Shown here: positions 1-64,000 of the stretch, piece by piece | Numbering within the stretch: position 1 is the first letter of the stretch | How the letters are laid out: every line of letters begins with the position of its first letter | Assembly (NCBI RefSeq): GCF_010091925.1 | Contig: NZ_WVID01000006.1 | Location: 1 to 64,000 of the forward strand | DNA length: 64,000 bases | Reading direction: 5' to 3' | DNA from: Nostoc sp. B(2019) | Lineage (GTDB): Bacteria; Cyanobacteriota; Cyanobacteriia; Cyanobacteriales; Nostocaceae | Position numbers and translations under genes: made by a program | The notes under the pieces: generated by a model | What the model was told of the DNA's origin: nothing | Database searches by the model: none | Seen by the model: only the letters and a program-made list of their open reading frames with translations

Positions 1-880
1 AGTTACTTTCACGTTCCGCAATTCGGTAGCCTTTCAAGTTGCAGTTAGCAAACTCCTCACTGCTGAGTTCATTCACTAGCCTTTGAGCCTGTGCTATGGT
101 TAAAGGCACTCTGGTAATCCATTTTAAAGATGTCAAAGCCTGTAAGTTGTTTTCACTAAACAAGGCACTGTCAGCAATGAATAGTGCATCAAGGTTCCAT
201 GTTGATTGAAAATCCCGTATCAACTCAGCAAACACAGCCTTGTCTGCTTCATTGCCGTCTGCAACTCGTAAATATAGTGGTACATCTCCATCATTTGTGC
301 ATATCAGGTCAATGATAAATTGTTTTAAGTCTGGGCGATGGTCACGAGAATATCCCTGAGTGATCTCAATTGGTTTTGGTAACAACGCTTTGAACTCAGC
401 CTCAGCAGTCAAGTTAGCTGTTTTTACTTCTACTGTCCACTCTCGTTCTTCTCTGGCATACTCTCCATCTACATGAAAAGAACTTGAATCTAGGTGTAAG
501 CTATTGGTTTTTATTCCCCATTTCACAGCAGCCTTGTGAGCTATGTTCACAAATAGACGGGTTAAACCAAACACGTACAGTTGATCCAAAACTCGTCCCA
601 ATCGGTCATCGTTTAAATGTTTGGCTTGTACTCCTTTGCCTATCAAGTGTTCAGTCGCTTTCCCCTCAAAAAATTGATTAAACAAGTATAGTGGAGCTGC
701 TACAAAACCTAGCCCATTTAAAATCATGGCTTTTACTACATGACCTGGACTGACAATTTCTTTGGGATGAGTACCCAATAGTTGATTAATCTCTTCTACT
801 AACCCAATCTCATCAATAATACCTGCGATAATCCCCAAGTGATTGAGAGTTTGAACTTGAATCTCCTCTCCATTTCTCAT
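1..880 (-). CDS. IS1634-type DDE transposase, N-terminal part (cut by window edge)
   Basis: The minus-strand frame is open from an ATG at 880-878 to base 1, about 293 residues, so the C-terminus lies outside the window. The N-terminal part resembles the DUF4277 region that opens many cyanobacterial IS1634-family transposases, with the early motif GLVEEINQLLG. A first catalytic-type Asp sits in LHLDSSSFH (about residue 131) and a second in LFIADSALF (about residue 236), as expected for a DDE enzyme. Full-length members are about 500-550 residues. I see no stop or frameshift in this part. Family assignment is from recall of the motif layout; the ends of the IS were not located. Confidence 0.8.
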   Translation of the reverse strand, partial: MRNGEEIQVQTLNHLGIIAGIIDEIGLVEEINQLLGTHPKEIVSPGHVVKAMILNGLGFVAAPLYLFNQFFEGKATEHLIGKGVQAKHLNDDRLGRVLDQLYVFGLTRLFVNIAHKAAVKWGIKTNSLHLDSSSFHVDGEYAREEREWTVEVKTANLTAEAEFKALLPKPIEITQGYSRDHRPDLKQFIIDLICTNDGDVPLYLRVADGNEADKAVFAELIRDFQSTWNLDALFIADSALFSENNLQALTSLKWITRVPLTIAQAQRLVNELSSEEFANCNLKGYRIAERESN

Positions 881-953
881 TTGCCACCTTGTTTGTGTCT
901 CAAACAACCTTCGCCATCCGAAAATTATCTCATGTGCCAGTTCAAAGGGCGGA

Positions 954-1061
954 ATGTGGGATGCAGCCAAAGAACTGCGAGAAAAGTTGATTCAATACGC
1001 TGCTGACACTAAAGACAATACGGTGAGTAATACCTTTGTGCAGTTGTTGCGGACAAGATAA
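954..1061 (+). pseudogene. 3' remnant of an unknown gene next to the IS
   Basis: A 35-codon plus-strand frame (starting MWDAAKELREKLIQY and ending VQLLRTR before TAA) begins right beside the IS1634-type element. It looks like a genuine protein tail cut off by the insertion. I cannot name the family. No ribosome binding site is apparent, so it is probably not expressed as it stands. Confidence 0.35.
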
Positions 1062-1065
1062 TTTG

Positions 1066-1100
1066 TAATTCGTAATTCGTAATTCGTAATTCGTAATTTT
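1066..1100. repeat. Heptamer tandem repeat (TAATTCG)x4
   Basis: Four exact copies of TAATTCG (1066-1093) are followed by a degenerate fifth. This is the type of short tandemly repeated repetitive (STRR) sequence known from heterocystous cyanobacteria. It lies just beyond the 3' end of the PIN toxin gene. Confidence 0.85.
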
Positions 1101-1122
1101 AAGGAATAATAGGCGATAATCC

Positions 1123-1563
1123 TTACCTACTTCCTTCATCCAGATATTTCAAGAAAGAATGAACACCCAGTAACCGGATGCCATAAGTTGCCATTACTGC
1201 CCTTAACTCATCATCAGCACGTAAATCATCATCCCCGGATACAATAATCTCCGCTTCGCCATCAATAGCCGTAGCAAGCACAGGTAAATCTTTGGGATCT
1301 CGACAATTAGGAGGAACTGTTTCCAACTCAATCCATATTGCTCGGTATTGCAACTGCTGTTCAAGGCGAACAGCTTGACTTTGATCAATCCGTTCTCTTA
1401 ACCGGGGGCGATTCCAAACTAGATGGAGTTCTTCCATTAGGGTTTGACTCATCACCAACTGGAATTTGTCTTCATTAAATGCTTCCAAGATGGGCAATGT
1501 AACTCGCCCTTTCAGCAAAATGCGAATCCAAATGTTAGTGTCGATAACCACTCGGAACATCAT
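1123..1563 (-). CDS. PIN-domain toxin (putative endoribonuclease)
   Basis: This 146-residue protein has the PIN-fold acidic pattern: an N-terminal FRVVIDTNIWI with the first Asp, a mid-protein Glu in LMEELHLVW, and a C-terminal Asp cluster at RDPKDLPVLATAI and IIVSGDDDL. It matches the COG1569 type, 'toxin-antitoxin system toxin component, PIN family'. Such proteins are Mg-dependent RNases restrained by a small partner. Its ATG overlaps the stop of the upstream small gene (ATGA, 4 bp), the typical coupling of a toxin-antitoxin operon with the antitoxin first. There is a second Met at position 2. The target RNA is not predictable from sequence. Confidence 0.85.
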   Translation of the reverse strand: MMFRVVIDTNIWIRILLKGRVTLPILEAFNEDKFQLVMSQTLMEELHLVWNRPRLRERIDQSQAVRLEQQLQYRAIWIELETVPPNCRDPKDLPVLATAIDGEAEIIVSGDDDLRADDELRAVMATYGIRLLGVHSFLKYLDEGSR

Positions 1564-1799
1564 GCTTGTTGAGATTGCTGGCGCACAGCCTTAATTTCAG
1601 CCATGATGTCATCGTCTGTAATGTCATCAACTGGGGGTTGGGCATAAAGTTCTTGAATTAAAGCCGTTAAATCTGAACGTAAACCCACTTTAATCAAGGC
1701 TCTAGCAACCTGTACCCGCTCCTCTGGTTGCAACTGTTGCACAGCCGTAATGAGTTGCTCCAGGGTAATCGGAATCGATACCATGTCAGTAGCCGTCAT
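1560..1799 (-). CDS. Antitoxin partner of the PIN toxin
   Basis: This 79-residue acidic protein lies directly upstream of the PIN toxin and overlaps its start by 4 bp. It has predicted helices, including ITLEQLITAVQQLQPEERVQVARAL, and a C-terminal acidic stretch (DDITDDDIMAEIKAV). That fits small cyanobacterial antitoxins whose tail wraps the PIN active site. No classical HTH, RHH or AbrB motif is obvious, so the DNA-binding fold is unassigned. The function rests on position, size and overlap. Confidence 0.7.
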   Translation of the reverse strand: MTATDMVSIPITLEQLITAVQQLQPEERVQVARALIKVGLRSDLTALIQELYAQPPVDDITDDDIMAEIKAVRQQSQQA

Positions 1800-1856
1800 T
1801 GAGTTTCTTAAATTGTAGTGCGATCGCGCTGCCTCACTACAGCGCGGTTTTCTCGT

Positions 1857-2020
1857 GACATACTCCCCGCGCCGCCCTCCGGGACGGCGGGGGCTTCTCA
1901 GTGACTCCCGGCAACCCGTCGGACATTAACTGAGCTTTGAAGGACGGGATGCCCCGCCGCCCTGTGTTTTATATTTCGTGCTGCATTGTGGTCACGGTCG
2001 TAACTAGCACCACACTGGCA
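1857..2020 (-). ncRNA. Predicted TnpB-associated omegaRNA/reRNA region
   Basis: In characterised TnpB systems the guide RNA scaffold is made from the 3' end of tnpB through the RE, and its guide is the flanking host DNA. By analogy the scaffold here would span the end of tnpB and the RE hairpin. The guide would be the minus-strand sequence just past about 1857, towards lower coordinates. Only position and the hairpin support this; the 5' boundary is arbitrary. Confidence 0.35.
1864..1894 (-). other. Right-end (RE) subterminal hairpin of the IS605-type element
   Basis: A GC-rich imperfect palindrome (CCCCGCGCCGCCC, loop, GGGACGGCGGGGG on the plus strand) sits just past the tnpB stop. In this family such hairpins are recognised by TnpA, and they also form the 3' part of the TnpB guide RNA. 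Confidence 0.65.
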
Positions 2021-3103
2021 ACCGTGCCATCTATCAGCCAGTGTTTTGGAAACTGTCGCCCCACAATCAGAACATTCTTGACTTGTGCCATTGGGATTAA
2101 CCGCTACTACCAAACACCCAGCACTTGCAGCCTTGGTGTTAAGAATTTGCAGAAATTGACCCCATCCAGCATCAGTAATAGACTTGGCAAGCATGGACTT
2201 TGCCAGTCCCTTGATGTTTAAGTTTTCATGGGCGATAACCTGGGATTGATTGATTAACCATAAGGCAGCTTTATAGTGAAAATCTTTACGTTGGTTGGCA
2301 ACTTTTAAATGAGTTTTAGCAACACGCTTGATTGCCTTGGCGCGTCGTTTTGACCCCTTCTTTTTCCGAGACAGTTGACGCTGTAGCCGCTTCAATCGCT
2401 TCTCGGCTTTACGGTAGTGTTGGGGAATTTCTACTTCCTGATTGTCGCTTGTGACTAAGAATGATTTCAACCCCATGTCAATACCCACTGTGTTATCTAG
2501 TGTGGGTATAGCATCGGTTTTAAGGATAGGTACAGTCACATCTTCTAGACTGAGACTAATATACCAACTGTCAGCTTTATGGGTAATTGTGGCGGTTTTG
2601 ATTTTAAATCCGTCCGGGATTGGGCGGTGCAAAATCATTTTCAGTTTGCCAATTTTGGGTAACTGAATGAATTTACCTGTTAGGTGTTCTGGTTTAATTG
2701 GGTCGGGAAACGCCAATGAATGATAACGCCCCTTACCTTTGAATCTGGGACGACCAGAACGCTTACCGTTGCTATCTCCCTTCAACCACCTATCAAATGT
2801 CTTTTCAACCCGTGCAATTACGTCTTGTAGCGTGTGTGAGGGGATGTCTTTATATTGCGATAATAAAGCTTTAGTGTTGGTCAAATCGCGTTTTTGACTG
2901 TAGTAGTTGGGTTTGTCTTTTAGTGGTGCAATACCACAAGAAATGATAGAGCAACGGTCAACGTCACAACGATTATTCTCCCACCAGTTAAACCGTTCAG
3001 CAATCCGATAGTTATACTGACAACGACATAGTTCTAGCCACTTTTGAAAACTGGCTATTTGTTGCGATGTGGGGCGTAGACGGTACTGGTAGGCTAGGCG
3101 CAT
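1898..3103 (-). CDS. tnpB: TnpB, RNA-guided nuclease of IS200/IS605 family
   Basis: This 401-residue protein has a complete TnpB layout. An N-terminal helical/OB region starts MRLAYQYRLRPT. The RuvC triad is intact: D209 in NTVGIDMG, E293 in IAHENLNIKGL, and D371 in YDRDHNAARNI. A zinc ribbon uses C344, C347, C362 and C364 (CSDCG and CQCG). TnpB proteins cleave DNA next to a transposon-associated motif under guidance of an RNA from the RE, which helps retain the element after excision. The intact triad argues against a nuclease-dead TldR-type regulator. The gene starts 6 bp after the XRE gene and is probably co-transcribed with it, which is uncommon. The C-terminal tail beyond the last helix overlaps the RE region. 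Confidence 0.9.
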   Translation of the reverse strand: MRLAYQYRLRPTSQQIASFQKWLELCRCQYNYRIAERFNWWENNRCDVDRCSIISCGIAPLKDKPNYYSQKRDLTNTKALLSQYKDIPSHTLQDVIARVEKTFDRWLKGDSNGKRSGRPRFKGKGRYHSLAFPDPIKPEHLTGKFIQLPKIGKLKMILHRPIPDGFKIKTATITHKADSWYISLSLEDVTVPILKTDAIPTLDNTVGIDMGLKSFLVTSDNQEVEIPQHYRKAEKRLKRLQRQLSRKKKGSKRRAKAIKRVAKTHLKVANQRKDFHYKAALWLINQSQVIAHENLNIKGLAKSMLAKSITDAGWGQFLQILNTKAASAGCLVVAVNPNGTSQECSDCGATVSKTLADRWHGCQCGASYDRDHNAARNIKHRAAGHPVLQSSVNVRRVAGSH

Positions 3104-3109
3104 TCTTAT

Positions 3110-3328
3110 CTAATCTTTTTCTGGTTCAAATAAATCAGCCAAATCTTCAACCGTGGATCTTGTGATTTTGCAAAGCCTGATAGTTTGCCTTAAGGTAAGT
3201 CGCGGAGCATGAACTCCGCGCTCCCAGTTGGAAACAGTTTGATCAGTAACGCCTACTGCCTCTGCTATTTGTCTTTGAGTGAGTCCTAGAGACTCTCTTA
3301 GCGTCATAAAGCTTTCACCTGAAGTCAT
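3110..3328 (-). CDS. XRE/Cro-type HTH regulator coupled to tnpB
   Basis: This 72-residue protein is essentially a lone HTH_3 domain: LRESLGLTQRQIAEAVG, then TDQTVSNWERG as the recognition helix region. An alternative start lies 7 codons in. It stops 6 bp before tnpB and diverges from the operon at 3465. The shared upstream gap holds repeated CAAG..CTTG dyads that make a plausible operator. It likely represses its own promoter, and hence tnpB, and may also control the divergent passenger genes. That role is inferred from position. Confidence 0.8.
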   Translation of the reverse strand: MTSGESFMTLRESLGLTQRQIAEAVGVTDQTVSNWERGVHAPRLTLRQTIRLCKITRSTVEDLADLFEPEKD

Positions 3329-3346
3329 CTATACAAAATACTACTA

Positions 3347-3390
3347 CAAGTTATTACTACAAGTCAACTTGACAACTACAAGCTAACTTG
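3347..3390. promoter_or_regulatory. Candidate operator: repeated CTACAAG / CAAGT-ACTTG dyads
   Basis: The XRE-3465 divergent gap carries two dyads, CAAGTCAACTTG (3360-3371) and CAAGCTAACTTG (3379-3390). Their centres are 19 bp apart, about two helical turns. A further half-site CAAGT lies at 3347-3351, and each is preceded by CTA. This is the expected pattern for a small dimeric XRE protein. Confidence 0.5.
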
Positions 3391-3402
3391 ATTTAATAGT
3401 AA

Positions 3403-3442
3403 TAGAGAAAGCGGCTTGCCTCGAAAACTAACCGCTTCTCTA
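3403..3442 (+). other. Hairpin in the leader of the 3465 gene
   Basis: TAGAGAAaGCGG pairs with CCGCTTCTCTA across a 17-base loop just before the 3465 start. No T-run follows, so it is not an obvious terminator. It may be a 5' UTR structure or a boundary scar. Confidence 0.4.
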
Positions 3443-3464
3443 TCCAAAACTTGGTAATAGTATT

Positions 3465-3938
3465 ATGTCAAAAATTAAGGTCTGCATACAACCGAGTATT
3501 GCTGTTGCAATATCATTCGCGTTGTCTTGTTCAACTTTTTCACGCCCGGTTAATGCAAATCCGGCGATACTTGCACCTGCTGCTTTTTGTGCGGGTACAG
3601 CAGGCATTGGATGTGTGCTGGTTGGAGTTGCTGTTGTGGGCGGCACTGCTTACTACGTTTGGCGTGCCAGTAATGGTAAGCATTACGCAGCAGACGCATC
3701 TGGTAATATCAGCAATTCCGAGCAGATTATTGGAACTAAAAAACCGATGCCATTGCAAAGCCGAGCTATTTCTGGGATAGATGCAGCGAAGCTTGGCGAT
3801 GCACATTGGGCAGATAAAATTACCGATTGCTACAGGATTGGCAAAAGAATCAATAAAAAGTTAAAACGCTCTGCGCCAGCAACCGGCGGTGGATTCTGGT
3901 GCATCTTTCCTGGTCAACAAACAGATTTTACTAACTAA
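3465..3938 (+). CDS. Unknown exported protein, transposon passenger
   Basis: This 157-residue protein has a clear signal-peptide-like start (MSKIKVCIQPSIAVAISFA, then a possible VNANP cleavage region). A second hydrophobic, small-residue-rich segment (about residues 33-66) contains two cysteines and VGGTAYYVW, probably a membrane span. The rest is basic and hydrophilic. I do not recognise a family. The next gene begins 1 bp after its stop, so the two form an operon. It lies between tnpA and tnpB inside the putative IS605-type element. An alternative frame overlaps it antisense, but signal peptide and operon spacing favour this frame. Confidence 0.55.
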   Translation: MSKIKVCIQPSIAVAISFALSCSTFSRPVNANPAILAPAAFCAGTAGIGCVLVGVAVVGGTAYYVWRASNGKHYAADASGNISNSEQIIGTKKPMPLQSRAISGIDAAKLGDAHWADKITDCYRIGKRINKKLKRSAPATGGGFWCIFPGQQTDFTN

Positions 3939-3939
3939 C

Positions 3940-4287
3940 ATGAATCAATCAAAAGAATTAAAGGAATTGTTTTACAAGTCCCAAGCTTGTATTTATATGT
4001 CACTTGAAGGCATTAATATTTCATCTGACGATCTAATCGTAGGTGAACTTACAACTACACTGGTTTTGCATTGTGAAATAGACAATACATCTAATCAACG
4101 AGAATATCCTAAACCAGGTGAGAGATTAGCTAACTATCACGTCAACAGAGAAACAGGAGCTTGGTACACGACACCATCCCATTGGGTTGTTTGGCGAGTT
4201 GAGATTTTTAATTCTGCTGATGAAAATCAAGTAATGCGAGAAGTCGTAATTGCTTGGTGCAAAAAAGAACCTTTTACACAAAACTAG
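3940..4287 (+). CDS. Unknown 115-residue protein, transposon passenger
   Basis: The chosen ATG (MNQSKELKELFYKSQ) follows the previous stop by 1 bp; a longer frame would begin inside the upstream gene. The product is soluble and mixed alpha/beta, with a Trp-rich C-terminal half (GAWYTTPSHWVVWRVEIF, then VIAWCKKEP). I cannot place it in a family. A strong intrinsic terminator (4307-4329) follows, so this gene and its neighbour form a closed two-gene unit. One guess from the pairing of an exported and a soluble protein is an effector/immunity-like pair, but nothing in the sequence demonstrates this. Confidence 0.55.
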   Translation: MNQSKELKELFYKSQACIYMSLEGINISSDDLIVGELTTTLVLHCEIDNTSNQREYPKPGERLANYHVNRETGAWYTTPSHWVVWRVEIFNSADENQVMREVVIAWCKKEPFTQN

Positions 4288-4306
4288 GCTTTTCAGCAAT
4301 TAATTC

Positions 4307-4329
4307 GCCTGCAAAATGCAGGCTTTTTT
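4307..4329 (+). terminator. Intrinsic terminator after the passenger operon
   Basis: GCCTGCA (4307-4313), loop AAA, TGCAGGC (4317-4323), then six Ts. It ends two bases before the tnpA start codon. It would therefore both close the passenger operon and limit read-through into tnpA, like the hairpin that guards tnpA in IS200. Confidence 0.85.
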
Positions 4330-4330
4330 C

Positions 4331-4798
4331 ATGACTTATAAATCAACAGCTAGGTCTATCTCTGACTTGAAAGCACATTTGGTTTTAACCACAAAGTACC
4401 GGAGAAAGGTAATCACACCAGTCATGTTAATTCGATTAGGTGAATTAGTTAATCACATATCCCAAAAATGGGGTTGTGAAGTTATTGAATTTAATGGCGA
4501 AAGTGACCACATTCATCTGTTATTGCGGTACTATCCCCAGATGCAACTATCGAAGTTTGTCAATGCCTTAAAGTCCTACACAAGTCAACAAATTCGTAAA
4601 GAGTTTTTGATGGAGGTTAGGCGCGTCTATTGGGGTAAACCTGTCTTTTGGAATAGTGCCTACTTCATCGCCTCGTGTGGTGGAGTAACTGTCGAAGTTC
4701 TAAAACAATACGTGCAAAACCAAGACTCCGCGAGTTGTGCCGACGAGAGAGTGGCGGTTCCTCACCCACCCCACTCACTCCGTCAACCTAGCGGTTGA
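4331..4798 (+). CDS. tnpA: TnpA, Y1 transposase of IS200/IS605 family
   Basis: The 155-residue product starts at the ATG right after the terminator T-run; an upstream ATG at 4316 lies within the hairpin. The HUH metal motif is in ESDHIHLLL, and the catalytic tyrosine is in the helix VEVLKQYVQNQD. Y1 TnpA dimers cut and join the single-stranded transposon ends by recognising hairpins. The last about 20 residues (after QDSASC) read into the element end and are probably not structural. It diverges from tnpB but lies 1.2 kb from it, whereas tnpA and tnpB in this family normally sit close together. The enzyme looks intact. Confidence 0.88.
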   Translation: MTYKSTARSISDLKAHLVLTTKYRRKVITPVMLIRLGELVNHISQKWGCEVIEFNGESDHIHLLLRYYPQMQLSKFVNALKSYTSQQIRKEFLMEVRRVYWGKPVFWNSAYFIASCGGVTVEVLKQYVQNQDSASCADERVAVPHPPHSLRQPSG

Positions 4799-4840
4799 CA
4801 TCAGTTTGGGGGTGGGATTTGTCGCCGCCCCGCCATTCTT

Positions 4841-4877
4841 CCCAGCGCCGCCCTTCGGGACGGCGTGGGGCTGCTGG
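4841..4877 (-). other. Left-end (LE) subterminal hairpin of the IS605-type element
   Basis: CCCAGCGCCGCCC, loop TTC, GGGACGGCGTGGGG lies just past tnpA. On the minus strand it aligns nearly base for base with the hairpin beyond tnpB at 1864-1894, in the same orientation, as LE and RE of one element should. Confidence 0.6.
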
Positions 4878-4892
4878 CGGAAATAGCTCAAA

Positions 4893-4912
4893 GCAAAGGC
4901 TAGCGCCTTTGC
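4893..4912. repeat. 8-bp-arm palindrome GCAAAGGC-TAGC-GCCTTTGC
   Basis: This perfect stem lies between the element end and the stop of the tocopherol methyltransferase gene. The core GGCTAGCGCC recurs at about 9628 and 40098 in dispersed repeats. It may double as a 3' structure for the minus-strand gene, but no T-run follows. Confidence 0.5.
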
Positions 4913-4927
4913 TCTCCATGAGCGTCT

Positions 4928-5770
4928 TTACTTATTCCCAGACAACAAGCCGAACCGAATTAACCCGCGCTGATAACCCCGACGCATCAACCCCAGTGAT
5001 AATGCTCCTTGAATGGTAGTCCAACCGGCATTTAGTAACCCCCAAAGTGCTTGGGGAGTAAAGGCGGAATCAATGACTACATTCCAGAATGGGGCAACAG
5101 CTTTTGACCAATCGGCGGTGCGGATATTGTTTAATGGTAGTTGACGTGCGATCGCCTCATACTCTGGCAAAGAAATCACATACGGCAAACAATAAACTCG
5201 ATAAATATCCTCTAAATGCTTTTGTTCATCGGCGCTCAACGGTGATTCATTAGTCGGTCGATGACACCAAGTCACCATAATAAAAATCCCGCCAGGTTTC
5301 AACACCCGGTAGCACTCCTGCATAAACTTGGTTTTATCTGGCATGTGTTCACCGCTTTCTAATGACCAAACCAGGTCAAAAGAATTGTCAGCAAAAGGCA
5401 TCGCTTGAGCATTTGCCACCTGAAATTGTGTTCTTTGACTCAAACCAGCCTCTAGAGCGCGTTCTGTAGCTCTGGCGGCTTGCACCGGACTTAATGTAAT
5501 CCCTGTAGCCTGAGCATTAAACTTTTCTGCCAGGTATAAAGAACTGCCACCAATCCCACAACCCACATCCAGAATATTTTCCGCTGACTGTACCCCCGCC
5601 CACTTAAGCAGTTCTTCAATTAAATCAATTTGAGCCTGGCGGCGGTCTTTGTTCTCACTGCCATCAGGCCCGTAATAGCCATGATGCATGTGTTCGCCCC
5701 AAATCTGTTCCCACAGACCAGAAGAAGCATCGTAAAATTGCTGAATTTGCTGGTAAAGTGTTGCACTCAT
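4928..5770 (-). CDS. Gamma-tocopherol methyltransferase
   Basis: This is a class I SAM methyltransferase of 280 residues. Motif I is ILDVGCGIGGSS (about residue 65), followed by FDLVWSLESGEHMPDK and VLKPGGIFIMVTW. The N-terminus (FYDASSGLWEQIWGEHMHHGYY) and the C-terminal QGALSLGLMRRGYQRGLIRFGLLS are the signature I associate with cyanobacterial/plant VTE4, which methylates gamma- to alpha-tocopherol at the thylakoid or envelope membrane. The related enzyme MPBQ methyltransferase has a different N-terminus and a C-terminal membrane anchor. The IS605-type element ends within tens of bases of its stop and leaves the reading frame intact. Confidence 0.85.
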   Translation of the reverse strand: MSATLYQQIQQFYDASSGLWEQIWGEHMHHGYYGPDGSENKDRRQAQIDLIEELLKWAGVQSAENILDVGCGIGGSSLYLAEKFNAQATGITLSPVQAARATERALEAGLSQRTQFQVANAQAMPFADNSFDLVWSLESGEHMPDKTKFMQECYRVLKPGGIFIMVTWCHRPTNESPLSADEQKHLEDIYRVYCLPYVISLPEYEAIARQLPLNNIRTADWSKAVAPFWNVVIDSAFTPQALWGLLNAGWTTIQGALSLGLMRRGYQRGLIRFGLLSGNK

Positions 5771-5994
5771 GAAAAAATCAGTATTGAAACGAAGCAGAAT
5801 TCAAAAAAAAACATACTGGTAGGCTACCATGTATGTTTTTAATTAAATTAGAGTGTTTTTGTTTCCAGGGAGGGTCAACCCCGATTTATCCTCGCTGGAA
5901 AAATTTGTATGTACCTGAATTCAACTTATCTACGCTATGTTGCCTAGATGCCTGCCATAATTGAGTTTTTCATTTTTTCAATTTTGAATTGCTT

Positions 5995-7329
5995 ATGACT
6001 GTTGCTCGCACAGTTTGCTTGGGATTTTTGGCTGTCATCACTATAGGCACTATCTTACTGATGATGCCTTTCTCGACTAGCAATGGTACTTGGAATGACT
6101 TAATCGTGGCGCTGTTTACATCAACATCCGCAGTTTGCGTTACGGGTTTATCTGTGGTTGATCCTGGTACTTATTTTTCTTTTTGGGGTCAGTTGTTTAT
6201 TGCACTGTTGGCTCAAATTGGTGGTTTAGGCTATATGACATCTACCACCTTTCTGATTCTGTTGATTGGACGCAAGTTTGACTTGCGACAAAAAATAGCC
6301 ATTCAACAATCTTTAGACCGACCGGGAATGAGTGGTAGCGCTCAAGTTATCCGCTCTATCATTGCCACTACTCTGATTTTTGAAATCACTGGAGTATTTT
6401 TACTTTTACCAGCTTTTGTCCCTGATTATGGATGGAATCAGGGACTTTGGTACGCGATTTTTCATAGCATTAATGCTTGGAATAATGCGGGTTTTAGTCT
6501 TTTTAAAGATAACTTAATTAGTTATCAGTCGTCTTTTTTAGTAGTCTTTACTATTACAGGATTGATTATTCTTGGGGGAATTGGTTATCAGGTAATTTTT
6601 GAAATGTATATTTGGTTGCGCGATCGCCTGTCACAAAAAACTCGCGCTCAAGTATTTTCTCTAGATTTCAAAGTGGCAACTAGTACAACAGTTATATTGT
6701 TATTGCTAGGTATAGTAGCTTTTTTATGTATAGAACTCAGAAATCCTGAAACTTTTGGCACACTCAGCTTCCGTGACCAGTTATTACTAGCTTGGTTTCA
6801 ATCGGTTACTCCCAGAACCGCTGGATTTAACACCATTGATATCGGCAAAATGACTACTGCTGGTCTATTTATTACCATTGCACTGATGTTTATTGGTGCA
6901 AGTCCAGGCGGCACGGGAGGTGGGATGAAAACAACAACGCTGAGAGTCCTAACCAGTTGTACAAAAACGATTCTTCAAGGTAAAGAAGAAGTTTTATTGT
7001 ATGAACGCAAAATAGCAATATCTTTAATTTTGAAAGCTGTTGGTGTATTGGTTGGTTCAGTCGCAACCGTAATTTTGTCTACAATATTAATTGCCCTGAC
7101 AGATCCCAAATTAGATTTTATTAAAATTCTGTTTGAAGTAGTATCAGCCTTTGCTACTGTGGGATTATCTACAGGAATTACAGGTAGTGTTTCCACAGCC
7201 GCAAAGCTGATCTTAATTGTTACAATGTATATTGGAAGAGTGGGTGTTTTACTACTTATGTCAGCGGTATTAGGAGATCCCAAACCCAGTAGAATTCACT
7301 ATCCTGAAGAAAACTTACTTGTAGGATAG
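5995..7329 (+). CDS. ktrB: Ktr/Trk-type K+ transporter, membrane subunit
   Basis: A TrkH/KtrB-family protein of about 444 residues. I prefer the ATG at 5995 over the TTG at 5989. It has four pore-like repeats with filter glycines: SAVCVTGLSVVD, AWNNAGFSLF, PRTAGFNTID and ATVGLSTGITG. The conserved PGGTGGGMKTTT gate region of repeat 3 is present. It conducts K+ (Na+-coupled in cyanobacterial Ktr) across the plasma membrane. The RCK subunit gene follows 218 bp downstream on the same strand. Synechocystis KtrB (NtpJ) is a known relative that is important in salt and osmotic shock. No missing segments were seen. Confidence 0.92.
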   Translation: MTVARTVCLGFLAVITIGTILLMMPFSTSNGTWNDLIVALFTSTSAVCVTGLSVVDPGTYFSFWGQLFIALLAQIGGLGYMTSTTFLILLIGRKFDLRQKIAIQQSLDRPGMSGSAQVIRSIIATTLIFEITGVFLLLPAFVPDYGWNQGLWYAIFHSINAWNNAGFSLFKDNLISYQSSFLVVFTITGLIILGGIGYQVIFEMYIWLRDRLSQKTRAQVFSLDFKVATSTTVILLLLGIVAFLCIELRNPETFGTLSFRDQLLLAWFQSVTPRTAGFNTIDIGKMTTAGLFITIALMFIGASPGGTGGGMKTTTLRVLTSCTKTILQGKEEVLLYERKIAISLILKAVGVLVGSVATVILSTILIALTDPKLDFIKILFEVVSAFATVGLSTGITGSVSTAAKLILIVTMYIGRVGVLLLMSAVLGDPKPSRIHYPEENLLVG

Positions 7330-7547
7330 TTTATATAAAAACAGGAGATGCAGAAAGTAAGGGAAGCAAGGGAAGTAGAGAGCAAAGGAAGAAAAATTAC
7401 AATTGACTAATGACTCTTGATAAATAACCAACAACTAATAATTAAACTGATAAAATAAACATCTCCAGGCAAAAAAAGAATTTTTTATTTATGCGGCATC
7501 ACCGCTTTTTGCCCTAGATATAGGGAGCAATCATAAGGATAACAACT

Positions 7548-8243
7548 GTGCATCTTTCATCATTAGGTTTTTTCCGCAGTTTACGTAAAGATAACCATCA
7601 ATTTGCTGTGATTGGGTTAGGTCGTTTTGGTCGATCTGTTTGTTCAACACTCCATAATTTTGGCTATCAAGTGCTAGCAACAGATATTGATGAAAAACGG
7701 GTTTCAGAAGCCTTGACTGAAGAAATAGTTGGTCATGCTTTGCAACTAGACTCTACTGAACCAGCTGCACTTAGAGAAGCTGGAGTTTTGGAATTTGATA
7801 CAGTAATTGTGGCAATTGGTAACTACGTTCAAGAAAGTATTATAACTACCCTGAATGTGAAAGAAGCTGGTGTACCTCACGTAGTTGCCAAAGCTTCTAG
7901 TGAAGTTCACCGTAAGCTATTGCATCGAGTAGGAGCAGATCATGTTGTTTTTCCTGAGTATGAGGCGGGTTGTGCCCTAGCACGTACACTAACTAAACCA
8001 TCAATCATAGATCGGTTTGACCTCGACCCAGATAACAGTATTGTAGAAGTGATCGTGCCTGATGAATTTCACGGCAAAACGATCACCGAACTTCAACTTC
8101 GTAACCGCTATGGTTTGAATTTGTTGGCGGTGAGTCAGGATGGTAAATTTCAAATCAATCCTGAACCCACCAAGCGTTTAGAACGCGGTTCTGCAATGGT
8201 AGTTATTGGCTGCAACAAAGATATTAATCGTTTGCCGATTTAA
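7548..8243 (+). CDS. ktrA: Ktr/Trk regulatory subunit, RCK (NAD/ATP-binding)
   Basis: 231 residues from a GTG start. An N-terminal Rossmann RCK_N domain has the nucleotide motif FAVIGLGRFGRSV and the adenine-ribose acidic residue in VLATDIDEKR. An RCK_C domain covers about residues 150-225 (NSIVEVIVPDEFHGKTITEL). It forms the cytosolic gating ring on KtrB. Its placement downstream of ktrB makes a functional pair; the 218-bp spacer is long enough for its own promoter. The spacer between them is A/G-rich and shows no gene. Confidence 0.92.
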   Translation: MHLSSLGFFRSLRKDNHQFAVIGLGRFGRSVCSTLHNFGYQVLATDIDEKRVSEALTEEIVGHALQLDSTEPAALREAGVLEFDTVIVAIGNYVQESIITTLNVKEAGVPHVVAKASSEVHRKLLHRVGADHVVFPEYEAGCALARTLTKPSIIDRFDLDPDNSIVEVIVPDEFHGKTITELQLRNRYGLNLLAVSQDGKFQINPEPTKRLERGSAMVVIGCNKDINRLPI

Positions 8244-8298
8244 AAAAGTTAGGAGTTAGAAGTTAGAAGTTATGAATTGATTTCCAACTCTGAAATTT

Positions 8299-9405
8299 TT
8301 ATTGGCCGGGACTTGTTAAAGTAGGCTGTTGTTCAACGAAGACTGGTGAATTATTAAAATTGACTGACGTTTCTGGTTGATTTGGCATTTCTTGTCCAGG
8401 TGCTAGTAAATTACTAGTATTGGTAGGAGTTGTGGAGGTAGTACCCGTTTGACTAACTTGGGGTTGCTGTTGTTTTCCCTTCTGGGCAATTTGCTGCATT
8501 AGCTGCTCAATTTTTTCAACTTGCTCAAGATTTGCTTGCTCACGATATTCATTGCGGGCGCGTTTCAATGCTGCACTGGCTTTTTTGATATCACCCTGAT
8601 TGTATAAAGTCACTCCCAAGTTATAGTAAGCTGAGGCATTCTTGGGATTTTGGCGAATAGCTTGCATATAAACGGCAATAGCTTCAGAGGCTTGACCATG
8701 AATTGCCATCAAACTTCCCAAGTTGCTATAAGCCATAGCATTTTTCGGATCTAGCTGCAAAGTTTGCCGATAAGCAACGATCGCAGGTTCTATTTCACCT
8801 TGATCTTGCAGGGCGATCGCTAAGTTAAAGTAAGCATTAGCATTATCGCTATCCAGTTTAGTTGCTTGCTGGTAGGCGGCGATCGCTTCTTGTAGCTGCC
8901 CTTGTTCATACAATGCTAAACCCAAGTTATATTGAGCTGCTTTCATTGTCGGATCAATTACAAGGGCCTGTTTGTACACAGTAATTGCTGCTTCTTTATC
9001 TCCTTGTTGGTGCAACGCCAACCCTAAGTTATAATAAGCTTCACTAAAATTCGGATTAATCTTAATCGCCTCTGCATACTCTTGTACGGCTACATCCAGG
9101 CGATTTTGCTGCATGAAGATATTACCTAAATAATTTCGTGCTGGCCCTAGGTTGGAGTCATGCTGCAAGGCTTGGCGAAAGGCATTAACTGCACCCTGGA
9201 AATCTTTGCGATTATAACGCGTGACTCCCTGTTGATAAAAGCTAGCCGCTTGGAGATCCTGAGAAATCGCAGTTTCCGCCAGCAACTTGCTTTCAGGGAA
9301 ATTAGTAGTTGTCGGTGCAGCTAAGAGCAAAAATGCCGAAGTGTAAAGCAGTGTCAGCTGGGAAAATAGATGTAACCACTGAGAAAATGGATATTTTTTA
9401 GACAT
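8299..9405 (-). CDS. Exported TPR protein
   Basis: This 368-residue protein has an N-terminal hydrophobic signal or anchor (LFSQLTLLYTSAFLLLAAP). About seven consecutive 34-residue TPR units follow (about residues 52-290), recognisable by repeated AYYNLGLAL, AIAAYQQA and DPKNAMAYSNLG. A Gln/Thr/Pro-rich low-complexity tail (QQPQVSQTGTTSTTPTNT) ends the protein. TPR arrays bind protein partners, and the signal suggests a periplasmic or thylakoid-lumen role. The partner is unknown. The ktrA gene converges on it with a 55-bp gap. Confidence 0.85.
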   Translation of the reverse strand: MSKKYPFSQWLHLFSQLTLLYTSAFLLLAAPTTTNFPESKLLAETAISQDLQAASFYQQGVTRYNRKDFQGAVNAFRQALQHDSNLGPARNYLGNIFMQQNRLDVAVQEYAEAIKINPNFSEAYYNLGLALHQQGDKEAAITVYKQALVIDPTMKAAQYNLGLALYEQGQLQEAIAAYQQATKLDSDNANAYFNLAIALQDQGEIEPAIVAYRQTLQLDPKNAMAYSNLGSLMAIHGQASEAIAVYMQAIRQNPKNASAYYNLGVTLYNQGDIKKASAALKRARNEYREQANLEQVEKIEQLMQQIAQKGKQQQPQVSQTGTTSTTPTNTSNLLAPGQEMPNQPETSVNFNNSPVFVEQQPTLTSPGQ

Positions 9406-9997
9406 GAATGGCAGACCTTTACTTATTGTGAGCTTCCTTATAAGTCAGAGTACCCACCATGAAAGAGAAAATTCAAAATCAGCGAAGTTATAACCGCCGG
9501 AAGCTAGCGCCCAGACTTCTCTCAAAATTCCTTATTAAAACTCACTGCGATGTCTGTCTTGAAAAGTTTCCTAGGTTGGGAAACCCCGTTCGCCTTTGGC
9601 GTCTCCCCTTCTCCCAAAGGGAGAGGCTAGCGCCAAGGGAGAAGTTCTGATGCCTAGGTTGGGCTGCGCCAACGCCGGACGCCGGCGCACCCTGCGGGAA
9701 GCAAGCTACAGACTTCTCGCCGCCTACAGAACTTTTCGCTACGACGGGCTACGCCTACGCATTTCTGATAACTTGGTTAAAGTAAGGCGATCGCGCGAAT
9801 AAAATTGCAGAACTGGTAGCACAAGGGCTAACAAATGCTGAAATCGGTACAGCCTTGTTAATTCAAGAAAATTCTGTTAAATAAGCTTTAAAACAGATGT
9901 TTCGCAAGCTTGAGGTTTCATCTCTTGCTGAGATGGTCGTGCAGCTTTTATCATCTGCAAAGCTGCTACCACCCAACCCAAAATCATCTACTCTTAA
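9406..9997. other. Spacer: dispersed Nostoc-type repeat plus a LuxR relic
   Basis: No intact gene is seen. 9585-9650 holds a repeat (GGCGTCTCCCCTTCTCCCAAA, with GAGAGGCTAGCGCCAAGGGAG) that recurs almost unchanged at about 40069-40113. 9660-9760 is GC-rich with CGCCGG inverted elements. The decayed HTH fragment at 9798-9884 is listed separately. Confidence 0.7.
9798..9884 (+). pseudogene. Relic of a LuxR-family HTH domain
   Basis: The plus frame reads KIAELVAQGLTNAEIGTALL then IQENSVK and stops at TAA 9882-9884. This is helix 2 to the recognition helix of a LuxR/FixJ DNA-binding domain (usual consensus IAELVAQGLTNAEIA, then ISENTVK). The receiver part and the end of the HTH are missing, so it is a fragment only. 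Confidence 0.75.
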
Positions 9998-11215
9998 CTA
10001 CTCAGAAACGCCAGTCCCTTCTGGCAAAATGAGCATAGCATCACCAAAAGAATAAAAACGATACCCAGAAGCGATCGCCTCATTGTATATATTCAACAAC
10101 CTTTGTCTACCAATTAAAGCACTCACCAGCATCAGTAAACTAGAGCGCGGTAGGTGAAAGTTGGTAATTAGACCATCCACGACCCGCCATTGGTAGCCAG
10201 GGTAAATAAACAAGTCTGTTTTACCACAAAATGGTTGTAAATCGCCAGATTTAGCTGCTCCTTCTAAGGCGCGTACTGCTGTTGTACCCACAGCAATAAT
10301 TCGACCGCCAGCGGCTTTAGTGGCGTGGATTTGCTCTACTGTTGCAGCAGGAACTTCAATCCATTCTTCGTGCATCTGGTGGGTAGTTACATCCTCCACT
10401 TCCACCGGGCGAAATGTACCGACACCAACGTGTAGTGTCACAAAAGCTTGATTAATTCCGCGATCGCGCAACTTTTGCAATAATTCTGGAGTAAAGTGAA
10501 GTCCTGCCGTCGGAGCTGCGATCGCCCCTGGCTGTTTGGCATAAACTGTCTGATACTGCTCATCAACAGCTTCCGAGCCAGTGATATAAGGTGGCAAAGG
10601 TACTTCACCAAATACGTCCAAAAGCTGCACTAAAGACATTCCCTCTGGTACATCAAATTGCAATAGACGCCCTCCAGTCGCCGCATCTGTTTCCAGAACC
10701 GTAGCCGTGAGGTAAGAGGAGGGTGGGAAAGAAAAATTATTTTCTCCCCCATCCTCCCACTCTCCCACTATCCCACTCCCTCCAAGAAAAGCTCCCTTGG
10801 GTTCAAAAATAATCTTCGCTCCTCGTTTGAAGCGTTTTCCTGGCTTGACTAAGGCTAACCAACAGTTATACTGCTGCTCCTCTAACAGCAAAACCTCGAT
10901 TTCAGCACCAGTAGATTTACGACCATAAAGCCGTGCTGGAATGACTCTAGTATTATTCATTACTAGTAAATCACCAGATTGCAGGAGTTCGGGCAAATCA
11001 CGGAAAATGTGATGTATGGGTGCTGTTTTGTCACCTGTACTACGAGAATTTACTAACAGTAAACGCGAGCTATCTCTAGGAACTACTGGGTTTTGGGCAA
11101 TTAGTTCTGGAGGTAGTTCGTAGTCATACCCAGCTACCGAACAATCTAATTCAACGTCTTTTGCTCGCTGGTTCGGGGTATCATTAAAATTAGCTTGTGT
11201 TAGTTGTTGCTCCAT
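9998..11215 (-). CDS. queA: tRNA ribosyltransferase-isomerase (epoxyqueuosine synthesis)
   Basis: This 405-residue protein has the QueA hallmarks [53 protein letters not shown] and [15 protein letters not shown]. QueA transfers the ribosyl of SAM to preQ1-tRNA to give epoxyqueuosine at wobble position 34 of Asp, Asn, His and Tyr tRNAs. It is longer than the usual 340-370 residues. About 20 residues ([20 protein letters not shown], about residues 147-166) are encoded by a C/T-rich tandem tract at about 10725-10795 and look like an in-frame repeat insertion. The start [12 protein letters not shown] lies about 26 residues before the conserved core. Confidence 0.95.
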
Positions 11216-11351
11216 TTAGATCTATACTGCCTTCAAAAAGCTGGTTTGGGCTTTCCTTCATAAAGGAACTTTAAGGCATCATCGCTCAATTTCTCCACTG
11301 GGCTATAAGATTGGTACTATTAGGTGACACGGAAACACCAATATGAAAATT

Positions 11352-11389
11352 GGGTAAACCTCCCCATCTAAAAACGGGGACATTTACCC
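11352..11389 (+). ncRNA. Structured leader candidate upstream of the 11460 gene
   Basis: There are nested stems: outer GGGTAAA (11352-11358) with TTTACCC (11383-11389), and inner CCCC (11362-11365) with GGGG (11376-11379) around an A-rich loop. It lies 70 bp before the next start codon, with no T-run. It could be a cis-acting RNA or a small dispersed palindrome. I match it to no known riboswitch. Confidence 0.4.
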
Positions 11390-11459
11390 TACCGGGAACA
11401 GGCATCTATTTAGGAATATAGAAATGTAGGATTGGCTTTGATCCCAAGCACCAACAAAC

Positions 11460-11849
11460 ATGGAATACTTGTATTACCTGGCAAATGCCAGTTTAACTCT
11501 GAGGGTCGTTCAACACCTGCACGCCAGACCCCAGACACCAGTTTCATTCGTCACCGTAATTCATCAGATTGATGGCTGGGTGGTTAGGATCAAACTCAAG
11601 GGTCAAGTCTCGTCTCAAGAAGATGGCGACTTTCGCGCTTTTCTAAATGAATTAGGAATTAGCTATGAGCCGCCAATGAGAGTACAAATGGCACTTTGGA
11701 GTTTGGAAGCCGGACAGTGCCCTGTAGACGTGATGCGTCGCTATCAAGTAGCGATAGTCTCTCACGGTAGCCCAGAAAGAGAGGAAATCGAGGCTTTTCG
11801 GCAACAGTTTGTCCGAGGATTGGGCTATTGTCCAGAAACCTTGGCGTGA
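11460..11849 (+). CDS. Conserved cyanobacterial protein of unknown function
   Basis: This 129-residue soluble protein looks like a real gene: sensible codon use, HIP1-free, with strand/helix alternation such as VSFVTVIHQIDGWVVRIKLKG. A C-terminal helical part contains EREEIEAFRQQFVRGLGYCP. I do not recognise a characterised family. No signal peptide or membrane segment is visible. It stands alone between queA (divergent) and yraN (minus strand). A structured leader candidate precedes it. Confidence 0.6.
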   Translation: MEYLYYLANASLTLRVVQHLHARPQTPVSFVTVIHQIDGWVVRIKLKGQVSSQEDGDFRAFLNELGISYEPPMRVQMALWSLEAGQCPVDVMRRYQVAIVSHGSPEREEIEAFRQQFVRGLGYCPETLA

Positions 11850-11882
11850 TACTGTTTGGGAGTAATACCACTACAAAATTAT

Positions 11883-11937
11883 TGGTTCATGGTGAGCCGG
11901 TGTGGTAAGTCCAGCATTAGCTCCCCACCATGAACCA
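11883..11937. repeat. 12-bp inverted repeat downstream of the 11460 gene
   Basis: TGGTTCATGGTG (11883-11894) pairs perfectly with CACCATGAACCA (11926-11937) over a 31-base loop. It is followed by more repeat-like sequence (11960-12020). It resembles a small MITE or palindromic repeat rather than a terminator, because no T-run follows. Confidence 0.6.
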
Positions 11938-12040
11938 CTGGCGTTAGCAAGTCCTGGCTGCGGCAAGCTACGCATAGCTTGTCCCTGTAGGGATATGAGC
12001 GTTAGCCGGAGAGTAATTGGTCATTGCAATATTTTATCTG

Positions 12041-12559
12041 TTAGCCATTACCATTATCAATTGAAGAGTCGAAAGCTGCTGGAATGTATTCTTGCAGCTT
12101 CAGATTGTATCCGGCTACTGATGAAGTAGCTAGAGCTTCCTGGGTAACTGTAGCCCCAGTCAGATTTTTTGAAATTCGCTGACAGTAGACAATAGCAACA
12201 TCGAATCGGCAAGGATAATCTGCTTTTTCAGGATACTGAGCTAAAAATATTTCAGCTGTACGCCAAAGTTTTGCTTGCTTTTGTGGAGTGATTGCGCTTC
12301 TTCCCCCAGCATCCCAATTGCCTGAACTGCGGGTTTTAACTTCCACAAATGCCAAGATAGAATCCTGAGTAAAGTGTCCTTCCTCTGCTCCCCCTACTCC
12401 CTTTGTCCCATCAAATTGGGCTATTATATCGATTTCTCCCCAGCGGCAAGAAAAGCGACGGTGCAGAATTATCCAACCTGTAGATTGCAACCATTGGGCT
12501 ACTAGGTCTTCTCCTAACTGACCAATATCAGGATAATGAGATGGAGGAAGGTTCGCCAT
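12041..12559 (-). CDS. yraN: YraN/UPF0102 family endonuclease-like protein
   Basis: 172 residues with the YraN core: [30 protein letters not shown] and [13 protein letters not shown], then Q-K[11 protein letters not shown]. The (E)-D-ExK arrangement is that of PD-(D/E)XK nucleases. The family is widespread and its cellular role is poorly known, possibly recombination or repair. Between IDIIAQFDG and ILAFVEVK there is an extra [16 protein letters not shown] segment not usual for the family, probably another repeat-derived insertion. The tail after residue about 135 is also longer than typical. Its start overlaps the divergent pentapeptide gene region. Confidence 0.88.
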
Positions 12560-13155
12560 TGAATAAAAATAGCATGAATTCTATGAATTCTAGGTTAAGC
12601 GATCGCATAGCGGTTTATACGCTCGGTTCATCCTGGTTATCGGGGATGAAGGGTAAAGCAGACTATCGGATTTGGGCAAGTATACTCAGTTTATTGCTTT
12701 GGGCAATAGTTGGCATCACGGCGTATGTGGGTTTTACTCCAACAGCTTTGGCGCTTGAATATAATAAGGAGATTTTGGTTGAGGCTGATTTCTCAGGACG
12801 TGATTTAACAGACTCTAGCTTTACTAAAGCTAATCTCCGCCAGAGTAACTTCAGTCACACTAATTTACGCGGTGTCAGTTTCTTTGCCGCAAATTTGGAG
12901 TCGGCAAATTTAGAAGGAGCTGATCTGACAAATGCTACTCTAGACTCGGCTCGCCTAATCAAAGCAAATTTGACAAATGCGGTGTTAGAGGGTGCATTTG
13001 CTGCTAATGCCAAGTTTGATGGTGCGATTATTGAGGGAGCAGATTTTACCGATGTACTGCTACGTCAGGATGAGCAAAAAAAATTGTGCCAGTTTGCCCA
13101 AGGTATTAATCCTATTACAGGACGAGACACGCGTGATACGTTGTTTTGCCCATAA
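12541..13155 (+). CDS. Lumenal/periplasmic pentapeptide-repeat protein
   Basis: The longest frame is 204 residues. Starts at 12574 or 12646 are more natural because the first overlaps yraN. The 12646 start gives a good signal peptide ([19 protein letters not shown], then FTPTALA). Pentapeptide repeats A(D/N)LxX run from about residue 82 to 170 ([24 protein letters not shown]), forming a right-handed beta-helix. A short C-terminal segment has two cysteines (KKLCQFAQG and DTLFCP). This resembles the thylakoid-lumen TL15/TL17-type pentapeptide proteins of plants and cyanobacteria. The role is unknown. Confidence 0.8.
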
Positions 13156-14093
13156 AATGAAAATCATGGAGAGGTGTAATATTGCCCGCAGTTAACCCCA
13201 CTTCTCCATAATTTGCGATACCTATTGTATGGAGTGCAATCATTTTTGTTAAAAACGCAAAGGAGCGCAAAGGTTTCTCTGCGTTTAAAACAATGGGTAA
13301 CAATGCAGATAAAGGATTTATTGCGTGCGATCGCTGCTTTAATTTTTGGTAGATCGCATACGACTATAAGCACTATATGTAAATATACCTGATCAATTTC
13401 CAGTCATGCTATCCTAATGAGATCGCAACTTGGGTTATTAGTGGAATTAGCTAGTATCACAACCCCAACGGCGTTAGGTGTTCCCTACTTTCTAAAAAAT
13501 CGCGAGCGTCGTTAGTCGAGATTCGCTGATCTACGCATCTATTATGCTACTATTTGCTTGATGTCATTACTAGCTTGTTATGTTCTTCCTTGAAGTTCAG
13601 CGCAGACAAACAACCTAGTGAGTCACACACGAGCCTATTAATTTCAAGCCGTAGTTAGTCGGCTGAAAAAGCCTCGGATAATCGCCTAAATACTCATCCA
13701 TGAAATACTCAAGGGTATTTCATGATGGGTAGAGTTTTGATTAATACTTTTCGGGTAAGTCTAACTACTTAGCTTGTAGTCTAGAAAAAGGTGAACCAGC
13801 GCGGTTTTGGGAGTTTCCACGCCAGTTGCTTTAAGTCGGCAAAGCTGACGACACTTGCTACCCTTGCGGGAACGCTAAGAGCGAACAACGCTCTTAACCC
13901 GCGCAAAGCAGTGTCTTTCCATGAGCGACTGGCGTTAACGTTGGAACGAGCGTCCGTAGGAGCGTCACCTCAAAGGAGTTGAAGGATAAGGGTTAAATTT
14001 AAGTATGCACCCCTTTTCTCTTTCACCTTTAACCGGAAAGTATTGGAGTCTTGATGCCTAGCCTAGCCTTTTTTGGACAGCGACTAATCGTTT
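13156..14093. other. Long repeat-rich spacer without a supported gene
   Basis: 13250-13285 carries the GCAAAGGAGCGCAAAGG type dispersed repeat. 13743-14060 carries a block opening AATACTTTTCGGGTAAG and ending in a pyrimidine-rich CACCTTTAACCGGAAAGTA stretch, related to 19126-19300. Short frames here are repeat-derived. I see no RNA gene. Confidence 0.6.
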
Positions 14094-14489
14094 ATGAATG
14101 GACAGCCTTTAATTTTGGTTGTAGAAAAAAATCTACATGATTTAGAACTGCTTAATTCTCACCTAGGAATATTAAATTTTTCATGCATTTGTACCAAACA
14201 AGGGGTGAGGGCTGTGATATTGGCACAAAATTATCAACCAGATTTAATTCTGCTAGATATGATGCTGTCTGATTTAAGTGCAAACCAAGTTATTAATTAC
14301 CTTAAACACAATTCAAAAACTGCTACTATTCCAATCATTGCAGTGAAACCCTTAACAAGGGTACAAGATTACACTTGTAAGATGATCGCAGGGTTTGATG
14401 ATTGCATCACCAAACCCTATAATTTTAATCAGTTAGAACTGGTTGTTCACCGCCATCTCAGTCAGATAAGTTTTTTACATTCGACTTAG
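14094..14489 (+). CDS. Stand-alone receiver-like protein with atypical acidic pocket
   Basis: 131 residues with a CheY fold. PDLILLDMML gives the phospho-acceptor Asp, and DCITKPYN gives the conserved Lys. The usual paired acidic residues after beta-1 (LVVDD) are replaced by LVVEKN, leaving one Glu and a Lys. Mg2+ binding and phosphorylation may therefore be altered. There is no output domain. Its 3' end overlaps the convergent DUF2294 gene by 32 bp. Partner kinases cannot be inferred from neighbours. Confidence 0.75.
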   Translation: MNGQPLILVVEKNLHDLELLNSHLGILNFSCICTKQGVRAVILAQNYQPDLILLDMMLSDLSANQVINYLKHNSKTATIPIIAVKPLTRVQDYTCKMIAGFDDCITKPYNFNQLELVVHRHLSQISFLHST

Positions 14490-14862
14490 GAATAGATTCG
14501 GGATTACGAACTTCAGGCAATTGATTTAAGATCACAATAATTCCAGTACGACCTGTTGCCAAATTTGTGTTTGTCATCAGGTCGATTACAGGTTGACTAA
14601 TAATTTCCTCAATCAAACTTTTTAATTGTGGTTTAATTATTTTGTCTAAATATAATCGTATTTGTTCAGCTAGGCTATCATAACCTCCATTCAGCAGAGT
14701 TTTCTCAGCTTGAGTTACAGAGTTTTCTAAAGAAATTACAATTTCAGTATCAAAAAAATGGCAGATGATTTGACTAGGACGCTGGCCCAGTTTTTCATAA
14801 TATAAATTTCTGACCTGCTGTGATATCTCTCTTTCTAATTGCCCAATAGTAGGTTCTATCAT
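14458..14862 (-). CDS. DUF2294 family protein
   Basis: This 134-residue protein matches DUF2294 (COG5609): IGQLEREISQQVRNLYYEKLG near the N-terminus, and a gapless central helix region with IICHFFDTEIVISLENSVTQAEK. The family is sometimes annotated as Na+-translocating decarboxylase-related without experimental support. In cyanobacteria and firmicutes it is small, cytosolic and of unknown function. It overlaps the end of the receiver-like gene tail to tail. No signal or membrane segment is visible. Confidence 0.75.
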   Translation of the reverse strand: MIEPTIGQLEREISQQVRNLYYEKLGQRPSQIICHFFDTEIVISLENSVTQAEKTLLNGGYDSLAEQIRLYLDKIIKPQLKSLIEEIISQPVIDLMTNTNLATGRTGIIVILNQLPEVRNPESIPKSNVKNLSD

Positions 14863-15195
14863 TAGCGATTACAATGTAATAGTTTAGGCTTTAGTAGTGA
14901 AATAAAAGTTTTTAATACTCTAATATAGAGTAAAATAGTCTAGGGATATTATCGTTGTTAAATATTAAGTTTGCGTTTCAATGCAATGTATATGCGATGA
15001 ATTTTCCTCAAAACCTTAAAGGTTTGACGACGCCTATAATATCTAGTTAATTACTTGGTTAATAGACTTTGGCTTTTGGGTAATTGAATCGGCAATTTGT
15101 GATTTGTCTCCTCATTTTTTCAATGAGTATATCCCTCATCAGTCAGTAGGAAGATGAAAGGAAAAATCAGTTTCTTCTCTATACTTCCTGTGAGT
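14863..15195. other. AT-rich spacer, nothing recognised
   Basis: This spacer lies between the DUF2294 start and the uracil phosphoribosyltransferase relic. I see no gene, RNA or notable repeat. Confidence 0.5.
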
Positions 15196-15414
15196 TTATT
15201 TTGTACAAAGCAAGCGATCGCCTGCATTTGCCAAACCGGGAATAATGTAGCCGTGCTCATCCAAATGGCTATCAATAGCAGCTGTATATAGAGGCACATC
15301 TGGGTGCATCTCACAGAAATACTCAATACCTTCTGGTGCAGCGAGCAAGTAGATAAACTTAATTGATAAGGGATTAGTTGATTTGAGCCGTTTTACAGTT
15401 GCCAGAACTGAATT
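15196..15414 (-). pseudogene. upp: C-terminal relic of uracil phosphoribosyltransferase
   Basis: The last about 72 residues of a UPRT are readable: [52 protein letters not shown]. The ending matches the family's uracil-binding tail (usually GYIVPGLGDAGDRLFGTK). The PRPP-binding region expected before it is absent, and the upstream sequence in the same frame belongs to something else. It is a truncated, probably non-functional copy. Confidence 0.8.
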
Positions 15415-15501
15415 ATCCAGTTGCCAACACTCTGTATACCACAAACATATTCTATTTGTCAATATCATAAGGGACTTTGGAATAATACTCAACAATGAAT
15501 A

Positions 15502-15549
15502 GATACGGTGAGCATTACGAATAGTGCTAAGTCGGTGGGCGATCGCTAT
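15502..15549 (-). pseudogene. Short relic of an ABC exporter ATPase
   Basis: The frame reads [16 protein letters not shown], the H-loop region of ABC exporter nucleotide-binding domains. It is fused directly to unrelated sequence on both sides. Only about 16 residues remain. Confidence 0.6.
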
Positions 15550-15787
15550 CTGGAATTGCGTTATCAATTAAAATAGCAGTCCCAGCAGGGTAGCGGCAAT
15601 GCCAGTCAAAAAAATGATTAATAGATCCCCCACGATTGTTAAGCGCGAACCGAGATAAATCCCCAGCGTTGAGAACTTTATCGGGCAAAGACCGATAAAA
15701 CATATAAGTAACGGGCGCTAGTGTCGAGACAATATGAGCATCTGTGGGGCGCAGGATGTGCCACAGAAAGCGGCTAGACATTCCCAC
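15527..15787 (-). pseudogene. Unrecognised coding-like fragment
   Basis: An 86-residue minus-strand frame has protein-like composition (VSTLAPVTYMFYRSL, SINHFFDWHCRYPAG). It overlaps the ABC relic in another frame. I cannot assign a family. It sits in a patchwork of decayed genes, so I treat it as a relic, but a short live gene cannot be excluded. Confidence 0.3.
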
Positions 15788-16216
15788 ACGGAAAGCTTGA
15801 CTTTTAAGCAGCGCAGATAGCGCAAGCGCAGCAGTGTCAGTACTCCTTGGAGAACTACTGCGATGTTGTTTCAGTCTCTATTTTCAGTGACCAATGCAAT
15901 ATGCCTGAAAACGCTGTTTTGTTTTGGCATAATCATTTGTTCTTTACTATGTTTGAATAAACTATTTGTCACTAAGTATCTGTCAACTATCCATAGTCAC
16001 TTTTTATTTTTAAAGTTTTGGTATCTTAATAACCAGTCAGTTATAACCTTATATGCTGAATTGAGTATTAATAATATTGGTAAATATAAAAAATAGCACA
16101 TCAATACCTCATTAGCAATTGTTGCAAGAGAATTTAAAGATGGCTTTAAAAATGACTTAAAAGATATATTTTGTGAGAAAGTTAATAATAAAGATAAATC
16201 ACCCAACTTGAAATTC
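15788..16216. other. Spacer before the small TPR gene
   Basis: 15800-15860 carries dispersed-repeat sequence (GCGCAGATAGCGCAAGCGCAGC). The TPR frame stays open upstream of its ATG back to a TAG at 16094-16096, with coding-like content (FKDGFKNDLKDIFCEKV). Either the real start lies upstream at a non-ATG codon, or the TPR gene was joined to a fragment of another gene. Confidence 0.4.
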
Positions 16217-16687
16217 ATGGATTCTTTATCTATTAATTCCTTACTTGAAGAATTGAAAAATCCCGATGTCATAGTCCGCGAGCAGGCAACGAGAAAAATC
16301 TGGCGGATCTGGTTTCAGCAAAAGGGAATATATGGGCTAGAACGAATTGACTACAGCCAAAAGTTACTAGATGCAGGGGAGATTACTGAAGCTGAAGCAG
16401 CTCTAACAGAGCTAATTAAAGACCAGCCAGATTTTGCCGAAGCCTGGAATAGACGGGCTTTTCTCTATTACAGCATTGGTAATTATCAAAAATCTCTCTT
16501 GGATTGTCAGAAAGCAGTGCAGTTAAATTCAATACATTTTGGTGCGCTTCATGGCATGGGCTTGTGTTATGCGGCGCTAGGAGATTATAGTAAAGCTATC
16601 CAAGCTTTTCAACGCGCTTTAGAAATCCAGCCCTATTCACTAGTGAATCAAAAGTTGATTCTAGAATGTACATTTAGATTCAGCTAA
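16217..16687 (+). CDS. Small TPR protein
   Basis: About 156 residues from the ATG at 16217; a TTG at 16208 is in frame. An N-terminal helical segment (LLEELKNPDVIVREQATRK IWRIWF) precedes TPR units: AEAALTELIKDQPDFAEAWN, then RRAFLYYSIGNYQKSLLDCQ, then GLCYAALGDYSKAIQAFQRA. This is a common stand-alone cyanobacterial TPR protein of unknown partner. It has no signal peptide. The reading frame is intact even though both flanks are decayed DNA. Confidence 0.75.
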   Translation: MDSLSINSLLEELKNPDVIVREQATRKIWRIWFQQKGIYGLERIDYSQKLLDAGEITEAEAALTELIKDQPDFAEAWNRRAFLYYSIGNYQKSLLDCQKAVQLNSIHFGALHGMGLCYAALGDYSKAIQAFQRALEIQPYSLVNQKLILECTFRFS

Positions 16688-16720
16688 AACAGCAGATAGG
16701 AGAAAGCATTTTATTGTTTT

Positions 16721-17272
16721 ATGAATCTGTTATCACCTTCATCAACAGCAATTCATCGCCTTAACCGCCGCAATTTTATTCAATACAGTTCTGTCTGCAT
16801 TAGTAGCAGTATCATGACTGCTTGTAGCAATGACAACCAAGCGTTAATCACCAGTTCTCGACTGGATAAAGTTACTTTTGGTACAAACTGGATAGTACAA
16901 GCTAAATACGGCGGATTTGCTCAGGCTATCGCCACTGGTACTTACAAAGACCATAGTTTAGATATCACCATCAAAATGGGTGAACCTCAAGTTTCCAGTG
17001 GTACTCAATTGTTGATGGGGGGTGCGGTAGATTTCTTTATGGGTTATGGCGTTGATGCAGTGAAAGCCATAGCGCAAGAAATTTCCCAAATTCCGGTAGC
17101 AGCAATCTCCTAGAAAGATCCCCAGTGTCTTATCGCCGATCCCAACACAGTAACTAAAACCTTTGCCGAACTCAAAGGCAAACCAATTTATATTTTTGCT
17201 AATAACATCAGCTATTGGTCTTTACTCCAAACAAGTCATCTGAAAAATATTAACAAGAAAAAAAGAGCATGA
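16721..17272 (+). pseudogene. Broken ABC-transporter substrate-binding protein (NMT1/SsuA-like)
   Basis: The N-terminal part is a lipoprotein-like or Tat-like export sequence (LNRRNFIQYSSVCISSSIM, then TACSN with a lipobox-type Cys). The start of a periplasmic NMT1/THI5-like domain follows (KVTFGTNWIVQAKYGGFAQA, QLLMGGAVDFFMGYG). An in-frame TAG at 17111-17113 interrupts it. The same frame then continues with family sequence (KDPQCLIADPNTVTKTFAEL, KGKPIYIF) before degenerating and stopping at 17270-17272. Intact members are about 330-350 residues, so roughly half is lost. It is a decayed gene for uptake of a thiamine-precursor or sulfonate-type substrate; no permease or ATPase is nearby. Confidence 0.85.
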
Positions 17273-17344
17273 AAAGATGAGCAAGTCATGCGATCGCACA
17301 ACCAATAAAACACAAATCTTAGGGCCAGCTTCGGATTAATATGG

Positions 17345-17968
17345 CTACTTTACTAATTCTTGCTGCAAAACTTGTACAAAACCAATCGCAATCTGAATTA
17401 GAGGCCAACCTATTAAACAAATGAACATGGCTTGACGAGTCTTAACATCTAAACCTTGACGGACTGCTACAATTACTGCCAGCAAACTCCATACTGCCAA
17501 TATCAACTCTATTGGTCGTCCCAGCAAAGGAATTAGGGTTAAAAAATTTAGCACTTGTGGTGCATAGGCAAAACCAATGGGATTGAGTAAATCTCCATAA
17601 GTAGGGTCTATTGGCTTCAACCACTGCCCAATTTTCCAAATCGAGAACGTCCACAAATAGTAACTTGCTACAATACTTAGGGCATCAATCAAAAGCGCTA
17701 CTAATAGCACAGGGAGTGTAGCACGATTAATCAACAAAATCGCAGCACTTCCCAAAGCGTGAGAAAAAGCTGCCAAAATTACGATAGTTAAAGCTATTTG
17801 ACGACTTTTTCGTGTATTACGAGTATTTGTGTAGAGGTTGGAATTAAGCGTTAGGGCGTTTTTAAGCGTCTTACAAACTCCCTGTTTTGCTTTGTTGTTA
17901 CTAATGCGAACTTGCTTATCGCTCACGATGGATGAAAATAAGTGCGAGAATTTAGTTATATGAAACAC
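17345..17968 (-). CDS. Yip1-like multi-span membrane protein
   Basis: 207 residues with a basic N-terminal about 50 residues. About five hydrophobic spans follow: IALTIVILAAFSHALGSAA, PVLLVALLIDALSIVASYYL, the YAPQVLNFLTLIPLL region, ILAVWSLLAVIVAV, and a C-terminal span. The pattern FAYAPQ..F.LIPL.G.....ILAVW..... VR is typical of Yip1/YIPF-domain proteins in bacteria, whose role is unknown. It shares its upstream gap with the divergent 18041 gene. Confidence 0.7.
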   Translation of the reverse strand: MFHITKFSHLFSSIVSDKQVRISNNKAKQGVCKTLKNALTLNSNLYTNTRNTRKSRQIALTIVILAAFSHALGSAAILLINRATLPVLLVALLIDALSIVASYYLWTFSIWKIGQWLKPIDPTYGDLLNPIGFAYAPQVLNFLTLIPLLGRPIELILAVWSLLAVIVAVRQGLDVKTRQAMFICLIGWPLIQIAIGFVQVLQQELVK

Positions 17969-18040
17969 ACTATAGGTGACTTTTTAATCTTTCTTTAATA
18001 AGAGTTTGCTAATTGAAAATACACTTAATAATAAGCTGTG

Positions 18041-19081
18041 ATGCTTAAATTTATTGAGCGGCTACTAGTATGGGTACGAGGTGAAACCTTAAAGCTGCTA
18101 TTGTTAGCAGGGGTATTACTTCTTGTCTGGGGAACGCTATCGCCTGTGGGAACATTAGTGTGGTGGCTAAGTCAAAGTGCCGGAAGTTTGGGGTTGAACA
18201 AGAACCAAAGCCGCAAGTTACCATCTGGAGTAAACACCAAGCGGTACGGTGTAGGAGGTCGCTCTACCAAGGCTATCAAATCTACAAAAATTGACTGCTA
18301 CATTATTTATCTACCAGGAGTAGGAGATTTTTCTGCCAATGAGGTAACTCCTGGCGAGGAATTTTTTCTCAAAAATTTAGTAGAACTTCATCCCAACTGC
18401 GTAGCGGTTTCGGATGTGTTCCCCTATTCAGTTGCTAATGAGAGTCTGGGAGGGCAAAGATTACTAGCTCCTTTGTGGCGTGCTGCCAAGGATGCAGACG
18501 GTTGGCTCTCCAATGCAGATATTCTGATTAAAATTCGCAATCTTTGGCGGTTTGCCATTTCTGCGGATGAACGCTACGGCCCTATTTATAATCTGGGTAT
18601 TGCTAATGCGATCATTGATCGGATGAATGCTGCACATCCTATGCCACAATCCCCCAACCAACCTCTCAAGCTAGTTTTAATTGGCACCAGTGGTGGAGTA
18701 CAGGTGGCACTTGGAGCAGTTTCCTACCTTGAACAGAGGCTTAATGCAGAGCTTTTGGTAATTTCGGTTGGAGGTAGCTTCGATGGAAACACTGGTTTTG
18801 AAGCTGTTGACCATATGTATCACCTCCAAGGACGTCGAGATTGGGTCGAGGACATTACCCGCTTACTGTTTGCCTCGCGTTGGCCTTTGACGGTTGGCTC
18901 TCCCTTTAATCAAGCCCGTCGTGAAGGGCGTTACACTGTTCAAGTCAGTGGTCCTCACGCCCACGATGGAGCAGAAGGCTATTTTGGTCAAGCATTTGTA
19001 GGAACGAGCAAAACCACTTACGTTCAATTAACGCTACAGAAAGTTAATCAACTCCCTATTTGGTCTAACCAACAAAGGTGA
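18041..19081 (+). CDS. Membrane-anchored alpha/beta-hydrolase-like protein, unassigned
   Basis: About 346 residues; ATG at 18041, with a GTG one codon earlier. An N-terminal transmembrane segment (LKLLLLAGVLLLVWGTLSPV) is followed by a soluble domain. That domain contains IDCYIIYLPGVGDFSANEV and a nucleophile-elbow-like LKLVLIGTSGGVQVALGA, plus a late His in VQVSGPHAHDG. This order (strand-G-x-S-x-G, then Asp/His) suggests a lipase/esterase fold, but I recognise no named family. It probably faces the periplasm or lumen. It diverges from the Yip1-like gene. Confidence 0.6.
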   Translation: MLKFIERLLVWVRGETLKLLLLAGVLLLVWGTLSPVGTLVWWLSQSAGSLGLNKNQSRKLPSGVNTKRYGVGGRSTKAIKSTKIDCYIIYLPGVGDFSANEVTPGEEFFLKNLVELHPNCVAVSDVFPYSVANESLGGQRLLAPLWRAAKDADGWLSNADILIKIRNLWRFAISADERYGPIYNLGIANAIIDRMNAAHPMPQSPNQPLKLVLIGTSGGVQVALGAVSYLEQRLNAELLVISVGGSFDGNTGFEAVDHMYHLQGRRDWVEDITRLLFASRWPLTVGSPFNQARREGRYTVQVSGPHAHDGAEGYFGQAFVGTSKTTYVQLTLQKVNQLPIWSNQQR

Positions 19082-19125
19082 ATGAAAGGGAACTCTTAAA
19101 AGTAGGTCTCTTACGATCGCACTCA

Positions 19126-19300
19126 ATACTTTTCGGGTAAGCACTTCTGATCTCATTTGTGGACTGGGAAAAGGTGAGACCAGTGCTGCGGGAGGGTTTC
19201 CCTCCGCAGGCAACTGGCGAACCCGAAGGGGTAAAGGGTAAAGGGTAAAGGGTAAATTTCAGCCTTTTCCTTTTTGCCTTTACCCCTTAACAAAAATTAG
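19126..19300. repeat. Dispersed repeat block with (TAAAGGG)n
   Basis: It starts AATACTTTTCGGGTAAG as at 13743. It has a GGGAGGGTTTCCCTCC palindrome and 'CAACTGGCG', then TAAAGGG in tandem (19234-19258), and ends in pyrimidine-rich sequence. The arrangement parallels 13743-14060, and a shorter version lies near 38341-38410. This looks like one mobile-repeat family. Confidence 0.65.
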
Positions 19301-19380
19301 GGTGTGACAGCCGCTCAACTGGTTAAAATTTCGTCAGAGTGGAGATAGAAGTTTTTATCTCACTTTTTCATAAAGCTTAA

Positions 19381-21144
19381 ATGACTCAAATATTTGCAGC
19401 CCCAACCCAAATAGACCACTATGTCTGTGTTGCTAAACTTGCAGATGTTCAGGCAACGGGTAGTTTATTGGTTAAGAGTGAAAAACATACTATTGCTTTG
19501 TTTTACTCAGATAATCAAGTCTATGCAATTGATAATCGTTGCCCTCACATGGGTTTTCCCCTCCACGGCAGCACATGCAAAGATGGCATTGTTACCTGTC
19601 CTTGGCATTATGCCCGCTTTGACCTCGCCAGTGGCGGAACTTTCGACTCTTGGGCAGATGATGTGCCTTCCTTTCCTGTAGAAATCCGGGATGGGGAAGT
19701 TTGGGTAAATCTAGCTCCCCCGATTGACCTCCATGCTCATCACTATCAGCGTCTTCAAGATGGCTTAGAACAGAGTATCTCGTTAGTTATTGCTAAATCA
19801 ACGATCGCCTTACTAGATATGGGAGCAGATCCCACTAAACCATTTCAGATGGGATTAGAATTTGGCACTCGTTACAACAAAGCAGGGTGGAGTTCTGGCT
19901 TAACTATCCATACCTGTATGATGAATTTGCTGCCTTATCTAGATGTAGAAGATAGACCCCGCGCCCTTTTCCAAGGACTTTCAGCAGTCGCCAATGATAG
20001 TGCAGGTGCGCCACCTCACTTTGTGGTTCACCCATTGCCTAATTCCAATGTTGATTTGAATACTCTCAAAAGCTGGTTTTGCCAGTTTGTTGAAGTGCGA
20101 GATAGTGAAGCCGCAGAGAGGTGTCTGGTATCTGCAATTCGGGCGGGGGCAAATTCAGAGCAAATTGCAGATATGCTATTCACAGCTGCCACAGACCACC
20201 GCTACATTGATGTCGGTCATACTCTTGACTTCATTAACAAGGCGCTAGAAGCACTCGATGCTGTCGGTTGGGAAGGAGCAGAGTCAGTTTTAGCAAGTCT
20301 AGTTTCTGGTTTGACAAGTGCTTCTCGCATGGAAGAATCTAATTCCTGGCGCTACCCTGTAGATTTGGTGGCAATTCTGCAATCTGCTTTTGAACAGTTA
20401 CCCGCAGCTTTGGAAACAGGACGATCGCAACAAGGAAAGTGGTCAGGCCGGGATGAATTAGTTCCTATTTTATTAGGAGAAGACCCACAAGCGATCGCTA
20501 ACTCTCTGCTTCATGCCCTACAAACAGGTTGTACTGAAGAACAATTAGCGAGTGTAGTAACTTACACAGCAGCACTGCGCGTTGCTCGCTTCCACACTAA
20601 CAACGACTTTGGAGACTGGAATTCAGCACATCATCCGTTTACCTTCGCCAATGCAGTACATCAAGGAATCCGACGAGTTCCTTCATTGGAACTACTGCGG
20701 GGTGTGTTTGATGCCGCCATGAGCGTTTATCTCAACCGCTTTTTAAATGTCCCACCAGCACGACTCCCAGAACCAAAAGACGCGGCTGAAAATCCCGAAG
20801 AATTGCTTCAGCAACTACCAGATTTGTTGGATCGTCAGCAGCAGGTAAATGAGACAGGTCGATTGGTGGCTCGTTATTTGTACAGTGGCGGTTCTTCGGA
20901 AAAGTTGATGGCAATGTTGGGTAAATTGATGTTGCGAGAAAACCGAGACTTTCATGTGATTCAGGAAATGGAAGCAGCTTTTCGGCAATATTCTTTACTG
21001 GGTGAAACTGCTGCTGGTATTCACATACTAGTTGCAGCATCTCGGTATTTAGCAGCACACGCGCCGACAATGCGATCGCAAGGGCAAACCTATCAAATCG
21101 CGCATCGCTTACATAAGGGCGATCGGCTGTTTGAGGAATCTTAA
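19381..21144 (+). CDS. Rieske [2Fe-2S] protein with large unassigned C-terminal domain
   Basis: 587 residues. An N-terminal Rieske domain (about 15-120) carries both ligand boxes, RCPHMGFP (C-x-H) and CPWHYARFD (C-x2-H). It belongs to the ferredoxin / nitrite-reductase small-subunit type rather than a dioxygenase alpha subunit, since no Fe(II) facial triad is obvious. The remaining about 460 residues are helical (LVSAIRAGANSEQIADMLF, LLHALQTGCTEEQLASVVTY) with His-containing stretches such as ATDHRYIDVGHTLDF. I do not recognise this fold. Such fusions occur in cyanobacteria and actinobacteria without assigned function. The next gene on this strand is the asparagine-synthetase-like 21456, 311 bp away; a link is only positional. 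Confidence 0.75.
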   Translation: MTQIFAAPTQIDHYVCVAKLADVQATGSLLVKSEKHTIALFYSDNQVYAIDNRCPHMGFPLHGSTCKDGIVTCPWHYARFDLASGGTFDSWADDVPSFPVEIRDGEVWVNLAPPIDLHAHHYQRLQDGLEQSISLVIAKSTIALLDMGADPTKPFQMGLEFGTRYNKAGWSSGLTIHTCMMNLLPYLDVEDRPRALFQGLSAVANDSAGAPPHFVVHPLPNSNVDLNTLKSWFCQFVEVRDSEAAERCLVSAIRAGANSEQIADMLFTAATDHRYIDVGHTLDFINKALEALDAVGWEGAESVLASLVSGLTSASRMEESNSWRYPVDLVAILQSAFEQLPAALETGRSQQGKWSGRDELVPILLGEDPQAIANSLLHALQTGCTEEQLASVVTYTAALRVARFHTNNDFGDWNSAHHPFTFANAVHQGIRRVPSLELLRGVFDAAMSVYLNRFLNVPPARLPEPKDAAENPEELLQQLPDLLDRQQQVNETGRLVARYLYSGGSSEKLMAMLGKLMLRENRDFHVIQEMEAAFRQYSLLGETAAGIHILVAASRYLAAHAPTMRSQGQTYQIAHRLHKGDRLFEES

Positions 21145-21455
21145 ACTACCAAGGGTGCGTTAGTGTAAACTTCAGACGGGCAATGAGTTGAATTATCAAG
21201 GAGTTATGAAATCATCAGCTAACGCACCACTAACTTGGAAAACGACATTTTCGTTTGTTACCTTTGCTACCCTAGTTGTTTGACTCATTAGCTGGCTAAC
21301 TTCGGCTGGAGTATTGCCAATAAAGCGGGTAGATGAATTTCCTCACGCAGAGACGCAGAGACGCAGAGAGTAAGATGTTAAGTGTTTTAAATTTCATACT
21401 TCAATTCAGCAATGCCAAACATTGATATGCGATCGCAACTTAATCACGAATTACT
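21145..21455. other. Spacer with dispersed repeat
   Basis: 21337-21372 has CTCACGCAGAGACGCAGAGAC, a member of the 'ACGCAGAGGCGCAGAG' repeat family also seen at 28390-28650 and 62735-62960. There is no gene. A promoter for 21456 probably lies within its last 80 bp, but I could not fix one. Confidence 0.5.
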
Positions 21456-23180
21456 ATGCTATTTAATGTTTTCAAAACTCCTAATACCTTTTCATCTATC
21501 GAGATAACCCCTAGTTGGCGTGTAGTTTGGGGAACATTAAATACTCTCACAGCAGATGTAGTGTGGCGAGATAACCAGTTCGCAATTATTTCTTCACTCG
21601 CCACAGAGCAATTTGCATTCAGTCCCACAGAGCAATTTGTGGTGGTTGGGGATGTGTGGTTAAGTAATCGGGTGGAGTTGCTGCAAAGATTGGGAGTTGA
21701 GCCAAGTAGCTTTTTGGGAACTGATCGCCAGCTGATTGCTCAACTTTGGGAAAAATGGGGTTTTGGATGCTTAAAGCTGTTGGTAGGGATGTTTGGGTTA
21801 GTGGTTTGGGATCGTCAACAGCAAATATTGTGGTTAGGACGCGATCGCATTGGTAGCCGTACTTTGTACTACACTACCACGGGTTCAATTCGCTCGATTG
21901 CGCCGAAACTGCGATCGCTTACACCCTATCGCTCAGCTGATTTGGATTTGGTGGCGTTGCGAGATTATCTCTGTTGTGCCTTTGTACCGGGAGAAAGGAC
22001 GCTTTGGAAACAAGTGCGAGAAGTTCGTCCGGGAACAGTTGTAGAAATGCCTTCAGAGAAAATTTATACTTATTGGCAACTACAACAGCAAATTACAAAC
22101 GCAGATCAACCTTTAGTGTGGCATGGCGATCGCCTCCGCTCCCTACTTGATCAAGTTGTTCAGGAATATTTACCACAAAATCAAGCCGTTGGTGTTTTGT
22201 TATCAGGGGGTTTAGACTCTAGCAGTATCACCGCTTTAGCTGCAAAGTTTCATCATGCACCAGTCCACACCTACTCAATTTATTTTGGTTCGGAATCCCC
22301 CAATGAGTTAGAGTTTTCTAGCTTAGTTGCAGAACATTGCCAAACTCAACACCATATTCTCGAAATTACCTTTAAAGATATGTGGGAACGCCTACCAGAA
22401 ACAATGGCGTATCTTGATGATCCCATAGGTGATCCGCTAACAGTGCCAAACCTGCTGGTGGGAAGAATGGCGCGGGAAGATGTCCAGGTTATTCTCAATG
22501 GTGAAGGTGGTGATCCATGTTTTGGCGGCCCCAAGAATCAACCGATGCTGATTAATAACTTATATGGTTCTGTCATCAATCAAGATTCACTGCAAGCATA
22601 TCTGATTGCCTTTCAGAAATGTGCATTAGATTTACCGCAACTTTTAAAACCGGAAGTTTGGACATCTGTAAAAACAGAACCATCGATATTTTCTGCTGAT
22701 TTAAATTCTGATGCTAGTTACTTAAATCGGTTAATGGCACTGAATATTAAGTTTAAGGGAGCCGATCAAATCCTCACTAAAGTTAGTAACTTAACTCAAG
22801 CAGTGGGTTTACATGGGCGATCGCCTCTTTTCGATCAGCGAGTGGTTGACTTAAGTATGCAAATTCCTCCAGAATACAAACTTTCTGGAGTCGAAGAAAA
22901 AGCAGTACTCAAACAAGCGGTTTTAGATATCTTACCAGATGCCATTATTCATCGTCCTAAAAGTGGCATGATGGTTCCTGTGCAACTGGGATTTCGCAAA
23001 TATTGGCAGCGAGAAGCTAGAAAATTGTTGTTAAATAGGAAGAGTGCGATCGCGCCATATATTAATCAGTCATTGCTACGCGATTGGTTAGACTATCGAG
23101 GCGATATTTGGGGACGTTATGGCGTTAAACTTTGGTTATTGGTAAGTTTAGAGATTTGGTTACAAGTCAATCAGAAATAA
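21456..23180 (+). CDS. Asparagine-synthetase-like amidating enzyme, glutaminase-dead
   Basis: 574 residues. The N-terminal half keeps the class II amidotransferase-like fold (LLVGMFGLVVWDRQQQIL, GRDRIGSRTLYYT) but starts MLFNVFKT, not MC. It therefore lacks the Cys nucleophile that hydrolyses glutamine. The C-terminal asparagine-synthase domain has the ATP-pyrophosphatase loop GVLLSGGLDSSS, plus VILNGEGGDPCFGG and HGRSPLFDQRVVDLS. Such proteins adenylate a carboxylate and couple it to an amine, as in Asn synthetase, beta-lactam synthetase and lasso cyclase. No RiPP precursor or leader peptidase is seen nearby. It is convergent with the zinc-ribbon gene with a 5-bp gap and pairs with the paralogue at 25782. 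Confidence 0.82.
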   Translation: MLFNVFKTPNTFSSIEITPSWRVVWGTLNTLTADVVWRDNQFAIISSLATEQFAFSPTEQFVVVGDVWLSNRVELLQRLGVEPSSFLGTDRQLIAQLWEKWGFGCLKLLVGMFGLVVWDRQQQILWLGRDRIGSRTLYYTTTGSIRSIAPKLRSLTPYRSADLDLVALRDYLCCAFVPGERTLWKQVREVRPGTVVEMPSEKIYTYWQLQQQITNADQPLVWHGDRLRSLLDQVVQEYLPQNQAVGVLLSGGLDSSSITALAAKFHHAPVHTYSIYFGSESPNELEFSSLVAEHCQTQHHILEITFKDMWERLPETMAYLDDPIGDPLTVPNLLVGRMAREDVQVILNGEGGDPCFGGPKNQPMLINNLYGSVINQDSLQAYLIAFQKCALDLPQLLKPEVWTSVKTEPSIFSADLNSDASYLNRLMALNIKFKGADQILTKVSNLTQAVGLHGRSPLFDQRVVDLSMQIPPEYKLSGVEEKAVLKQAVLDILPDAIIHRPKSGMMVPVQLGFRKYWQREARKLLLNRKSAIAPYINQSLLRDWLDYRGDIWGRYGVKLWLLVSLEIWLQVNQK

Positions 23181-23185
23181 GGAAA

Positions 23186-24490
23186 TTAACCAAAACTTTG
23201 AACAACATACATATCATTACCTGTATCACCAACTAAAATCAAGCTGCTGTCATCACCTTGTAAATTGCTACTACCAGCAATCCCCCGTTGCAGAACTTGA
23301 ATCAGTTTTTGTGGAGTAAATGATTCTAATTCGACAAACTTTCCCGATTCTAAAAACTCTATTTCTTCAGTAGATAAACTCTGACGAATTTCCCCAAGCA
23401 CTTGTTTAGCTGCTTGTGCCGAATCTGGAGAGGATTGAATGAACATCCCGCGTTTAGTAGCAATAATCTGACGTGGTGTTAATCCGACATCAATAACAAC
23501 GACATCACCATCTTTAAACCATTTAGGGCTAGTACGGAGACGGTGAACTAAACCAATTCCTTGGGGGCTGCAATCATGCAAAGCATAGACTTTCAAATCT
23601 GGATTGCGGTACAGCATTTGCATTGTGGTGTCGAAAATATTTTGAGGATATCCATTAATGCTTAGAATTGCACAGTTATTTTCAAAGTGAAAATTGTTAG
23701 CAATTAATAATTGAGCAATGACAGCACTATCACAAACGATTAATCTATCAAAACTATAAGCGCTCACATCAGGATTAACTGGGGTTGGCTTATTTTCCTC
23801 ACGCGGAGAAGGCAGGATTTTGAGAATTGAACCGTTGATTTGCTGCCAGCGTTTTAGCCAACCTTGAAAATCATTTTGAGAAAATAAAAACTCTTGTTCT
23901 AATAATCCACTTCTACCTAGCTGTCGAGTTCCTAAGTATATCGATAGCATTCCCATAATAATGACGATGACAAATAGACTGAATGAGTTAAAAGTGAACA
24001 AACTATTATAAATTCCAATAGCAAGAATTATACATCCGATTATTTGTAAGCTTCTAGCATATTGGCGGCGATATTTCATGTTAATTTTAATTGATTTAGA
24101 CTTACTATAAAAATAATATATAAAACACACATTAACTATAAGTGATATGATCAATGGTGAATAAGATCCAAAGAATGGCGAGGTCAATTCACCTAGCAAT
24201 ATTGATATAAAAATATTAAAAAACATATAGACAAATATATAACCAAATATTGAGCCAGATTTGAACTTTATTCGATTATCTAATAAATAATAAAATTGCT
24301 TTTGAGTGAAAGATAGAGTGTTATTTGCGGAAATATCAGCGATCGCCTTCGCAAACATAGGATCAGTAATTTTAACATTACCCATACTAGTGGGTTCAAA
24401 TACAAACGGATGTTGGCATTTTGTACAGCGGCCTTGGTTAGCCGTCCGGTCTTTCAGATTATTATCAGTTCCGCAGTTAATACACTTCAT
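23186..24490 (-). CDS. Zinc-ribbon membrane protein with Toprim-like C-terminal region
   Basis: About 434 residues from the ATG at 24490 (MKCINCG); an upstream ATG at 24517 overlaps the previous gene. A C4 zinc ribbon (CINCG and CTKCQ) opens the protein. Three to five membrane spans (about 80-200) follow. A soluble C-terminal half includes DRLIVCDSAVIAQLLIA and LKVYALHDCSPQGIGLVHRL, which reminds me of the Toprim segment of TopoVI-A/Wadjet D proteins, but the acidic pattern is incomplete. It ends ILVGDTGNDMYVVQSFG. No named family. It begins 16 bp after the LysA-like stop, so it is the last gene of a three-gene operon. Confidence 0.6.
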   Translation of the reverse strand: MKCINCGTDNNLKDRTANQGRCTKCQHPFVFEPTSMGNVKITDPMFAKAIADISANNTLSFTQKQFYYLLDNRIKFKSGSIFGYIFVYMFFNIFISILLGELTSPFFGSYSPLIISLIVNVCFIYYFYSKSKSIKINMKYRRQYARSLQIIGCIILAIGIYNSLFTFNSFSLFVIVIIMGMLSIYLGTRQLGRSGLLEQEFLFSQNDFQGWLKRWQQINGSILKILPSPREENKPTPVNPDVSAYSFDRLIVCDSAVIAQLLIANNFHFENNCAILSINGYPQNIFDTTMQMLYRNPDLKVYALHDCSPQGIGLVHRLRTSPKWFKDGDVVVIDVGLTPRQIIATKRGMFIQSSPDSAQAAKQVLGEIRQSLSTEEIEFLESGKFVELESFTPQKLIQVLQRGIAGSSNLQGDDSSLILVGDTGNDMYVVQSFG

Positions 24491-24506
24491 AATGGTTATT
24501 GAATTT

Positions 24507-25757
24507 TCAGTTATCAAGCACTTGATTTGTTAGTAAAACACTGTAATCCTCACGCTGACGAATTAGGCGGTGTGTACCATTTTCAAGCAAGACTTCCGCG
24601 GGTTTGGGACGATGTAAAAAATGAGACGACATGGCATAACCATAAGCACCCACATCTAAAATGGCAATGATGTCACCAACTTCTAGCGCTGGTAGTTGGC
24701 AATTTTTCCCTAGATAATCTCGTGAATAGGTAGTATTACCACAGATATCCGTTGTGTAAATTTTATCTGTTTTCTTCCAACAGACGATTTCTCGATAGCC
24801 ACCATGCACCGAAGGAACTGAGAGATTTGCAACCGTGGTATCAACTCCGATAATTTGCTTTTCTGCTTGCCATTTTACAGAAACAACTTGAGCAAGCAAA
24901 GTAGCACATCCAGCGATCGCAGCTCGTCCCGGTTCAATCACTAAATCAATTTCCCTCCCCAAACGGGTAATTCTATCAGTCAACTCAGCCCCAAACAGTT
25001 CCCAATCAAAAGCTGCACCACCATGATGATACGGGTAGCCAAAACCACCACCAAAATCCAAAAATTCCCAGTCTGGTAACTTTTGTGCTGTAGCAAGCAC
25101 CGTATCAATCACCTGGGTAAAAGCTGTTGTAGCATTAGTGCCAGTACCGCGATAGAAATGCAAACCACCCAGTTTCAACCCAACTTCCCCAGCCAAAGCG
25201 ATCGCATCAGCAAATTCCTCTGGACGCACACCAATTCGACTATCTCCCGTTTCCGGCAAATTAACCCGTAAACCAAGGCGGAGATTTACATCTTTATCTT
25301 TGCGCCTTCGCGCCTTTGCGTGATCCAAAAAAACCTCACAACACAACTGCAACTGAGCAATACTATCAAAATTGAGAGTTTTTACCCCCCAATCGAGAAC
25401 TTGCAGCATCTCAGCCCAATTCAAATTACTCCCACTGTAAACAATCTCACTAGGATCAAAACCCGCTTTTAGCCCCAAATAAATATCTCCTGGTGTATTA
25501 GCGTGAAGTCCCCACCCAGATGAGCGAAAAATTTTTAACAGCGCAATATTGCCATTAGTAACACTAGCAAAACGAAATTGAGTGCGAGGATAACTTACAG
25601 CCTTCGTAATCCGCTCAATAGTTTGACGTAAGCGATCGCCTTCATAAACATAAAGCGGAGAACCGTAAGTACTCAATAACTCCTGAGCCAGTTCCCAACA
25701 GAATGGAGTAGAAAAATTATGAGTTGAATCATTTAAATTAGTTACTCTGTCCATCAA
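24507..25757 (-). CDS. LysA-fold (type III PLP decarboxylase) protein lacking the PLP lysine
   Basis: 416 residues with the diaminopimelate/ornithine-decarboxylase layout: GGLHFYRGTGTN, EFLDFGGGFGYPYH, LVIEPGRAAIAGC for phosphate binding, a catalytic-type Cys in TTDICGNTTYS, and ILDVGAYGYAMSSHF. Where the family has YALKAN, with Lys forming the PLP aldimine, this protein reads FASVTN, so Val replaces Lys by my alignment. It may be a non-decarboxylating or PLP-independent homologue. An insertion HAKARRRKDKD (about 25300-25325) is encoded by a dispersed GCGCCTTCGCGCCTTTGCG repeat. It sits 24 bp after the asparagine-synthetase-like gene in one operon. Confidence 0.8.
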   Translation of the reverse strand: MMDRVTNLNDSTHNFSTPFCWELAQELLSTYGSPLYVYEGDRLRQTIERITKAVSYPRTQFRFASVTNGNIALLKIFRSSGWGLHANTPGDIYLGLKAGFDPSEIVYSGSNLNWAEMLQVLDWGVKTLNFDSIAQLQLCCEVFLDHAKARRRKDKDVNLRLGLRVNLPETGDSRIGVRPEEFADAIALAGEVGLKLGGLHFYRGTGTNATTAFTQVIDTVLATAQKLPDWEFLDFGGGFGYPYHHGGAAFDWELFGAELTDRITRLGREIDLVIEPGRAAIAGCATLLAQVVSVKWQAEKQIIGVDTTVANLSVPSVHGGYREIVCWKKTDKIYTTDICGNTTYSRDYLGKNCQLPALEVGDIIAILDVGAYGYAMSSHFLHRPKPAEVLLENGTHRLIRQREDYSVLLTNQVLDN

Positions 25758-25781
25758 TTACGTTAGCGTAGCGTTAGCGAG

Positions 25782-27545
25782 TCATCGAGCGTCATTACGA
25801 ATTATTCGGTAATTTTTCCATAACCAACTAGGCAACCAAAACGGATGATCCCAGGATTTTTTGCCTACTTCTTCACCTAAGACATGCGATCGCCAAAGTT
25901 GCCACATAATAAGTAACCAGAGAATCTCACCAATACGACGACCTTGGATAGCTCCTCCCAGTTTACCTTCGACGATTTGTGCTGCTATGTGGGGAGAAAA
26001 ACGATTTTCCGCACTAAGTATACCCGGATTTAGCCAGATGCCAACTTGATGCCACAACTCATTTAAACACCACAAGGTTAAGGGAACTCCCATACCGCGT
26101 TTTTGCCGCCAGACAATTTCAGGTGGTAGCCAATTTTCCACCGCTCGCTTGAGGATATATTTCTCACAAGCTCCTTGTAAGCAGAGTTCTCCAGATAAGC
26201 TGAACGTCCACTCGGCTAAAGGTAGGTAACAAAAAGGCGATCGCACCAACAACCCATGAGCAAACCCTAAAGAAGTAGCACGGGGGTGGATATTCTGTGC
26301 TCCTTTAAGCATCAGAGTGGCACGGCGGAGACGATGCAGCAAAGATTTACACAAAGTTGGATCAAGAGCCTCCAAAAGCCAGTCTTGAGGATGCAAATTT
26401 TTTATCTGTGCGTATACCTCTGACTGATAAACTTCAGCTTCATATCCCCAAAGCCGATGGAAAGTGCGTAAATACTGCTGGATAAAATTTTCCTCTTGAA
26501 GTTCCCCCTGATAAACACCTGCGGCAATTAAAGGTTTATTCGTCCAACCACCAAACAACTGATCGCCACCTTCGCCATTAAAAATCACCTGAGTTTCTTG
26601 ACTAGCTCTCTGCGCCAAAAGATACAATGGAACACTTACCCCATCTCCAAATGGCATATCTAGCGATCGCACAGTCGGAATTAGGGCATTCTTGATAGAG
26701 CGTGGAGTTACCTCGACTTTGACTAGAGGAATTTTGAGAAACTGAGCAACTTGTTCAGCATAAGGATATTCTGGAAGTCCTACTGAACCAAAATCTAGAG
26801 TGTAAGCGCGAACTTTTACCCCAGCTTGCACCAGCAGCGCCGCCACCACTGAAGAATCAAGTCCGCCAGACAGAAACACCCCAACAGGCTCATCTTTTAA
26901 ATCGGCAATTTGTTGCTGAATCGAGTCTTGGAGGAGGGTTTGCAGCTGGGTTACTGCGGCTTCGTCCGTTAACTGTTCTGAAGCTTCTCGCCACGAGTGG
27001 ATTTTCTTAGATTGAGGTTTTGGAAGCACACTTGATTGCTCATTGTGCCAAACCAGTTCAGTCCCCGCTGGAACTGTAAAAACTTGAGCAACTGGGGTTA
27101 AGGGAGTTGGGACATAAGAAAAACAACTATAGCCGTACAAGCCAGCAATACTGACCTCTGGCTGTTTTAAAATCTGTAAGAGTAACTGTAGTTGAGATGC
27201 AAACCAAATAACCTGTCCTTGCTGAGTCCAATACAAAGGCACTTTTCCGAAAGGTTCTCTTCCCAAAATTAGGCAGTTATTTTCTTGTAAACTCACCCAA
27301 GCATCAGGCGCAGTAAATATTCCTGATGCCGAGATAGCAGCAATTTGATTTTGTAACGGTGAAGAATTTTTACCAAGTCCGACATAAGCAACATTCCAAA
27401 TAGGGTGAAAACAATTCTCCTCTTGAGATAACTGATTTAACGGCGTATTTGCGTGCATCTTTACACTAGTTAGCAACGCTTCCAACTCACTTTGAGCGCC
27501 GTAACCCCAATACCCAATAAAGTGATGTGGGATATTATTATCCAT
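25782..27545 (-). CDS. Second asparagine-synthetase-like amidating enzyme, glutaminase-dead
   Basis: 587 residues. It starts MDNNIPHHFIGYWGYG, with no Cys at position 2, so no glutaminase. The residual N-terminal domain is recognisable at LILGREPFGKVPLYWTQQG. The synthetase domain has GVFLSGGLDSSVV, YTLDFGS, VIFNGEGGDQLFGGW and VRSPFCYLPLAEW. It is a paralogue of the 21456 product rather than of AsnB proper. It leads an operon with the LysA-fold and zinc-ribbon genes, with gaps of 24 and 16 bp. Substrate unknown. A polypyrimidine tract of about 69 bp lies immediately upstream. Confidence 0.82.
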   Translation of the reverse strand: MDNNIPHHFIGYWGYGAQSELEALLTSVKMHANTPLNQLSQEENCFHPIWNVAYVGLGKNSSPLQNQIAAISASGIFTAPDAWVSLQENNCLILGREPFGKVPLYWTQQGQVIWFASQLQLLLQILKQPEVSIAGLYGYSCFSYVPTPLTPVAQVFTVPAGTELVWHNEQSSVLPKPQSKKIHSWREASEQLTDEAAVTQLQTLLQDSIQQQIADLKDEPVGVFLSGGLDSSVVAALLVQAGVKVRAYTLDFGSVGLPEYPYAEQVAQFLKIPLVKVEVTPRSIKNALIPTVRSLDMPFGDGVSVPLYLLAQRASQETQVIFNGEGGDQLFGGWTNKPLIAAGVYQGELQEENFIQQYLRTFHRLWGYEAEVYQSEVYAQIKNLHPQDWLLEALDPTLCKSLLHRLRRATLMLKGAQNIHPRATSLGFAHGLLVRSPFCYLPLAEWTFSLSGELCLQGACEKYILKRAVENWLPPEIVWRQKRGMGVPLTLWCLNELWHQVGIWLNPGILSAENRFSPHIAAQIVEGKLGGAIQGRRIGEILWLLIMWQLWRSHVLGEEVGKKSWDHPFWLPSWLWKNYRIIRNDAR

Positions 27546-27611
27546 TTTCCCTTTCCCCTTTCCCCCTTCCCCTTTCCCCTTTCCCCCTTCCCCTTTCTCC
27601 CTTCCCCTTTA
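27543..27611. repeat. Polypyrimidine tandem repeat (CCCCTTTCC)n
   Basis: About 69 bases of near-pure C/T are built from CCCTTTCC / CCCCCTTCC units. The tract abuts the start codon of the asparagine-synthetase-like gene and so would be purine-only in its leader (GGGAAAGGGGAAAGGG), including excess Shine-Dalgarno-like sequence. Confidence 0.85.
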
Positions 27612-27621
27612 TTAAGTCCTT

Positions 27622-28242
27622 CTACTTAACTTCAAACGTTTCATCACTAATTTGACGACCTTCTAAAAACATCTGCACCCGCCAATTACCAACGGTTGCA
27701 GCAGAGTTAATAGGATAGCGACAGTAAGTATCCCAGACAGACGTATTAATCTCGCGGGTTTGATAGCGGTTTTGCTTGACAATTTGACCGTTGGGGTCAA
27801 TCCAATTACAGGAGAGAGCTAGCTTTTTACCCAAAGGTGCATCCTTCAAGGTGACACGGTAAAAAACTTCTGGATTGTTTTGGCGAGAGATAGTATTTGT
27901 GCTGCTGCTATTATCTGCGAGGGTGAGGCGGTCTTGTTGAGCAGAAACACGGGAGAGTACAGAGTTTTGCTGCTGGATGAAGAAGATTATACAGGCAACT
28001 GCCACCAATAAAGATCCAACCACTCCAGAAAGAATCCATCGATTCTTTCGTTGCTGCACCTCTAATGCTTGCCGACGACGTAATTGGATGAGCGCTTCAT
28101 CGAGTAACTCTGGCGGTAAATTCAACTCCTGTAAAATTTCCCTAACCTGCTGTAGATCAAGTTCCGCATCCTGACGTATTTGCAACCCTTCTACTTCAGT
28201 AACTATTTGTGTTAATTGCTCTTGAGTTAGTCGCTGTGTCAT
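27622..28242 (-). CDS. Single-span membrane protein of unknown function
   Basis: 206 residues. An N-terminal cytosolic helical part (LDLQQVREILQELNLPPELL, then DEALIQLRRRQALEVQQRK) precedes one transmembrane segment (WILSGVVGSLLVAVACIIFF). A Ser/Asn-rich linker and a C-terminal beta-rich domain follow (FYRVTLKDAPLGKKLALSC, VGNWRVQMFLEGRQISDETF). The C-terminal pattern resembles small exported domains that end in a 'G.W.V..y..g..v....F.V' strand. I have no family name. It is upstream of, and on the same strand as, the asparagine-synthetase-like operon, 76 bp away, and may belong to it. Confidence 0.6.
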   Translation of the reverse strand: MTQRLTQEQLTQIVTEVEGLQIRQDAELDLQQVREILQELNLPPELLDEALIQLRRRQALEVQQRKNRWILSGVVGSLLVAVACIIFFIQQQNSVLSRVSAQQDRLTLADNSSSTNTISRQNNPEVFYRVTLKDAPLGKKLALSCNWIDPNGQIVKQNRYQTREINTSVWDTYCRYPINSAATVGNWRVQMFLEGRQISDETFEVK

Positions 28243-28711
28243 AGCTAATAATAACCCCTGTTAAAAAAGCTTTATTTCTATTACTTTGAATTTTTCCAAC
28301 AAACAATACTCTAACTTTCAAGGAAATCCTAATATTTTTGCAAACACTTTATTACACTTGTTCACTTGGCGTTGCATATTTAGAGGATAATTTACCTCAC
28401 GCAGAGGCGCAGCGAAAAGTTTGATCGGAGGAAACCTCCGCTCAAAGCTTTTAAAGACAGAGGCGCAGAGAGTATAAAGAGTTTTAAAGCTTAATACATC
28501 AATTTCATCCCTTGCTTGTACAATGTCGTTCACTTCGCAACTAGTTATAGCAATCTTAGATCAAACCTCTCTTTATTCTTCTCTCTGTGCCGCGCCAGTT
28601 GCTACAACGGGGGGAACCCCCGCAACGCACTGGCTTCTCTGCGCCTCTGCGGTTCGTTAAAAAAAACAATTTTATAAGTGAAAAATCTTAACTCATAACT
28701 CAGCACCCATT
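28243..28711. other. Spacer made largely of dispersed repeats
   Basis: 28394-28470 (TCACGCAGAGGCGCAGCG..., GGAGGAAACCTCCG palindrome, AGACAGAGGCGCAGAGAG) and 28575-28655 (CGCGCCAGTTGC, GGGGGGAACCCCC, CTCTGCGCCTCTGCGG) form two oppositely oriented copies of the 'GCAGAGGCGCAGAG' repeat. No gene is seen. Confidence 0.6.
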
Positions 28712-29731
28712 ATGACTACAATTGAAGGTATCTATGAAGTATGTATTGGCATCCCAGAGCCAATTTCTGCAATTCAGTATTGGGAGCAATTTGGCTATCG
28801 CATTGGTCAAGTGGGTGAATTAACCGCAGATGTGGCCAATCAATTATATGGTGTGAATTCGTCTTTACGCTCAATTCGCCTTTATCACCAAAATGCAGAT
28901 CATGGTTTGATTCGACTGATGGTTTGGCAAAACCCCACGCATCAAGGGTTGGGAACAGAGTCAATGAAAATTAAAGGAAATCGCTGGGCAACTACTTTAA
29001 CTGCTGATGTGTTAAATATCTTAAATCATGCAGAAGATGCAAAAGCCGCAGGTTGGCCTATCAGATATACCAATTCTCACTGGGAAGTCATCTACAACAA
29101 AGAAAGGAAAAGCCGTCCTTTTGTCGAGCAGGCGGTTGGGGTACGAGAAATGTTATTATTGCAACCCTTAGCTCGACAAGTTTTATTTCAAAGATTTGGC
29201 TACACACTACCGCACTACGGACAAATCAACCCCAATGCGGCTTTCAAGACTAGTCAGTTTACCCATATAGGAATAATTACTCAGGATGACAGCAAAGAAA
29301 CCTTGAAATTTTACGAAGAAGTTTTAGGTTTACTGCGTGTGCGTGATGATGTCGAAACTAGCTATGAATCTTCAGCAGCAGGTCGAGATATTTTTGACCT
29401 CAATCCTGGTGAAAAGTTTATTGTCACTACCTTTGATGACCCGCGTTCTTCTAAATCTGACTTGATGGCTGCACGCAGTGGCAGACTTTATGTAATTCGG
29501 TTCCCAGATTATATTAATTTAGAATCGCGCTTTGAGGCAGCCCAGCCAGGTAGTTTGGGAATGTGCTTATATACTTATCGTGTCCGAGGATTACAGGAAT
29601 ATTGCGATCGCATCAAAGCAAGTTCTATCCAAAAGCTTACAACCATTATTAGTAATGAGTTTGACGAGATGAGTTTCTCCTTTGTTGCACCGGATGGCTA
29701 TTTCTGGACTTTGCTAGAAGGTAATTATTAA
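28712..29731 (+). CDS. Two-domain VOC (glyoxalase/dioxygenase fold) protein
   Basis: 339 residues. The N-terminal VOC-like module starts IYEVCIGIPEPISAIQYWEQ. The second module (about 185-335) has FTHIGIITQDDSKETLKFYE, LGLLRVRDD and FSFVAPDGYFWTLLEG, the usual H...E ends of a metal-binding beta-alpha-beta-beta-beta unit. Metal ligands in the N-terminal half are unclear. VOC proteins include glyoxalases, extradiol dioxygenases and resistance proteins, so the substrate is open. It stands alone; the asparagine-synthetase-like operon diverges upstream beyond a repeat-filled spacer. Confidence 0.75.
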   Translation: MTTIEGIYEVCIGIPEPISAIQYWEQFGYRIGQVGELTADVANQLYGVNSSLRSIRLYHQNADHGLIRLMVWQNPTHQGLGTESMKIKGNRWATTLTADVLNILNHAEDAKAAGWPIRYTNSHWEVIYNKERKSRPFVEQAVGVREMLLLQPLARQVLFQRFGYTLPHYGQINPNAAFKTSQFTHIGIITQDDSKETLKFYEEVLGLLRVRDDVETSYESSAAGRDIFDLNPGEKFIVTTFDDPRSSKSDLMAARSGRLYVIRFPDYINLESRFEAAQPGSLGMCLYTYRVRGLQEYCDRIKASSIQKLTTIISNEFDEMSFSFVAPDGYFWTLLEGNY

Positions 29732-29787
29732 CTAGATAGTCGAATTCAATAAGCAAAAAGGTATATTACTTTCTCAAACTCCAGTTT

Positions 29788-30017
29788 GCTTTCTCATTTT
29801 GCCTAAATGCTTTCTCATTTCAGTAGATTCAGCAAGTAAAAAGGCATATTGCTTTCTCATTTTGCCTAAATGCTTTCTCATTTCAGTAGATTCAGCAAGC
29901 AAAAAGACATATTGCTTGCTCATTTTGCCTAAATGCTTTCTCATTTCAGTAGATTCAGCAAGTAAAAAGGCATATTGCTTGCTCATTTTGCCCAAATGCT
30001 TTCTCATTTCAGTAGAT
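29788..30017. repeat. 63-bp tandem repeat, about 3.6 copies
   Basis: Copies start at 29788, 29851, 29914 and 29977, exactly 63 bp apart and over 90% alike. Each unit contains GCTTTCTCATTTTGCCTAAAT and CAGTAGATTCAGCAAG. Because 63 is divisible by 3, all frames stay open: the minus strand could encode a repeated 21-residue unit (TEMRKHLGKM, then SKQYAFLLAES). Confidence 0.9.
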
Positions 30018-30097
30018 CGCGCACTCATTCCTAAACTATAAAGTGAACCAAATGCGATCGCACCTAAATTATATGGATGTAAGACCTTTTTTGAGCA

Positions 30098-30700
30098 ATG
30101 CCCAATTACAAAATTCAAAAACGATCGCTAGTTCTGGTTTCATTGGCTTTGATGTCTGCTCTGCTGCTGACATTTATATCTACAGCATTGAGTATTTATT
30201 TGTACAGCAGCAATAGTAATAATAAAGCAGAAGCGGCAATTGTTCTAGGTGCAGCAGTGTGGGGAGAAGAACCATCTCCTGTTTTCAAAGAACGAATTAA
30301 CCACGCCATTAATTTATATAAAAACGGTGATGTTAGTACCATCATTTTTACAGGTGGAGTTGGCGATCGCAATGAACCAGCCGAAGCAATAGTTGGTAAA
30401 AATTATGCGATCGCCCAACGGGTTAAAGCAAATGATATTCTGATCGAAACTCAATCTCGAACAACTTCCCAGAACCTTAAAAACGCTCTAAAAGTGGCGT
30501 CTGATAACCAATTAACTAAGTTTCTTATTGTTAGTGACCCATTGCATACCAAGCGAGCCGTATTGATGGCGCGAGATTTAGGAATGGATGCATATCCATC
30601 CGCCACACCTACTACCCGCTACCGCAGTTTTCAAAGTCAAATGGAGTTTCTGATGCGAGAAACTTATTTCTATCTTGTCTACCTTGTGTTAAAAATCTAA
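30098..30700 (+). CDS. YdcF/SanA/ElyC family (DUF218) membrane protein
   Basis: 200 residues. An N-terminal membrane anchor (LVLVSLALMSALLLTF) precedes the DUF218 domain. That domain shows AEAAIVLGAAVWGEEPSPVF, IIFTGGVGDRNEPAEA, IETQSRTTSQNLKNAL and FLIVSDPLHTKRAVLMA. E. coli relatives SanA and ElyC affect envelope integrity and peptidoglycan or undecaprenyl metabolism; the chemistry is not firmly known. It lies directly downstream of the 63-bp tandem repeat, whose end is about 80 bp from the start codon. Confidence 0.85.
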   Translation: MPNYKIQKRSLVLVSLALMSALLLTFISTALSIYLYSSNSNNKAEAAIVLGAAVWGEEPSPVFKERINHAINLYKNGDVSTIIFTGGVGDRNEPAEAIVGKNYAIAQRVKANDILIETQSRTTSQNLKNALKVASDNQLTKFLIVSDPLHTKRAVLMARDLGMDAYPSATPTTRYRSFQSQMEFLMRETYFYLVYLVLKI

Positions 30701-30832
30701 CTGCCAGCTTGAGATTTTCCGAATCTTCAAGTAGAGACAATTTCATCTTCGTACAATTGTAAGTGATCTTGACCCGGAAAACGTGTCAAATTACTTGAAT
30801 AAGTACCAAATGTTGATAGGAAAATTATACTA

Positions 30833-31375
30833 ATGAGAATTTGGGCTGTTATATTTGTGCTGGCTTCTTCTTGTCTAATATCTGAAGTCAAAGCTACTGA
30901 GCCGATTAATGCTACTTCTGTTTTAGCGGAAAAAACCACAATATTTTCTCAGTCAACGAATGGGAAACAGATTACTGTCAGTAAAGCTGAATTTGGGTTA
31001 AGGAAAGTTGACCCCAGCGGTAAAGCTAACTTTATCCCTACAAATAGAGTGCCACTTCAGGAAGGAAACGCCTATGGGTGGCGAATTGAACTTAAAGACT
31101 ACCAGAGTGAAGTGAGATGGCGCGAAGTCCTGCGTTTACCAAAACCGCCAGAAACATGGGGTACAGATGATGGTGAAAATTTCTCAATATCAAAAGACGG
31201 GACTACCGCAGTAACAAAACGCGTACAGTCAGCGACAGATGGTGTAATTGAAAATTTTTGGACGATCGCACCAGGCGATCCGCTTGGTAAATATAAGATA
31301 GAGGTCTATATTGATGATCGTTTAGTAGGTTCTTTCGAGTTTGAACTTGTTACATCTTTAGAGAATCGGCGCTGA
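30833..31375 (+). CDS. Exported protein, DUF3859-like (tentative)
   Basis: 180 residues with a cleavable signal peptide (MRIWAVIFVLASSCLISEVK, then ATE). The mature domain is beta-rich: AEFGLRKVDPSGKANFIPTN, YGWRIELKDYQSEVRWREVL, PPETWG, KYKIEVYIDDRLVGSFEFEL. The pattern matches my memory of DUF3859-type proteins, without known function, but I am not certain of the number. It is likely periplasmic. It follows the YdcF gene on the same strand by 132 bp. Confidence 0.65.
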   Translation: MRIWAVIFVLASSCLISEVKATEPINATSVLAEKTTIFSQSTNGKQITVSKAEFGLRKVDPSGKANFIPTNRVPLQEGNAYGWRIELKDYQSEVRWREVLRLPKPPETWGTDDGENFSISKDGTTAVTKRVQSATDGVIENFWTIAPGDPLGKYKIEVYIDDRLVGSFEFELVTSLENRR

Positions 31376-31431
31376 TCTCAGAGTTATCGCGCTTTGGAAT
31401 GAATTCCAAGGCTAATAGCGAAACGTTGACT

Positions 31432-31460
31432 GTAGAGACGTTGCATTGCAACGTCTCTAC
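31432..31460. repeat. Palindromic element GTAGAGACGTTGCA-T-TGCAACGTCTCTAC
   Basis: Perfect 14-bp arms around a single base. This small REP-like palindrome is typical of Nostocales and one of four GTAG...CTAC palindromes in the window. It may act as a terminator-like stem for the upstream gene, but no T-run follows. Confidence 0.85.
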
Positions 31461-31611
31461 GAAATAATCAGTTTTTCTCACCCTTATCTTGAATACTGAA
31501 TCGGTGTTCTAGGAAGGGGATAGGGGGTAGCCCTTTCCTAGTAGTTGGTGCTGTACTACAACTTCATAAACCGCTAGACTCCAGTTATAACAGTCGCTAA
31601 AAAGATAAATC

Positions 31612-32658
31612 ATGCCACTACTTCATATCCTTCATTTAGTTGGGTCTGCACACAACGATTTTTATTGTGATTTATCACGCCTTTACGCCCAAGACTGTTT
31701 AGCAGCAACAGCAGATCGATCGCGTTATGATTTTCAGATTGCATACATCACACCTGATCGCCAATGGCGATTTCCTGACTCCCTCAGTCGAGAAGATATT
31801 GCTCTGGCAAAACCGATTCCTTTGTTTGATGCCGTACAGTTTCTAACAGGGCAAAACATTGACATCATGTTACCACAAATGTTTTGTATTCCTGGAATGA
31901 CTCAGTACCGTGCCCTATTCGATCTGCTCAAGATCCCTTATATAGGCAATACTCCCGATATCATGGCAATAACGGCCCACAAAGCCAGAACTAAAGCAAT
32001 TGTTGAAGCAGCAGGGGTGAAAGTGCCGCGTGGCGAACTGCTTTGCCAAGGAGACGTTCCGACAATTACACCTCCAGCAATTATCAAACCCGTAAGTTCG
32101 GACAATTCTTTAGGTGTTACCTTAGTCAAAGAGGCTACTGACTATGATGCTGCTCTGAAGAAAGCATTTGAATACGCAGATGAAATCATTGTAGAAGAAT
32201 TCATCGAACTCGGTCGAGAAGTCAGATGCGGCATCATTGTTAAAGACGGGGAGTTAATCGGTTTACCCCTAGAAGAGTATTTGGTAGACCCCCACGATAA
32301 ACCCATCCGCAACTATGTTGATAAACTCCAACAAACCGACGATGGCGACTTGCGTTTCGCCGCTAAAGATAATATTAAGTCTTGGATTGTAGACCCTAAC
32401 GACCCAATCACCCAAAAGGTTCAGCAAGTGGCTAAAAAGTGTCATCAGGCTTTAGGTTGTCGCCACTACAGTTTATTTGACTTCCGCATCGACCCAAACG
32501 GACAACCCTGGTTCTTAGAAGCCGGATTGTATTGTTCTTTTGCCCCTAAAAGCGTGATTTCCTCTATGGCGAAAGCAGCCGGAATCCCTCTAAATAATTT
32601 GTTAATAACCGCTATCAATGAAACGTTAGGCAGCAGTCAATTGCCGTTGCAAAATTGA
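31612..32658 (+). CDS. mysD: Mycosporine-glycine ligase (D-Ala-D-Ala ligase homologue)
   Basis: 348 residues of ATP-grasp type resembling D-Ala-D-Ala ligases: IIKPVSSDNSLGVTLVKEAT for the ATP-binding strand/loop, IIVEEFIELGREVRCGIIV, and CRHYSLFDFRIDPNGQPWFLEA for Mg binding. In MAA pathways this ligase attaches a second amino acid, usually serine (shinorine) or threonine (porphyra-334), to mycosporine-glycine. It is convergent with mysC, 235 bp apart, as I recall for N. punctiforme (NpF5597 beside NpR5598-5600). Amino-acid preference cannot be read from the sequence. The family's vancomycin-type chemistry is excluded by context. Confidence 0.9.
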   Translation: MPLLHILHLVGSAHNDFYCDLSRLYAQDCLAATADRSRYDFQIAYITPDRQWRFPDSLSREDIALAKPIPLFDAVQFLTGQNIDIMLPQMFCIPGMTQYRALFDLLKIPYIGNTPDIMAITAHKARTKAIVEAAGVKVPRGELLCQGDVPTITPPAIIKPVSSDNSLGVTLVKEATDYDAALKKAFEYADEIIVEEFIELGREVRCGIIVKDGELIGLPLEEYLVDPHDKPIRNYVDKLQQTDDGDLRFAAKDNIKSWIVDPNDPITQKVQQVAKKCHQALGCRHYSLFDFRIDPNGQPWFLEAGLYCSFAPKSVISSMAKAAGIPLNNLLITAINETLGSSQLPLQN

Positions 32659-32893
32659 TAGTGAATTTGTTAAAAAAATCAAGAGAATAAATAATTACTG
32701 CAACTTTGGAGTGCCAGAGGCGATTCTCCTACGGAGACGCTACGCGATCGCAGAAAAAATAAAGAGCATGAACAAGCTTTCGCTATTCATGCTCAACAAT
32801 TACGAATTACGCCAATTTCCCAAAACAGATGGAAACCTCAAAACCCAGATTAAATATAACTTTCATAATTATGAATTATGAATTATAAATTAC

Positions 32894-34291
32894 TTAATCA
32901 CCGCCTAATTCCACTAGTTTGCCGATATTAAAGTCAATCTTTACCCAGCCTTTGAGCTTTTGCAGATTTTGTAGCAAAAGTAAAGTAATCTGCCAATGGT
33001 GCAAAGTTAAAAATGGTATAGGATCATCCATGCGATAGATTGCATCTGTACCTCTAACTAAGTTCTTAAACCATGTTTGCAATTGTTTCCCAGAACGAAT
33101 ACCAGTCAGTCGCCAAATTTCGTGATATAGCCAGTAAGTAGGCTTGCTATCAGCCAAGGGTTCTAGAGGTGCAGCTAGGGGAGTTTTGCCAAGATAGGCT
33201 TCGGCAACACCAGGGTGATTGTAGAACATTGTGATTGCCGAATGGGTGCGGGGATTACATTCAATGGCGTAGACTGTACCGTCTTCAGCTTGGATAAAGT
33301 CAAAAGATACTTGTCCAGTCAGTCTCAGACTCTTGACGAAGTGTTGCACCCATTGCCGGATTTGAGGATTTTCCACATTTTCATAGTTGATTTGAAATGC
33401 AGAAGAGTTTGAGCAGCAATGTAATCTTAACTCTCCATCTCGCACGGTACTATGGGTGCATAATTCTTTCCCAGGAATAAACTCTTGCATAATCCAAGGT
33501 TTTTCTGGACTAATAGGTAAACTCCTTACAAACGCTGCTGTTTCTTCTGGAGTGTCACAAGGAAGTTTGGTTAAATTTAAGCGGCGAACTGAGTCGTAAG
33601 AAATACTTTTAATTATATATTTGCGGGTTTCTTGACTAAAGTCAAAGTTGATAATTTGTTCTGGATCTGTAATTTTAAAAGATTTAGGGACAGATAAACC
33701 AAGCGATCGCGCCTGATCGGTAAAGGCAAATTTATCATCCAGCATTGCAGTTATATCTGCATCGAAGTGGAAAACCTCACAGTATTCTGATAGTACAGGC
33801 TTTGCCAACGAATCGTAGTAACTAGCTACAGGGCTGCATACGGGTACATAAACATCAATTTTCTCTTTTTTGACGATTTCCAATAAAGCTTTTGTATAGC
33901 CTTCTGGGTCGTCTTGCGGTGCTGGTACTGTATAAAAACGACTCACTGCATTTGAGAATCTATGCCCAGATAACCAGTATTTGTGACCTTCAATTAGAAT
34001 AACTCTGTGTCCTGCGGCGTGAAAGGAGCGAGCAAGTTGTAATGCTTTGGTCATCTTAGCGCCACTCACTAAGATATTCTGAGGGTGAGCAGCTACGGCA
34101 GTTTTTTTCATAAACGGGTTACGCACAATTCGCCACAGCAGAGATACCAAAACTACAAAAGCATTGAGTGGCAAGGCTAAGAGTAATAGTGCTAAAGTAC
34201 CGAGAGTTTTGAATAAAGCCACTATCTTTGCCTTTACAACCATTGATGGGGTCGTGGGTTGAGGCAAAGATAAGGAAATAGATTGTGCCAT
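32894..34291 (-). CDS. mysC: ATP-grasp ligase forming mycosporine-glycine
   Basis: 465 residues. A hydrophobic N-terminal stretch (about 25-55, ALLLLALPLNAFVVLVSLLW) suggests membrane association. The ATP-grasp body contains NILVSGAKMTKALQLARSF, KYIIKSISYDSVRRLNL, PWIMQEFIPGKELCTH, GQVSFDFIQAEDGTVYAIEC and NPRTHSAITMF, the last two carrying the metal ligands. MysC joins glycine to 4-deoxygadusol to give mycosporine-glycine. It is third in the mysA-mysB-mysC run. A 33-bp palindrome sits in the 92-bp gap after mysB, a possible attenuation or processing point. Confidence 0.93.
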   Translation of the reverse strand: MAQSISLSLPQPTTPSMVVKAKIVALFKTLGTLALLLLALPLNAFVVLVSLLWRIVRNPFMKKTAVAAHPQNILVSGAKMTKALQLARSFHAAGHRVILIEGHKYWLSGHRFSNAVSRFYTVPAPQDDPEGYTKALLEIVKKEKIDVYVPVCSPVASYYDSLAKPVLSEYCEVFHFDADITAMLDDKFAFTDQARSLGLSVPKSFKITDPEQIINFDFSQETRKYIIKSISYDSVRRLNLTKLPCDTPEETAAFVRSLPISPEKPWIMQEFIPGKELCTHSTVRDGELRLHCCSNSSAFQINYENVENPQIRQWVQHFVKSLRLTGQVSFDFIQAEDGTVYAIECNPRTHSAITMFYNHPGVAEAYLGKTPLAAPLEPLADSKPTYWLYHEIWRLTGIRSGKQLQTWFKNLVRGTDAIYRMDDPIPFLTLHHWQITLLLLQNLQKLKGWVKIDFNIGKLVELGGD

Positions 34292-34324
34292 AAGTTTTTA
34301 TTTCATGCAAAATACGAGTTTTTC

Positions 34325-34357
34325 GTAGGGACACAACAATGTTGGTTGTGTCCCTAC
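34325..34357. repeat. Palindrome between mysB and mysC
   Basis: GTAGGGACACAAC (34325-34337), 7-base loop, GTTGTGTCCCTAC (34345-34357), with perfect 13-bp arms. It lies between the mysB stop and mysC start, so any transcript spanning the operon folds here. No T-run is present, so RNA stability control or partial termination are both possible. Confidence 0.85.
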
Positions 34358-34383
34358 TACGTGTTGCTAATTCCCAATGCTTA

Positions 34384-35217
34384 TTACACCACGCGTCTAA
34401 TCAGGGTTACACCATCTCGTATGGGTAACAAAACTTGCTCCACACGGGTATCTGTGGCAACAACGCGGTTAAATTGAGCGATCGCCTCGCCGTTAACAGT
34501 GCGTTGTGCAGGCGGTAGGTAAACTTCTCCTTGTAACAAAGTATTATCTACGCAGATTAACCCATCAGGAGCTAGTAACTGAGTATCCAAAATTATCTGG
34601 AAGTACTCTACATACTCCTTTTTATCGGCATCAATGAAGATCAGATCAAATGATTCTTTTTGGGCCGCCAGCTTATGGAGTGTCTGTAGGGCAGGTGCTA
34701 CCTCTACAACAATCTTATTGCCGTGGGGAGACTCACTAAAGCAAGCTTGAGCAAATTCGGCGACATAAGAGTCTACTTCGCAAGCAATGAGTTTTCCATC
34801 GCTTGGTAATGCTTCCGCCATCGCCAAGGCTGAGTATCCTGTGAACATTCCCACTTCTAGGATGCGCTTGGCTTTGGTTATATGCACAAACATCTTCAGT
34901 GTTTGTCCCTCTAGATGTCCTGAGAGCATTTCCTGCTCTAATTGACGTACTGTTTCACCATCGCTAAAGCGTTTGCTCCAGTCTTCTTTACTAGTCTTTT
35001 GCGCTAGTGCTGTCAATGCAGCCGATTCGGGGGTGGTGCAATCATCTAAGTAGGGATCTAAACCCGCCGCTAATTGCAATCCCTGGCGCAGAGAAGTCAA
35101 TATTTCTAAGGGAACATTGCCTTCCTCTGCCATTCGGAGGGTATTTTGTAGCTGCGCTACAAGGATGCTATGTGGTGTTATGGGTCTTGCGGTGTCTGGT
35201 TTTAAAATGCTAGTCAT
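34384..35217 (-). CDS. mysB: O-methyltransferase making 4-deoxygadusol
   Basis: 277 residues from the ATG at 35217, 4 bp after the mysA stop; the longer frame from 35331 lies inside mysA. It is a caffeoyl-CoA/COMT-type SAM methyltransferase: AKRILEVGMFTGYSALAMA (motif I), DGKLIACEVDSYVAEFA, FDLIFIDADKKEYVEYF (metal-binding Asp) and GLICVDNTLLQGEVYLP. MysB O-methylates demethyl-4-deoxygadusol, the product of MysA. Spacing implies translational coupling with mysA. Confidence 0.93.
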   Translation of the reverse strand: MTSILKPDTARPITPHSILVAQLQNTLRMAEEGNVPLEILTSLRQGLQLAAGLDPYLDDCTTPESAALTALAQKTSKEDWSKRFSDGETVRQLEQEMLSGHLEGQTLKMFVHITKAKRILEVGMFTGYSALAMAEALPSDGKLIACEVDSYVAEFAQACFSESPHGNKIVVEVAPALQTLHKLAAQKESFDLIFIDADKKEYVEYFQIILDTQLLAPDGLICVDNTLLQGEVYLPPAQRTVNGEAIAQFNRVVATDTRVEQVLLPIRDGVTLIRRVV

Positions 35218-35221
35218 GTCT

Positions 35222-36454
35222 TCAGACTCCCAAGAGTTTTGATTCTTCTTGGGTTTCAATGTAAGCATCAATCCCATCACCACCACGGGGATATGTAGCA
35301 CACAGACGTTTGTGTTCAGCCAAGGCTGCATCTAGTTCTTCACGAGTGAGATCGTTGACAAAGAAGCACTCACCAATGGGTCGTGGCATGGCTGCGCGTA
35401 GTTTGCCATCTCGTGTCAAGCTTATAGACTGGGTGGCATACCATAATAAATCGCCATCTAGTAGAGGATGATCGATTGATAAACCTATACGACTCATCAA
35501 GCTCAGGATGCGATCGCGTTCTCCAGTTGTGATATAACCACGTTTAGCGGCAATGGTTGCAGAGAAAGCCATGTCTATATTGACGGCATGACCATGATAT
35601 AAAGGAACCATCGGAGCTAATTCTAAGGTAGGACTCCAAGTATGGCCGTAGGCAATGACGCGATCAAGGTCTAATTCATGCAAGTTAGGAGTCTCTAACT
35701 CCAACATGGTTTTGATTGCTTCGTAGTTGACTTTATGAGCGATCGCTTTAAGTTCGCTAGTGCTATTCACATGTCCAAAGTGAGTGTACAGCAGTTCTTC
35801 ACCGTATTCATCTAACAGATCAAAGACTTCAGAATTAGAGACTACAGCAATCTTGACTAACTCCGCCATCCCGTTGCGAACTTGAGCCGTTGGCAAGGTT
35901 TTCAAAAAGGAGAAATCGAGGATAACTTTCAAAGGAGCATGATACGCTCCTAAGCGATTTTTCAACTTGCGATGATTAACTGCTACCTTAATCGCCACAC
36001 CTGCATCAATTAAGCCAATCAGTGTAGTCGGAACACGAATGTAGTTGCTCTTACGACGATAAGCCGCACAAGCAAACCCCGCTACATCAGTGATTAAACC
36101 ACCACCCACAACTAAAACTGGTTCCTTACGAATTAAGCCAAAGTCAGAGAAAGCATCAACAATTTTCTCAAAGGTTGCAAGGGTTTTAGCTGGCTCAGTA
36201 ATGGTTATGGGCAATACAGTCAGATCAATGCCATAGTGTCTAAAATATGACTTGATCTGCGTTCCATATAGTCTATTTACATTGGCATCAATCACAGTGA
36301 GACAGCGCCCGAATTTCTCATAGCTGTCGGCAATTTCCCTGTTATCGATGTCAAATGCACCGTTCACATAAACAAGACTAAATTCAATTTTTTCGTAACC
36401 TTCTACATGAAATGAAGATTCCGTTGCTTCAAACGATGCTTGGACATTATTCAT
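35222..36454 (-). CDS. mysA: Demethyl-4-deoxygadusol synthase (sugar phosphate cyclase)
   Basis: 410 residues of the dehydroquinate-synthase / 2-epi-5-epi-valiolone-synthase superfamily. The NAD site is [19 protein letters not shown], followed by [20 protein letters not shown] with the basic residues [15 protein letters not shown]. Zinc-type ligands are E in [12 protein letters not shown] and His in [11 protein letters not shown] and [13 protein letters not shown]. The EVS-like DDGS subclass converts sedoheptulose-7-phosphate to the MAA core. It is the first gene of mysABC. The 640-bp upstream region should hold the light/UV-responsive promoter, which I could not pinpoint. Confidence 0.93.
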
Positions 36455-37095
36455 TGCTGTTGACCTTAGTACAAATGAAAAATTTGTGAGAATTCAAGAC
36501 AATTCAGATTTACCATAATGCAGCCCAATAACAAATGATGCTCTTTATTGCTCTAGATTCAAGGCATCCTAAAATGAGCTTTGACTAAAAAAGCTCACTT
36601 ATATTACTGGCATAGGTAAATTCTTTAGGCTAGTCGCTCATTTGCGACACCTTACAACTAGTCAATTAATCCTATTAGCAATATCTTGCCATAGATACTT
36701 GCACCCTTCCAGGATTATCGAACTGAAGAAATTAACCTGAATTTAGATTAATTTCATTATTTCATCTACAATGGCTCCGCCACTGTTCGACTCTGCAAAA
36801 TTTGGATCATAAAAAACTGTTCAGATTGTTGATTTACACCAGGCTTCCATTTAAGATTACAGCCCTGATTCACCTTCAGTTCGCTGTTTTTTAGCATTAG
36901 TCTCGAACCTTATATCGCTAAACTTGCTACAGTCTGTTTGTCTCCGAATAACAGTACAATTTCAGTTTTTTCAGTCAAGTTACTGCTCAGTATTAAAAAT
37001 ACTAACGTCAGGAACTTATGAAAACTCAGAATTTAGATCTATTCAGAGTTGCTAATGGTAAAACTTGGTACAACTCCATTTTAAGGAGAGATTGC
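36455..37095. other. Upstream region of mysA; likely promoter area
   Basis: There is no convincing gene. Near 36574-36600 an inverted repeat TGAGCTTT...AAAGCTCA is visible. The rest is unique-looking AT-rich sequence, notable because most other spacers here are repeat-filled. mysA expression signals should lie in its lower-coordinate part on the minus strand. I cannot assign -10/-35 boxes with confidence. Confidence 0.4.
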
Positions 37096-37215
37096 ATGGA
37101 AAAAATATTTAAAGAACAGTCGTATTGGCTTTGTTGTTCCAAACTAAGGCTATTTCAGCTTGAGCCAGCAAATAATGTACTGGCCAGTAAATTAGAACAA
37201 CAATACAAATCATAA
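37096..37215 (+). CDS. Possible 39-residue small protein
   Basis: ATG at 37096 preceded by a strong Shine-Dalgarno (AAGGAGAG, 37083-37090). The product begins MEKIFKEQSYWLCCSKLRLF and is hydrophilic at its end (ASKLEQQYKS). The frame also opens upstream at 37018. It is unrecognised. The good ribosome site is the only support. Confidence 0.3.
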   Translation: MEKIFKEQSYWLCCSKLRLFQLEPANNVLASKLEQQYKS

Positions 37216-37323
37216 CATAAAACAATACGAATCATAACGTTATCTACTCAGGTTCGAGTAAATGAGTATGTCGATAATGAGGCATCATTAAGATTGATAA
37301 CGTGTCTAACGCTGTAAATTCTT

Positions 37324-38040
37324 ATGCAACAGCCATTTCCCGGTGAAGTATTCGCCAAAACTACTGATTTTGATACTGGCATTCGCCAACTCTTACCCCA
37401 ATACGACGAAATGCTGGAGGTAATTACGCGGTGTCTGCATACCACAAATGGTCGTATTTTAGAATTAGGCTGTGGTACAGGCGAACTCAGTTTGAAGATA
37501 CTCAACCGTTGGCCAGATGCTCAAATAATTGCTTTAGATTATTCGCCCCGAATGCTGGAATTTGCTCAAAACAAAATCACAGCAGCAGGATATCAAAAAC
37601 AGTGGGCTGGAATCCAAGCAGACTTTGGCGAGTGGGCAAACAATCCAGAAGCATTGCAGATTGGTAGCGAATTTGATGCCTGTGTATCATCCTTAGCAAT
37701 TCACCATCTCCAAGACGAGATGAAATTAAAGTTATTTCAACGAATTGCTAGCAGCCTAAGTCAAGGTGGTTGTTTTTGGAATGCAGATCCTATCTTGCCA
37801 GAATCACCTCTGTTAACAGAAATTTACAAAGCAGCGCGAGAGGACTGGGCAAAGCAACAGGGAACTAATTTGGCAGAGATTAACGCTAAACGTGGCACAA
37901 GTACTGCCCAAGGTTATTCAAGTCAAGATCAGCTAGCTACCTTGGATGCTCATTTGCAAATGTTGAGTATATCTGGGTTTAAGACGATAGCAGTACCTTG
38001 GAAGTATTACGGTTTGTCCGTATTTGGGGGCTGGCTGTGA
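37324..38040 (+). CDS. Class I SAM-dependent methyltransferase
   Basis: 238 residues: motif I ILELGCGTGELSLKIL (about residue 42), motif II-like IIALDYSPRMLEFAQ, motif III FDACVSSLAIHHLQDEM, then SLSQGGCFWNADPIL. This is the Methyltransf_11/25 type acting on small molecules; the substrate is unknown. It lies upstream of and divergent from mysA, but nothing ties it to MAA synthesis. No terminator with a T-run is seen after it. Confidence 0.82.
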   Translation: MQQPFPGEVFAKTTDFDTGIRQLLPQYDEMLEVITRCLHTTNGRILELGCGTGELSLKILNRWPDAQIIALDYSPRMLEFAQNKITAAGYQKQWAGIQADFGEWANNPEALQIGSEFDACVSSLAIHHLQDEMKLKLFQRIASSLSQGGCFWNADPILPESPLLTEIYKAAREDWAKQQGTNLAEINAKRGTSTAQGYSSQDQLATLDAHLQMLSISGFKTIAVPWKYYGLSVFGGWL

Positions 38041-38486
38041 AAACTTGAGATACCCGCATTTGAAATTGTCCCTTCCCCAAGCGCTGACAGTTTTCAGCAA
38101 TAAAATGTAATAATTTACACAATTTCCCTAAACAAGAACTATTATATAAACCCATTGGGTTTGTGAAAGAGGTCTTGCTCCCTAACGTAAGGATTTTGAC
38201 TGAAACTTGCGTTATCTAAGCTTGGCTAATGTTTTTATGCAATGTTTCCAGATCTAAAGTAACCCGTGAGGGTACTGTCCATTCTCTAGAACACTGTCCG
38301 AAAATACAAAGTAGAAAAAAGCTGCAACAAGACAAAGCAAGGATATGCCATTGATATCTTGATACTTTCCCTTGAAGCTTTCCCCTTTAACCAAAAAGTA
38401 TTGGTTTGTATCTATTTTTCTACTTTTTTCAACAACATTGTTGAATTTATTTACTATCACTTAGCTTTAAAAGGAGAATATCTTGG
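38041..38486. other. Spacer before the M4 protease
   Basis: 38341-38410 contains a short form of the ACTTT...CCCTTT...AAAGTATTGG repeat found at 14010-14045. A Shine-Dalgarno (AAAAGGAG, 38469-38476) precedes the protease start. Nothing else is recognised. Confidence 0.5.
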
Positions 38487-39563
38487 ATGACTCGAAAAAA
38501 GAAATCAGCTAAGTTTAACTGTGAGCATCCACTCTACTCTAGATGCCCAATCTGTTGTATCGTCCCGCCGCACATGCTGGAGAATGTCGCCGTAAATGGC
38601 ACTCCTCAGCAGCGTAGTTGGGCTTTTCAAACATTAAATGTATCGGCACAGGTTCGCGGGCGACGAAATATTGTAGGTAATATCTCATTTGCGCCCTCTA
38701 CCGGTGAAAAACGTCGTACCATTTACGATGCTAAAAATGGTCAGGAACTCCCTGGTATTCTAGTACGTGGCGAGGGAGATCCTCCTAGTACTGATGAAGC
38801 AGTAAATGAAGCTTATGACGCTGCTGGTGCTACTTATGATATGTTTTATGAATTATTTGAGCGTAATTCTATTGATGATAAGGGTCTGCGTTTAGATTCT
38901 ACCGTGCATTATGGTGTCAATTATGACAACGCCTTTTGGAATGGCGACCAGATGGTTTATGGTGATGGAGACCAAGAACTGTTCCAACGCTTTACTAAAT
39001 GCATTGATGTGATTGGGCATGAGTTAGCTCATGGTATAACCCAGCATGAAGCAGGTTTACTGTATTATGGCGAACCGGGGGCACTGAATGAGTCGTTTTC
39101 TGATGTCTTTGGTTCTTTAGTAAAGCAGAAAGCAAAAAATCAGACAGCACAAGAGGCAGACTGGATTATCGGTGAGAATCTTTTGATGCCAACTGTCAAA
39201 GGTGTTGGCATTCGGTCACTGAAAGCACCTGGAACAGCCTATGATGACGCGGTACTGGGTAAAGATCCCCAACCCGCGTATATGAAAGATAAGTACACTG
39301 GTGAGGAAGATAACGCTGGGGTACATATCAACTCAGGTATTCCCAACTATGCCTTTTATTTAGCAGCTATTGAGATTGGCGGTTACGCTTGGGAAAAAGC
39401 TGGCACAATATGGTATGTAAGTTTACGCGATCGCTTGCGTGCCAAAGCAGATTTTAAAAAAGCTGCCAACATAACTATCAAAGTTGCTGGAGAACTCTAC
39501 GGTAATGGCTGCATTGAGCAAAAAGCTGTGCAAAATGCTTGGAAACAGGTAGGAGTTCTGTAG
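38487..39563 (+). CDS. Protealysin-like M4 (thermolysin family) metalloprotease
   Basis: 358 residues. The short N-terminal propeptide has the protealysin-type motif IVPPHMLENVA and no signal peptide. The catalytic domain carries the zinc helix DVIGHELAHGITQHEAGL (HExxH), the third ligand Glu in GALNESFSDVFG, and the C-terminal NAGVHINSGIPNYAFYLAA with the substrate-side His. An N-terminal Cys-rich start (CEHPLYSRCPICC) could bind metal, as in some protealysins. These proteases auto-remove the propeptide. The neighbouring gene (40197) encodes an emfourin-like inhibitor, the usual partner of this subfamily. Confidence 0.92.
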   Translation: MTRKKKSAKFNCEHPLYSRCPICCIVPPHMLENVAVNGTPQQRSWAFQTLNVSAQVRGRRNIVGNISFAPSTGEKRRTIYDAKNGQELPGILVRGEGDPPSTDEAVNEAYDAAGATYDMFYELFERNSIDDKGLRLDSTVHYGVNYDNAFWNGDQMVYGDGDQELFQRFTKCIDVIGHELAHGITQHEAGLLYYGEPGALNESFSDVFGSLVKQKAKNQTAQEADWIIGENLLMPTVKGVGIRSLKAPGTAYDDAVLGKDPQPAYMKDKYTGEEDNAGVHINSGIPNYAFYLAAIEIGGYAWEKAGTIWYVSLRDRLRAKADFKKAANITIKVAGELYGNGCIEQKAVQNAWKQVGVL

Positions 39564-40196
39564 GCTAGGAGGTAGAAGAAACAGGGGAGATTGTAGATAC
39601 TCATTTAGTTATCTCAGAAACCATTTCAGTTGTCCAAAAAACTGATTCATCTAGCTCAGAAACTCAAACAACCTCCCCCACTCAGCACTCATAAATGTAT
39701 TGTTTGTTGTTGTTAAACTGGGAGGTGATACTTATCATCTCCCAGTTTTCCTATTAAGTAGATAGGTATAATTAAACATAAAATAAAATCTTAGTTCGTA
39801 GTGTTCGCGTAGCGTCTCGCAGAGAGCGATTCATCGCTCAAAACAAGGAGTATCAGGACTAAAGTCCTTACCCTCCGGGTGACGCTCCTACGTCGCTAAC
39901 GCTGCGCTATCGTTAGTCGCTCATAGGGGAAACCCCCAGACGCTCGCGGACTCGCTCTAAGCGTTCGCGCAGTGTCTCGTAGAGAAGCTATGCCGTTGGC
40001 GCAGCCTCTCGTAGAGAAGGCTTTACGCTGCGCTATCGCCCTACAGCCCTTTGGGCATCCTACTCCGGGCGTCTCCCCTTCTCCCAAAGGGAGAGGCTAG
40101 CGCCAAGGGAGAAGACCGTGCTAACTCACTACAAACTTTAATTTATTTATGCTTAGCTACTTACTCTCTATAAAAAGCACAACGGAGAGCAACAAA
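39564..40196. other. Spacer between protease and inhibitor, repeat-filled
   Basis: 39590-39691 has a coding-like frame (EETGEIVDTHLVISETISVV, ending THQS-like tail before TAA) without a start, perhaps a lost extension. 39810-40115 is dispersed repeat rich in GCGTAGCGTCTCGCAGAG and GCTAACGCTGCGCTATCG, ending with the same GAGAGGCTAGCGCCAAGGGAG unit as 9627-9646. The expected protease-inhibitor operon has been stretched by these repeats. Confidence 0.6.
39716..39750 (+). terminator. Intrinsic terminator downstream of the M4 protease
   Basis: AAACTGGGAGgTGATA, short loop, TATCAtCTCCCAGTTTT: a strong symmetrical stem, usable on both strands, about 155 bp past the protease stop. It should separate protease transcription from the inhibitor gene. 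Confidence 0.75.
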
Positions 40197-40490
40197 ATGC
40201 GGATCTCGTTTGAACGCACGGGCGGCTTTGCTGGGATTAGCAAGAAAACAACCTTTGATACAGCCACTCTCCCGCCAAACGAAGCTCAGGAATTGCCCCG
40301 ACTAGTAGAGGCTGCTGATTTATTTAAGTTACCTGAACGAATTACTTCCCCTAATCCCCAAAGCGATCGCTTTCAATATAAATTGACAGTTGAAGACAAC
40401 GGTAAGCACCACACAGTAATAGTCAGTGAGGCAGCATTACCAGGAACCTTAAGACCACTGATTGATTGGCTAAATAAAAGTAGAACTTAG
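40197..40490 (+). CDS. Emfourin-like protealysin inhibitor
   Basis: 97 residues from the ATG at 40197, chosen for the Shine-Dalgarno GGAG at about 40184 and because the family begins MRI.. ERTGGFAG; the longer frame from 40149 adds unrelated residues. Key segments are MRISFERTGGFAGISKKT, NEAQELPRLVEAADLFKLPE, FQYKLTVEDNGKHHTVIVSE and LRPLIDWL. Emfourin binds and inhibits the adjacent protealysin-like M4 protease in the cytosol. This matches the upstream gene, although 630 bp of repeats and a terminator now separate them. Confidence 0.85.
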   Translation: MRISFERTGGFAGISKKTTFDTATLPPNEAQELPRLVEAADLFKLPERITSPNPQSDRFQYKLTVEDNGKHHTVIVSEAALPGTLRPLIDWLNKSRT

Positions 40491-40583
40491 GAAGCAAAAG
40501 GCAGAAGGGCAGAGAGACAAGGAAGACAATGAGAAAATTATTAACTTTTGACTCTTGACTCTTGACTCAGCACTCAGCACTCA

Positions 40584-41510
40584 TTACAAAGGTTCCCAAG
40601 CAGTTCCTTTGTAACCATATTCAAAAATTTCTGGATGCAAAATTTCTGCCAAGATTTCTAACGAATCTACTAGTCGCGGCCCTGGACGGTTAAAGTAGGC
40701 ATTGCCATCCGTAATATAAACCCTACCAGATTTGGCGGCATGCAGTTTTTCCCACTCTGAACGCTGAGTTAATAACTGGGCTTCTTGACGAGTGCGATTT
40801 AAATCAAAACCACAAGGCATAAAAACAATCACATCTGGATTGCTTGCTAACAGAGTTTCCCACGGCAAAGTTGGGGAAGGTTGACCTGTAACGCAAAACA
40901 GAGATTGTCCTCCTGCTAAGTTGACTAATTCGGGAATCCAATTCGCAGCCACCATTAAAGGGTCAGTCCACTCAATGCAGGCGACTTTGGGAAGTTCATT
41001 TAAACCAAGTCCTTGGATTTTTTGCTGACAAATTTTTACACGAGCTTCTAAGTTTTCTAGAACTTTAACCGAGTCTACTTTGAAGGCGCTGCTTACTCGC
41101 TCAATATCAGCCCAAACATCTTCAAGAACATTGGGTTGTAAAGAGATAATCTGGGGTTTACTGTGGACGAGTGTAGCAACTGCTTTTTCAACATCGTGTA
41201 AACTGACAGCACATACATCACATTGGTCTTGAGTGACAATATGTGTAGGCTGCAATTGCTCTAAAACATCTGTTTTGATTTGATAGATACTCAGAGCAGA
41301 TTGCAGTAAATCATTTACCTCATTGTGAATTTCGCTGCTAGGGGCATTGCTATCTAAACGTGCTTGAGTACAAATGGGGCGATTTTGGATTTCTGGAGGG
41401 TAGTCACATTCGTGCGATCGCCCCACAATATCATCAACCAACCCCAGTGCCGCTAAAATCTCTGTTCCACCGGGAATCAGCGAGACGATTCTTACACCGC
41501 TATCTGTCAT
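40584..41510 (-). CDS. BtuF-like corrinoid (cobalamin)-binding protein
   Basis: 308 residues of the periplasmic-binding fold III: RIVSLIPGGTEILAALGLVD, GRSHECDYPPEI, HIVTQDQCDVCAVS (typical of the cobalamin-binding subgroup), ALNP-like DVIVFMPCGFDLNRT and AYFNRPGPRLVDSLEILAEI. It lacks any signal peptide, starting MTDSGVRIVSLIP. It is probably cytosolic or exported by another route, unlike E. coli BtuF. No permease or ATPase adjoins. I found no cobalamin riboswitch in its 147-bp upstream gap. Confidence 0.82.
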   Translation of the reverse strand: MTDSGVRIVSLIPGGTEILAALGLVDDIVGRSHECDYPPEIQNRPICTQARLDSNAPSSEIHNEVNDLLQSALSIYQIKTDVLEQLQPTHIVTQDQCDVCAVSLHDVEKAVATLVHSKPQIISLQPNVLEDVWADIERVSSAFKVDSVKVLENLEARVKICQQKIQGLGLNELPKVACIEWTDPLMVAANWIPELVNLAGGQSLFCVTGQPSPTLPWETLLASNPDVIVFMPCGFDLNRTRQEAQLLTQRSEWEKLHAAKSGRVYITDGNAYFNRPGPRLVDSLEILAEILHPEIFEYGYKGTAWEPL

Positions 41511-41657
41511 TCCTCCACCTCCGTAACAGCTGCTATCAACTTAATTGTCTCAAAATTCAGGTAGTTAAGCATCTTTCTCCAGGAGAGTCCAGAAAGTTCA
41601 GTTAGTCAGTACTCAGCAAGAAACTAACTACTAAATCAAATTTATATTCTTCAAAAC

Positions 41658-43223
41658 TCAGGAGACTTTACCAAATCCTCCGCCTCCAGGGGTTTCTATG
41701 ACAAAAACATCCCCAGGTTTCATCTCTACTGTAGCTGTGCTGTCTAAATTCTCTGTGGTTCCATTCTGACGTTGTATCCAGTTGCGTCCCACAAGTCCAG
41801 CTTCCCCACCATTTAAACCAAAGGGAGGAACAACCCGATGACCAGAGAGAATATTAGCTGTCATGGGTTCTAGAAACCGAATACGGCGGATAATCCCATT
41901 ACCGCCAGGATGTTTTCCTTTACCCCCGCTATCAAGACGAAGACTAAAGCTTTCTAAAAGTACAGGATAACGAGATTCTAAAACTTCTGGATCAGTCAAG
42001 CGGGAATTAGTCATGTGGGAATGAACACCATCAGTTCCATCAAAATCAATCCCCGCCCCAGTGCCGCCACAGATAGTTTCATAATATTGATAACGCTCAT
42101 TACCAAAGGTAAAATTATTCATCGTTCCTTGAGAAGCCGCCATGACACCCAAAGCGCCATATAAAGCATCAACGATAGTTTGAGAAGTCTCTACATTACC
42201 CGCTACTACTGCTGCTGGATAGGTTGGGTTCAGCATACAGCCAACCGGAATAATAATTTCTAAAGGATTAAGACACCCAGCATTGAGGGGGATATTATCA
42301 TCAACCAAAGTACGGAAGACATATAAAACTGCTGCTTGAGTTACGGCTTTTGGAGCATTGAAATTACTATTTAGTTGTTCAGAAGTTCCAGTAAAATCAA
42401 TGGTAGCACTACGATTTTCTCGGTGAATTGTTACTTTAGCTTGAATTTTAGCCCCGTTATCCATTTCATAAATAAATGAGCCATCTCTAAGAAGATTGAT
42501 AGCCCTTCTGACTGACTCTTCTGCATTAGCTTGCACAAAATTCATGTAATATTGAACAGTTTGAAGTCCGTATTGATCAACCATTTTACGGAGTTCTTGA
42601 ACTCCCCTTGCATTAGCAGCAATTTGTGCTTGGAAATCTGCTATATTTTGGTCAGAGTTACGAGCAGGATAAGTATGATTAGAGAGATACTGTCTGACTG
42701 CAAATTCTCGAAAATTTCCCTCTTCAACCAAGAGAAAATTATCAAAAAGAATTCCTTCTTCTTCTACTGTGGTACTGTGAGGAGGCATTGAACCGGGAGT
42801 AATTCCACCGATATCGGCTTGGTGTCCACGAGAAGCGACATAGAAGAGGGGAGGGACAGATGAAGTATTATCGCTGCTTTCTAGAAATACAGGAGTAATC
42901 GCAGTAACATCAGGAAGGTGTGTTCCTCCATTATAAGGATTGTTGGATAGATACACATTTCCTGGTTTTAGAGTATTGCCTTTATCATTAATTAAACTGC
43001 GGACACTTTCACTCATTGAGCCTAGATGTACAGGAATGTGGGGAGCATTAGCAACTAATAATCCAGAAGCATCAAAAATAGCGCAAGAAAAATCTAATCT
43101 CTCTTTTATATTTACTGATGTTGCCGTATTTTGGAGAACAATCCCCATTTGTTCGGCAATAAATTGATAGAGATTTTTGAAGATTTCTAGCCGGACTGGA
43201 TCTGGTTGAGATGTTGTATACAT
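41658..43223 (-). CDS. Hydantoinase B / 5-oxoprolinase subunit B
   Basis: 521 residues of the HyuB family: DPVRLEIFKNLYQFIAEQMG, ERLDFSCAIFDASGLLVANA, HIPVHLGSMSESVRSLI, NPYNGGTHLPDVTAITPVF and GRGHQADIGG-like ASRGHQADIGGITPGSMPP, ending VFVIETPGGGGFG. With HyuA it hydrolyses cyclic amides such as 5-oxoproline or hydantoins, using ATP. A short extra segment ESSDNTSSVPPL (about 42855-42890) looks repeat-derived. The A subunit lies upstream on the same strand but is separated by an inverted GNAT gene. Confidence 0.9.
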   Translation of the reverse strand: MYTTSQPDPVRLEIFKNLYQFIAEQMGIVLQNTATSVNIKERLDFSCAIFDASGLLVANAPHIPVHLGSMSESVRSLINDKGNTLKPGNVYLSNNPYNGGTHLPDVTAITPVFLESSDNTSSVPPLFYVASRGHQADIGGITPGSMPPHSTTVEEEGILFDNFLLVEEGNFREFAVRQYLSNHTYPARNSDQNIADFQAQIAANARGVQELRKMVDQYGLQTVQYYMNFVQANAEESVRRAINLLRDGSFIYEMDNGAKIQAKVTIHRENRSATIDFTGTSEQLNSNFNAPKAVTQAAVLYVFRTLVDDNIPLNAGCLNPLEIIIPVGCMLNPTYPAAVVAGNVETSQTIVDALYGALGVMAASQGTMNNFTFGNERYQYYETICGGTGAGIDFDGTDGVHSHMTNSRLTDPEVLESRYPVLLESFSLRLDSGGKGKHPGGNGIIRRIRFLEPMTANILSGHRVVPPFGLNGGEAGLVGRNWIQRQNGTTENLDSTATVEMKPGDVFVIETPGGGGFGKVS

Positions 43224-43268
43224 TTTTGACGCCTATATTTGCTAAGATTAGCTACTAAAGTGATTGAG

Positions 43269-43754
43269 ATGAATTTAATGAAGGTTCGGACTACTACACC
43301 TGATGATGTACCACTAATTTATTCCTTCATCCAAAAAAAGTCTGAGTTTGATAGAAAAATTGGTGCTTATTCTGGTGTAATTCAAGTCACTGAAGATAAA
43401 ATACACAAAACAATTTTTAGAGCAGTACCTTTCTCCTACGTTTTATTCGTTGAAACCTTAAAGCGTGTGGTTGGATTTTCTTTATATGGATTCAGATACT
43501 CATCGTTTGCAGGTCAACCGAGTATCTGGCTTGATGATTTGTATGTGGATGAAGATATGAGAAGTCAGGGAGCAGGAGCCTCATTGATGAGTGATTTAGC
43601 TCAAGTTGCAAAGAACAATGACTGTACCCATCTTGCTTGGAATGCTGATGCTCGCAACACTCGCGGACTGAGTTTTTATTATCAGCTAGGTGCAAAAATT
43701 ATAGAACAGAAGGAAAATCGCTGTTTTTTCATCTGGACACCACATACAAAATAA
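43269..43754 (+). CDS. GNAT N-acetyltransferase
   Basis: About 161 residues from ATG 43269, with another ATG at 43278; the longer frame starts in the hyuB leader. The GNAT core has VRTTTPDDVPLIYSFIQKKS, PSIWLDDLYVDEDMRSQGAG (motif A, acetyl-CoA pyrophosphate loop Q-x-x-G-x-G/A) and LAWNADARNTRGLSFYYQLG. It resembles the diamine/spermidine-type or YjaB-type families, but the substrate is unknown. It sits inverted between hyuA and hyuB, so it probably entered the operon secondarily. Confidence 0.82.
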   Translation: MNLMKVRTTTPDDVPLIYSFIQKKSEFDRKIGAYSGVIQVTEDKIHKTIFRAVPFSYVLFVETLKRVVGFSLYGFRYSSFAGQPSIWLDDLYVDEDMRSQGAGASLMSDLAQVAKNNDCTHLAWNADARNTRGLSFYYQLGAKIIEQKENRCFFIWTPHTK

Positions 43755-43801
43755 TTAACAAATAATTATCTCGCAAATATAAATGAAGCAGGAGCAATTA
43801 A

Positions 43802-45907
43802 TCAATGTTTACGCTGTAAAACTAAATGATTGCGCTCGGTTAATCTTGCTTGCCAGTTAGGTTCAACTACAATTGTGCTAATTTTCTCTACAATAATCGC
43901 AGGCCCATTAATAATATCTTCTGCTTGTAAATCTTCCCGTCGATAAACGGGAGTATCATACCATTGGTCAGCAGTAAACATCTTGACTATCTCAACATAA
44001 CTGGAAACTTCATCTATTGGACGGGTACGAGTAATTAAGGGTTCTTCGGGAGTATCCATCTTCTGAATTACTTCCACTGAAACGGATTCAACAATTAATA
44101 TTTTCTCTAATTGAATGAAACCATAGCGAGATTTATGTTCAGTCTCAAACTTTAGTTGCATCTCTGCCACATCATCGGCAAAATCAATAGTTAATATCGA
44201 GTTAGTTCCCTCATATTTTAAATTTATTTTTCTAACTAATTCTTCATTATGTGTTTCATTCAACTCGGTTCTAGCTTGGATTTCTAAAGAGTCAATTAAT
44301 TGCTGTAGTTGAGGAATGAATGCTTGAGTTAAAGGCTTTTCTACCCCCACTTCTCTAATTGCTCGAACATCAGCTAATCCCATACCGTAGGCAGAAAGAA
44401 CGCCTGCATAAGGATGAAGAAATATCTTTTTCATCCCCAAAGTGTCGGCAATTAAACAAGCAACTTGTCCTCCTGCTCCGCCAAAACAACAAAGCACATA
44501 TTGACTGACATCATAACCTCGTTGTAGACTAATTTTTTTAATCGCATTTGCCATATTTTCCACTGCGATCGCAATAAATCCGGCGGCTACTTGTTCAGGG
44601 GTACAAGTGTTTCCTGTAACAGCCTCAATGTCTTGAGCTAATTGTGTAAGTTTTTGAATGACAATATCTTTATCTAAAGGTAAGTTACCATCAATTCCAA
44701 AGACAGATGGAAAATATTGCGGATTAACTTTGCCTAACATGACATTAGCATCAGTAACCGCTAACGGCCCGCCACGTCGATAACAAGCAGGCCCAGGATT
44801 TGAGCCAGCAGATTCCGGCCCGACACGATAACTAGAACCATCAAAAAATAAAATTGAACCACCGCCAGCAGCAATAGTATTAATTGCTAATACAGGAACT
44901 CTCATCCTAACGCCAGCAATTTCTGAATCTAGTTGTCGTTCATACTCTCCTTTAAAGTGAGCAACATCTGTACTTGTTCCTCCCATATCAAAGGTAATTA
45001 CTAACTCAAAACCTGCTCTTTTACTTGTTTGGACTGCGCCAACAATGCCCCCAGCCGGGCCACTCAAAATACTATCTTTTCCTTGAAATTGCTCGGCTGC
45101 GACTAAACCCCCGTCAGACTTCATAAACATTAATTTTACTCCAGGTAACTCACTAGCTACCTGGTTGACATAGCGACGCAGAATAGGAGTTAAATAAGCA
45201 TCTACAACTGTTGTATCCCCTCGACTAACCAACTTCATTAAAGGACTGACTTGATGAGATACAGAAATTTGTGTAAAACCAATTTCTGCGGCGATTTTGG
45301 TAACTTGTTGTTCGTGATTGGGATAGCGATCGCTGTGCATAAAAACAATAGCACAACTGCGAATACCTATGTTGTAAACCGCTTGTAAGTCATTTTTAAC
45401 TTGTTCAATATTTACAGGGGTTAATTCATTTCCGTGGGTGTCATAGCGTTCATCAACCTCAATCACCTGCTCATAAAGCATGGTTGGTAAAACGATATGA
45501 CGAGCAAAGATATTAGGACGATTTTGATAACCTATTCGGAGGGCATCTTTAAAGCCTTTGGTAATGAGAAGAACGACGCGATCGCCTTTTCTTTCTAACA
45601 GTGCATTTGTTGCTACTGTTGTCCCCATTTTTACTACTTCTATTGCGTCACTAAAAATAGGTTCATTACTTGATAAACCCATGATATCTCGAATACCTTG
45701 GATAGCTGCATCTTGATATTGCTCAGGATTTTCTGAAAGCAATTTATAGACAATAACCCATTGTTTTTTAGATAAGGGAACAATTAAAAAACGTTCAGGA
45801 TGTAGTGAAAGCTTATCTATGATTGTCTGATTATTAGTAACAGCCACAATATCTGTGAATGTACCACCGCGATCGGCAAACACTTTTAACATTACTTCAT
45901 TCCTCAA
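43802..45907 (-). CDS. Hydantoinase A / 5-oxoprolinase subunit A
   Basis: 701 residues. The N-terminal HyuA actin-like ATPase signature is MLKVFADRGGTFTDIVAV. Other segments are VKMGTTVATNALLERKGDR, PLMKLVSRGDTTVVDAYLTP, GPAGGIVGAVQTSKRAGFE, VITFDMGGTSTDVAHF and CCFGGAGGQVACLIADTLG. It forms a complex with HyuB for ATP-dependent opening of 5-oxoproline or a related cyclic amide, part of glutathione/pyroglutamate salvage. I prefer the start MLKVF, five residues into the frame. The hyuA-hyuB gap of 580 bp contains an opposite-strand GNAT gene. Confidence 0.9.
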   Translation of the reverse strand: MRNEVMLKVFADRGGTFTDIVAVTNNQTIIDKLSLHPERFLIVPLSKKQWVIVYKLLSENPEQYQDAAIQGIRDIMGLSSNEPIFSDAIEVVKMGTTVATNALLERKGDRVVLLITKGFKDALRIGYQNRPNIFARHIVLPTMLYEQVIEVDERYDTHGNELTPVNIEQVKNDLQAVYNIGIRSCAIVFMHSDRYPNHEQQVTKIAAEIGFTQISVSHQVSPLMKLVSRGDTTVVDAYLTPILRRYVNQVASELPGVKLMFMKSDGGLVAAEQFQGKDSILSGPAGGIVGAVQTSKRAGFELVITFDMGGTSTDVAHFKGEYERQLDSEIAGVRMRVPVLAINTIAAGGGSILFFDGSSYRVGPESAGSNPGPACYRRGGPLAVTDANVMLGKVNPQYFPSVFGIDGNLPLDKDIVIQKLTQLAQDIEAVTGNTCTPEQVAAGFIAIAVENMANAIKKISLQRGYDVSQYVLCCFGGAGGQVACLIADTLGMKKIFLHPYAGVLSAYGMGLADVRAIREVGVEKPLTQAFIPQLQQLIDSLEIQARTELNETHNEELVRKINLKYEGTNSILTIDFADDVAEMQLKFETEHKSRYGFIQLEKILIVESVSVEVIQKMDTPEEPLITRTRPIDEVSSYVEIVKMFTADQWYDTPVYRREDLQAEDIINGPAIIVEKISTIVVEPNWQARLTERNHLVLQRKH

Positions 45908-46308
45908 TGCTCTAAAAGTAGAGTAGCAGTGGGATAAGGAATGTTTCTACTTAAGTGTAGAATATTTTTACGATACGTATAAATGGGGTCATGCTGGGAT
46001 GTACCCAAAATGACCCTCAATATCAAAAAATCGGAAACCAAGTTTTGCAACAATCTTGTGTGGTGTTAAACTGCTGACAACTTATACACGCTGCCAAATC
46101 TTGATGCTTTTATCATGACTGCTACTAGCCAAGAATTTTCCATGTGAGTCAACAAGCTCATTCATAGTATTCCCAGCCCCAACAGGAGAGCTAACAACAC
46201 TTCTAGTCAAGTAATTTCTAACTTTTGTTTTACAGCTTTTGACGCTAGTGGTAAAGGTTCGAGTAGCTTTTGAAAAATTTCTATAATTGCAGTAAAAACT
46301 TTGAGGTG
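45908..46308. other. Spacer with a WD40 relic
   Basis: Apart from the WD40 fragment (46082-46153) I see no gene. 46160-46260 may be further eroded sequence of the same gene, but no blade is readable. Confidence 0.5.
46082..46153 (-). pseudogene. Relic of the last blade of a WD40-repeat protein
   Basis: The minus frame reads VDSHGKFLASSSHDKSIKIW then QRV and stop. This is the D-G-K-x-L-A-S-x-S-x-D-x-(S/T)-I-K-I-W signature ending a WD40 protein. Upstream blades are not readable, so it is a 3' remnant of a once larger gene. Confidence 0.7.
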
Positions 46309-46587
46309 TTAGGCGGATTGCTTGTCACCACTATTGTTGATGTGTTGGCGCAAGACTGAATTGATGAGTGTTTTGTATTCGACACCTTGGGCTTGAAACC
46401 AAGCCATCACATCTGAATCGAGTTGAATTAGGTTCTGTGCTTGAGTGGCTGGCACTCTCAAGGTTGCCTTCTCAAAGAATTCATCTGTTAACGGCGGGAT
46501 ATCAGAATAGTCAATATCCTCATCTGACATCGTTTCCAGAGCTTCCCAATTAGTACGTGAGATATTGTTCAAATCGTTTTCGCTCAT
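46309..46587 (-). CDS. brnA: BrnA-type antitoxin
   Basis: About 92 residues from the ATG MSENDLNNISRTNW at 46587; longer starts at 46626 or 46653 exist. The N-terminal part has the family pattern TNWEALETMSDEDIDYSDIP, then PLTDEFFEKATLRVP. The C-terminal ribbon-helix-helix region is VMAWFQAQGVEYKTLINSVL, then RQH. It neutralises BrnT and autorepresses the operon. It overlaps the end of brnT by 38 bp, the usual toxin-first arrangement for this module. Confidence 0.88.
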   Translation of the reverse strand: MSENDLNNISRTNWEALETMSDEDIDYSDIPPLTDEFFEKATLRVPATQAQNLIQLDSDVMAWFQAQGVEYKTLINSVLRQHINNSGDKQSA

Positions 46588-46828
46588 ATCGATTTGCCCT
46601 TCTTGCTGAGATAATTCTGATAACATCACTTTGCCGTTCTGTCCAGACAACAACCGCTACGCCGTTACCAAGAAAACCGATACCGAACCAGCGTTTCTCG
46701 CCATAATTAAAACGGTCATCTAGCTCAATTAGCATTGGACTATCAAACATTTCAGGAACATCAGCGAAGTCAATTTGATGTTTACTAATGTTTTCGAGAT
46801 TCTTCGCTTCATCCCATTCAAAGTGCAT
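46550..46828 (-). CDS. brnT: BrnT-type ribonuclease toxin
   Basis: 92 residues of DUF497: MHFEWDEAKNLENISKHQID, FADVPEMFDSPMLIELDD, RWFGIGFLGNGVAVVVWTER and IRIISARRANRYERKRFEQY. BrnT is a RelE-fold mRNA interferase. The conserved His/Arg/Asp and the late R-x-A-x-x-x-E segment are present, so it looks active. It is first in a two-gene operon with brnA. Confidence 0.92.
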   Translation of the reverse strand: MHFEWDEAKNLENISKHQIDFADVPEMFDSPMLIELDDRFNYGEKRWFGIGFLGNGVAVVVWTERQSDVIRIISARRANRYERKRFEQYLTY

Positions 46829-47323
46829 GAGAGTTCAATAAAAGTTAATTGGGCTGCTCTCTATTATCGCGCATTTGTGATATTTCAGTATATTGAGTAT
46901 AGCTGTAGACTTTGGGTGGGATTGGGTTGCGTAACCTACACAAACTCTATTTTGCTGCAAACCTTTATCTCATGCTTTGTATAACGTTTTAAGTTGAATT
47001 GCAGAGTTATATATGATTGTTAGACCTTTACATCTGCTTCAATAAGACCTAGAACTTTAAATTGTTTACCTTCTCTTTTTGCTGTTGTGCATTCCATTTG
47101 ACAGCTATTATTTCTACTGGAGAACTAGTGCGATCGCCACTTTCTGCAAATTGAATCATTTTAAAATATCATCGTCTTTCTCTCAAAATGATCGTCTGAT
47201 TCTCAGTTCAAGCTATCCTTATGAATGTGGAAATCATTTCTACAGATATCACGACAAGCTATAAAGCAAATAAATTGAAAGTTTATAGCAAGTACCAAGC
47301 TTTCTAGCTCTAATGCTCAAACT
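46829..47323. other. Spacer upstream of murQ
   Basis: 47078-47265 shows eroded coding-like sequence in more than one plus frame (e.g. TAIISTGELVRSPLSAN), too degenerate to name. No RNA gene or clear promoter was recognised. Confidence 0.4.
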
Positions 47324-48277
47324 ATGGATAATTCAGATAAATCTAACGTAAATAACGATGTTATACCCGTCCGAGGGTATCTTTTAACCGAGCAAGTAAA
47401 TCCTAACAGTCTTAACTTAGATCAACTCAGTTCTGTGGAATTGGTAGAGCTGTTTAATAATGAAGACCAAAAGGCAGTTGCAGCAGTCGCAGCGGCAAAA
47501 ACTCAGTTAGCTGAAGCGATTGAGCGCACCGCAGAGCGTTTGCACCACGGAGGACGCCTATTTTATGTTGGTGCGGGGACAAGTGGCAGATTAGGTGTGT
47601 TAGATGCTGCTGAGTGTCCACCTACTTTCTGTACACCCCCAGAGTTAGTACAAGGGATTATCGCCGGCGGTGCTGGAGCGCTGGTACGCAGTTCCGAGGA
47701 TTTAGAAGACCGCGCTGAAGATGGTGAGGATGCGATCGCTCAACGACACATTACTCAGTTAGATGTAGTAGTCGGTATTACCGCTGGTGGGACAACGCCA
47801 TTTGTCCACGGTGCGCTCAACGCCGCCCGTCAGCGGGGAGCCACTACTATTTTTATCGCTTGTGTTCCTGCTGAACAAGTGAGGTTTGATGCTGATGTTG
47901 ACATTCGCCTGTTGACAGGCCCAGAAGTAATAGCTGGTTCAACTCGTCTGAAAGCTGGTACAGTCACCAAGCTAGCTTTAAATATCCTATCTACTGGAGT
48001 GATGGTCAAGCTAGGCAAAGTTTACGGTAATCGGATGGTGGATGTAGCTGTCACAAATCAAAAATTACGCGATCGCGCTTTGCAAATTTTGCAAGACCTC
48101 ACAGGTTTAAGTCGTGAGGCTGCTGGTTTCTTACTAGAACGTAGTGGCAAGTGGGTTAAGCTAGCTCTGTTGATGCACTGGACTGGTTTGGAAAAAGACG
48201 ATGGCGATCGGCTTTTATCAGAACATCAAGGTAATCTCCGCGCAGCTGTTGCGAGCTACAAAAACGACAAGATATAG
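47324..48277 (+). CDS. murQ: N-acetylmuramic acid 6-phosphate etherase
   Basis: 317 residues: RGYLLTEQVNPNSLNLDQLS, LFNNEDQKAV, the SIS-domain motif FYVGAGTSGRLGVLDAAECP, PTFCTPPELVQGIIAGGAGA, EDSAEDG-type LEDRAEDGEDAIAQ, GITAGGTTPFVHGAL and GSTRLKAGTVTKLALNILST. MurQ cleaves the lactyl ether of MurNAc-6P to GlcNAc-6P in cell-wall recycling. The catalytic Glu lies in the conserved E-D..EDG region. No MurNAc kinase or PTS gene adjoins; cyanobacteria may receive the substrate from anhMurNAc. Confidence 0.95.
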   Translation: MDNSDKSNVNNDVIPVRGYLLTEQVNPNSLNLDQLSSVELVELFNNEDQKAVAAVAAAKTQLAEAIERTAERLHHGGRLFYVGAGTSGRLGVLDAAECPPTFCTPPELVQGIIAGGAGALVRSSEDLEDRAEDGEDAIAQRHITQLDVVVGITAGGTTPFVHGALNAARQRGATTIFIACVPAEQVRFDADVDIRLLTGPEVIAGSTRLKAGTVTKLALNILSTGVMVKLGKVYGNRMVDVAVTNQKLRDRALQILQDLTGLSREAAGFLLERSGKWVKLALLMHWTGLEKDDGDRLLSEHQGNLRAAVASYKNDKI

Positions 48278-48283
48278 ACCACA

Positions 48284-48313
48284 GTAGGGTGAACATTGCA
48301 ATGCCCACCCTAC
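48284..48313. repeat. Palindrome GTAGGGTG...CACCCTAC after murQ
   Basis: GTAGGGTGaaCATTGCAATGccCACCCTAC, an imperfect 30-base palindrome in the 42-bp gap between the convergent murQ and 48320 genes. It belongs to the same GTAGGGTGGGCATT family as 51816-51845 and could act as a bidirectional termination stem. Confidence 0.8.
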
Positions 48314-48319
48314 AAGCAG

Positions 48320-48820
48320 CTAGACCCGCGAATAACGCAGATGAAGCCTTAGCAGCCGTAGCCAGCGCATCCATGCTTTAGAAGGCTGCTCAAAAAATGT
48401 GAAAATATCGCCGAAACCCAGGTTAGTTTTTTGATGGTGTAGCCAGTGTCTCTCAGGAGTTGTGATGAATAGAAGCTGACACAAAATAGTTACCAGCTTT
48501 GGAGTTTGCCAACCCAAGACTATTATGTGTCTCCACCATACGTGAAACTGACCAAACAATAGTCCACAGATAACGCCAATTGGAGAGAAAGACCACAGAA
48601 GCACTGACACCAGCAGATATGGCAGCGCACCCAGAATACCATCTAAAAGAACCTGGGTATTGAACGTTAAAATAGCATAGTGGCGGAAGTCCTTCTTCCA
48701 AGAGTGGTGCGTTTTCAGATGCAGGCTACCAAAAACATGCTCAGGTATGTGATAAACGAAAGTAGAAAGGAAATCGCCAAGAAACAGTAATAGCCAAGCA
48801 ACAGCGATAGCCTCAAGCAT
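48320..48820 (-). CDS. Fatty-acid-hydroxylase/sterol-desaturase superfamily membrane protein
   Basis: 166 residues with about four hydrophobic spans (MLEAIAVAWLLLFLGDFLST, the ALPYLLVSVLLWSF region, ICGLLFGQFHVWWRHIIVLG). Histidine boxes typical of the superfamily's di-iron site are visible: YHIPEHVFGSLHLKTHHSW (H-x4-H...HH), FHVWWRH and ERHWLHHQKTN. It is short compared with the usual 200-300 residues but keeps all three His clusters. It probably hydroxylates or desaturates a lipid in a membrane; the substrate is unknown. Confidence 0.78.
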   Translation of the reverse strand: MLEAIAVAWLLLFLGDFLSTFVYHIPEHVFGSLHLKTHHSWKKDFRHYAILTFNTQVLLDGILGALPYLLVSVLLWSFSPIGVICGLLFGQFHVWWRHIIVLGWQTPKLVTILCQLLFITTPERHWLHHQKTNLGFGDIFTFFEQPSKAWMRWLRLLRLHLRYSRV

Positions 48821-49784
48821 TTGTACTCCTCAACAGTAAGAAAACTCCACAAAGAAAATTATTTAAATGTCATGCTGAAGGCGATCGCGCGTATGTTGTC
48901 CAACCTGGTTTAAAAAACCAAGTTGCAACCGAACGAATGGTTGAAGATGTGCAAAGCACCTCTCGATAACAGCGTCCGCTAAGCGATCGCGTAAATTCAG
49001 CATCTCTGGGCCAAAGCTGCTACAGAATAGAGAAGCTGCTCCCGAAGTTCTGAGTGCTGGACTTCTCTTTGCGTATTGTGCGTCTACGCTTCACTCATAC
49101 CGTTTCACTTTCAGGTTGATACATTTAGGCAAGCTGGGGAGGCTGGGGAAGCGAATTGTATCAGGATTTTTGTGAAATGGTATCAGTTCTGCTCAGAATC
49201 TACGTATAGCCGTAGTCACATAGGTTAGGACAGTGTTGATTGCTCAAAGCCTTAAAGCAACTGGGTTTTTACTCAGCACTCAGCACTTTGCTATATATAG
49301 GGAAGTTGCAGTTTCATGAATCTACGATCCTTAATTGCAGTGAATAGCAACTGTTGATAGCTTTCAATCTGGTTTCGGCTCTAGGTTGATGGAATTGATA
49401 CATCTAAATTCCGATAGAACTACTGTATTTTACCGTTGTCACCTCACAATCTTCTTACCAAGACATACGGCATTAGCAAAGGTTGAGTTAATATTTGTAC
49501 AAATTTGGGTTAAGCTTTTTTGCTAAACAGATATGTGGCTTAAATAATGCTATAAAAACGAACCTAATGCTTTTTGTTTAAGGGATAAAAGGGAAAGGGA
49601 CGCATATTTGAATTTAGCCCTTACCCTTTACCAAATAATTCATAATTGATAATTCATAATTCATAATTAAAGAATGGTTACAGAGCAAGCGCTAATGAGC
49701 CAATTAATCAATCGGTAATTTCAATTCGCATTTTAAGAAATTGCGAATTGCGAATTGTTTGGTCAACTTTAAATGCGATTATCA
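48821..49784. other. Long spacer, degenerate sequence
   Basis: 48880-48969 has a plus frame, EGDRAYVVQPGLKNQVATER then MVEDVQSTSR-stop, that looks like a protein tail of unknown family. 49270-49290 has the CAGCACTCAGCACT repeat. 49625-49675 has (TAATTCA)n-type heptamers and 49735-49758 a TTGCGAATTGCGAATTG repeat. I see no intact gene. Confidence 0.5.
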
Positions 49785-50987
49785 TCACTGGCGGAGTTCG
49801 CGCAGTACAGCTCCCAAAGTGGCAATTCCTTCGACAATCTTTTCAGTTGGCTGAAAGCTAAAAGCCAGCCTAATAGCATCATCTCCCTGGCCATTGGCAT
49901 AACAGCGAGTCCCTGGTAAGAAGGTGACGCCGTGTTCACTGGCAGCAGTGAGGAGTGTGCTAGCACTGATATCTGGTGGCAATTTACACCAAACAAAGAA
50001 GCCACCATCGGGTCGTAAGGCAACCACATCACTAGGAAACTCGTGAGCGATCGCCTCTAACATCAGATTACACTTATGCTGGTAGCAGGCGATTAGATCC
50101 TGGATGTGATTATCTAGTTTGCCTGTGGCACAGTAGCGGGCGATCACATGGCTGACAAACGGCCCAACAGGCCCCTCACTTTTGAACATTGCTAGCCGCT
50201 CAATGATTGCTGGATCACCACAAGCCCAGCCCAAACGTATACCGGGAGCAATAATTTTTGAAAAGGTACTTACGTATAACACCCACCCTTCGTCATTGAG
50301 AGTTGCTAGGGGAGGTACAACTTCCCCTCGAAAGCGCAAATCGGTGTAGGCTTCGTCTTCCACCACTAGCACGCCATACTCTGCTGCCAAGGCTACTAAC
50401 TTTTTGCGCCGAAATAGCGGCATAGTAACGCCTGTGGGATTGTGAAAGGTCGGGATAGTGTAAATAAATCGGGGTCGAATCCCCTGTTTCTTCAAATCAA
50501 TCAAAGTTGCTTCCAGCAAATCTACATCCATTCCTAACTCATCAACAGGAATAGTAATTAGGTGTGCGCCAGCGTTGGCGAATCTGTTAACCACCCCCAA
50601 GAAGGTCGGCCCTTCAACAATCACCACATCACCAGGCTCGACAAACACATCTGGCAGCAAACCGAGGATCTGACTAGAACCATAGCCGATGATGACGCGA
50701 TCGCGATCGGCAGCGATTCCCCTAGCTCGCAAACGGAGGATGATCTGCTCATACAGTTGATCTGAGGGTGGGCCATAATTAAGGGCAGTCGGAGCCTCTT
50801 GTGCCAGCACAGCCGCACTTGCAGCGGCCAAGTCAGCATGAGGAAAGAGAATTGGATCAGCTAGACCATAGGCAAAGCTAACGGTGATAATCTTGGTTAA
50901 CTCTGTACCGTAGGTTGGTGGTGTCAGGTTTCTAGCTCGTTCGGCAAATAAATCAGCAATTCGGTAACTAGGAGTAGTGGAAGTCAT
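49785..50987 (-). CDS. PLP-dependent fold-type I aminotransferase (MocR/LysN-like)
   Basis: About 400 residues from the ATG MTSTTPSYRIADLFAERA at 50987; an upstream start adds 18 residues. Segments are ALNYGPPSDQLYEQIILRLR, VIIGYGSSQILGLLPDVFVE, YTIPTFHNPTGVTMPLFRRK, VLVVEDEAYTDLRFRG and the PLP lysine in VSTFSKIIAPGIRLGW. A late Arg occurs in DDAIRLAFSF. The layout is that of 2-aminoadipate / broad-specificity aminotransferases, without an HTH domain. A PadR regulator gene lies 158 bp upstream on the same strand. Confidence 0.85.
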   Translation of the reverse strand: MTSTTPSYRIADLFAERARNLTPPTYGTELTKIITVSFAYGLADPILFPHADLAAASAAVLAQEAPTALNYGPPSDQLYEQIILRLRARGIAADRDRVIIGYGSSQILGLLPDVFVEPGDVVIVEGPTFLGVVNRFANAGAHLITIPVDELGMDVDLLEATLIDLKKQGIRPRFIYTIPTFHNPTGVTMPLFRRKKLVALAAEYGVLVVEDEAYTDLRFRGEVVPPLATLNDEGWVLYVSTFSKIIAPGIRLGWACGDPAIIERLAMFKSEGPVGPFVSHVIARYCATGKLDNHIQDLIACYQHKCNLMLEAIAHEFPSDVVALRPDGGFFVWCKLPPDISASTLLTAASEHGVTFLPGTRCYANGQGDDAIRLAFSFQPTEKIVEGIATLGAVLRELRQ

Positions 50988-51145
50988 AGGAGCGAGTTTT
51001 ATTCTAGTTTGACGCGGATATCTGCAATTAAGCTGTTGCACTTTTTTTGTGTTGGCGTTGCTTCACCACAGGAGAAGGTTGTCAACACTCAAGAGTTACT
51101 TTTATGGGTTAATAATTATGGCTTAGGATCATTCATCTAAAAAGC

Positions 51146-51682
51146 TTACTGGTGGCAAAGAACATCAATAGCTATCTTTAACCAGTCAATGTAAGTATGT
51201 TCTCTTTGGATCACCAACTCTAATACGAGCCTTTGCATAATCTGCTCACGGCTTGCCAACTGATCACCAAGCACGGGTAACTCAATATTTTCACATGTGG
51301 CCAGCTTTTCGCTGCGTGCCTCTAGCTGCTGTTCTAGCAATTGAATAATGGCCTGATTTGGTAACTGTGCTGCAAAAAATAACTGAACGAGTAAAGGTTC
51401 TCGTACTGTTGGTAAGGGCTGAGGGGATTGAAGCCACCGGATTAATTCGGTTTTGCCTGCTTCAGTCATACTATAAACCTTGCGGTTAGGGCGATCGTGT
51501 TGAATCTTGACGGTACAAGTAATCCAACCCTGCTCAACTAGTTTATCGAGGGTTCTGTAAATCTGTGCCTGGTCGGCAGTCCATAAGTGAGCAATGCATT
51601 GATCAAAGCAACTTGTTTTTAGGTCGTAACCTGTCATTTCTTCTTGCTGAAGCAGACCTAGAATTGTGTGTGCTAAAGACAT
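51146..51682 (-). CDS. PadR-family transcriptional regulator
   Basis: 178 residues from MSLAHTILGLLQQEEMTGYD at 51682, preceded by GGAAAACCGCCT; the longer frame to 51763 lacks family similarity. A winged-helix PadR domain (YRTLDKLVEQGWITCTVKIQ, KVYSMTEAGKTELIRWLQ) is followed by a C-terminal coiled dimerisation helix (LLEQQLEARSEKLATCEN). PadR proteins repress adjacent genes and respond to small aromatics or other effectors. The likely target is its own operon with the downstream aminotransferase. Confidence 0.88.
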   Translation of the reverse strand: MSLAHTILGLLQQEEMTGYDLKTSCFDQCIAHLWTADQAQIYRTLDKLVEQGWITCTVKIQHDRPNRKVYSMTEAGKTELIRWLQSPQPLPTVREPLLVQLFFAAQLPNQAIIQLLEQQLEARSEKLATCENIELPVLGDQLASREQIMQRLVLELVIQREHTYIDWLKIAIDVLCHQ

Positions 51683-51815
51683 AGGCGGTTTTCCGAAAAT
51701 AAAGTAGTAGAAATTACATCTGTCATTTCTTATATAGTCTGATGTTAATATATGAGTAATCATATATAGGAACTATATAACAAAGTCATGTTAAGTGCTA
51801 AGTTCTGAGATCATA

Positions 51816-51845
51816 GTAAGGTGGGCATTACAATGCCCACCCTAC
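51816..51845. repeat. Palindrome GTAaGGTGGGCATT-AC-AATGCCCACCcTAC
   Basis: Near-perfect 14-bp arms around a 2-base centre. Same family as 48284-48313. It lies in the spacer upstream of the PadR gene, next to GTGGCGTGAGACGCC-type repeats. Confidence 0.85.
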
Positions 51846-52045
51846 AAGCTGGCGTCAAGTGGCGTGAGACGCCCGTAGGGCTGTAGGGCGAACAGTGACT
51901 CAGCACCACTGAAGGTGTACTTTGACAAAGCCTTTATATTTTTGCTTGATGAGAAAGGCTTATTTGGCGAAGATAAGAAATATGTGGGAGATGTTGCTGT
52001 TGACACAAGACGGTGAGAAAGCGATGGTCAAATCCATCAGACGCG

Positions 52046-52196
52046 AAATCACCATTAGATGTGCTGCTCATCGCTGGTGTACCACTCAACGAACCAATTA
52101 ATTCGCTACGGTCTATTTGTGATGAATACCGAAGCCGAAATTATTCCAGCCTTTGCAGGCTATCGTAACGGGAGGACGAGTTCTATTGACTTCTAA
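52046..52196 (+). pseudogene. Relic of a pirin C-terminus with a frameshift
   Basis: The first frame reads SPLDVLLIAGVPLNEPI. After a +1 shift near 52100-52107 the family sequence continues as YGLFVMNTEAEIIPAFAGYR then NGRTSSIDF and TAA at 52194-52196. The pirin family ends ...LLIGG.PLNEPI..YGPFVMNT..EI..A..DY..G.F. The cupin core is gone. 51910-52015 also has coding-like frame (KAFIFLLDEKGLFGEDKKYV) that I cannot name. Confidence 0.75.
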
Positions 52197-52596
52197 CATA
52201 CTTCTACAACGAATACATCAACATCAACATCTACGTGATTTGCGAAACAAATTCCTCCGCCTTCACAAGGTGTTGCTTGAGACAGAACGCATCGCCTACG
52301 AACAGGTTCAGGGGCGAGTATCGAGTAGAGAACTTCTGCAACTCGTCATCAATCACGAACAATTTGCTTGGTTACATCGCATTTCTGAGCTTGTTGTGCA
52401 AATTGATGAGATGCTCGAAGCCGATGAACCAGTATCAGCGGAAAATGTCGAAAATTTGATTGCCGATGCCCGCCAGCTGATTGTACCGTCAGAGGTTGGC
52501 AATGTGTTTGCAAGAAAATACTATGCTGCTCTCCAGCGTGAACCCGATGTGATCTTGGCACACGCAGAGGTATCAGGGTTTCTTGCATCCAAGTAA
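52186..52596 (+). CDS. Conserved hypothetical helical protein
   Basis: 136 residues from a TTG at 52186, chosen because GGGAGGA (52170-52176) gives good ribosome-site spacing; upstream codons belong to the pirin relic frame region. The protein is nearly all helix (LRDLRNKFLRLHKVLLETER, LLQLVINHEQFAWLHRISEL, VENLIADARQLIVPSEVGNV) and ends RKYYAALQREPDVILAHAEV. It is soluble, without signal. I recall similar cyanobacterial/proteobacterial hypotheticals but no function. A strong terminator follows. Confidence 0.65.
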   Translation: MTSNILLQRIHQHQHLRDLRNKFLRLHKVLLETERIAYEQVQGRVSSRELLQLVINHEQFAWLHRISELVVQIDEMLEADEPVSAENVENLIADARQLIVPSEVGNVFARKYYAALQREPDVILAHAEVSGFLASK

Positions 52597-52617
52597 ATTA
52601 GGCGAAATAAACAAAGC

Positions 52618-52648
52618 GCACCGTGAGACATCTTACGGTGCATTTTTA
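52618..52648 (+). terminator. Intrinsic terminator after the 52186 gene
   Basis: GCACCGT (52618-52624), 10-base loop, ACGGTGC (52635-52641), then ATTTTTATT. Clean stem plus T-run. Confidence 0.85.
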
Positions 52649-52654
52649 TTAAAT

Positions 52655-53824
52655 TTAATAATCTACCCCTCGTTTAAGTTCTACACCTTGATTGGCATAG
52701 TGCTTGTGGCAATAGACCTCAGAGTGAATGCTAGCTAAGTCGAAGTATGCAGGTTGATTTTGGCAGCGACCGGTGATGATGATTTCGGTGTCGCGGGGTT
52801 TGCGGAGCAAAGCTTGAACAATGGGTTCAACGGGGAGTAGTTCCAAATCAACGGTGGGATTGAGTTCATCGAGGATGATAGTTTTGTATAATCCAGAGGC
52901 GATCGCAACTTTAGCGATTTCCCAACCGCGTTCGGCTTCTACATAATCTAATTCTTGCCGGCAATTGCGCCAGACGATCGCATCTCGACCGCAGCGTTGA
53001 TGATCTACCACTTCTGGATATGACTGCTGTAAAGCTGCGATCGCAGCATCTTCTGTATAACCACTACCACCTTTGAGCCACTGCATAATCAATACGCGGG
53101 TAGATCCTGGATGATTGATCCCCCTACCAATTGCCTGTAAAGCTTTTCCCAAAGCACTGGTAGACTTGCCTTTTCCAGCACCAGTATAAATTTCAATCCC
53201 CTCAAGTAAGAGGGCTTTTGCTGTTGGGTGGTGTTGGGGTTTCATTTCTGAGTGAAGATCTGCAATATCGAGTAACTGTTGCGGCGCGGCGCGTCCAGTG
53301 GCGATAATCTCCAATTCTTGGGGTTTAGATTTTAATGTCCGCACTACCTCATCTACTGGAAGCAAACCCAAATCCAGCACCGGGTTAATTTCATCCAAGA
53401 CTACAACTGAATATAAACCGCTGGCGATCGCGCCTTTGGCAACATCCCAACCCCGCGCCGCTTCAGATCGGTCAAAAGAGGTAATTTCTTCTGGCCCAAA
53501 AAATTCGGCACGACCTGTGCGAACCTGGTCAATTAAATGGGGAAAACCGCGCTGTAAAGCTGCGATCGCCCCATCCTCATCGTAGTCACGTTCTGGCCCT
53601 TTCAAAAACCGCAGCAATAAGACGCGGTTGGAATAGCTAGGTGTATTTATCCCCAAGCCGATCGAGCGCAAAACCACCCCTAAAGCTGCTTGGGATTTAC
53701 CTTTCCCTACACCATCGTAGACGTGAATTTGACCAGTGAGCCGTTCAGGACGCACTTGCGCCGTGCGAATACCGATGCCGTTCCTTGTCATCTCTCGAAA
53801 AGCTGTAACGTGGAAGTCTTTCAT
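52655..53824 (-). CDS. Tandem-duplicated CobA/BtuR-type corrinoid adenosyltransferase
   Basis: 389 residues made of two full CobA/BtuR/CobO modules. Module 1 (about 30-205) has the P-loop YDGVGKGKSQAALG and VVLDEINPVLDLGLLPVDEV, then ELEIIATGRAAPQ. Module 2 (about 207-385) has YTGAGKGKSTSALGKALQA and IILDELNPTVDLELLPVEPI, then DTEIIITGRCQNQ. Ordinary CobA is about 180-200 residues and dimerises to adenosylate Co(I) corrinoids; here both halves are in one chain. The modules have diverged, suggesting an old duplication. Both retain the Walker A and the DE(I/L)NP box. Confidence 0.88.
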   Translation of the reverse strand: MKDFHVTAFREMTRNGIGIRTAQVRPERLTGQIHVYDGVGKGKSQAALGVVLRSIGLGINTPSYSNRVLLLRFLKGPERDYDEDGAIAALQRGFPHLIDQVRTGRAEFFGPEEITSFDRSEAARGWDVAKGAIASGLYSVVVLDEINPVLDLGLLPVDEVVRTLKSKPQELEIIATGRAAPQQLLDIADLHSEMKPQHHPTAKALLLEGIEIYTGAGKGKSTSALGKALQAIGRGINHPGSTRVLIMQWLKGGSGYTEDAAIAALQQSYPEVVDHQRCGRDAIVWRNCRQELDYVEAERGWEIAKVAIASGLYKTIILDELNPTVDLELLPVEPIVQALLRKPRDTEIIITGRCQNQPAYFDLASIHSEVYCHKHYANQGVELKRGVDY

Positions 53825-53986
53825 CTTACCTAACGTTATGCACTCTCAGGTAGGGATAAAGGATTGTCATTGGTCATTTATACTACAAAATACAAATAAC
53901 AGTCTTAACGCAAAATGTGCAATTTGTACGCACATCAGCTGATCACAGTTATACTCTCTAAAGTTAACCCTTGCCTGTAACCCTTT

Positions 53987-54523
53987 ATGCTGGAAAACTT
54001 GACACTTCCTACAATTTTTCCTATTGGCGCAATTCTGTTTGACTTTTTATTTTTACTGATGGCTATTCCCATCGAAGCTTATGTTTTTAGCAATCGGCTA
54101 AAATTTGACAAAAAAACTAGCACTTTTTATGCCATCTCTATAAATTTGTTTTCCAGCGTACTTGGTTGGGTTATATTTTTTGTATCTGAGCCAATATTAC
54201 CAATACAGTTTAAAACGCAATTAATTAATTATGTATTTTTTAATAGCTTTAAATCAGCTAGTGCCCAAAGTTTACTAATTTTAACTGCTTTTATAATTTT
54301 TTTTGCTACTTTTTTAATGAAATTTTTTCTTTTAAGAATCTTACTTGTATCATTAACGGAAAAACCTTGGAAAAAAGAAGAGGAGCAAACATCTCCGCGA
54401 AAAAAATGGCGTCGTTTCAGCAGTGCTAAATTGCAAAATACAAATTTGGCTACTACTACATTAATAGCAAATTCCCTGAGCTATAGTGCTATTACTATTG
54501 TTTTGTTTATTAGCTCAAGGTAG
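53987..54523 (+). CDS. fraC: Filament integrity protein FraC
   Basis: 178 residues with about four membrane spans ([57 protein letters not shown], and a C-terminal [19 protein letters not shown]). A basic cytosolic loop ([18 protein letters not shown]) lies between the last two. Size, topology and the following genes match FraC of Anabaena 7120 (alr2392-type). FraC localises to septa between vegetative cells and heterocysts and is needed for septal junction function and long filaments. It is first of a fraC-fraD-fraE run. Confidence 0.87.
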
Positions 54524-54589
54524 TAGAAATTTAATTATTTTGGTTTGAGGATAAACAGTGATTACTTAATCAATATAGAGAGGTAAATC

Positions 54590-55597
54590 ATGAACATATT
54601 GTTTAAAGATGCATTCGGAGTATTTAAATTTATTGAAGGGCTTTACGCAGGAGTTAAAAAGGTATTAATTCCACCTAAAGCCTATTCCTGGCAAACATTT
54701 ATTTACTTGAGTGTTTTTTCTTGGGTATTATCATATTTTGCTACGGGTTATATAAGAGATATAATTGCATTTTGCGGTTGGTTATTTTTAATTTCTGGTA
54801 CAGCTTGGTATACCACTGAAGACCCGTTGAGGGTTCCTGGCACTTTTATGCCAGTAGGAGCAGTGATTACTGGATTCTTAGTTAGTGTTTTTGCATTTGG
54901 AAATCAAGAAGATGTAATTACACCAAGAACAATTGTTTTTTGGCCGACGATTTCAGCACTAATTACAGCAATTCCCGAATTTATTGAAGGAACTGATACT
55001 GACGCTAAAGCTCAGATTCCTAAGCCGGAAGACCGCCAAAGAATCCTAATTTTAGTTGCCAGTTGTATGTTATTAAGTTGTTGGATTCAGTTTTACTTTG
55101 TAATGGATAATTGGTTACGAGAATATCCCAGTTTGCAGGCAGATAATTTTAAGCGCAGTACCTTTGTTGTGAGAACACAAGGTCCAGAAAAAATACCAGA
55201 AAACGGTGTTGTAATTCTAGAAAAACTTCAACCACTGATAGAAGAACAAATAGCTGAAAGACCTTGGTCGGAAGTTGAAAGATGGCTGTTAGATGCAAAG
55301 CTACAGGTAAGAAATGCGGGTAAACAAGTAATTGCAAATAACTTAGCAGAATATGAAGAAAAAAATCTGTGGCTTGTTGAACCGCGTGTAGCCAATATCA
55401 AGTCTGGGTATATATTAGATTTACTAAGTATTTGGACAGGCCCTAGTTCTAACCCACGCGGGTATTACTTAAAGAAATCTTGTCGAGTCGAACCAGTTGC
55501 AGCAACAAATGGATCTGGGGATAAAATCACGGTTGCAGAAATTGAATGCGATCGCCTCAGTAAATTTATTGCAGGGCCACCGCCTCCACAGCAGTGA
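54590..55597 (+). CDS. fraD: Septal protein FraD
   Basis: 335 residues. Five hydrophobic spans lie in the N-terminal half (SWQTFIYLSVFSWVLSYFAT, IAFCGWLFLISGTAWY, FMPVGAVITGFLVSVFAFG, TIVFWPTISALITAIPEF, ILILVASCMLLSCWIQFYFV). A periplasmic C-terminal part follows with helical/coiled character (VVILEKLQPLIEEQIAERPW) and paired cysteines near the end (KKSCRVEPV, AEIECDRLS). FraD is a septal-junction component in Anabaena. It starts 66 bp after fraC with Shine-Dalgarno AGAGAGG. Confidence 0.88.
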   Translation: MNILFKDAFGVFKFIEGLYAGVKKVLIPPKAYSWQTFIYLSVFSWVLSYFATGYIRDIIAFCGWLFLISGTAWYTTEDPLRVPGTFMPVGAVITGFLVSVFAFGNQEDVITPRTIVFWPTISALITAIPEFIEGTDTDAKAQIPKPEDRQRILILVASCMLLSCWIQFYFVMDNWLREYPSLQADNFKRSTFVVRTQGPEKIPENGVVILEKLQPLIEEQIAERPWSEVERWLLDAKLQVRNAGKQVIANNLAEYEEKNLWLVEPRVANIKSGYILDLLSIWTGPSSNPRGYYLKKSCRVEPVAATNGSGDKITVAEIECDRLSKFIAGPPPPQQ

Positions 55598-55619
55598 GAA
55601 GCAGGGAGCAGGGTAAAAG

Positions 55620-55695
55620 GATGGTTTTTCCCTTTCCCCCTTACCCCTTACCCCTTTCCCTTTTCCCAATGACAAATGACAAATGACAAATAACT
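55620..55695. repeat. Pyrimidine tract and (ATGACAA)n tandem repeat between fraD and fraE
   Basis: CCCTTTCCCCCTTACCCCTTACCCC is followed by three ATGACAA-type units just before the fraE ATG. This is STRR-like sequence inserted within the operon leader. Confidence 0.7.
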
Positions 55696-56475
55696 ATGAA
55701 CTTAGGCAGAATTTTTGTACTAGCAAAGAATGTGTTTCAGGAAGTGGTACGCGATCGCATCCTTTATATTATCGGTTTTTATGCAGTAATAATTGCGATC
55801 GCTTTCCGCGTACTCCCCGAATTTGCGGCAACGACCGAAGATAAAATGTTTTTAGACTTCGGAATTGCGGCGATGAGTGCAATTGGTTTAATTGTTGCAA
55901 TATTTGTGGGTACGGGATTGGTTAACAAAGAAATTGAAAAACGTACTGTTTTGATGTTAATTGCAAAACCTATTAGCCGCAGTGAAATTATTATTGGCAA
56001 ATATTTAGGTCTATCCGCAGTGCTAGCCGTACTAGTGGGCGCGATGACAACAATTTATCTGGGATTTTTGCAATTTGGGAATATTACTTCTCCAACGGTA
56101 AGTATTCTGATTGCTACAATTTTCTTATTTTTACAGTTGTCTTTAATCAGTGCTATAGCTATTGCCTTGGGTGTTTTTACTGGCTCGCTGTTAGCAACTG
56201 CTTTAACATTTGCTGTTTATTTAATGGGGAATATTACCCAAGACTTAGCACAACTCGGTCGTCTTAGTCGCAATCCTGGTATGGAACGCCTCACACAAGG
56301 CTTGTATCTCATTTTGCCAGACTTATCTCGATTAGACTTGAAAAACGACGCGGTTTATGGCTTACAAGCACTACCCGACGCAACTGCATTGATTACTAGC
56401 GCTGGTTATGGCGTATTGTACAGTGTCATGCTCTTGGCGATCGCTATTCTCGTCTTTTCACAACGGGAGTTTTAG
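55696..56475 (+). CDS. fraE: ABC-2-type permease FraE
   Basis: 259 residues with six predicted spans: YIIGFYAVIIAIAFRVLPE, FGIAAMSAIGLIVAIFVGTG, LGLSAVLAVLVGAMTTIYLG, a following SILIATIFLFLQLSLISAIA stretch, LLATALTFAVYLMGNI, and a C-terminal LYSVMLLAIAILVFSQ. The cytosolic NKEIEKRTVLMLIAKPISRS segment is typical of ABC-2 (CcmB/NatB-like) permeases. It is third in fraCDE; fraE mutants in Anabaena fragment under nitrogen starvation. A cognate ATPase is not adjacent. Confidence 0.88.
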   Translation: MNLGRIFVLAKNVFQEVVRDRILYIIGFYAVIIAIAFRVLPEFAATTEDKMFLDFGIAAMSAIGLIVAIFVGTGLVNKEIEKRTVLMLIAKPISRSEIIIGKYLGLSAVLAVLVGAMTTIYLGFLQFGNITSPTVSILIATIFLFLQLSLISAIAIALGVFTGSLLATALTFAVYLMGNITQDLAQLGRLSRNPGMERLTQGLYLILPDLSRLDLKNDAVYGLQALPDATALITSAGYGVLYSVMLLAIAILVFSQREF

Positions 56476-56556
56476 TTATTTGTCAAGAGTCAAGGGTCAT
56501 TAATTATTCTCTCCTCTGTTCCTCTCTGCTTCTTAGCTCCCCCCAATGCCCCAATT

Positions 56557-57222
56557 TCAATAAACTAGTATCTGAGGTTGCTCAATTGTGCCATCAGGCA
56601 TGATGGTATCCCGAAACTTTGCATAAATCAGGTTTGTTTCCCACAGGTTGGCTTCACTTAAGTTTGCTTTAGTTAAATTGGCCCATGTGAGGTCTGCACC
56701 ATTTAAATTAGCTTCGGTTAAATTAGCTTCTAGTAACATTGCTCCACATAACTTTGCTCCGGCGAGATTTGCTCTTACTAAGTTAGCTTCAATCAGCGAT
56801 GCTTCAATTAATATGGCTTTACTCAAGTCTGCTTCACTCAAATCCGCACCACACAGAGAAGTACCCCAAAGTTTACTACCTATAAATTTCACTCGCCATA
56901 AGAAAGTTCCGCACAAATTTGCTTGCGTTAAATCAGCATTCGTCAAATTAGCTTCACACAAAGAAGCTTCATGCAAATTAGCTTCACGCAAATTAGCTTC
57001 CATTAAATTTGCGTTACTTAAATTTGCACGAGTCAAAATAGAACCGCATAGATTTGCGCCATGCAAATCTGCTCCTATGAGGTTAACACCGCTTAAATCA
57101 ACTGTTCTCAGGTCGATTCCACTCAAGTCACATCCACTTAAATCCCGTTGATCAAAACATTTATTTGTAATTTGACTTAATATAAATTCCTGCTGGTCAG
57201 CATAATTTCTCATGGCATCCAC
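56557..57222 (-). CDS. Cytosolic pentapeptide-repeat protein
   Basis: 221 residues, almost wholly A(N/D)LxX repeats from about residue 20 to 205 (CDLSGIDLRTVDLSGVNLIG, ANLSNANLMEANLREANLHE). That predicts a right-handed quadrilateral beta-helix of about nine coils. No signal peptide and no membrane segment are present. A short N-terminal helix (MRNYADQQEFILSQITNK) may cap the helix. Functions in this family range from gyrase mimics to lipid export. Nothing in context (fraE convergent) narrows it. Confidence 0.85.
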   Translation of the reverse strand: MDAMRNYADQQEFILSQITNKCFDQRDLSGCDLSGIDLRTVDLSGVNLIGADLHGANLCGSILTRANLSNANLMEANLREANLHEASLCEANLTNADLTQANLCGTFLWRVKFIGSKLWGTSLCGADLSEADLSKAILIEASLIEANLVRANLAGAKLCGAMLLEANLTEANLNGADLTWANLTKANLSEANLWETNLIYAKFRDTIMPDGTIEQPQILVY

Positions 57223-57780
57223 CTCAGGGTGTAATTTATTTTAAAGACTGTTTTTGAGAGCTACCGTATATTGAGAGTACACCCCAAAGTCAATCAACTA
57301 AGCAAATAATCGGCAATAAATTCTAGAAAAATCGCTAAGAACTTGAAAATACGCCCTTACAGTGGTTATTGAAACAAAAAACGCTGACATAGGTCACGAA
57401 ATATTGATAAAAGGGATTAAAGATTAGGAATTGGGAATGAGCTAATATTCATCAAGCAAATTGTTCCCAGTATCTAGTCCCGATTACTCAGTCTCCTGTT
57501 CCTTTTATATGTAGCATTTTTTTAATACACACTTATAAAATCATGCACTAAGTAAGAGTAATAGTAATCTTAAAAGTTTTAAATTATCAACTTTTTGTTA
57601 AACCCCTATCTCTAGGAGGATTTATTTGCTTCCCAAGTTAGATTACAAAAAAACGGGGATTTTTTTATGCAAAAATATACTGTATTCCTGTGAAAGACCT
57701 GCTAGCTAACTACTTTCTAAGTGAGTCATCGCAAATTATTTTTACAAAAAACTTCCGTCTAGTTCATTGAAGCTAACAAG
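57223..57780. other. Spacer between pentapeptide gene and histidine kinase
   Basis: No gene is seen. 57604-57660 has ACCCC...GGGGATTTTTTT, a weak, long-loop terminator-like pairing, and an AGGAGG at 57615 without a following frame. The rest is AT-rich. Confidence 0.45.
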
Positions 57781-60405
57781 ATGCAAGATCAGGAAAAATT
57801 AGATTATCGGCTGACTGATGAGCAGCTAAAAAATCCGTCACACAGCAGCAGACAACTGTATTACCCGGCGATCGCCACTACCGAGCAGGGGATGTTGTTT
57901 CAGCTTGCTGATGGTAGCATACAAGCATGTAATGCCAGTGCTGAGCGCATTTTGGGAATCACGTCCGAGCAGATACAGGGATGGACTTTCTTTAATTCCT
58001 CTTGGCAAGCTATTCATGAAGACGGATCGCCTTTGAGTGCGGAAACTCACCCAGCTATAGTTGCTTGGAATACAGGTAAGCCCTTTTTAAACTTTGTTAT
58101 GGGTTTGTATGAGCCAAAAGGTGAGTTAATTTGGCTATTGATGAATTCACAGCCTTTATTCATGGCTGATAAAACCGCACCCTACGCAGTTGTATCGACC
58201 TTTAGTGATATTACGCGCGAGAAACGGATAGACGAAACAGACAGATTGATGCGGATGGTAGCGATAGATGTAGATATCACTGAGCGCAATCGGTTAGAAG
58301 CAGCGTTACAGGAGAGTGAAGAACGATTTCGTCAAATAGCAGATGCATCTTCCACCCTGATTTGGATGTCTGGCGTTGATCAACTCTGTTACTACTTTAA
58401 TAAACCTTGGCTGGAATTTACAGGGCGGGTGATGGAACAAGAAATCGGTCATGGTTGGTCACAAGGGGTGCATCCTGATGATTTACAGCGCTGTTTTGAA
58501 ACTTATGTCAATGCGTTTGATGCCCGTAAAGATTTTAGAATGGAGTATCGGCTCAAACGCTTTGATGAGCAGTACCGTTGGATTTTAGATATAGGCGTAC
58601 CACGCTTTACTTTAGAGGATAATTTTCTTGGTTATATTGGCTTATGTATTGACATTACCGAACGCAAACAAGCAGAAGCAGAACAGGAAAAAATGCTAGT
58701 GCGATCGCAGCAATACGCCAGCCAATTACATGGGTTGACTGAGGCAGCATTAAAGATTAATTCAACACTCTCTATCGAAGAAGTCATCCGATTAATTACG
58801 GAGCAGGCACGTGCCATTATCGGCGCACATCAATCAGTTACCAGCATGACGATTGAAAATAGTTGGGCAAAGTCGATCAGTTCGATTTCACTCTCAGATA
58901 AGTATGCTGCATGGCGAGATTATCATGAAAAGGCTGATGGGTCAGGGATTTATGCCTGTGTTTGCCAGATGAATCGTCCTATACGGATGACTCAGGCCGA
59001 ACTTGAGCTTCATCCCAAGTGGCTAGGGTTTGGCAAAGAAGCCGAAAATCATCCCCCAATGCGTGGGTGGTTAGCTGCACCACTAATTGGACGCAATGGC
59101 CGCAATATTGGATTAATTCAGTTATCTGACAAATACGAGGGTGAGTTTACCGAAGAAGACGAAGCGATTATTGTACAGTTAGCCCAAATGGCATCGATCG
59201 CAATTGAAAACACCCGGTTGTATGCAGCCGAACAGCAAGCGCGGACTCAAGCTGAAGAGGCCAACGGCATCAAAGATGAGTTTCTAGCTGTACTTTCCCA
59301 CGAGTTGCGATCGCCACTGAACCCGATTTTGGGTTGGTCTAAGTTACTCCAAAGTCGTAAATTTGACGCCACAAAAACAGCAGCAGCTTTAGCAACAATT
59401 GAGCGAAATGCCAAGTTACAGGCGCAACTGATAGAAGACTTGTTAGATGTCTCGCGCATTCTCCAGGGGAAACTGACGTTAAATGTTGGCAAGGTAAATC
59501 TGGTATCGACTGTTTCGGCTGCACTGGAGACAGTACGTTTAGCAGCGGAAGCAAAATCCATCGATGTGAAATTGTCGCTTGTTTCTGAAGATGATCAGAT
59601 TCATCCGACATTTTTAGTAATGGGTGATTCCAACCGCTTGCAACAAGTTCTCTGGAATTTGCTTTCCAACGCCGTCAAGTTTACTTCCCCAGGCGGGCGA
59701 GTAGAAGTTAGGCTAAAGCATGTTGACTCTTGTGCTCAAATTGAAGTCATTGATACGGGTAAAGGAATTAACCCTAACTTTTTACCTTATGTATTTGATT
59801 ACTTCCGCCAAGCAGATAGCGCTACTACCAGAAAATTTGGTGGACTGGGATTAGGGTTAGCGATCGTCCAACAGATAGTAGAACTACACGGTGGTACAGT
59901 CTTAGCAGCAAGTGCCGGCGAAGGGCAGGGGGCAATATTTACAGTTAATTTACCACTCTGGCACGCAAACGCAATCGCACAAGAAAGCCCACAAGAGGAC
60001 GAAGTAGACTCCTTGGGCAATCTTCAGGGATTTAAAATACTGGTTGTCGATGATGACACCGATTCGCGGGACTTTATCAGCTTCGTGCTGTCAGAAGAAG
60101 GGGCAGAAGTAATAGCGGTGTCATCGGCTATGAAAGCATTGCAAGCCTTAGCAGAGTCTAAACCAGATGTTCTATTGAGCGATATTGGAATGCCGGACAT
60201 GGACGGCTATATGCTGATTCGCCAAGTTAGAACCTGGCTACCAGAACAAGGGGGAAAAATACCAGCGATCGCTCTCACTGCCTATGCTGGAGAGTATAAT
60301 CAACAACAGGCACTCTCCGCAGGTTTTCAGATGCACGTCACTAAGCCAGCAGAACCTTCTGAGCTAGTTACAGCCGTTGTCAGACTGGCTGATAAAAAAG
60401 TTTAG
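57781..60405 (+). CDS. Hybrid sensor histidine kinase (PAS-PAS-GAF-HisKA-HATPase-REC)
   Basis: 874 residues. PAS-1 (about 35-150; SIQACNASAERILGITSEQI), PAS-2 with PAC (about 180-297; WLEFTGRVMEQEIGHGWSQG, FLGYIGLCIDITERK) and GAF (about 325-485; APLIGRNGRNIGLIQLSDKY) come first. Then HisKA with H507 in VLSHELRSPLNPILGWSKLL, and HATPase_c with N box NLLSNAVKFTSPGG, DTGKGI and GLGLGLAIV. The C-terminal receiver (about 755-872) has D801 in LLSDIGMPDMDG and K855 in HVTKPAEP. All phospho-relay residues are present. It is cytosolic with no membrane span. The signal and downstream partner are unknown; no response regulator adjoins. Confidence 0.93.
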   Translation: MQDQEKLDYRLTDEQLKNPSHSSRQLYYPAIATTEQGMLFQLADGSIQACNASAERILGITSEQIQGWTFFNSSWQAIHEDGSPLSAETHPAIVAWNTGKPFLNFVMGLYEPKGELIWLLMNSQPLFMADKTAPYAVVSTFSDITREKRIDETDRLMRMVAIDVDITERNRLEAALQESEERFRQIADASSTLIWMSGVDQLCYYFNKPWLEFTGRVMEQEIGHGWSQGVHPDDLQRCFETYVNAFDARKDFRMEYRLKRFDEQYRWILDIGVPRFTLEDNFLGYIGLCIDITERKQAEAEQEKMLVRSQQYASQLHGLTEAALKINSTLSIEEVIRLITEQARAIIGAHQSVTSMTIENSWAKSISSISLSDKYAAWRDYHEKADGSGIYACVCQMNRPIRMTQAELELHPKWLGFGKEAENHPPMRGWLAAPLIGRNGRNIGLIQLSDKYEGEFTEEDEAIIVQLAQMASIAIENTRLYAAEQQARTQAEEANGIKDEFLAVLSHELRSPLNPILGWSKLLQSRKFDATKTAAALATIERNAKLQAQLIEDLLDVSRILQGKLTLNVGKVNLVSTVSAALETVRLAAEAKSIDVKLSLVSEDDQIHPTFLVMGDSNRLQQVLWNLLSNAVKFTSPGGRVEVRLKHVDSCAQIEVIDTGKGINPNFLPYVFDYFRQADSATTRKFGGLGLGLAIVQQIVELHGGTVLAASAGEGQGAIFTVNLPLWHANAIAQESPQEDEVDSLGNLQGFKILVVDDDTDSRDFISFVLSEEGAEVIAVSSAMKALQALAESKPDVLLSDIGMPDMDGYMLIRQVRTWLPEQGGKIPAIALTAYAGEYNQQQALSAGFQMHVTKPAEPSELVTAVVRLADKKV

Positions 60406-60436
60406 TAGTCATTGGTCATTTGTTAAAAGTCAAAGA

Positions 60437-61891
60437 TTAAGGTGAATTTCTAGAAGTGACGGAGCGTTGCAAATTAGCTAGAGCGCGGTTGTAATCTAAA
60501 ATAGCTGTGACTCGATTACCTTCTGCTCTTGTCAGATCGTTTTCAGCAGCAATCACCTCAGTTTGAGTACCTACACCAGCTTGAAACCTCAGCCTAGCTA
60601 GATTCAGAGATTCTTTAGCTTGATTTAAAGCTACAGAAGAAGTCTGCACATTATTCCGGTTGGCTTGTAACTGAGAATAGAACTGTTCTACATCAAAGCG
60701 AATTTGGTCACGCTGGTTAGCAAATTGATTTTCGGCGATCGCAGTATTAACTCTCGATTGAGCCGCACGCGCTCTTGCTGCTCCTCCATCGAACAAATTT
60801 TGATTTGCTTGAACTCCTACTGAGTAGCCATCGGTAACGCCGACACCATCGTTATATCGATCTAGCAGGCTGTAACTACTTGCCAAACTAATTTGCGGCC
60901 CCAGAGATGAAAGTGCTTGCCGTCGCTGTTGCTCGCTAATATTACGTTGTGCTAAAAACTGTTGTAGTTCTGGACGGTTTTGAAAAGCTTGGATGATAGT
61001 TTGTTCTACTGTTGGTTGCCAAAGACCCGCTAATTGTACGGGGTCTGCTGCACTGATATTCACCGACTGCGCCAAACTTAACCGAGTTGCTAACCGACGA
61101 CGAGCAATTTCCTGCTGCGAGAGAGAATTAGTTAGAATTTGTTGGGCATTTGCTAAATTTACTTGAGCTTGCAGCACATCAAATCGCGTACCCACTCCAG
61201 CTTGTTCTCTAGCTTGAGTATCCCGTAAACTAGCCTGGGCATTTTCCACAGCAGACCGATTAATTCGTACTTGTTCATCTGCTTGTTGCAAATCGTAATA
61301 TTCAGTTGTGACATTCAGCCGAACTTCTAAAGACCTGTTCTCAACATCTAACTCATCTACCCGTAGCTGTTCCTCAGCTGCTCGGATTCTAGCTTGCCGA
61401 CTACCAGAGGTATAGAGGTCATAATTCAGTTGTGCTGAACCATTGAAAGAAGTACTGGATGAAGATGAACTGCTACCAGCAGGTGGACTTGTAATCACAT
61501 TATTACCACTGTTGGTAATACCGCTATTAACACCAAGAGTAGGAAACAAAGCAGCTTGAGACTCGCGTAGCGCCGAGCGACTGCGTTCTAACTGTAATAA
61601 GGCTAGCTGTAACTCTTGATTGTTGCGTCGTGCTAGTTCCAAAGCCTGCGCTAAACTAATTGGCACAGTTGCCTGAATCCTTACTTCCTCTGACTTAGTG
61701 GGAAACTGTAGAAGATTAGGGTTGGGGTTAAGGGAATTGGGAACTTGCACAGAACTAGTACCCGTGACGCTTGGGGATTTCTGCGTTAGTGGGGGAGTTG
61801 TTGCATCTGCACTTCTGGCTAAAGTTGGAATGAGAAAAGCGAACGCCACAGTAACCCAGGTAGAATGCACAAACAATAAGGTCAAATTCAT
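60437..61891 (-). CDS. TolC-family outer-membrane efflux protein
   Basis: 484 residues with a signal peptide (LLFVHSTWVTVAFAFLIPTL, cleavage after ARSADA-like). Two OEP repeats follow: ISLAQALELARRNNQELQLA, LRESQAALFPTLGVNSGITN, VQANQNLFDGGAARARAAQS, LRFQAGVGTQTEVIAAENDL and YNRALANLQRSV. TolC trimers form the outer-membrane channel for ABC or RND efflux. It lies downstream of the MacB-type ATPase and permease on the same strand, so it is probably the third component. The heterocystous homologue HgdD/DevBCA pathway is the obvious comparison, but this set cannot be equated with it. Confidence 0.9.
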   Translation of the reverse strand: MNLTLLFVHSTWVTVAFAFLIPTLARSADATTPPLTQKSPSVTGTSSVQVPNSLNPNPNLLQFPTKSEEVRIQATVPISLAQALELARRNNQELQLALLQLERSRSALRESQAALFPTLGVNSGITNSGNNVITSPPAGSSSSSSSTSFNGSAQLNYDLYTSGSRQARIRAAEEQLRVDELDVENRSLEVRLNVTTEYYDLQQADEQVRINRSAVENAQASLRDTQAREQAGVGTRFDVLQAQVNLANAQQILTNSLSQQEIARRRLATRLSLAQSVNISAADPVQLAGLWQPTVEQTIIQAFQNRPELQQFLAQRNISEQQRRQALSSLGPQISLASSYSLLDRYNDGVGVTDGYSVGVQANQNLFDGGAARARAAQSRVNTAIAENQFANQRDQIRFDVEQFYSQLQANRNNVQTSSVALNQAKESLNLARLRFQAGVGTQTEVIAAENDLTRAEGNRVTAILDYNRALANLQRSVTSRNSP

Positions 61892-61967
61892 AGTGGTAAT
61901 TAATTGTATTGCTCTACAACTTTGAGGATGAGATCAAAAATTACCCCTCTGACTTTAATTTACAGAA

Positions 61968-62639
61968 TCAGTTGACAATCATACCATCTTGGACTCGAAT
62001 AATTCTTTTAGTTTGGGCTGCAATATCTGGTTCATGAGTAACAATCACAATCGTGATCCCTTGCTGATTGAGTTCCGTCAGTAAACTCATCACCTCGTGG
62101 GAAGTCTCAGTGTCTAAAGCTCCCGTTGGCTCATCAGCCAAGACTAATGCAGGTCGGTTGACCAAAGCGCGAGCAATAGCTACTCGTTGTTGTTGTCCGC
62201 CAGAGAGTTGACTAGGACGATTGGAAATACGTTCCCCTAAACCCACTCTTTCCAAAGCTTCTAATGCTCTTTCACGGCGTTTTGGCTTGGGTAAATTGGC
62301 GTAAACCATTGGCAACATAACATTTTCCAGCGCTGTTGCCCGCGCCAGCAAGTTAAATTGTTGGAAAACAAAACCTATTCTTTGGTTACGAATATACGCT
62401 AATTCATCATCATCAAAAGTAGTTAGGTTTCTGCCTTCAAAAATATAGTGTCCAGTAGTGGGACGATCCAGACACCCCACAATATTCATCAACGTGGACT
62501 TACCCGAACCTGACGCACCCATAATGGACACATATTCCCCCTCCTCAATGGAGAGTTGAATTCCCTTGAGTATAGGAACAGTAACTTCTCCTAAATAGTA
62601 AGTTTTAGTAATGGATTCCAGCCAAATCATCGTTGTCAT
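61968..62639 (-). CDS. MacB/LolD/DevA-type ABC transporter ATPase
   Basis: 223 residues with Walker [11 protein letters not shown]-loop [18 protein letters not shown], signature [15 protein letters not shown], Walker [14 protein letters not shown] and H-loop [11 protein letters not shown]. The N-terminal [20 protein letters not shown], then LKG is typical of the MacB/LolD/FtsE family working with FtsX-like permeases. The permease gene is just upstream, 343 bp away, and TolC 76 bp downstream, forming a tripartite efflux set. Confidence 0.93.
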
Positions 62640-62982
62640 AATTGAGTGCTGAGTAGTAAGTGCTGAAGCGCGGTAACGGGGCGTTTAACCCGTGCTGAAC
62701 GGTATTTCTTGAATGAATTGAACTATGAATTTGTGTAACGCAGAGCCGCAGCGAAAAGTCAAGCCAGTGCGTTCCTGTCGCCTTGCGTCGGAAAGCAACT
62801 GGCGTCGGAGCGCCGGAAGCCGGCGATCTGTTAGCGACGCAGGAGCGTCACTTTTCAAGACAGAGGCACAGAGAAGAGGAGTTTGAGAAACTGAATTTTT
62901 GAAAGTTTTATTCAGCAACGCCAATAAATTTCTCATTACTCTCTGCGTCTCTGCGTGAACCTTAAAATTCTTATTGCTAAGC
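62640..62982. repeat. Repeat block inserted between permease and ATPase genes
   Basis: 62735-62875 reads ACGCAGAGCCGCAGCGAAAAG, then GCCAGTGCGTTCC..GGAAAGCAACTGGCG and CGCCGGAAGCCGGCG palindromes, then AAGACAGAGGCACAGAGAAGAG. 62940-62960 adds CTCTGCGTCTCTGCGTGAAC. It is the same family as 28394-28655 and separates genes normally adjacent in MacB-type operons. Confidence 0.75.
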
Positions 62983-64000
62983 TTAATCACTTCGTAAAGC
63001 GGTGATTGGATCTAATTTGGCGGCGTTCCGTGCTGGAATCACCCCAGCAATTAAGCCAACAGTCAACGAGAGTCCAAACCCAACAATTACTGACCATAAA
63101 GAAATGACAAACGGAAATTTAAAAATAGTTGCAGCAGCAAAAGCAATCAAAATACCACTTCCCATACCTATTACTCCTCCAGCAATTGAAATTACGATCG
63201 CCTCGGCTAAAAATTGATTGAGGATTGCGGAATTGGTAGCTCCTACTGCTTTGCGAATGCCGATTTCTCGCGTTCGTTCCACAACGGAAACCAGCATGAT
63301 ATTGGCAATACCAATGCCGCCAACCACTAACGAAATTCCAGCGATCGCAACTACCATGACTGTAAATAAACCCACAACATTAGTAAAAGTACTGACAATA
63401 TCCGCTTGGTTAGTCAGGCGGAAATCATCAGCTTGTGGTGGGTAAATGTTGTGACGCAGGCGTAAGAGATTGGTGACTTGAAACTGAGCAGCTTCTAACT
63501 GTTCTTGATTGGCACTTTTGACTAAAATACCAGTTACAGAAACGCCCACCAGAGCATTATTACCAACCAGTCTCTTCGACATACTAGTCAGAGGGATGAA
63601 AATCTGGTCATCCCGATCCATCGGGCCCTGAGAACCTTTAGGTTCCATCACCCCAATCACTTCGTAAGCCTCTCCCTGAATCCGAATTTTCTCGCCGATA
63701 ACATTACCACCCTGTCCAAAAAGTGTGCTTTGGACTGTAGGGCCAAGAATGGCAAACTGTGCGGCAGTATCTAGTTCTTCCTGAGTAAAAAATCTTCCCT
63801 GCTGAGGATGAGTATTTCTCACTTCTGGGTAATTCAAATCTGTGCCATAAATAATTGTTGACGTGTTCTGTCCTGCATAAACAACTTGGGCGCTGCGTTG
63901 GAGATAAGCAGAAACCAGCTGAGCAGATGGTGCTTGTGTTGCGATCGCTTTAGCATCCTCCCAAGTTAAGGTACTGCTAGAACCTATCCCTTGACGAACA
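62983..64000 (-). CDS. MacB-type ABC transporter permease (partial, N-terminus outside window)
   Basis: The frame is open from base 64000 to the stop at 62983, about 338 residues of a usually about 400-residue protein. The visible part begins inside the periplasmic MacB_PCD domain (TLTWEDAKAIATQAPSAQLV, GRFFTQEELDTAAQFAILGP, IGEKIRIQGEAYEVIGVMEP). It ends with the FtsX domain: three spans (VVGLFTVMVVAIAGISLVVG, then GIGIANIMLVSVVERTREIG; VISIAGGVIGMGSGILIAFA; VIVGFGLSLTVGLIAGVIPA) and the tail ARNAAKLDPITALR. It pairs with the ATPase at 61968 and TolC at 60437; an HlyD-like adaptor would be expected beyond the window. Confidence 0.92.
   Translation of the reverse strand, partial: VRQGIGSSSTLTWEDAKAIATQAPSAQLVSAYLQRSAQVVYAGQNTSTIIYGTDLNYPEVRNTHPQQGRFFTQEELDTAAQFAILGPTVQSTLFGQGGNVIGEKIRIQGEAYEVIGVMEPKGSQGPMDRDDQIFIPLTSMSKRLVGNNALVGVSVTGILVKSANQEQLEAAQFQVTNLLRLRHNIYPPQADDFRLTNQADIVSTFTNVVGLFTVMVVAIAGISLVVGGIGIANIMLVSVVERTREIGIRKAVGATNSAILNQFLAEAIVISIAGGVIGMGSGILIAFAAATIFKFPFVISLWSVIVGFGLSLTVGLIAGVIPARNAAKLDPITALRSD

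What the first reader, a model, noticed from the sequence alone, without database searches (positions are those of the whole stretch)
21456..27545. Compact locus of two glutaminase-dead asparagine-synthetase-like enzymes, an altered LysA-fold protein and a zinc-ribbon membrane protein
Seen: three genes on the minus strand (25782-27545, 24507-25757, 23186-24490) are 24 and 16 bp apart. A fourth (21456-23180) converges with a 5-bp gap. Both synthetase-like proteins keep the SGGLDSS ATP loop but lack the N-terminal Cys, so they cannot use glutamine. Known: relatives without glutaminase (beta-lactam synthetase, lasso cyclase) adenylate a carboxylate and couple it to another amine. Inference: a dedicated amide-forming pathway for an unknown small molecule or protein modification, perhaps with the 27622 membrane protein and the Rieske protein at 19381. 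I match it to no described cluster.
Basis: partly seen in the sequence, partly recalled or inferred. Interest (0 to 1): 0.75.

Follow-up and report, generated by a model that had tools for sequence, protein, structure and literature searches.

The report
Enzyme paired with Phe-Gly protein tails
A conserved cyanobacterial gene set pairs an enzyme that can probably no longer use glutamine with a membrane protein that almost always ends in phenylalanine-glycine, which suggests, but does not yet show, that the enzyme chemically modifies the very end of that protein.

Summary
Both asparagine-synthetase-like proteins (AsnB1 21456-23180, AsnB2 25782-27545) lack the glutaminase Cys but keep the ATP loop. 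The LysA-like protein has Val where LysA has its cofactor lysine, in 84 of 84 homologs. The 27622 membrane protein belongs to the locus; the Rieske gene does not. The genes recur as an operon in many cyanobacteria and co-occur.

New: the zinc-ribbon protein is a membrane protein with a degenerate Topo VI-A-like Toprim domain and a flexible acidic tail ending exactly in Phe-Gly in 89 of 91 distinct homologs. In three distant relatives the locus is only this protein plus AsnB1. On one Streptomyces megaplasmid the DDDFG end sits instead on an unrelated small protein directly upstream of AsnB1, the only DDFG-stop site on that replicon. The tail thus tracks AsnB1.

Best explanation: AsnB1 adenylates the tail's C-terminal glycine and joins it to an amine. 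The chemistry is inferred. No description was seen in the listings.

The parts
27622..28242 (-). first gene of the operon: N-terminal helical part, one membrane helix (by eye), C-terminal Ig-like beta-sandwich with two invariant Cys (DUF3859-like, score equal to the cut-off)
   Evidence: within 700 bp upstream of AsnB2 in 67 of 76 named loci with room
25782..27545 (-). AsnB2: glutaminase-dead asparagine-synthetase-like ligase
26850..26870 (-). AsnB2 SGGLDSS ATP-pyrophosphatase loop, residues 226-232
24507..25757 (-). LysA-like protein without the cofactor lysine
25560..25562 (-). Val66 codon at the position of the LysA cofactor lysine; Val in 84 of 84 homologs
23186..24490 (-). zinc-ribbon, four-helix membrane protein with a degenerate Topo VI-A-like Toprim domain
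23189..23281 (-). disordered acidic C-terminal tail, residues 404-434
   Evidence: pLDDT under 50 for 404-434; tails listed
23189..23194 (-). C-terminal Phe-Gly codons
   Evidence: FG in 89 of 91 distinct homologs
21456..23180 (+). AsnB1: glutaminase-dead asparagine-synthetase-like ligase, convergent with the operon; the gene that tracks the Phe-Gly tail
22203..22223 (+). AsnB1 SGGLDSS ATP-pyrophosphatase loop, residues 250-256

Best explanation
The locus is a protein-tail modification module. The zinc-ribbon/Toprim-like membrane protein is the carrier or substrate: it holds a flexible acidic tail ending in Phe-Gly next to the membrane. AsnB1, an asparagine-synthetase-like ligase that lost its glutaminase, binds that tail, adenylates the C-terminal glycine carboxylate with ATP and transfers it to an amine, giving an amide. 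AsnB2 and the LysA-like protein are further members present together in most loci. The LysA-like protein keeps several cofactor-pocket residues but has lost the lysine, and probably binds or presents the amine (or pyridoxamine phosphate) rather than decarboxylating. AsnB2 may make a second amide bond. The 27622 protein may connect the system to the periplasmic side. Shown by sequence: the genes, the lost residues, the conserved Phe-Gly end, the association of tail and AsnB1. Inferred: that the tail is the substrate, that its terminal carboxylate reacts, the amine, and the roles of the other three proteins.
For: The tail ends in FG in 89 of 91 distinct toprim homologs above 140 bits that do not touch a contig end; the commonest C-terminal dipeptide is in 7 of 58 (AsnB1), 12 of 88 (AsnB2), 10 of 81 (LysA-like) and 51 of 80 (27622 protein, VK). 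FG survives in all five relatives from outside the class, 27-31% identical to the window protein. A 106-aa paralog with only zinc ribbon plus tail keeps it (one contig). Toprim + AsnB1 alone make up the locus in L174, L175, L176, so AsnB1 is the constant partner. In Streptomyces sp. NBC_01237 the toprim-like proteins lack the FG end, and a different 179-aa protein directly upstream of AsnB1 ends in DDDFG (coding by third-position GC of 0.93); it is the only DDFG-stop site on that 1.6-Mb replicon. In six phylum genomes the only DDFG-stop ORFs longer than 57 aa were two toprim genes, both beside AsnB1. Toprim and AsnB1 occur together in 37 of 386 genomes, union 43, sometimes unlinked. Synthetase motifs are kept. 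TsrC and ScdTA amidate peptide C-termini and PesC turns one into a nitrile (PMC13060819, passages). The best NCBIfam model of the Streptomyces AsnB1 is TIGR03104, an amidotransferase of a dipeptide (equation with AsnO recalled).
Against: No activity or modified tail has been seen. The Streptomyces case is one record, and its three toprim-like proteins, outside the count of 91, do not end in FG. Its tail protein has one apparent membrane segment, so its tail could be on the far side from the enzyme (judged by eye). Three genomes have AsnB1 without a detected toprim gene (G132 and G160 intact, G067 broken); no FG-ended ORF of 60 aa or more lies near it in G160 or G067, and in G132 one 90-aa ORF lies 6.8 kb away. 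Near four unlinked AsnB1 genes (L194-L197) there is none either. G167 has toprim without a detected AsnB1; G041 and G165 have only weak or partial toprim matches. Two tails do not end in FG (L104, L131 copy). The pattern DDFG-stop is not commoner than its reversed control (9 against 11 sites in six genomes, 1 against 1 in the Streptomyces record); the argument rests on where it lies. For the window's AsnB1 the general AsnB model scores best (241.3), above TIGR03104 (229.4). Acidic tail residues could react instead of the terminal carboxylate. The co-occurrence p-values ignore ancestry.
Confidence: 0.5

Rival explanations
1. The Phe-Gly tail is only a docking motif. It recruits AsnB1 (and perhaps AsnB2 and the LysA-like protein) to the membrane, and the enzymes make an amide in some small molecule.
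For: A flexible tail with a short conserved end is typical of docking motifs; the same association data fit. The synthetase-like proteins and the LysA-like protein show no membrane helix by eye.
Against: Conservation of the very last residue is more than docking usually needs, and the partner enzyme is from a family that activates carboxylates, some of them peptide C-termini. In the three minimal loci no other homolog of the set is present.
Confidence: 0.22
2. A small-molecule pathway: the two synthetases join a carboxylic acid to an amine handled by the LysA-like protein; the toprim protein is a regulator or scaffold.
For: LysA-like plus AsnB-like pairs are known elsewhere (XrtA/PEP-CTERM polysaccharide clusters; models TIGR03099 and TIGR03108 match below cut-off; the clustering is recalled). 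Three kinds of soluble enzyme-like proteins in one locus look metabolic. The Streptomyces locus has an aldehyde dehydrogenase next door.
Against: No other biosynthetic, carrier or transport gene was found conserved beside the five. Minimal loci have AsnB1 and a tail protein. The LysA-like protein cannot use the normal lysine-based cofactor chemistry.
Confidence: 0.18
3. A peptide natural product: the tail is a core peptide. AsnB1 forms a lactam or amide within it, and a protease later releases it, as in lasso peptides or pearlins.
For: AS-like enzymes make lasso peptides and C-terminal amides or nitriles of ribosomal peptides; pearlins are built at a carrier C-terminus (PMC9303977, passages). 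Tandem copies of the toprim gene occur.
Against: No small precursor gene, protease or exporter was found conserved near the loci. The carrier is a large membrane protein. The tail body varies while the last two residues hardly do.
Confidence: 0.1

Closest known systems
AS-like enzymes acting on peptide C-termini: TsrC, ScdTA, PesC, and AsnO on a dipeptide (PMC13060819, passages)
   Same: asparagine-synthetase fold with the ATP loop; substrate is a peptide carboxyl end; TIGR03104 is among AsnB1's best NCBIfam models
   Different: AsnB1 has lost the glutaminase Cys, scores below every cut-off, and its proposed substrate is the end of a full-length membrane protein, with no small precursor, exporter or protease found nearby
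Amino-group carrier protein LysW and its ligase LysX
   Same: zinc ribbon plus acidic C-terminal tail (LysW features recalled); amide-linked carrier logic (passages of PMC9303977, and PMC8305020)
   Different: tail ends in Phe-Gly, not Glu; ligase is AsnB-like, not ATP-grasp; carrier is membrane-bound with a Toprim-like domain
Lasso peptide cyclase and beta-lactam synthetase
   Same: AsnB relatives that adenylate a carboxylate and join it to an amine without using glutamine (recalled)
   Different: lasso model scores 175.3 and 53.1 bits against a cut-off of 525; beta-lactam synthetase is a distant sequence match of the AsnB1 profile (54.1 bits)
XrtA/PEP-CTERM amidotransferase plus LysA-like decarboxylase pair (TIGR03108, TIGR03099)
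   Same: an AsnB-like and a LysA-like protein encoded together (association recalled)
   Different: scores 240.5 and 157 against 816.9, and 101.8 against 478.45; no exosortase polysaccharide genes among the conserved neighbours printed
Topoisomerase VI A / Spo11 Toprim domain
   Same: top Foldseek hits 1d3y and 9o0g, best E 1.8e-4; weak PF21180 match
   Different: the catalytic Glu position is Cys and the second Asp of DxD is usually Ser, Thr or Asn (catalytic positions recalled); part of a zinc-ribbon membrane protein

Membership tests
Asparagine synthase (glutamine-hydrolysing), TIGR01536 | score at or above the curated cut-off 267.1 bits | tested here: not met
   241.3 (AsnB1) and 179.8 (AsnB2)
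Asparagine synthase (glutamine-hydrolysing), TIGR01536 | N-terminal catalytic Cys directly after Met | tested here: not met
   not found in 61 of 61 AsnB1 and 93 of 93 AsnB2 homolog ORFs; the L172 AsnB2 begins MSGICGW
AS-like adenylating amide synthetase (broad kind) | ATP-pyrophosphatase loop SGGxDSS and synthetase-domain motifs | tested here: met
   60 of 61 and 87 of 93; GEGGD and RPKSG / RQKRG regions conserved
Lasso peptide cyclase NF033535 | cut-off 525 bits | tested here: not met
   175.3 and 53.1 bits
N-acetylglutaminylglutamine amidotransferase TIGR03104 | cut-off 570.1 bits | tested here: not met
   229.4 and 120.1 (window), 254.6 (Streptomyces AsnB1)
Diaminopimelate decarboxylase TIGR01048 | cut-off 297.9 bits | tested here: not met
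   242 bits; the genome has a separate LysA match at 479.5 bits
Diaminopimelate decarboxylase TIGR01048 | cofactor-binding lysine | tested here: not met
   Val in 84 of 84; alignment with 2p3e
Topoisomerase VI A / Spo11 Toprim | Toprim fold | tested here: inconclusive
   Foldseek probability 1.00 and E 1.8e-4 to 9.8e-4 for the top three, but TM-scores only 0.26-0.37 and model pLDDT 61.8; PF21180 22.4 bits, cut-off 24.1
Topoisomerase VI A / Spo11 Toprim | catalytic Glu and DxD | tested here: not met
   Cys and D-C-S/T/N by eye against recalled positions
Amino-group carrier protein (LysW kind) | zinc ribbon with acidic C-terminal tail | tested here: met
Amino-group carrier protein (LysW kind) | C-terminal Glu that takes the amino group, with ATP-grasp ligase LysX | tested here: not met
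   ends in FG; no ATP-grasp gene seen among the conserved neighbours printed
Pearlin / RiPP cluster | small carrier or precursor peptide with dedicated protease or exporter nearby | tested here: not met
   none among the 30 widest neighbour families of 87 loci printed
C-terminal protein ligation system | covalent modification of the tail | not testable with these tools
   needs mass spectrometry

The most novel reading that the evidence does not exclude
An asparagine-synthetase-like enzyme takes the place of a ubiquitin-type E1: it activates the C-terminal Phe-Gly of a dedicated membrane protein and conjugates it to an amine on a lipid or another protein, a bacterial conjugation system convergent with Atg8 (whose processed end is also Phe-Gly; recalled).
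Probability: 0.15. Interest if true: 0.9.

Novelty: new variant of a known kind. Interest (0 to 1): 0.68.

Why it matters
If right, many cyanobacteria (including the bloom-formers Dolichospermum and Aphanizomenon), relatives in the phylum without a photosystem match, and at least one Streptomyces share a protein-tail modification, seen in none of my literature listings, in which an AsnB-type ligase acts on the end of a membrane protein. It would add a protein substrate to a family known for free amino acids, antibiotics and short peptides, explain genes annotated today as asparagine synthase, decarboxylase and hypothetical protein, and it can be tested by simple mass spectrometry.

Tried and rejected
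Rieske protein and the neighbouring mys-like genes as parts: rejected, found beside the locus only within the genus. Anti-phage defence: no PADLOC match except QueC-like ATP-loop similarity and a marginal MkoB hit. A further conserved neighbour or small precursor peptide: in the 30 widest families printed, only lineage synteny such as an SDR gene beside AsnB1 in seven Microcoleus/Lyngbya-type loci and a glyoxalase-like gene in 19 loci, mostly Nostoc. Link to photosynthesis: rejected, five relatives with the system have no reaction-centre match. A second tail-bearing protein in the window's own genome: none found by a tail search; the two weak hits (E 0.5 and 3.5) look like calcium-binding-repeat proteins. 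Tabtoxin parallel (LysA-like plus AsnB-like): recalled, only a search listing seen, not used. Alignment A6 was built from sequences filtered to end in FG (61 of the 67 listed, plus the window) and was used only for overall identities, not for the tail claim. A low-stringency AsnB1 search in plasmids gave 180 records, the 60 listed mostly AsnO-like and AsnB-like relatives; their neighbourhoods were not examined.
Full report
What is there. The window lies in contig C76 of a 7.4-Mb genome. A same-genus genome, G001, has the locus on a contig of 272,300 bases, the length and match of NZ_VJXY01000003.1, Komarekiella delphini-convector. The four genes of the finding are real and at the stated places. 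The gene at 27622-28242, 76 bp before AsnB2, belongs to the same operon. A separate LysA is encoded elsewhere (479.5 bits), and further Asn_synthase proteins at C76:202224, C33:43512 and, partly, C65:47704, so the locus is not the cell's LysA and need not be its asparagine pathway.

Conservation. Among 60 genomes (own included) toprim and AsnB2 are found in the same 17 and in no other. In one of them, G018, all five genes are broken. In a scan of public genomes 187 stretches encode relatives of AsnB2, and the best 80 were kept. Of these, 72 have at least 3.5 kb downstream. AsnB2, LysA-like and toprim follow each other on one strand (gaps up to 1.6 kb allowed) in 64 by script, and in L134 and L137, where only over-long ORF calls overlapped, so 66 of 72. 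The six exceptions are L092 (no LysA-like between AsnB2 and toprim), L117, L118, L135 (AsnB2 alone) and L123, L126 (AsnB2 with the 27622 homolog only). The 27622 homolog is within 700 bp upstream in 67 of 76 loci with room. AsnB1 is in the fetched stretch in 35 of 52 with at least 5 kb upstream and 8 kb downstream (all). In G024 the set is split between three places. All five genes also sit on plasmid Cy782202 of Gloeothece verrucosa PCC 7822, annotated as hypothetical protein, asparagine synthetase B family protein, decarboxylase, hypothetical protein and asparagine synthase-related protein. Among the 30 widest neighbour families printed, no sixth gene goes beyond lineage synteny.

Co-occurrence in 386 genomes of the phylum, drawn evenly: toprim 40, AsnB1 40, AsnB2 33, LysA-like 34 (E-value limits 1e-3, 1e-85, 1e-80, 1e-90, so more divergent copies may be missed). 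Toprim and AsnB1 share 37 of a union of 43; every AsnB2 genome and every LysA-like genome also has toprim. The hypergeometric p-values (below 1e-37) ignore shared ancestry. In some genomes AsnB1 lies far from the operon (for example G024, G169, G144, G270) yet is still present, which points to shared function rather than mere linkage.

Lost and kept residues. Neither synthetase family shows a Met-Cys start in the homologs examined, and SGGxDSS is kept in 60 of 61 and 87 of 93. In the alignment with E. coli AsnB the glutamine-site stretch NGEIYN is replaced in AsnB1, while GEGGD and the RPK lysine region are kept (roles recalled). In the LysA-like family the cofactor lysine is Val in 84 of 84 and the His of the HIGSQ motif is Tyr in 84 of 84, while GGG, EPGR and GAY are kept in 84 of 84 (roles recalled). 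The two most distant members, L172 and L173, also have Val. So the family probably keeps a cofactor-like pocket but not LysA chemistry.

The zinc-ribbon protein. It has two CxxC pairs, four long helices read as transmembrane, a domain whose best structural matches are Topo VI-A (Foldseek E 1.8e-4, probability 1.00, but TM-scores of 0.26-0.37 on a model of pLDDT 61.8; PF21180 22.4 bits against a cut-off of 24.1), and a disordered tail from about residue 404. The Toprim catalytic positions are changed. The tail ends in Phe-Gly in 89 of 91 distinct homologs above 140 bits that do not touch a contig end (93 of 95 before removing identical copies). The two others are L104, whose last residues depart from its relative L109 within 100 bp of a contig end, and a fragment of a decayed second copy in L131. 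Nine fragments below 140 bits were not counted; one of them, a 106-aa paralog made only of zinc ribbon and tail in Desmonostoc geniculatum, ends in FG. L108 and L186 show the same contig, so this is one case. Six further full-length toprim ORFs read later, in L186, L187 (two), L188 (two) and L190, also end in FG (some are from genomes already counted).

Outside the class. Five genomes of the phylum but not of the class have toprim homologs of 27-31% identity and no photosystem reaction-centre match. In the fetched stretches three have only toprim plus AsnB1 (L174, L175, L176; L176 is from a genome 73% complete), one adds the LysA-like gene (L173) and one adds AsnB2 as well (L172). All five tails end in FG although the residues before differ (GGDDDFG twice, GGGGDFG, DSDSDFG, GGGDSFG). 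A search for DDFG followed by a stop in six genomes gave nine pattern hits (11 for the reversed control); four read into TGG, three end ORFs of 13, 38 and 57 aa, and two are toprim genes beside AsnB1.

Streptomyces. A megaplasmid of Streptomyces sp. NBC_01237 encodes an AsnB1 relative, 42.1% identical over 89% of the query. Before it lie three toprim-like proteins (21 to 57 bits, not in the count above) that do not end in FG; they share GF[LM][ST]WP near their ends. Between them and AsnB1 lies a 179-aa protein without a detected relative, with one apparent membrane segment and a Gly/Asp-rich tail ending AWSDDDFG. Third-position GC of 0.93 marks it as coding. It is the only DDFG-stop site in 1,601,525 bases (the reversed control also has one site). 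The tail thus moves between proteins while staying with AsnB1. This rests on one record.

Mechanism. Asparagine-synthetase relatives adenylate a carboxylate and give it to an amine. TsrC and ScdTA amidate peptide C-termini, PesC makes a C-terminal nitrile, and AsnO acts on a dipeptide (PMC13060819, passages seen). TIGR03104, by its name the AsnO-type family (recalled), is the best NCBIfam match of the Streptomyces AsnB1, at 254.6 bits against a cut-off of 570.1, so a relative and not a member; for the window's AsnB1 the general AsnB model is slightly better (241.3 against 229.4). An enzyme of this kind that tracks a conserved C-terminal glycine most simply uses that carboxylate. Carrying amides at a protein C-terminus is known from pearlins and amino-group carrier proteins (PMC9303977, passages; PMC8305020, passages). 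I give the tail-substrate mechanism 0.5, and the weaker statement that the tail is AsnB1's partner about 0.75. The amine, the product and the roles of AsnB2, LysA-like and 27622 proteins are open. The 27622 protein's C-terminal domain looks Ig-like, which does not narrow its role.

Literature. The listings of my searches show nothing describing the gene combination (one search listed 12 of 169 papers). They cover open-licence PubMed Central papers only, and I saw titles and abstract starts except for the three papers named above.

Noticed in passing
window 31612-36454: Possible mycosporine-like amino acid genes: 3-dehydroquinate-synthase-like, a gene without NCBIfam match, a PRK06849 protein (ATP-grasp, recalled) and a D-Ala-D-Ala-ligase-like protein (pathway name recalled).
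   Followed up: partly
L189:9423-12588: Three tandem Toprim-like proteins in Streptomyces sp. NBC_01237 share GF[LM][ST]WP near their C-termini instead of the FG end; the first two begin with a zinc ribbon, the third does not.
   Followed up: no
L059 (G018:C1:3538000-3557900): All five genes of the locus are present but decayed by stops and frameshifts.
   Followed up: partly
L191, L192, L193: Genomes with AsnB1 but no detected toprim gene: intact in G132 and G160, broken in G067; no convincing FG-ended partner nearby.
   Followed up: partly
L108:14200-14520, same contig as L186:7815-8135: A 106-aa tandem paralog made only of the zinc ribbon and the FG tail, without membrane or Toprim parts.
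   Followed up: partly
L092:10010-13110: Iningainema tapete locus has AsnB2 directly followed by toprim, without the LysA-like gene.
   Followed up: no
window 19381-21144: A Rieske-type domain fused to about 470 residues without a Pfam match; beside the locus only within the genus.
   Followed up: no
window 29774-30118: An ORF of near-identical repeats (STEMRKHLGKM...), which looks like a repeat array rather than a gene.
   Followed up: no
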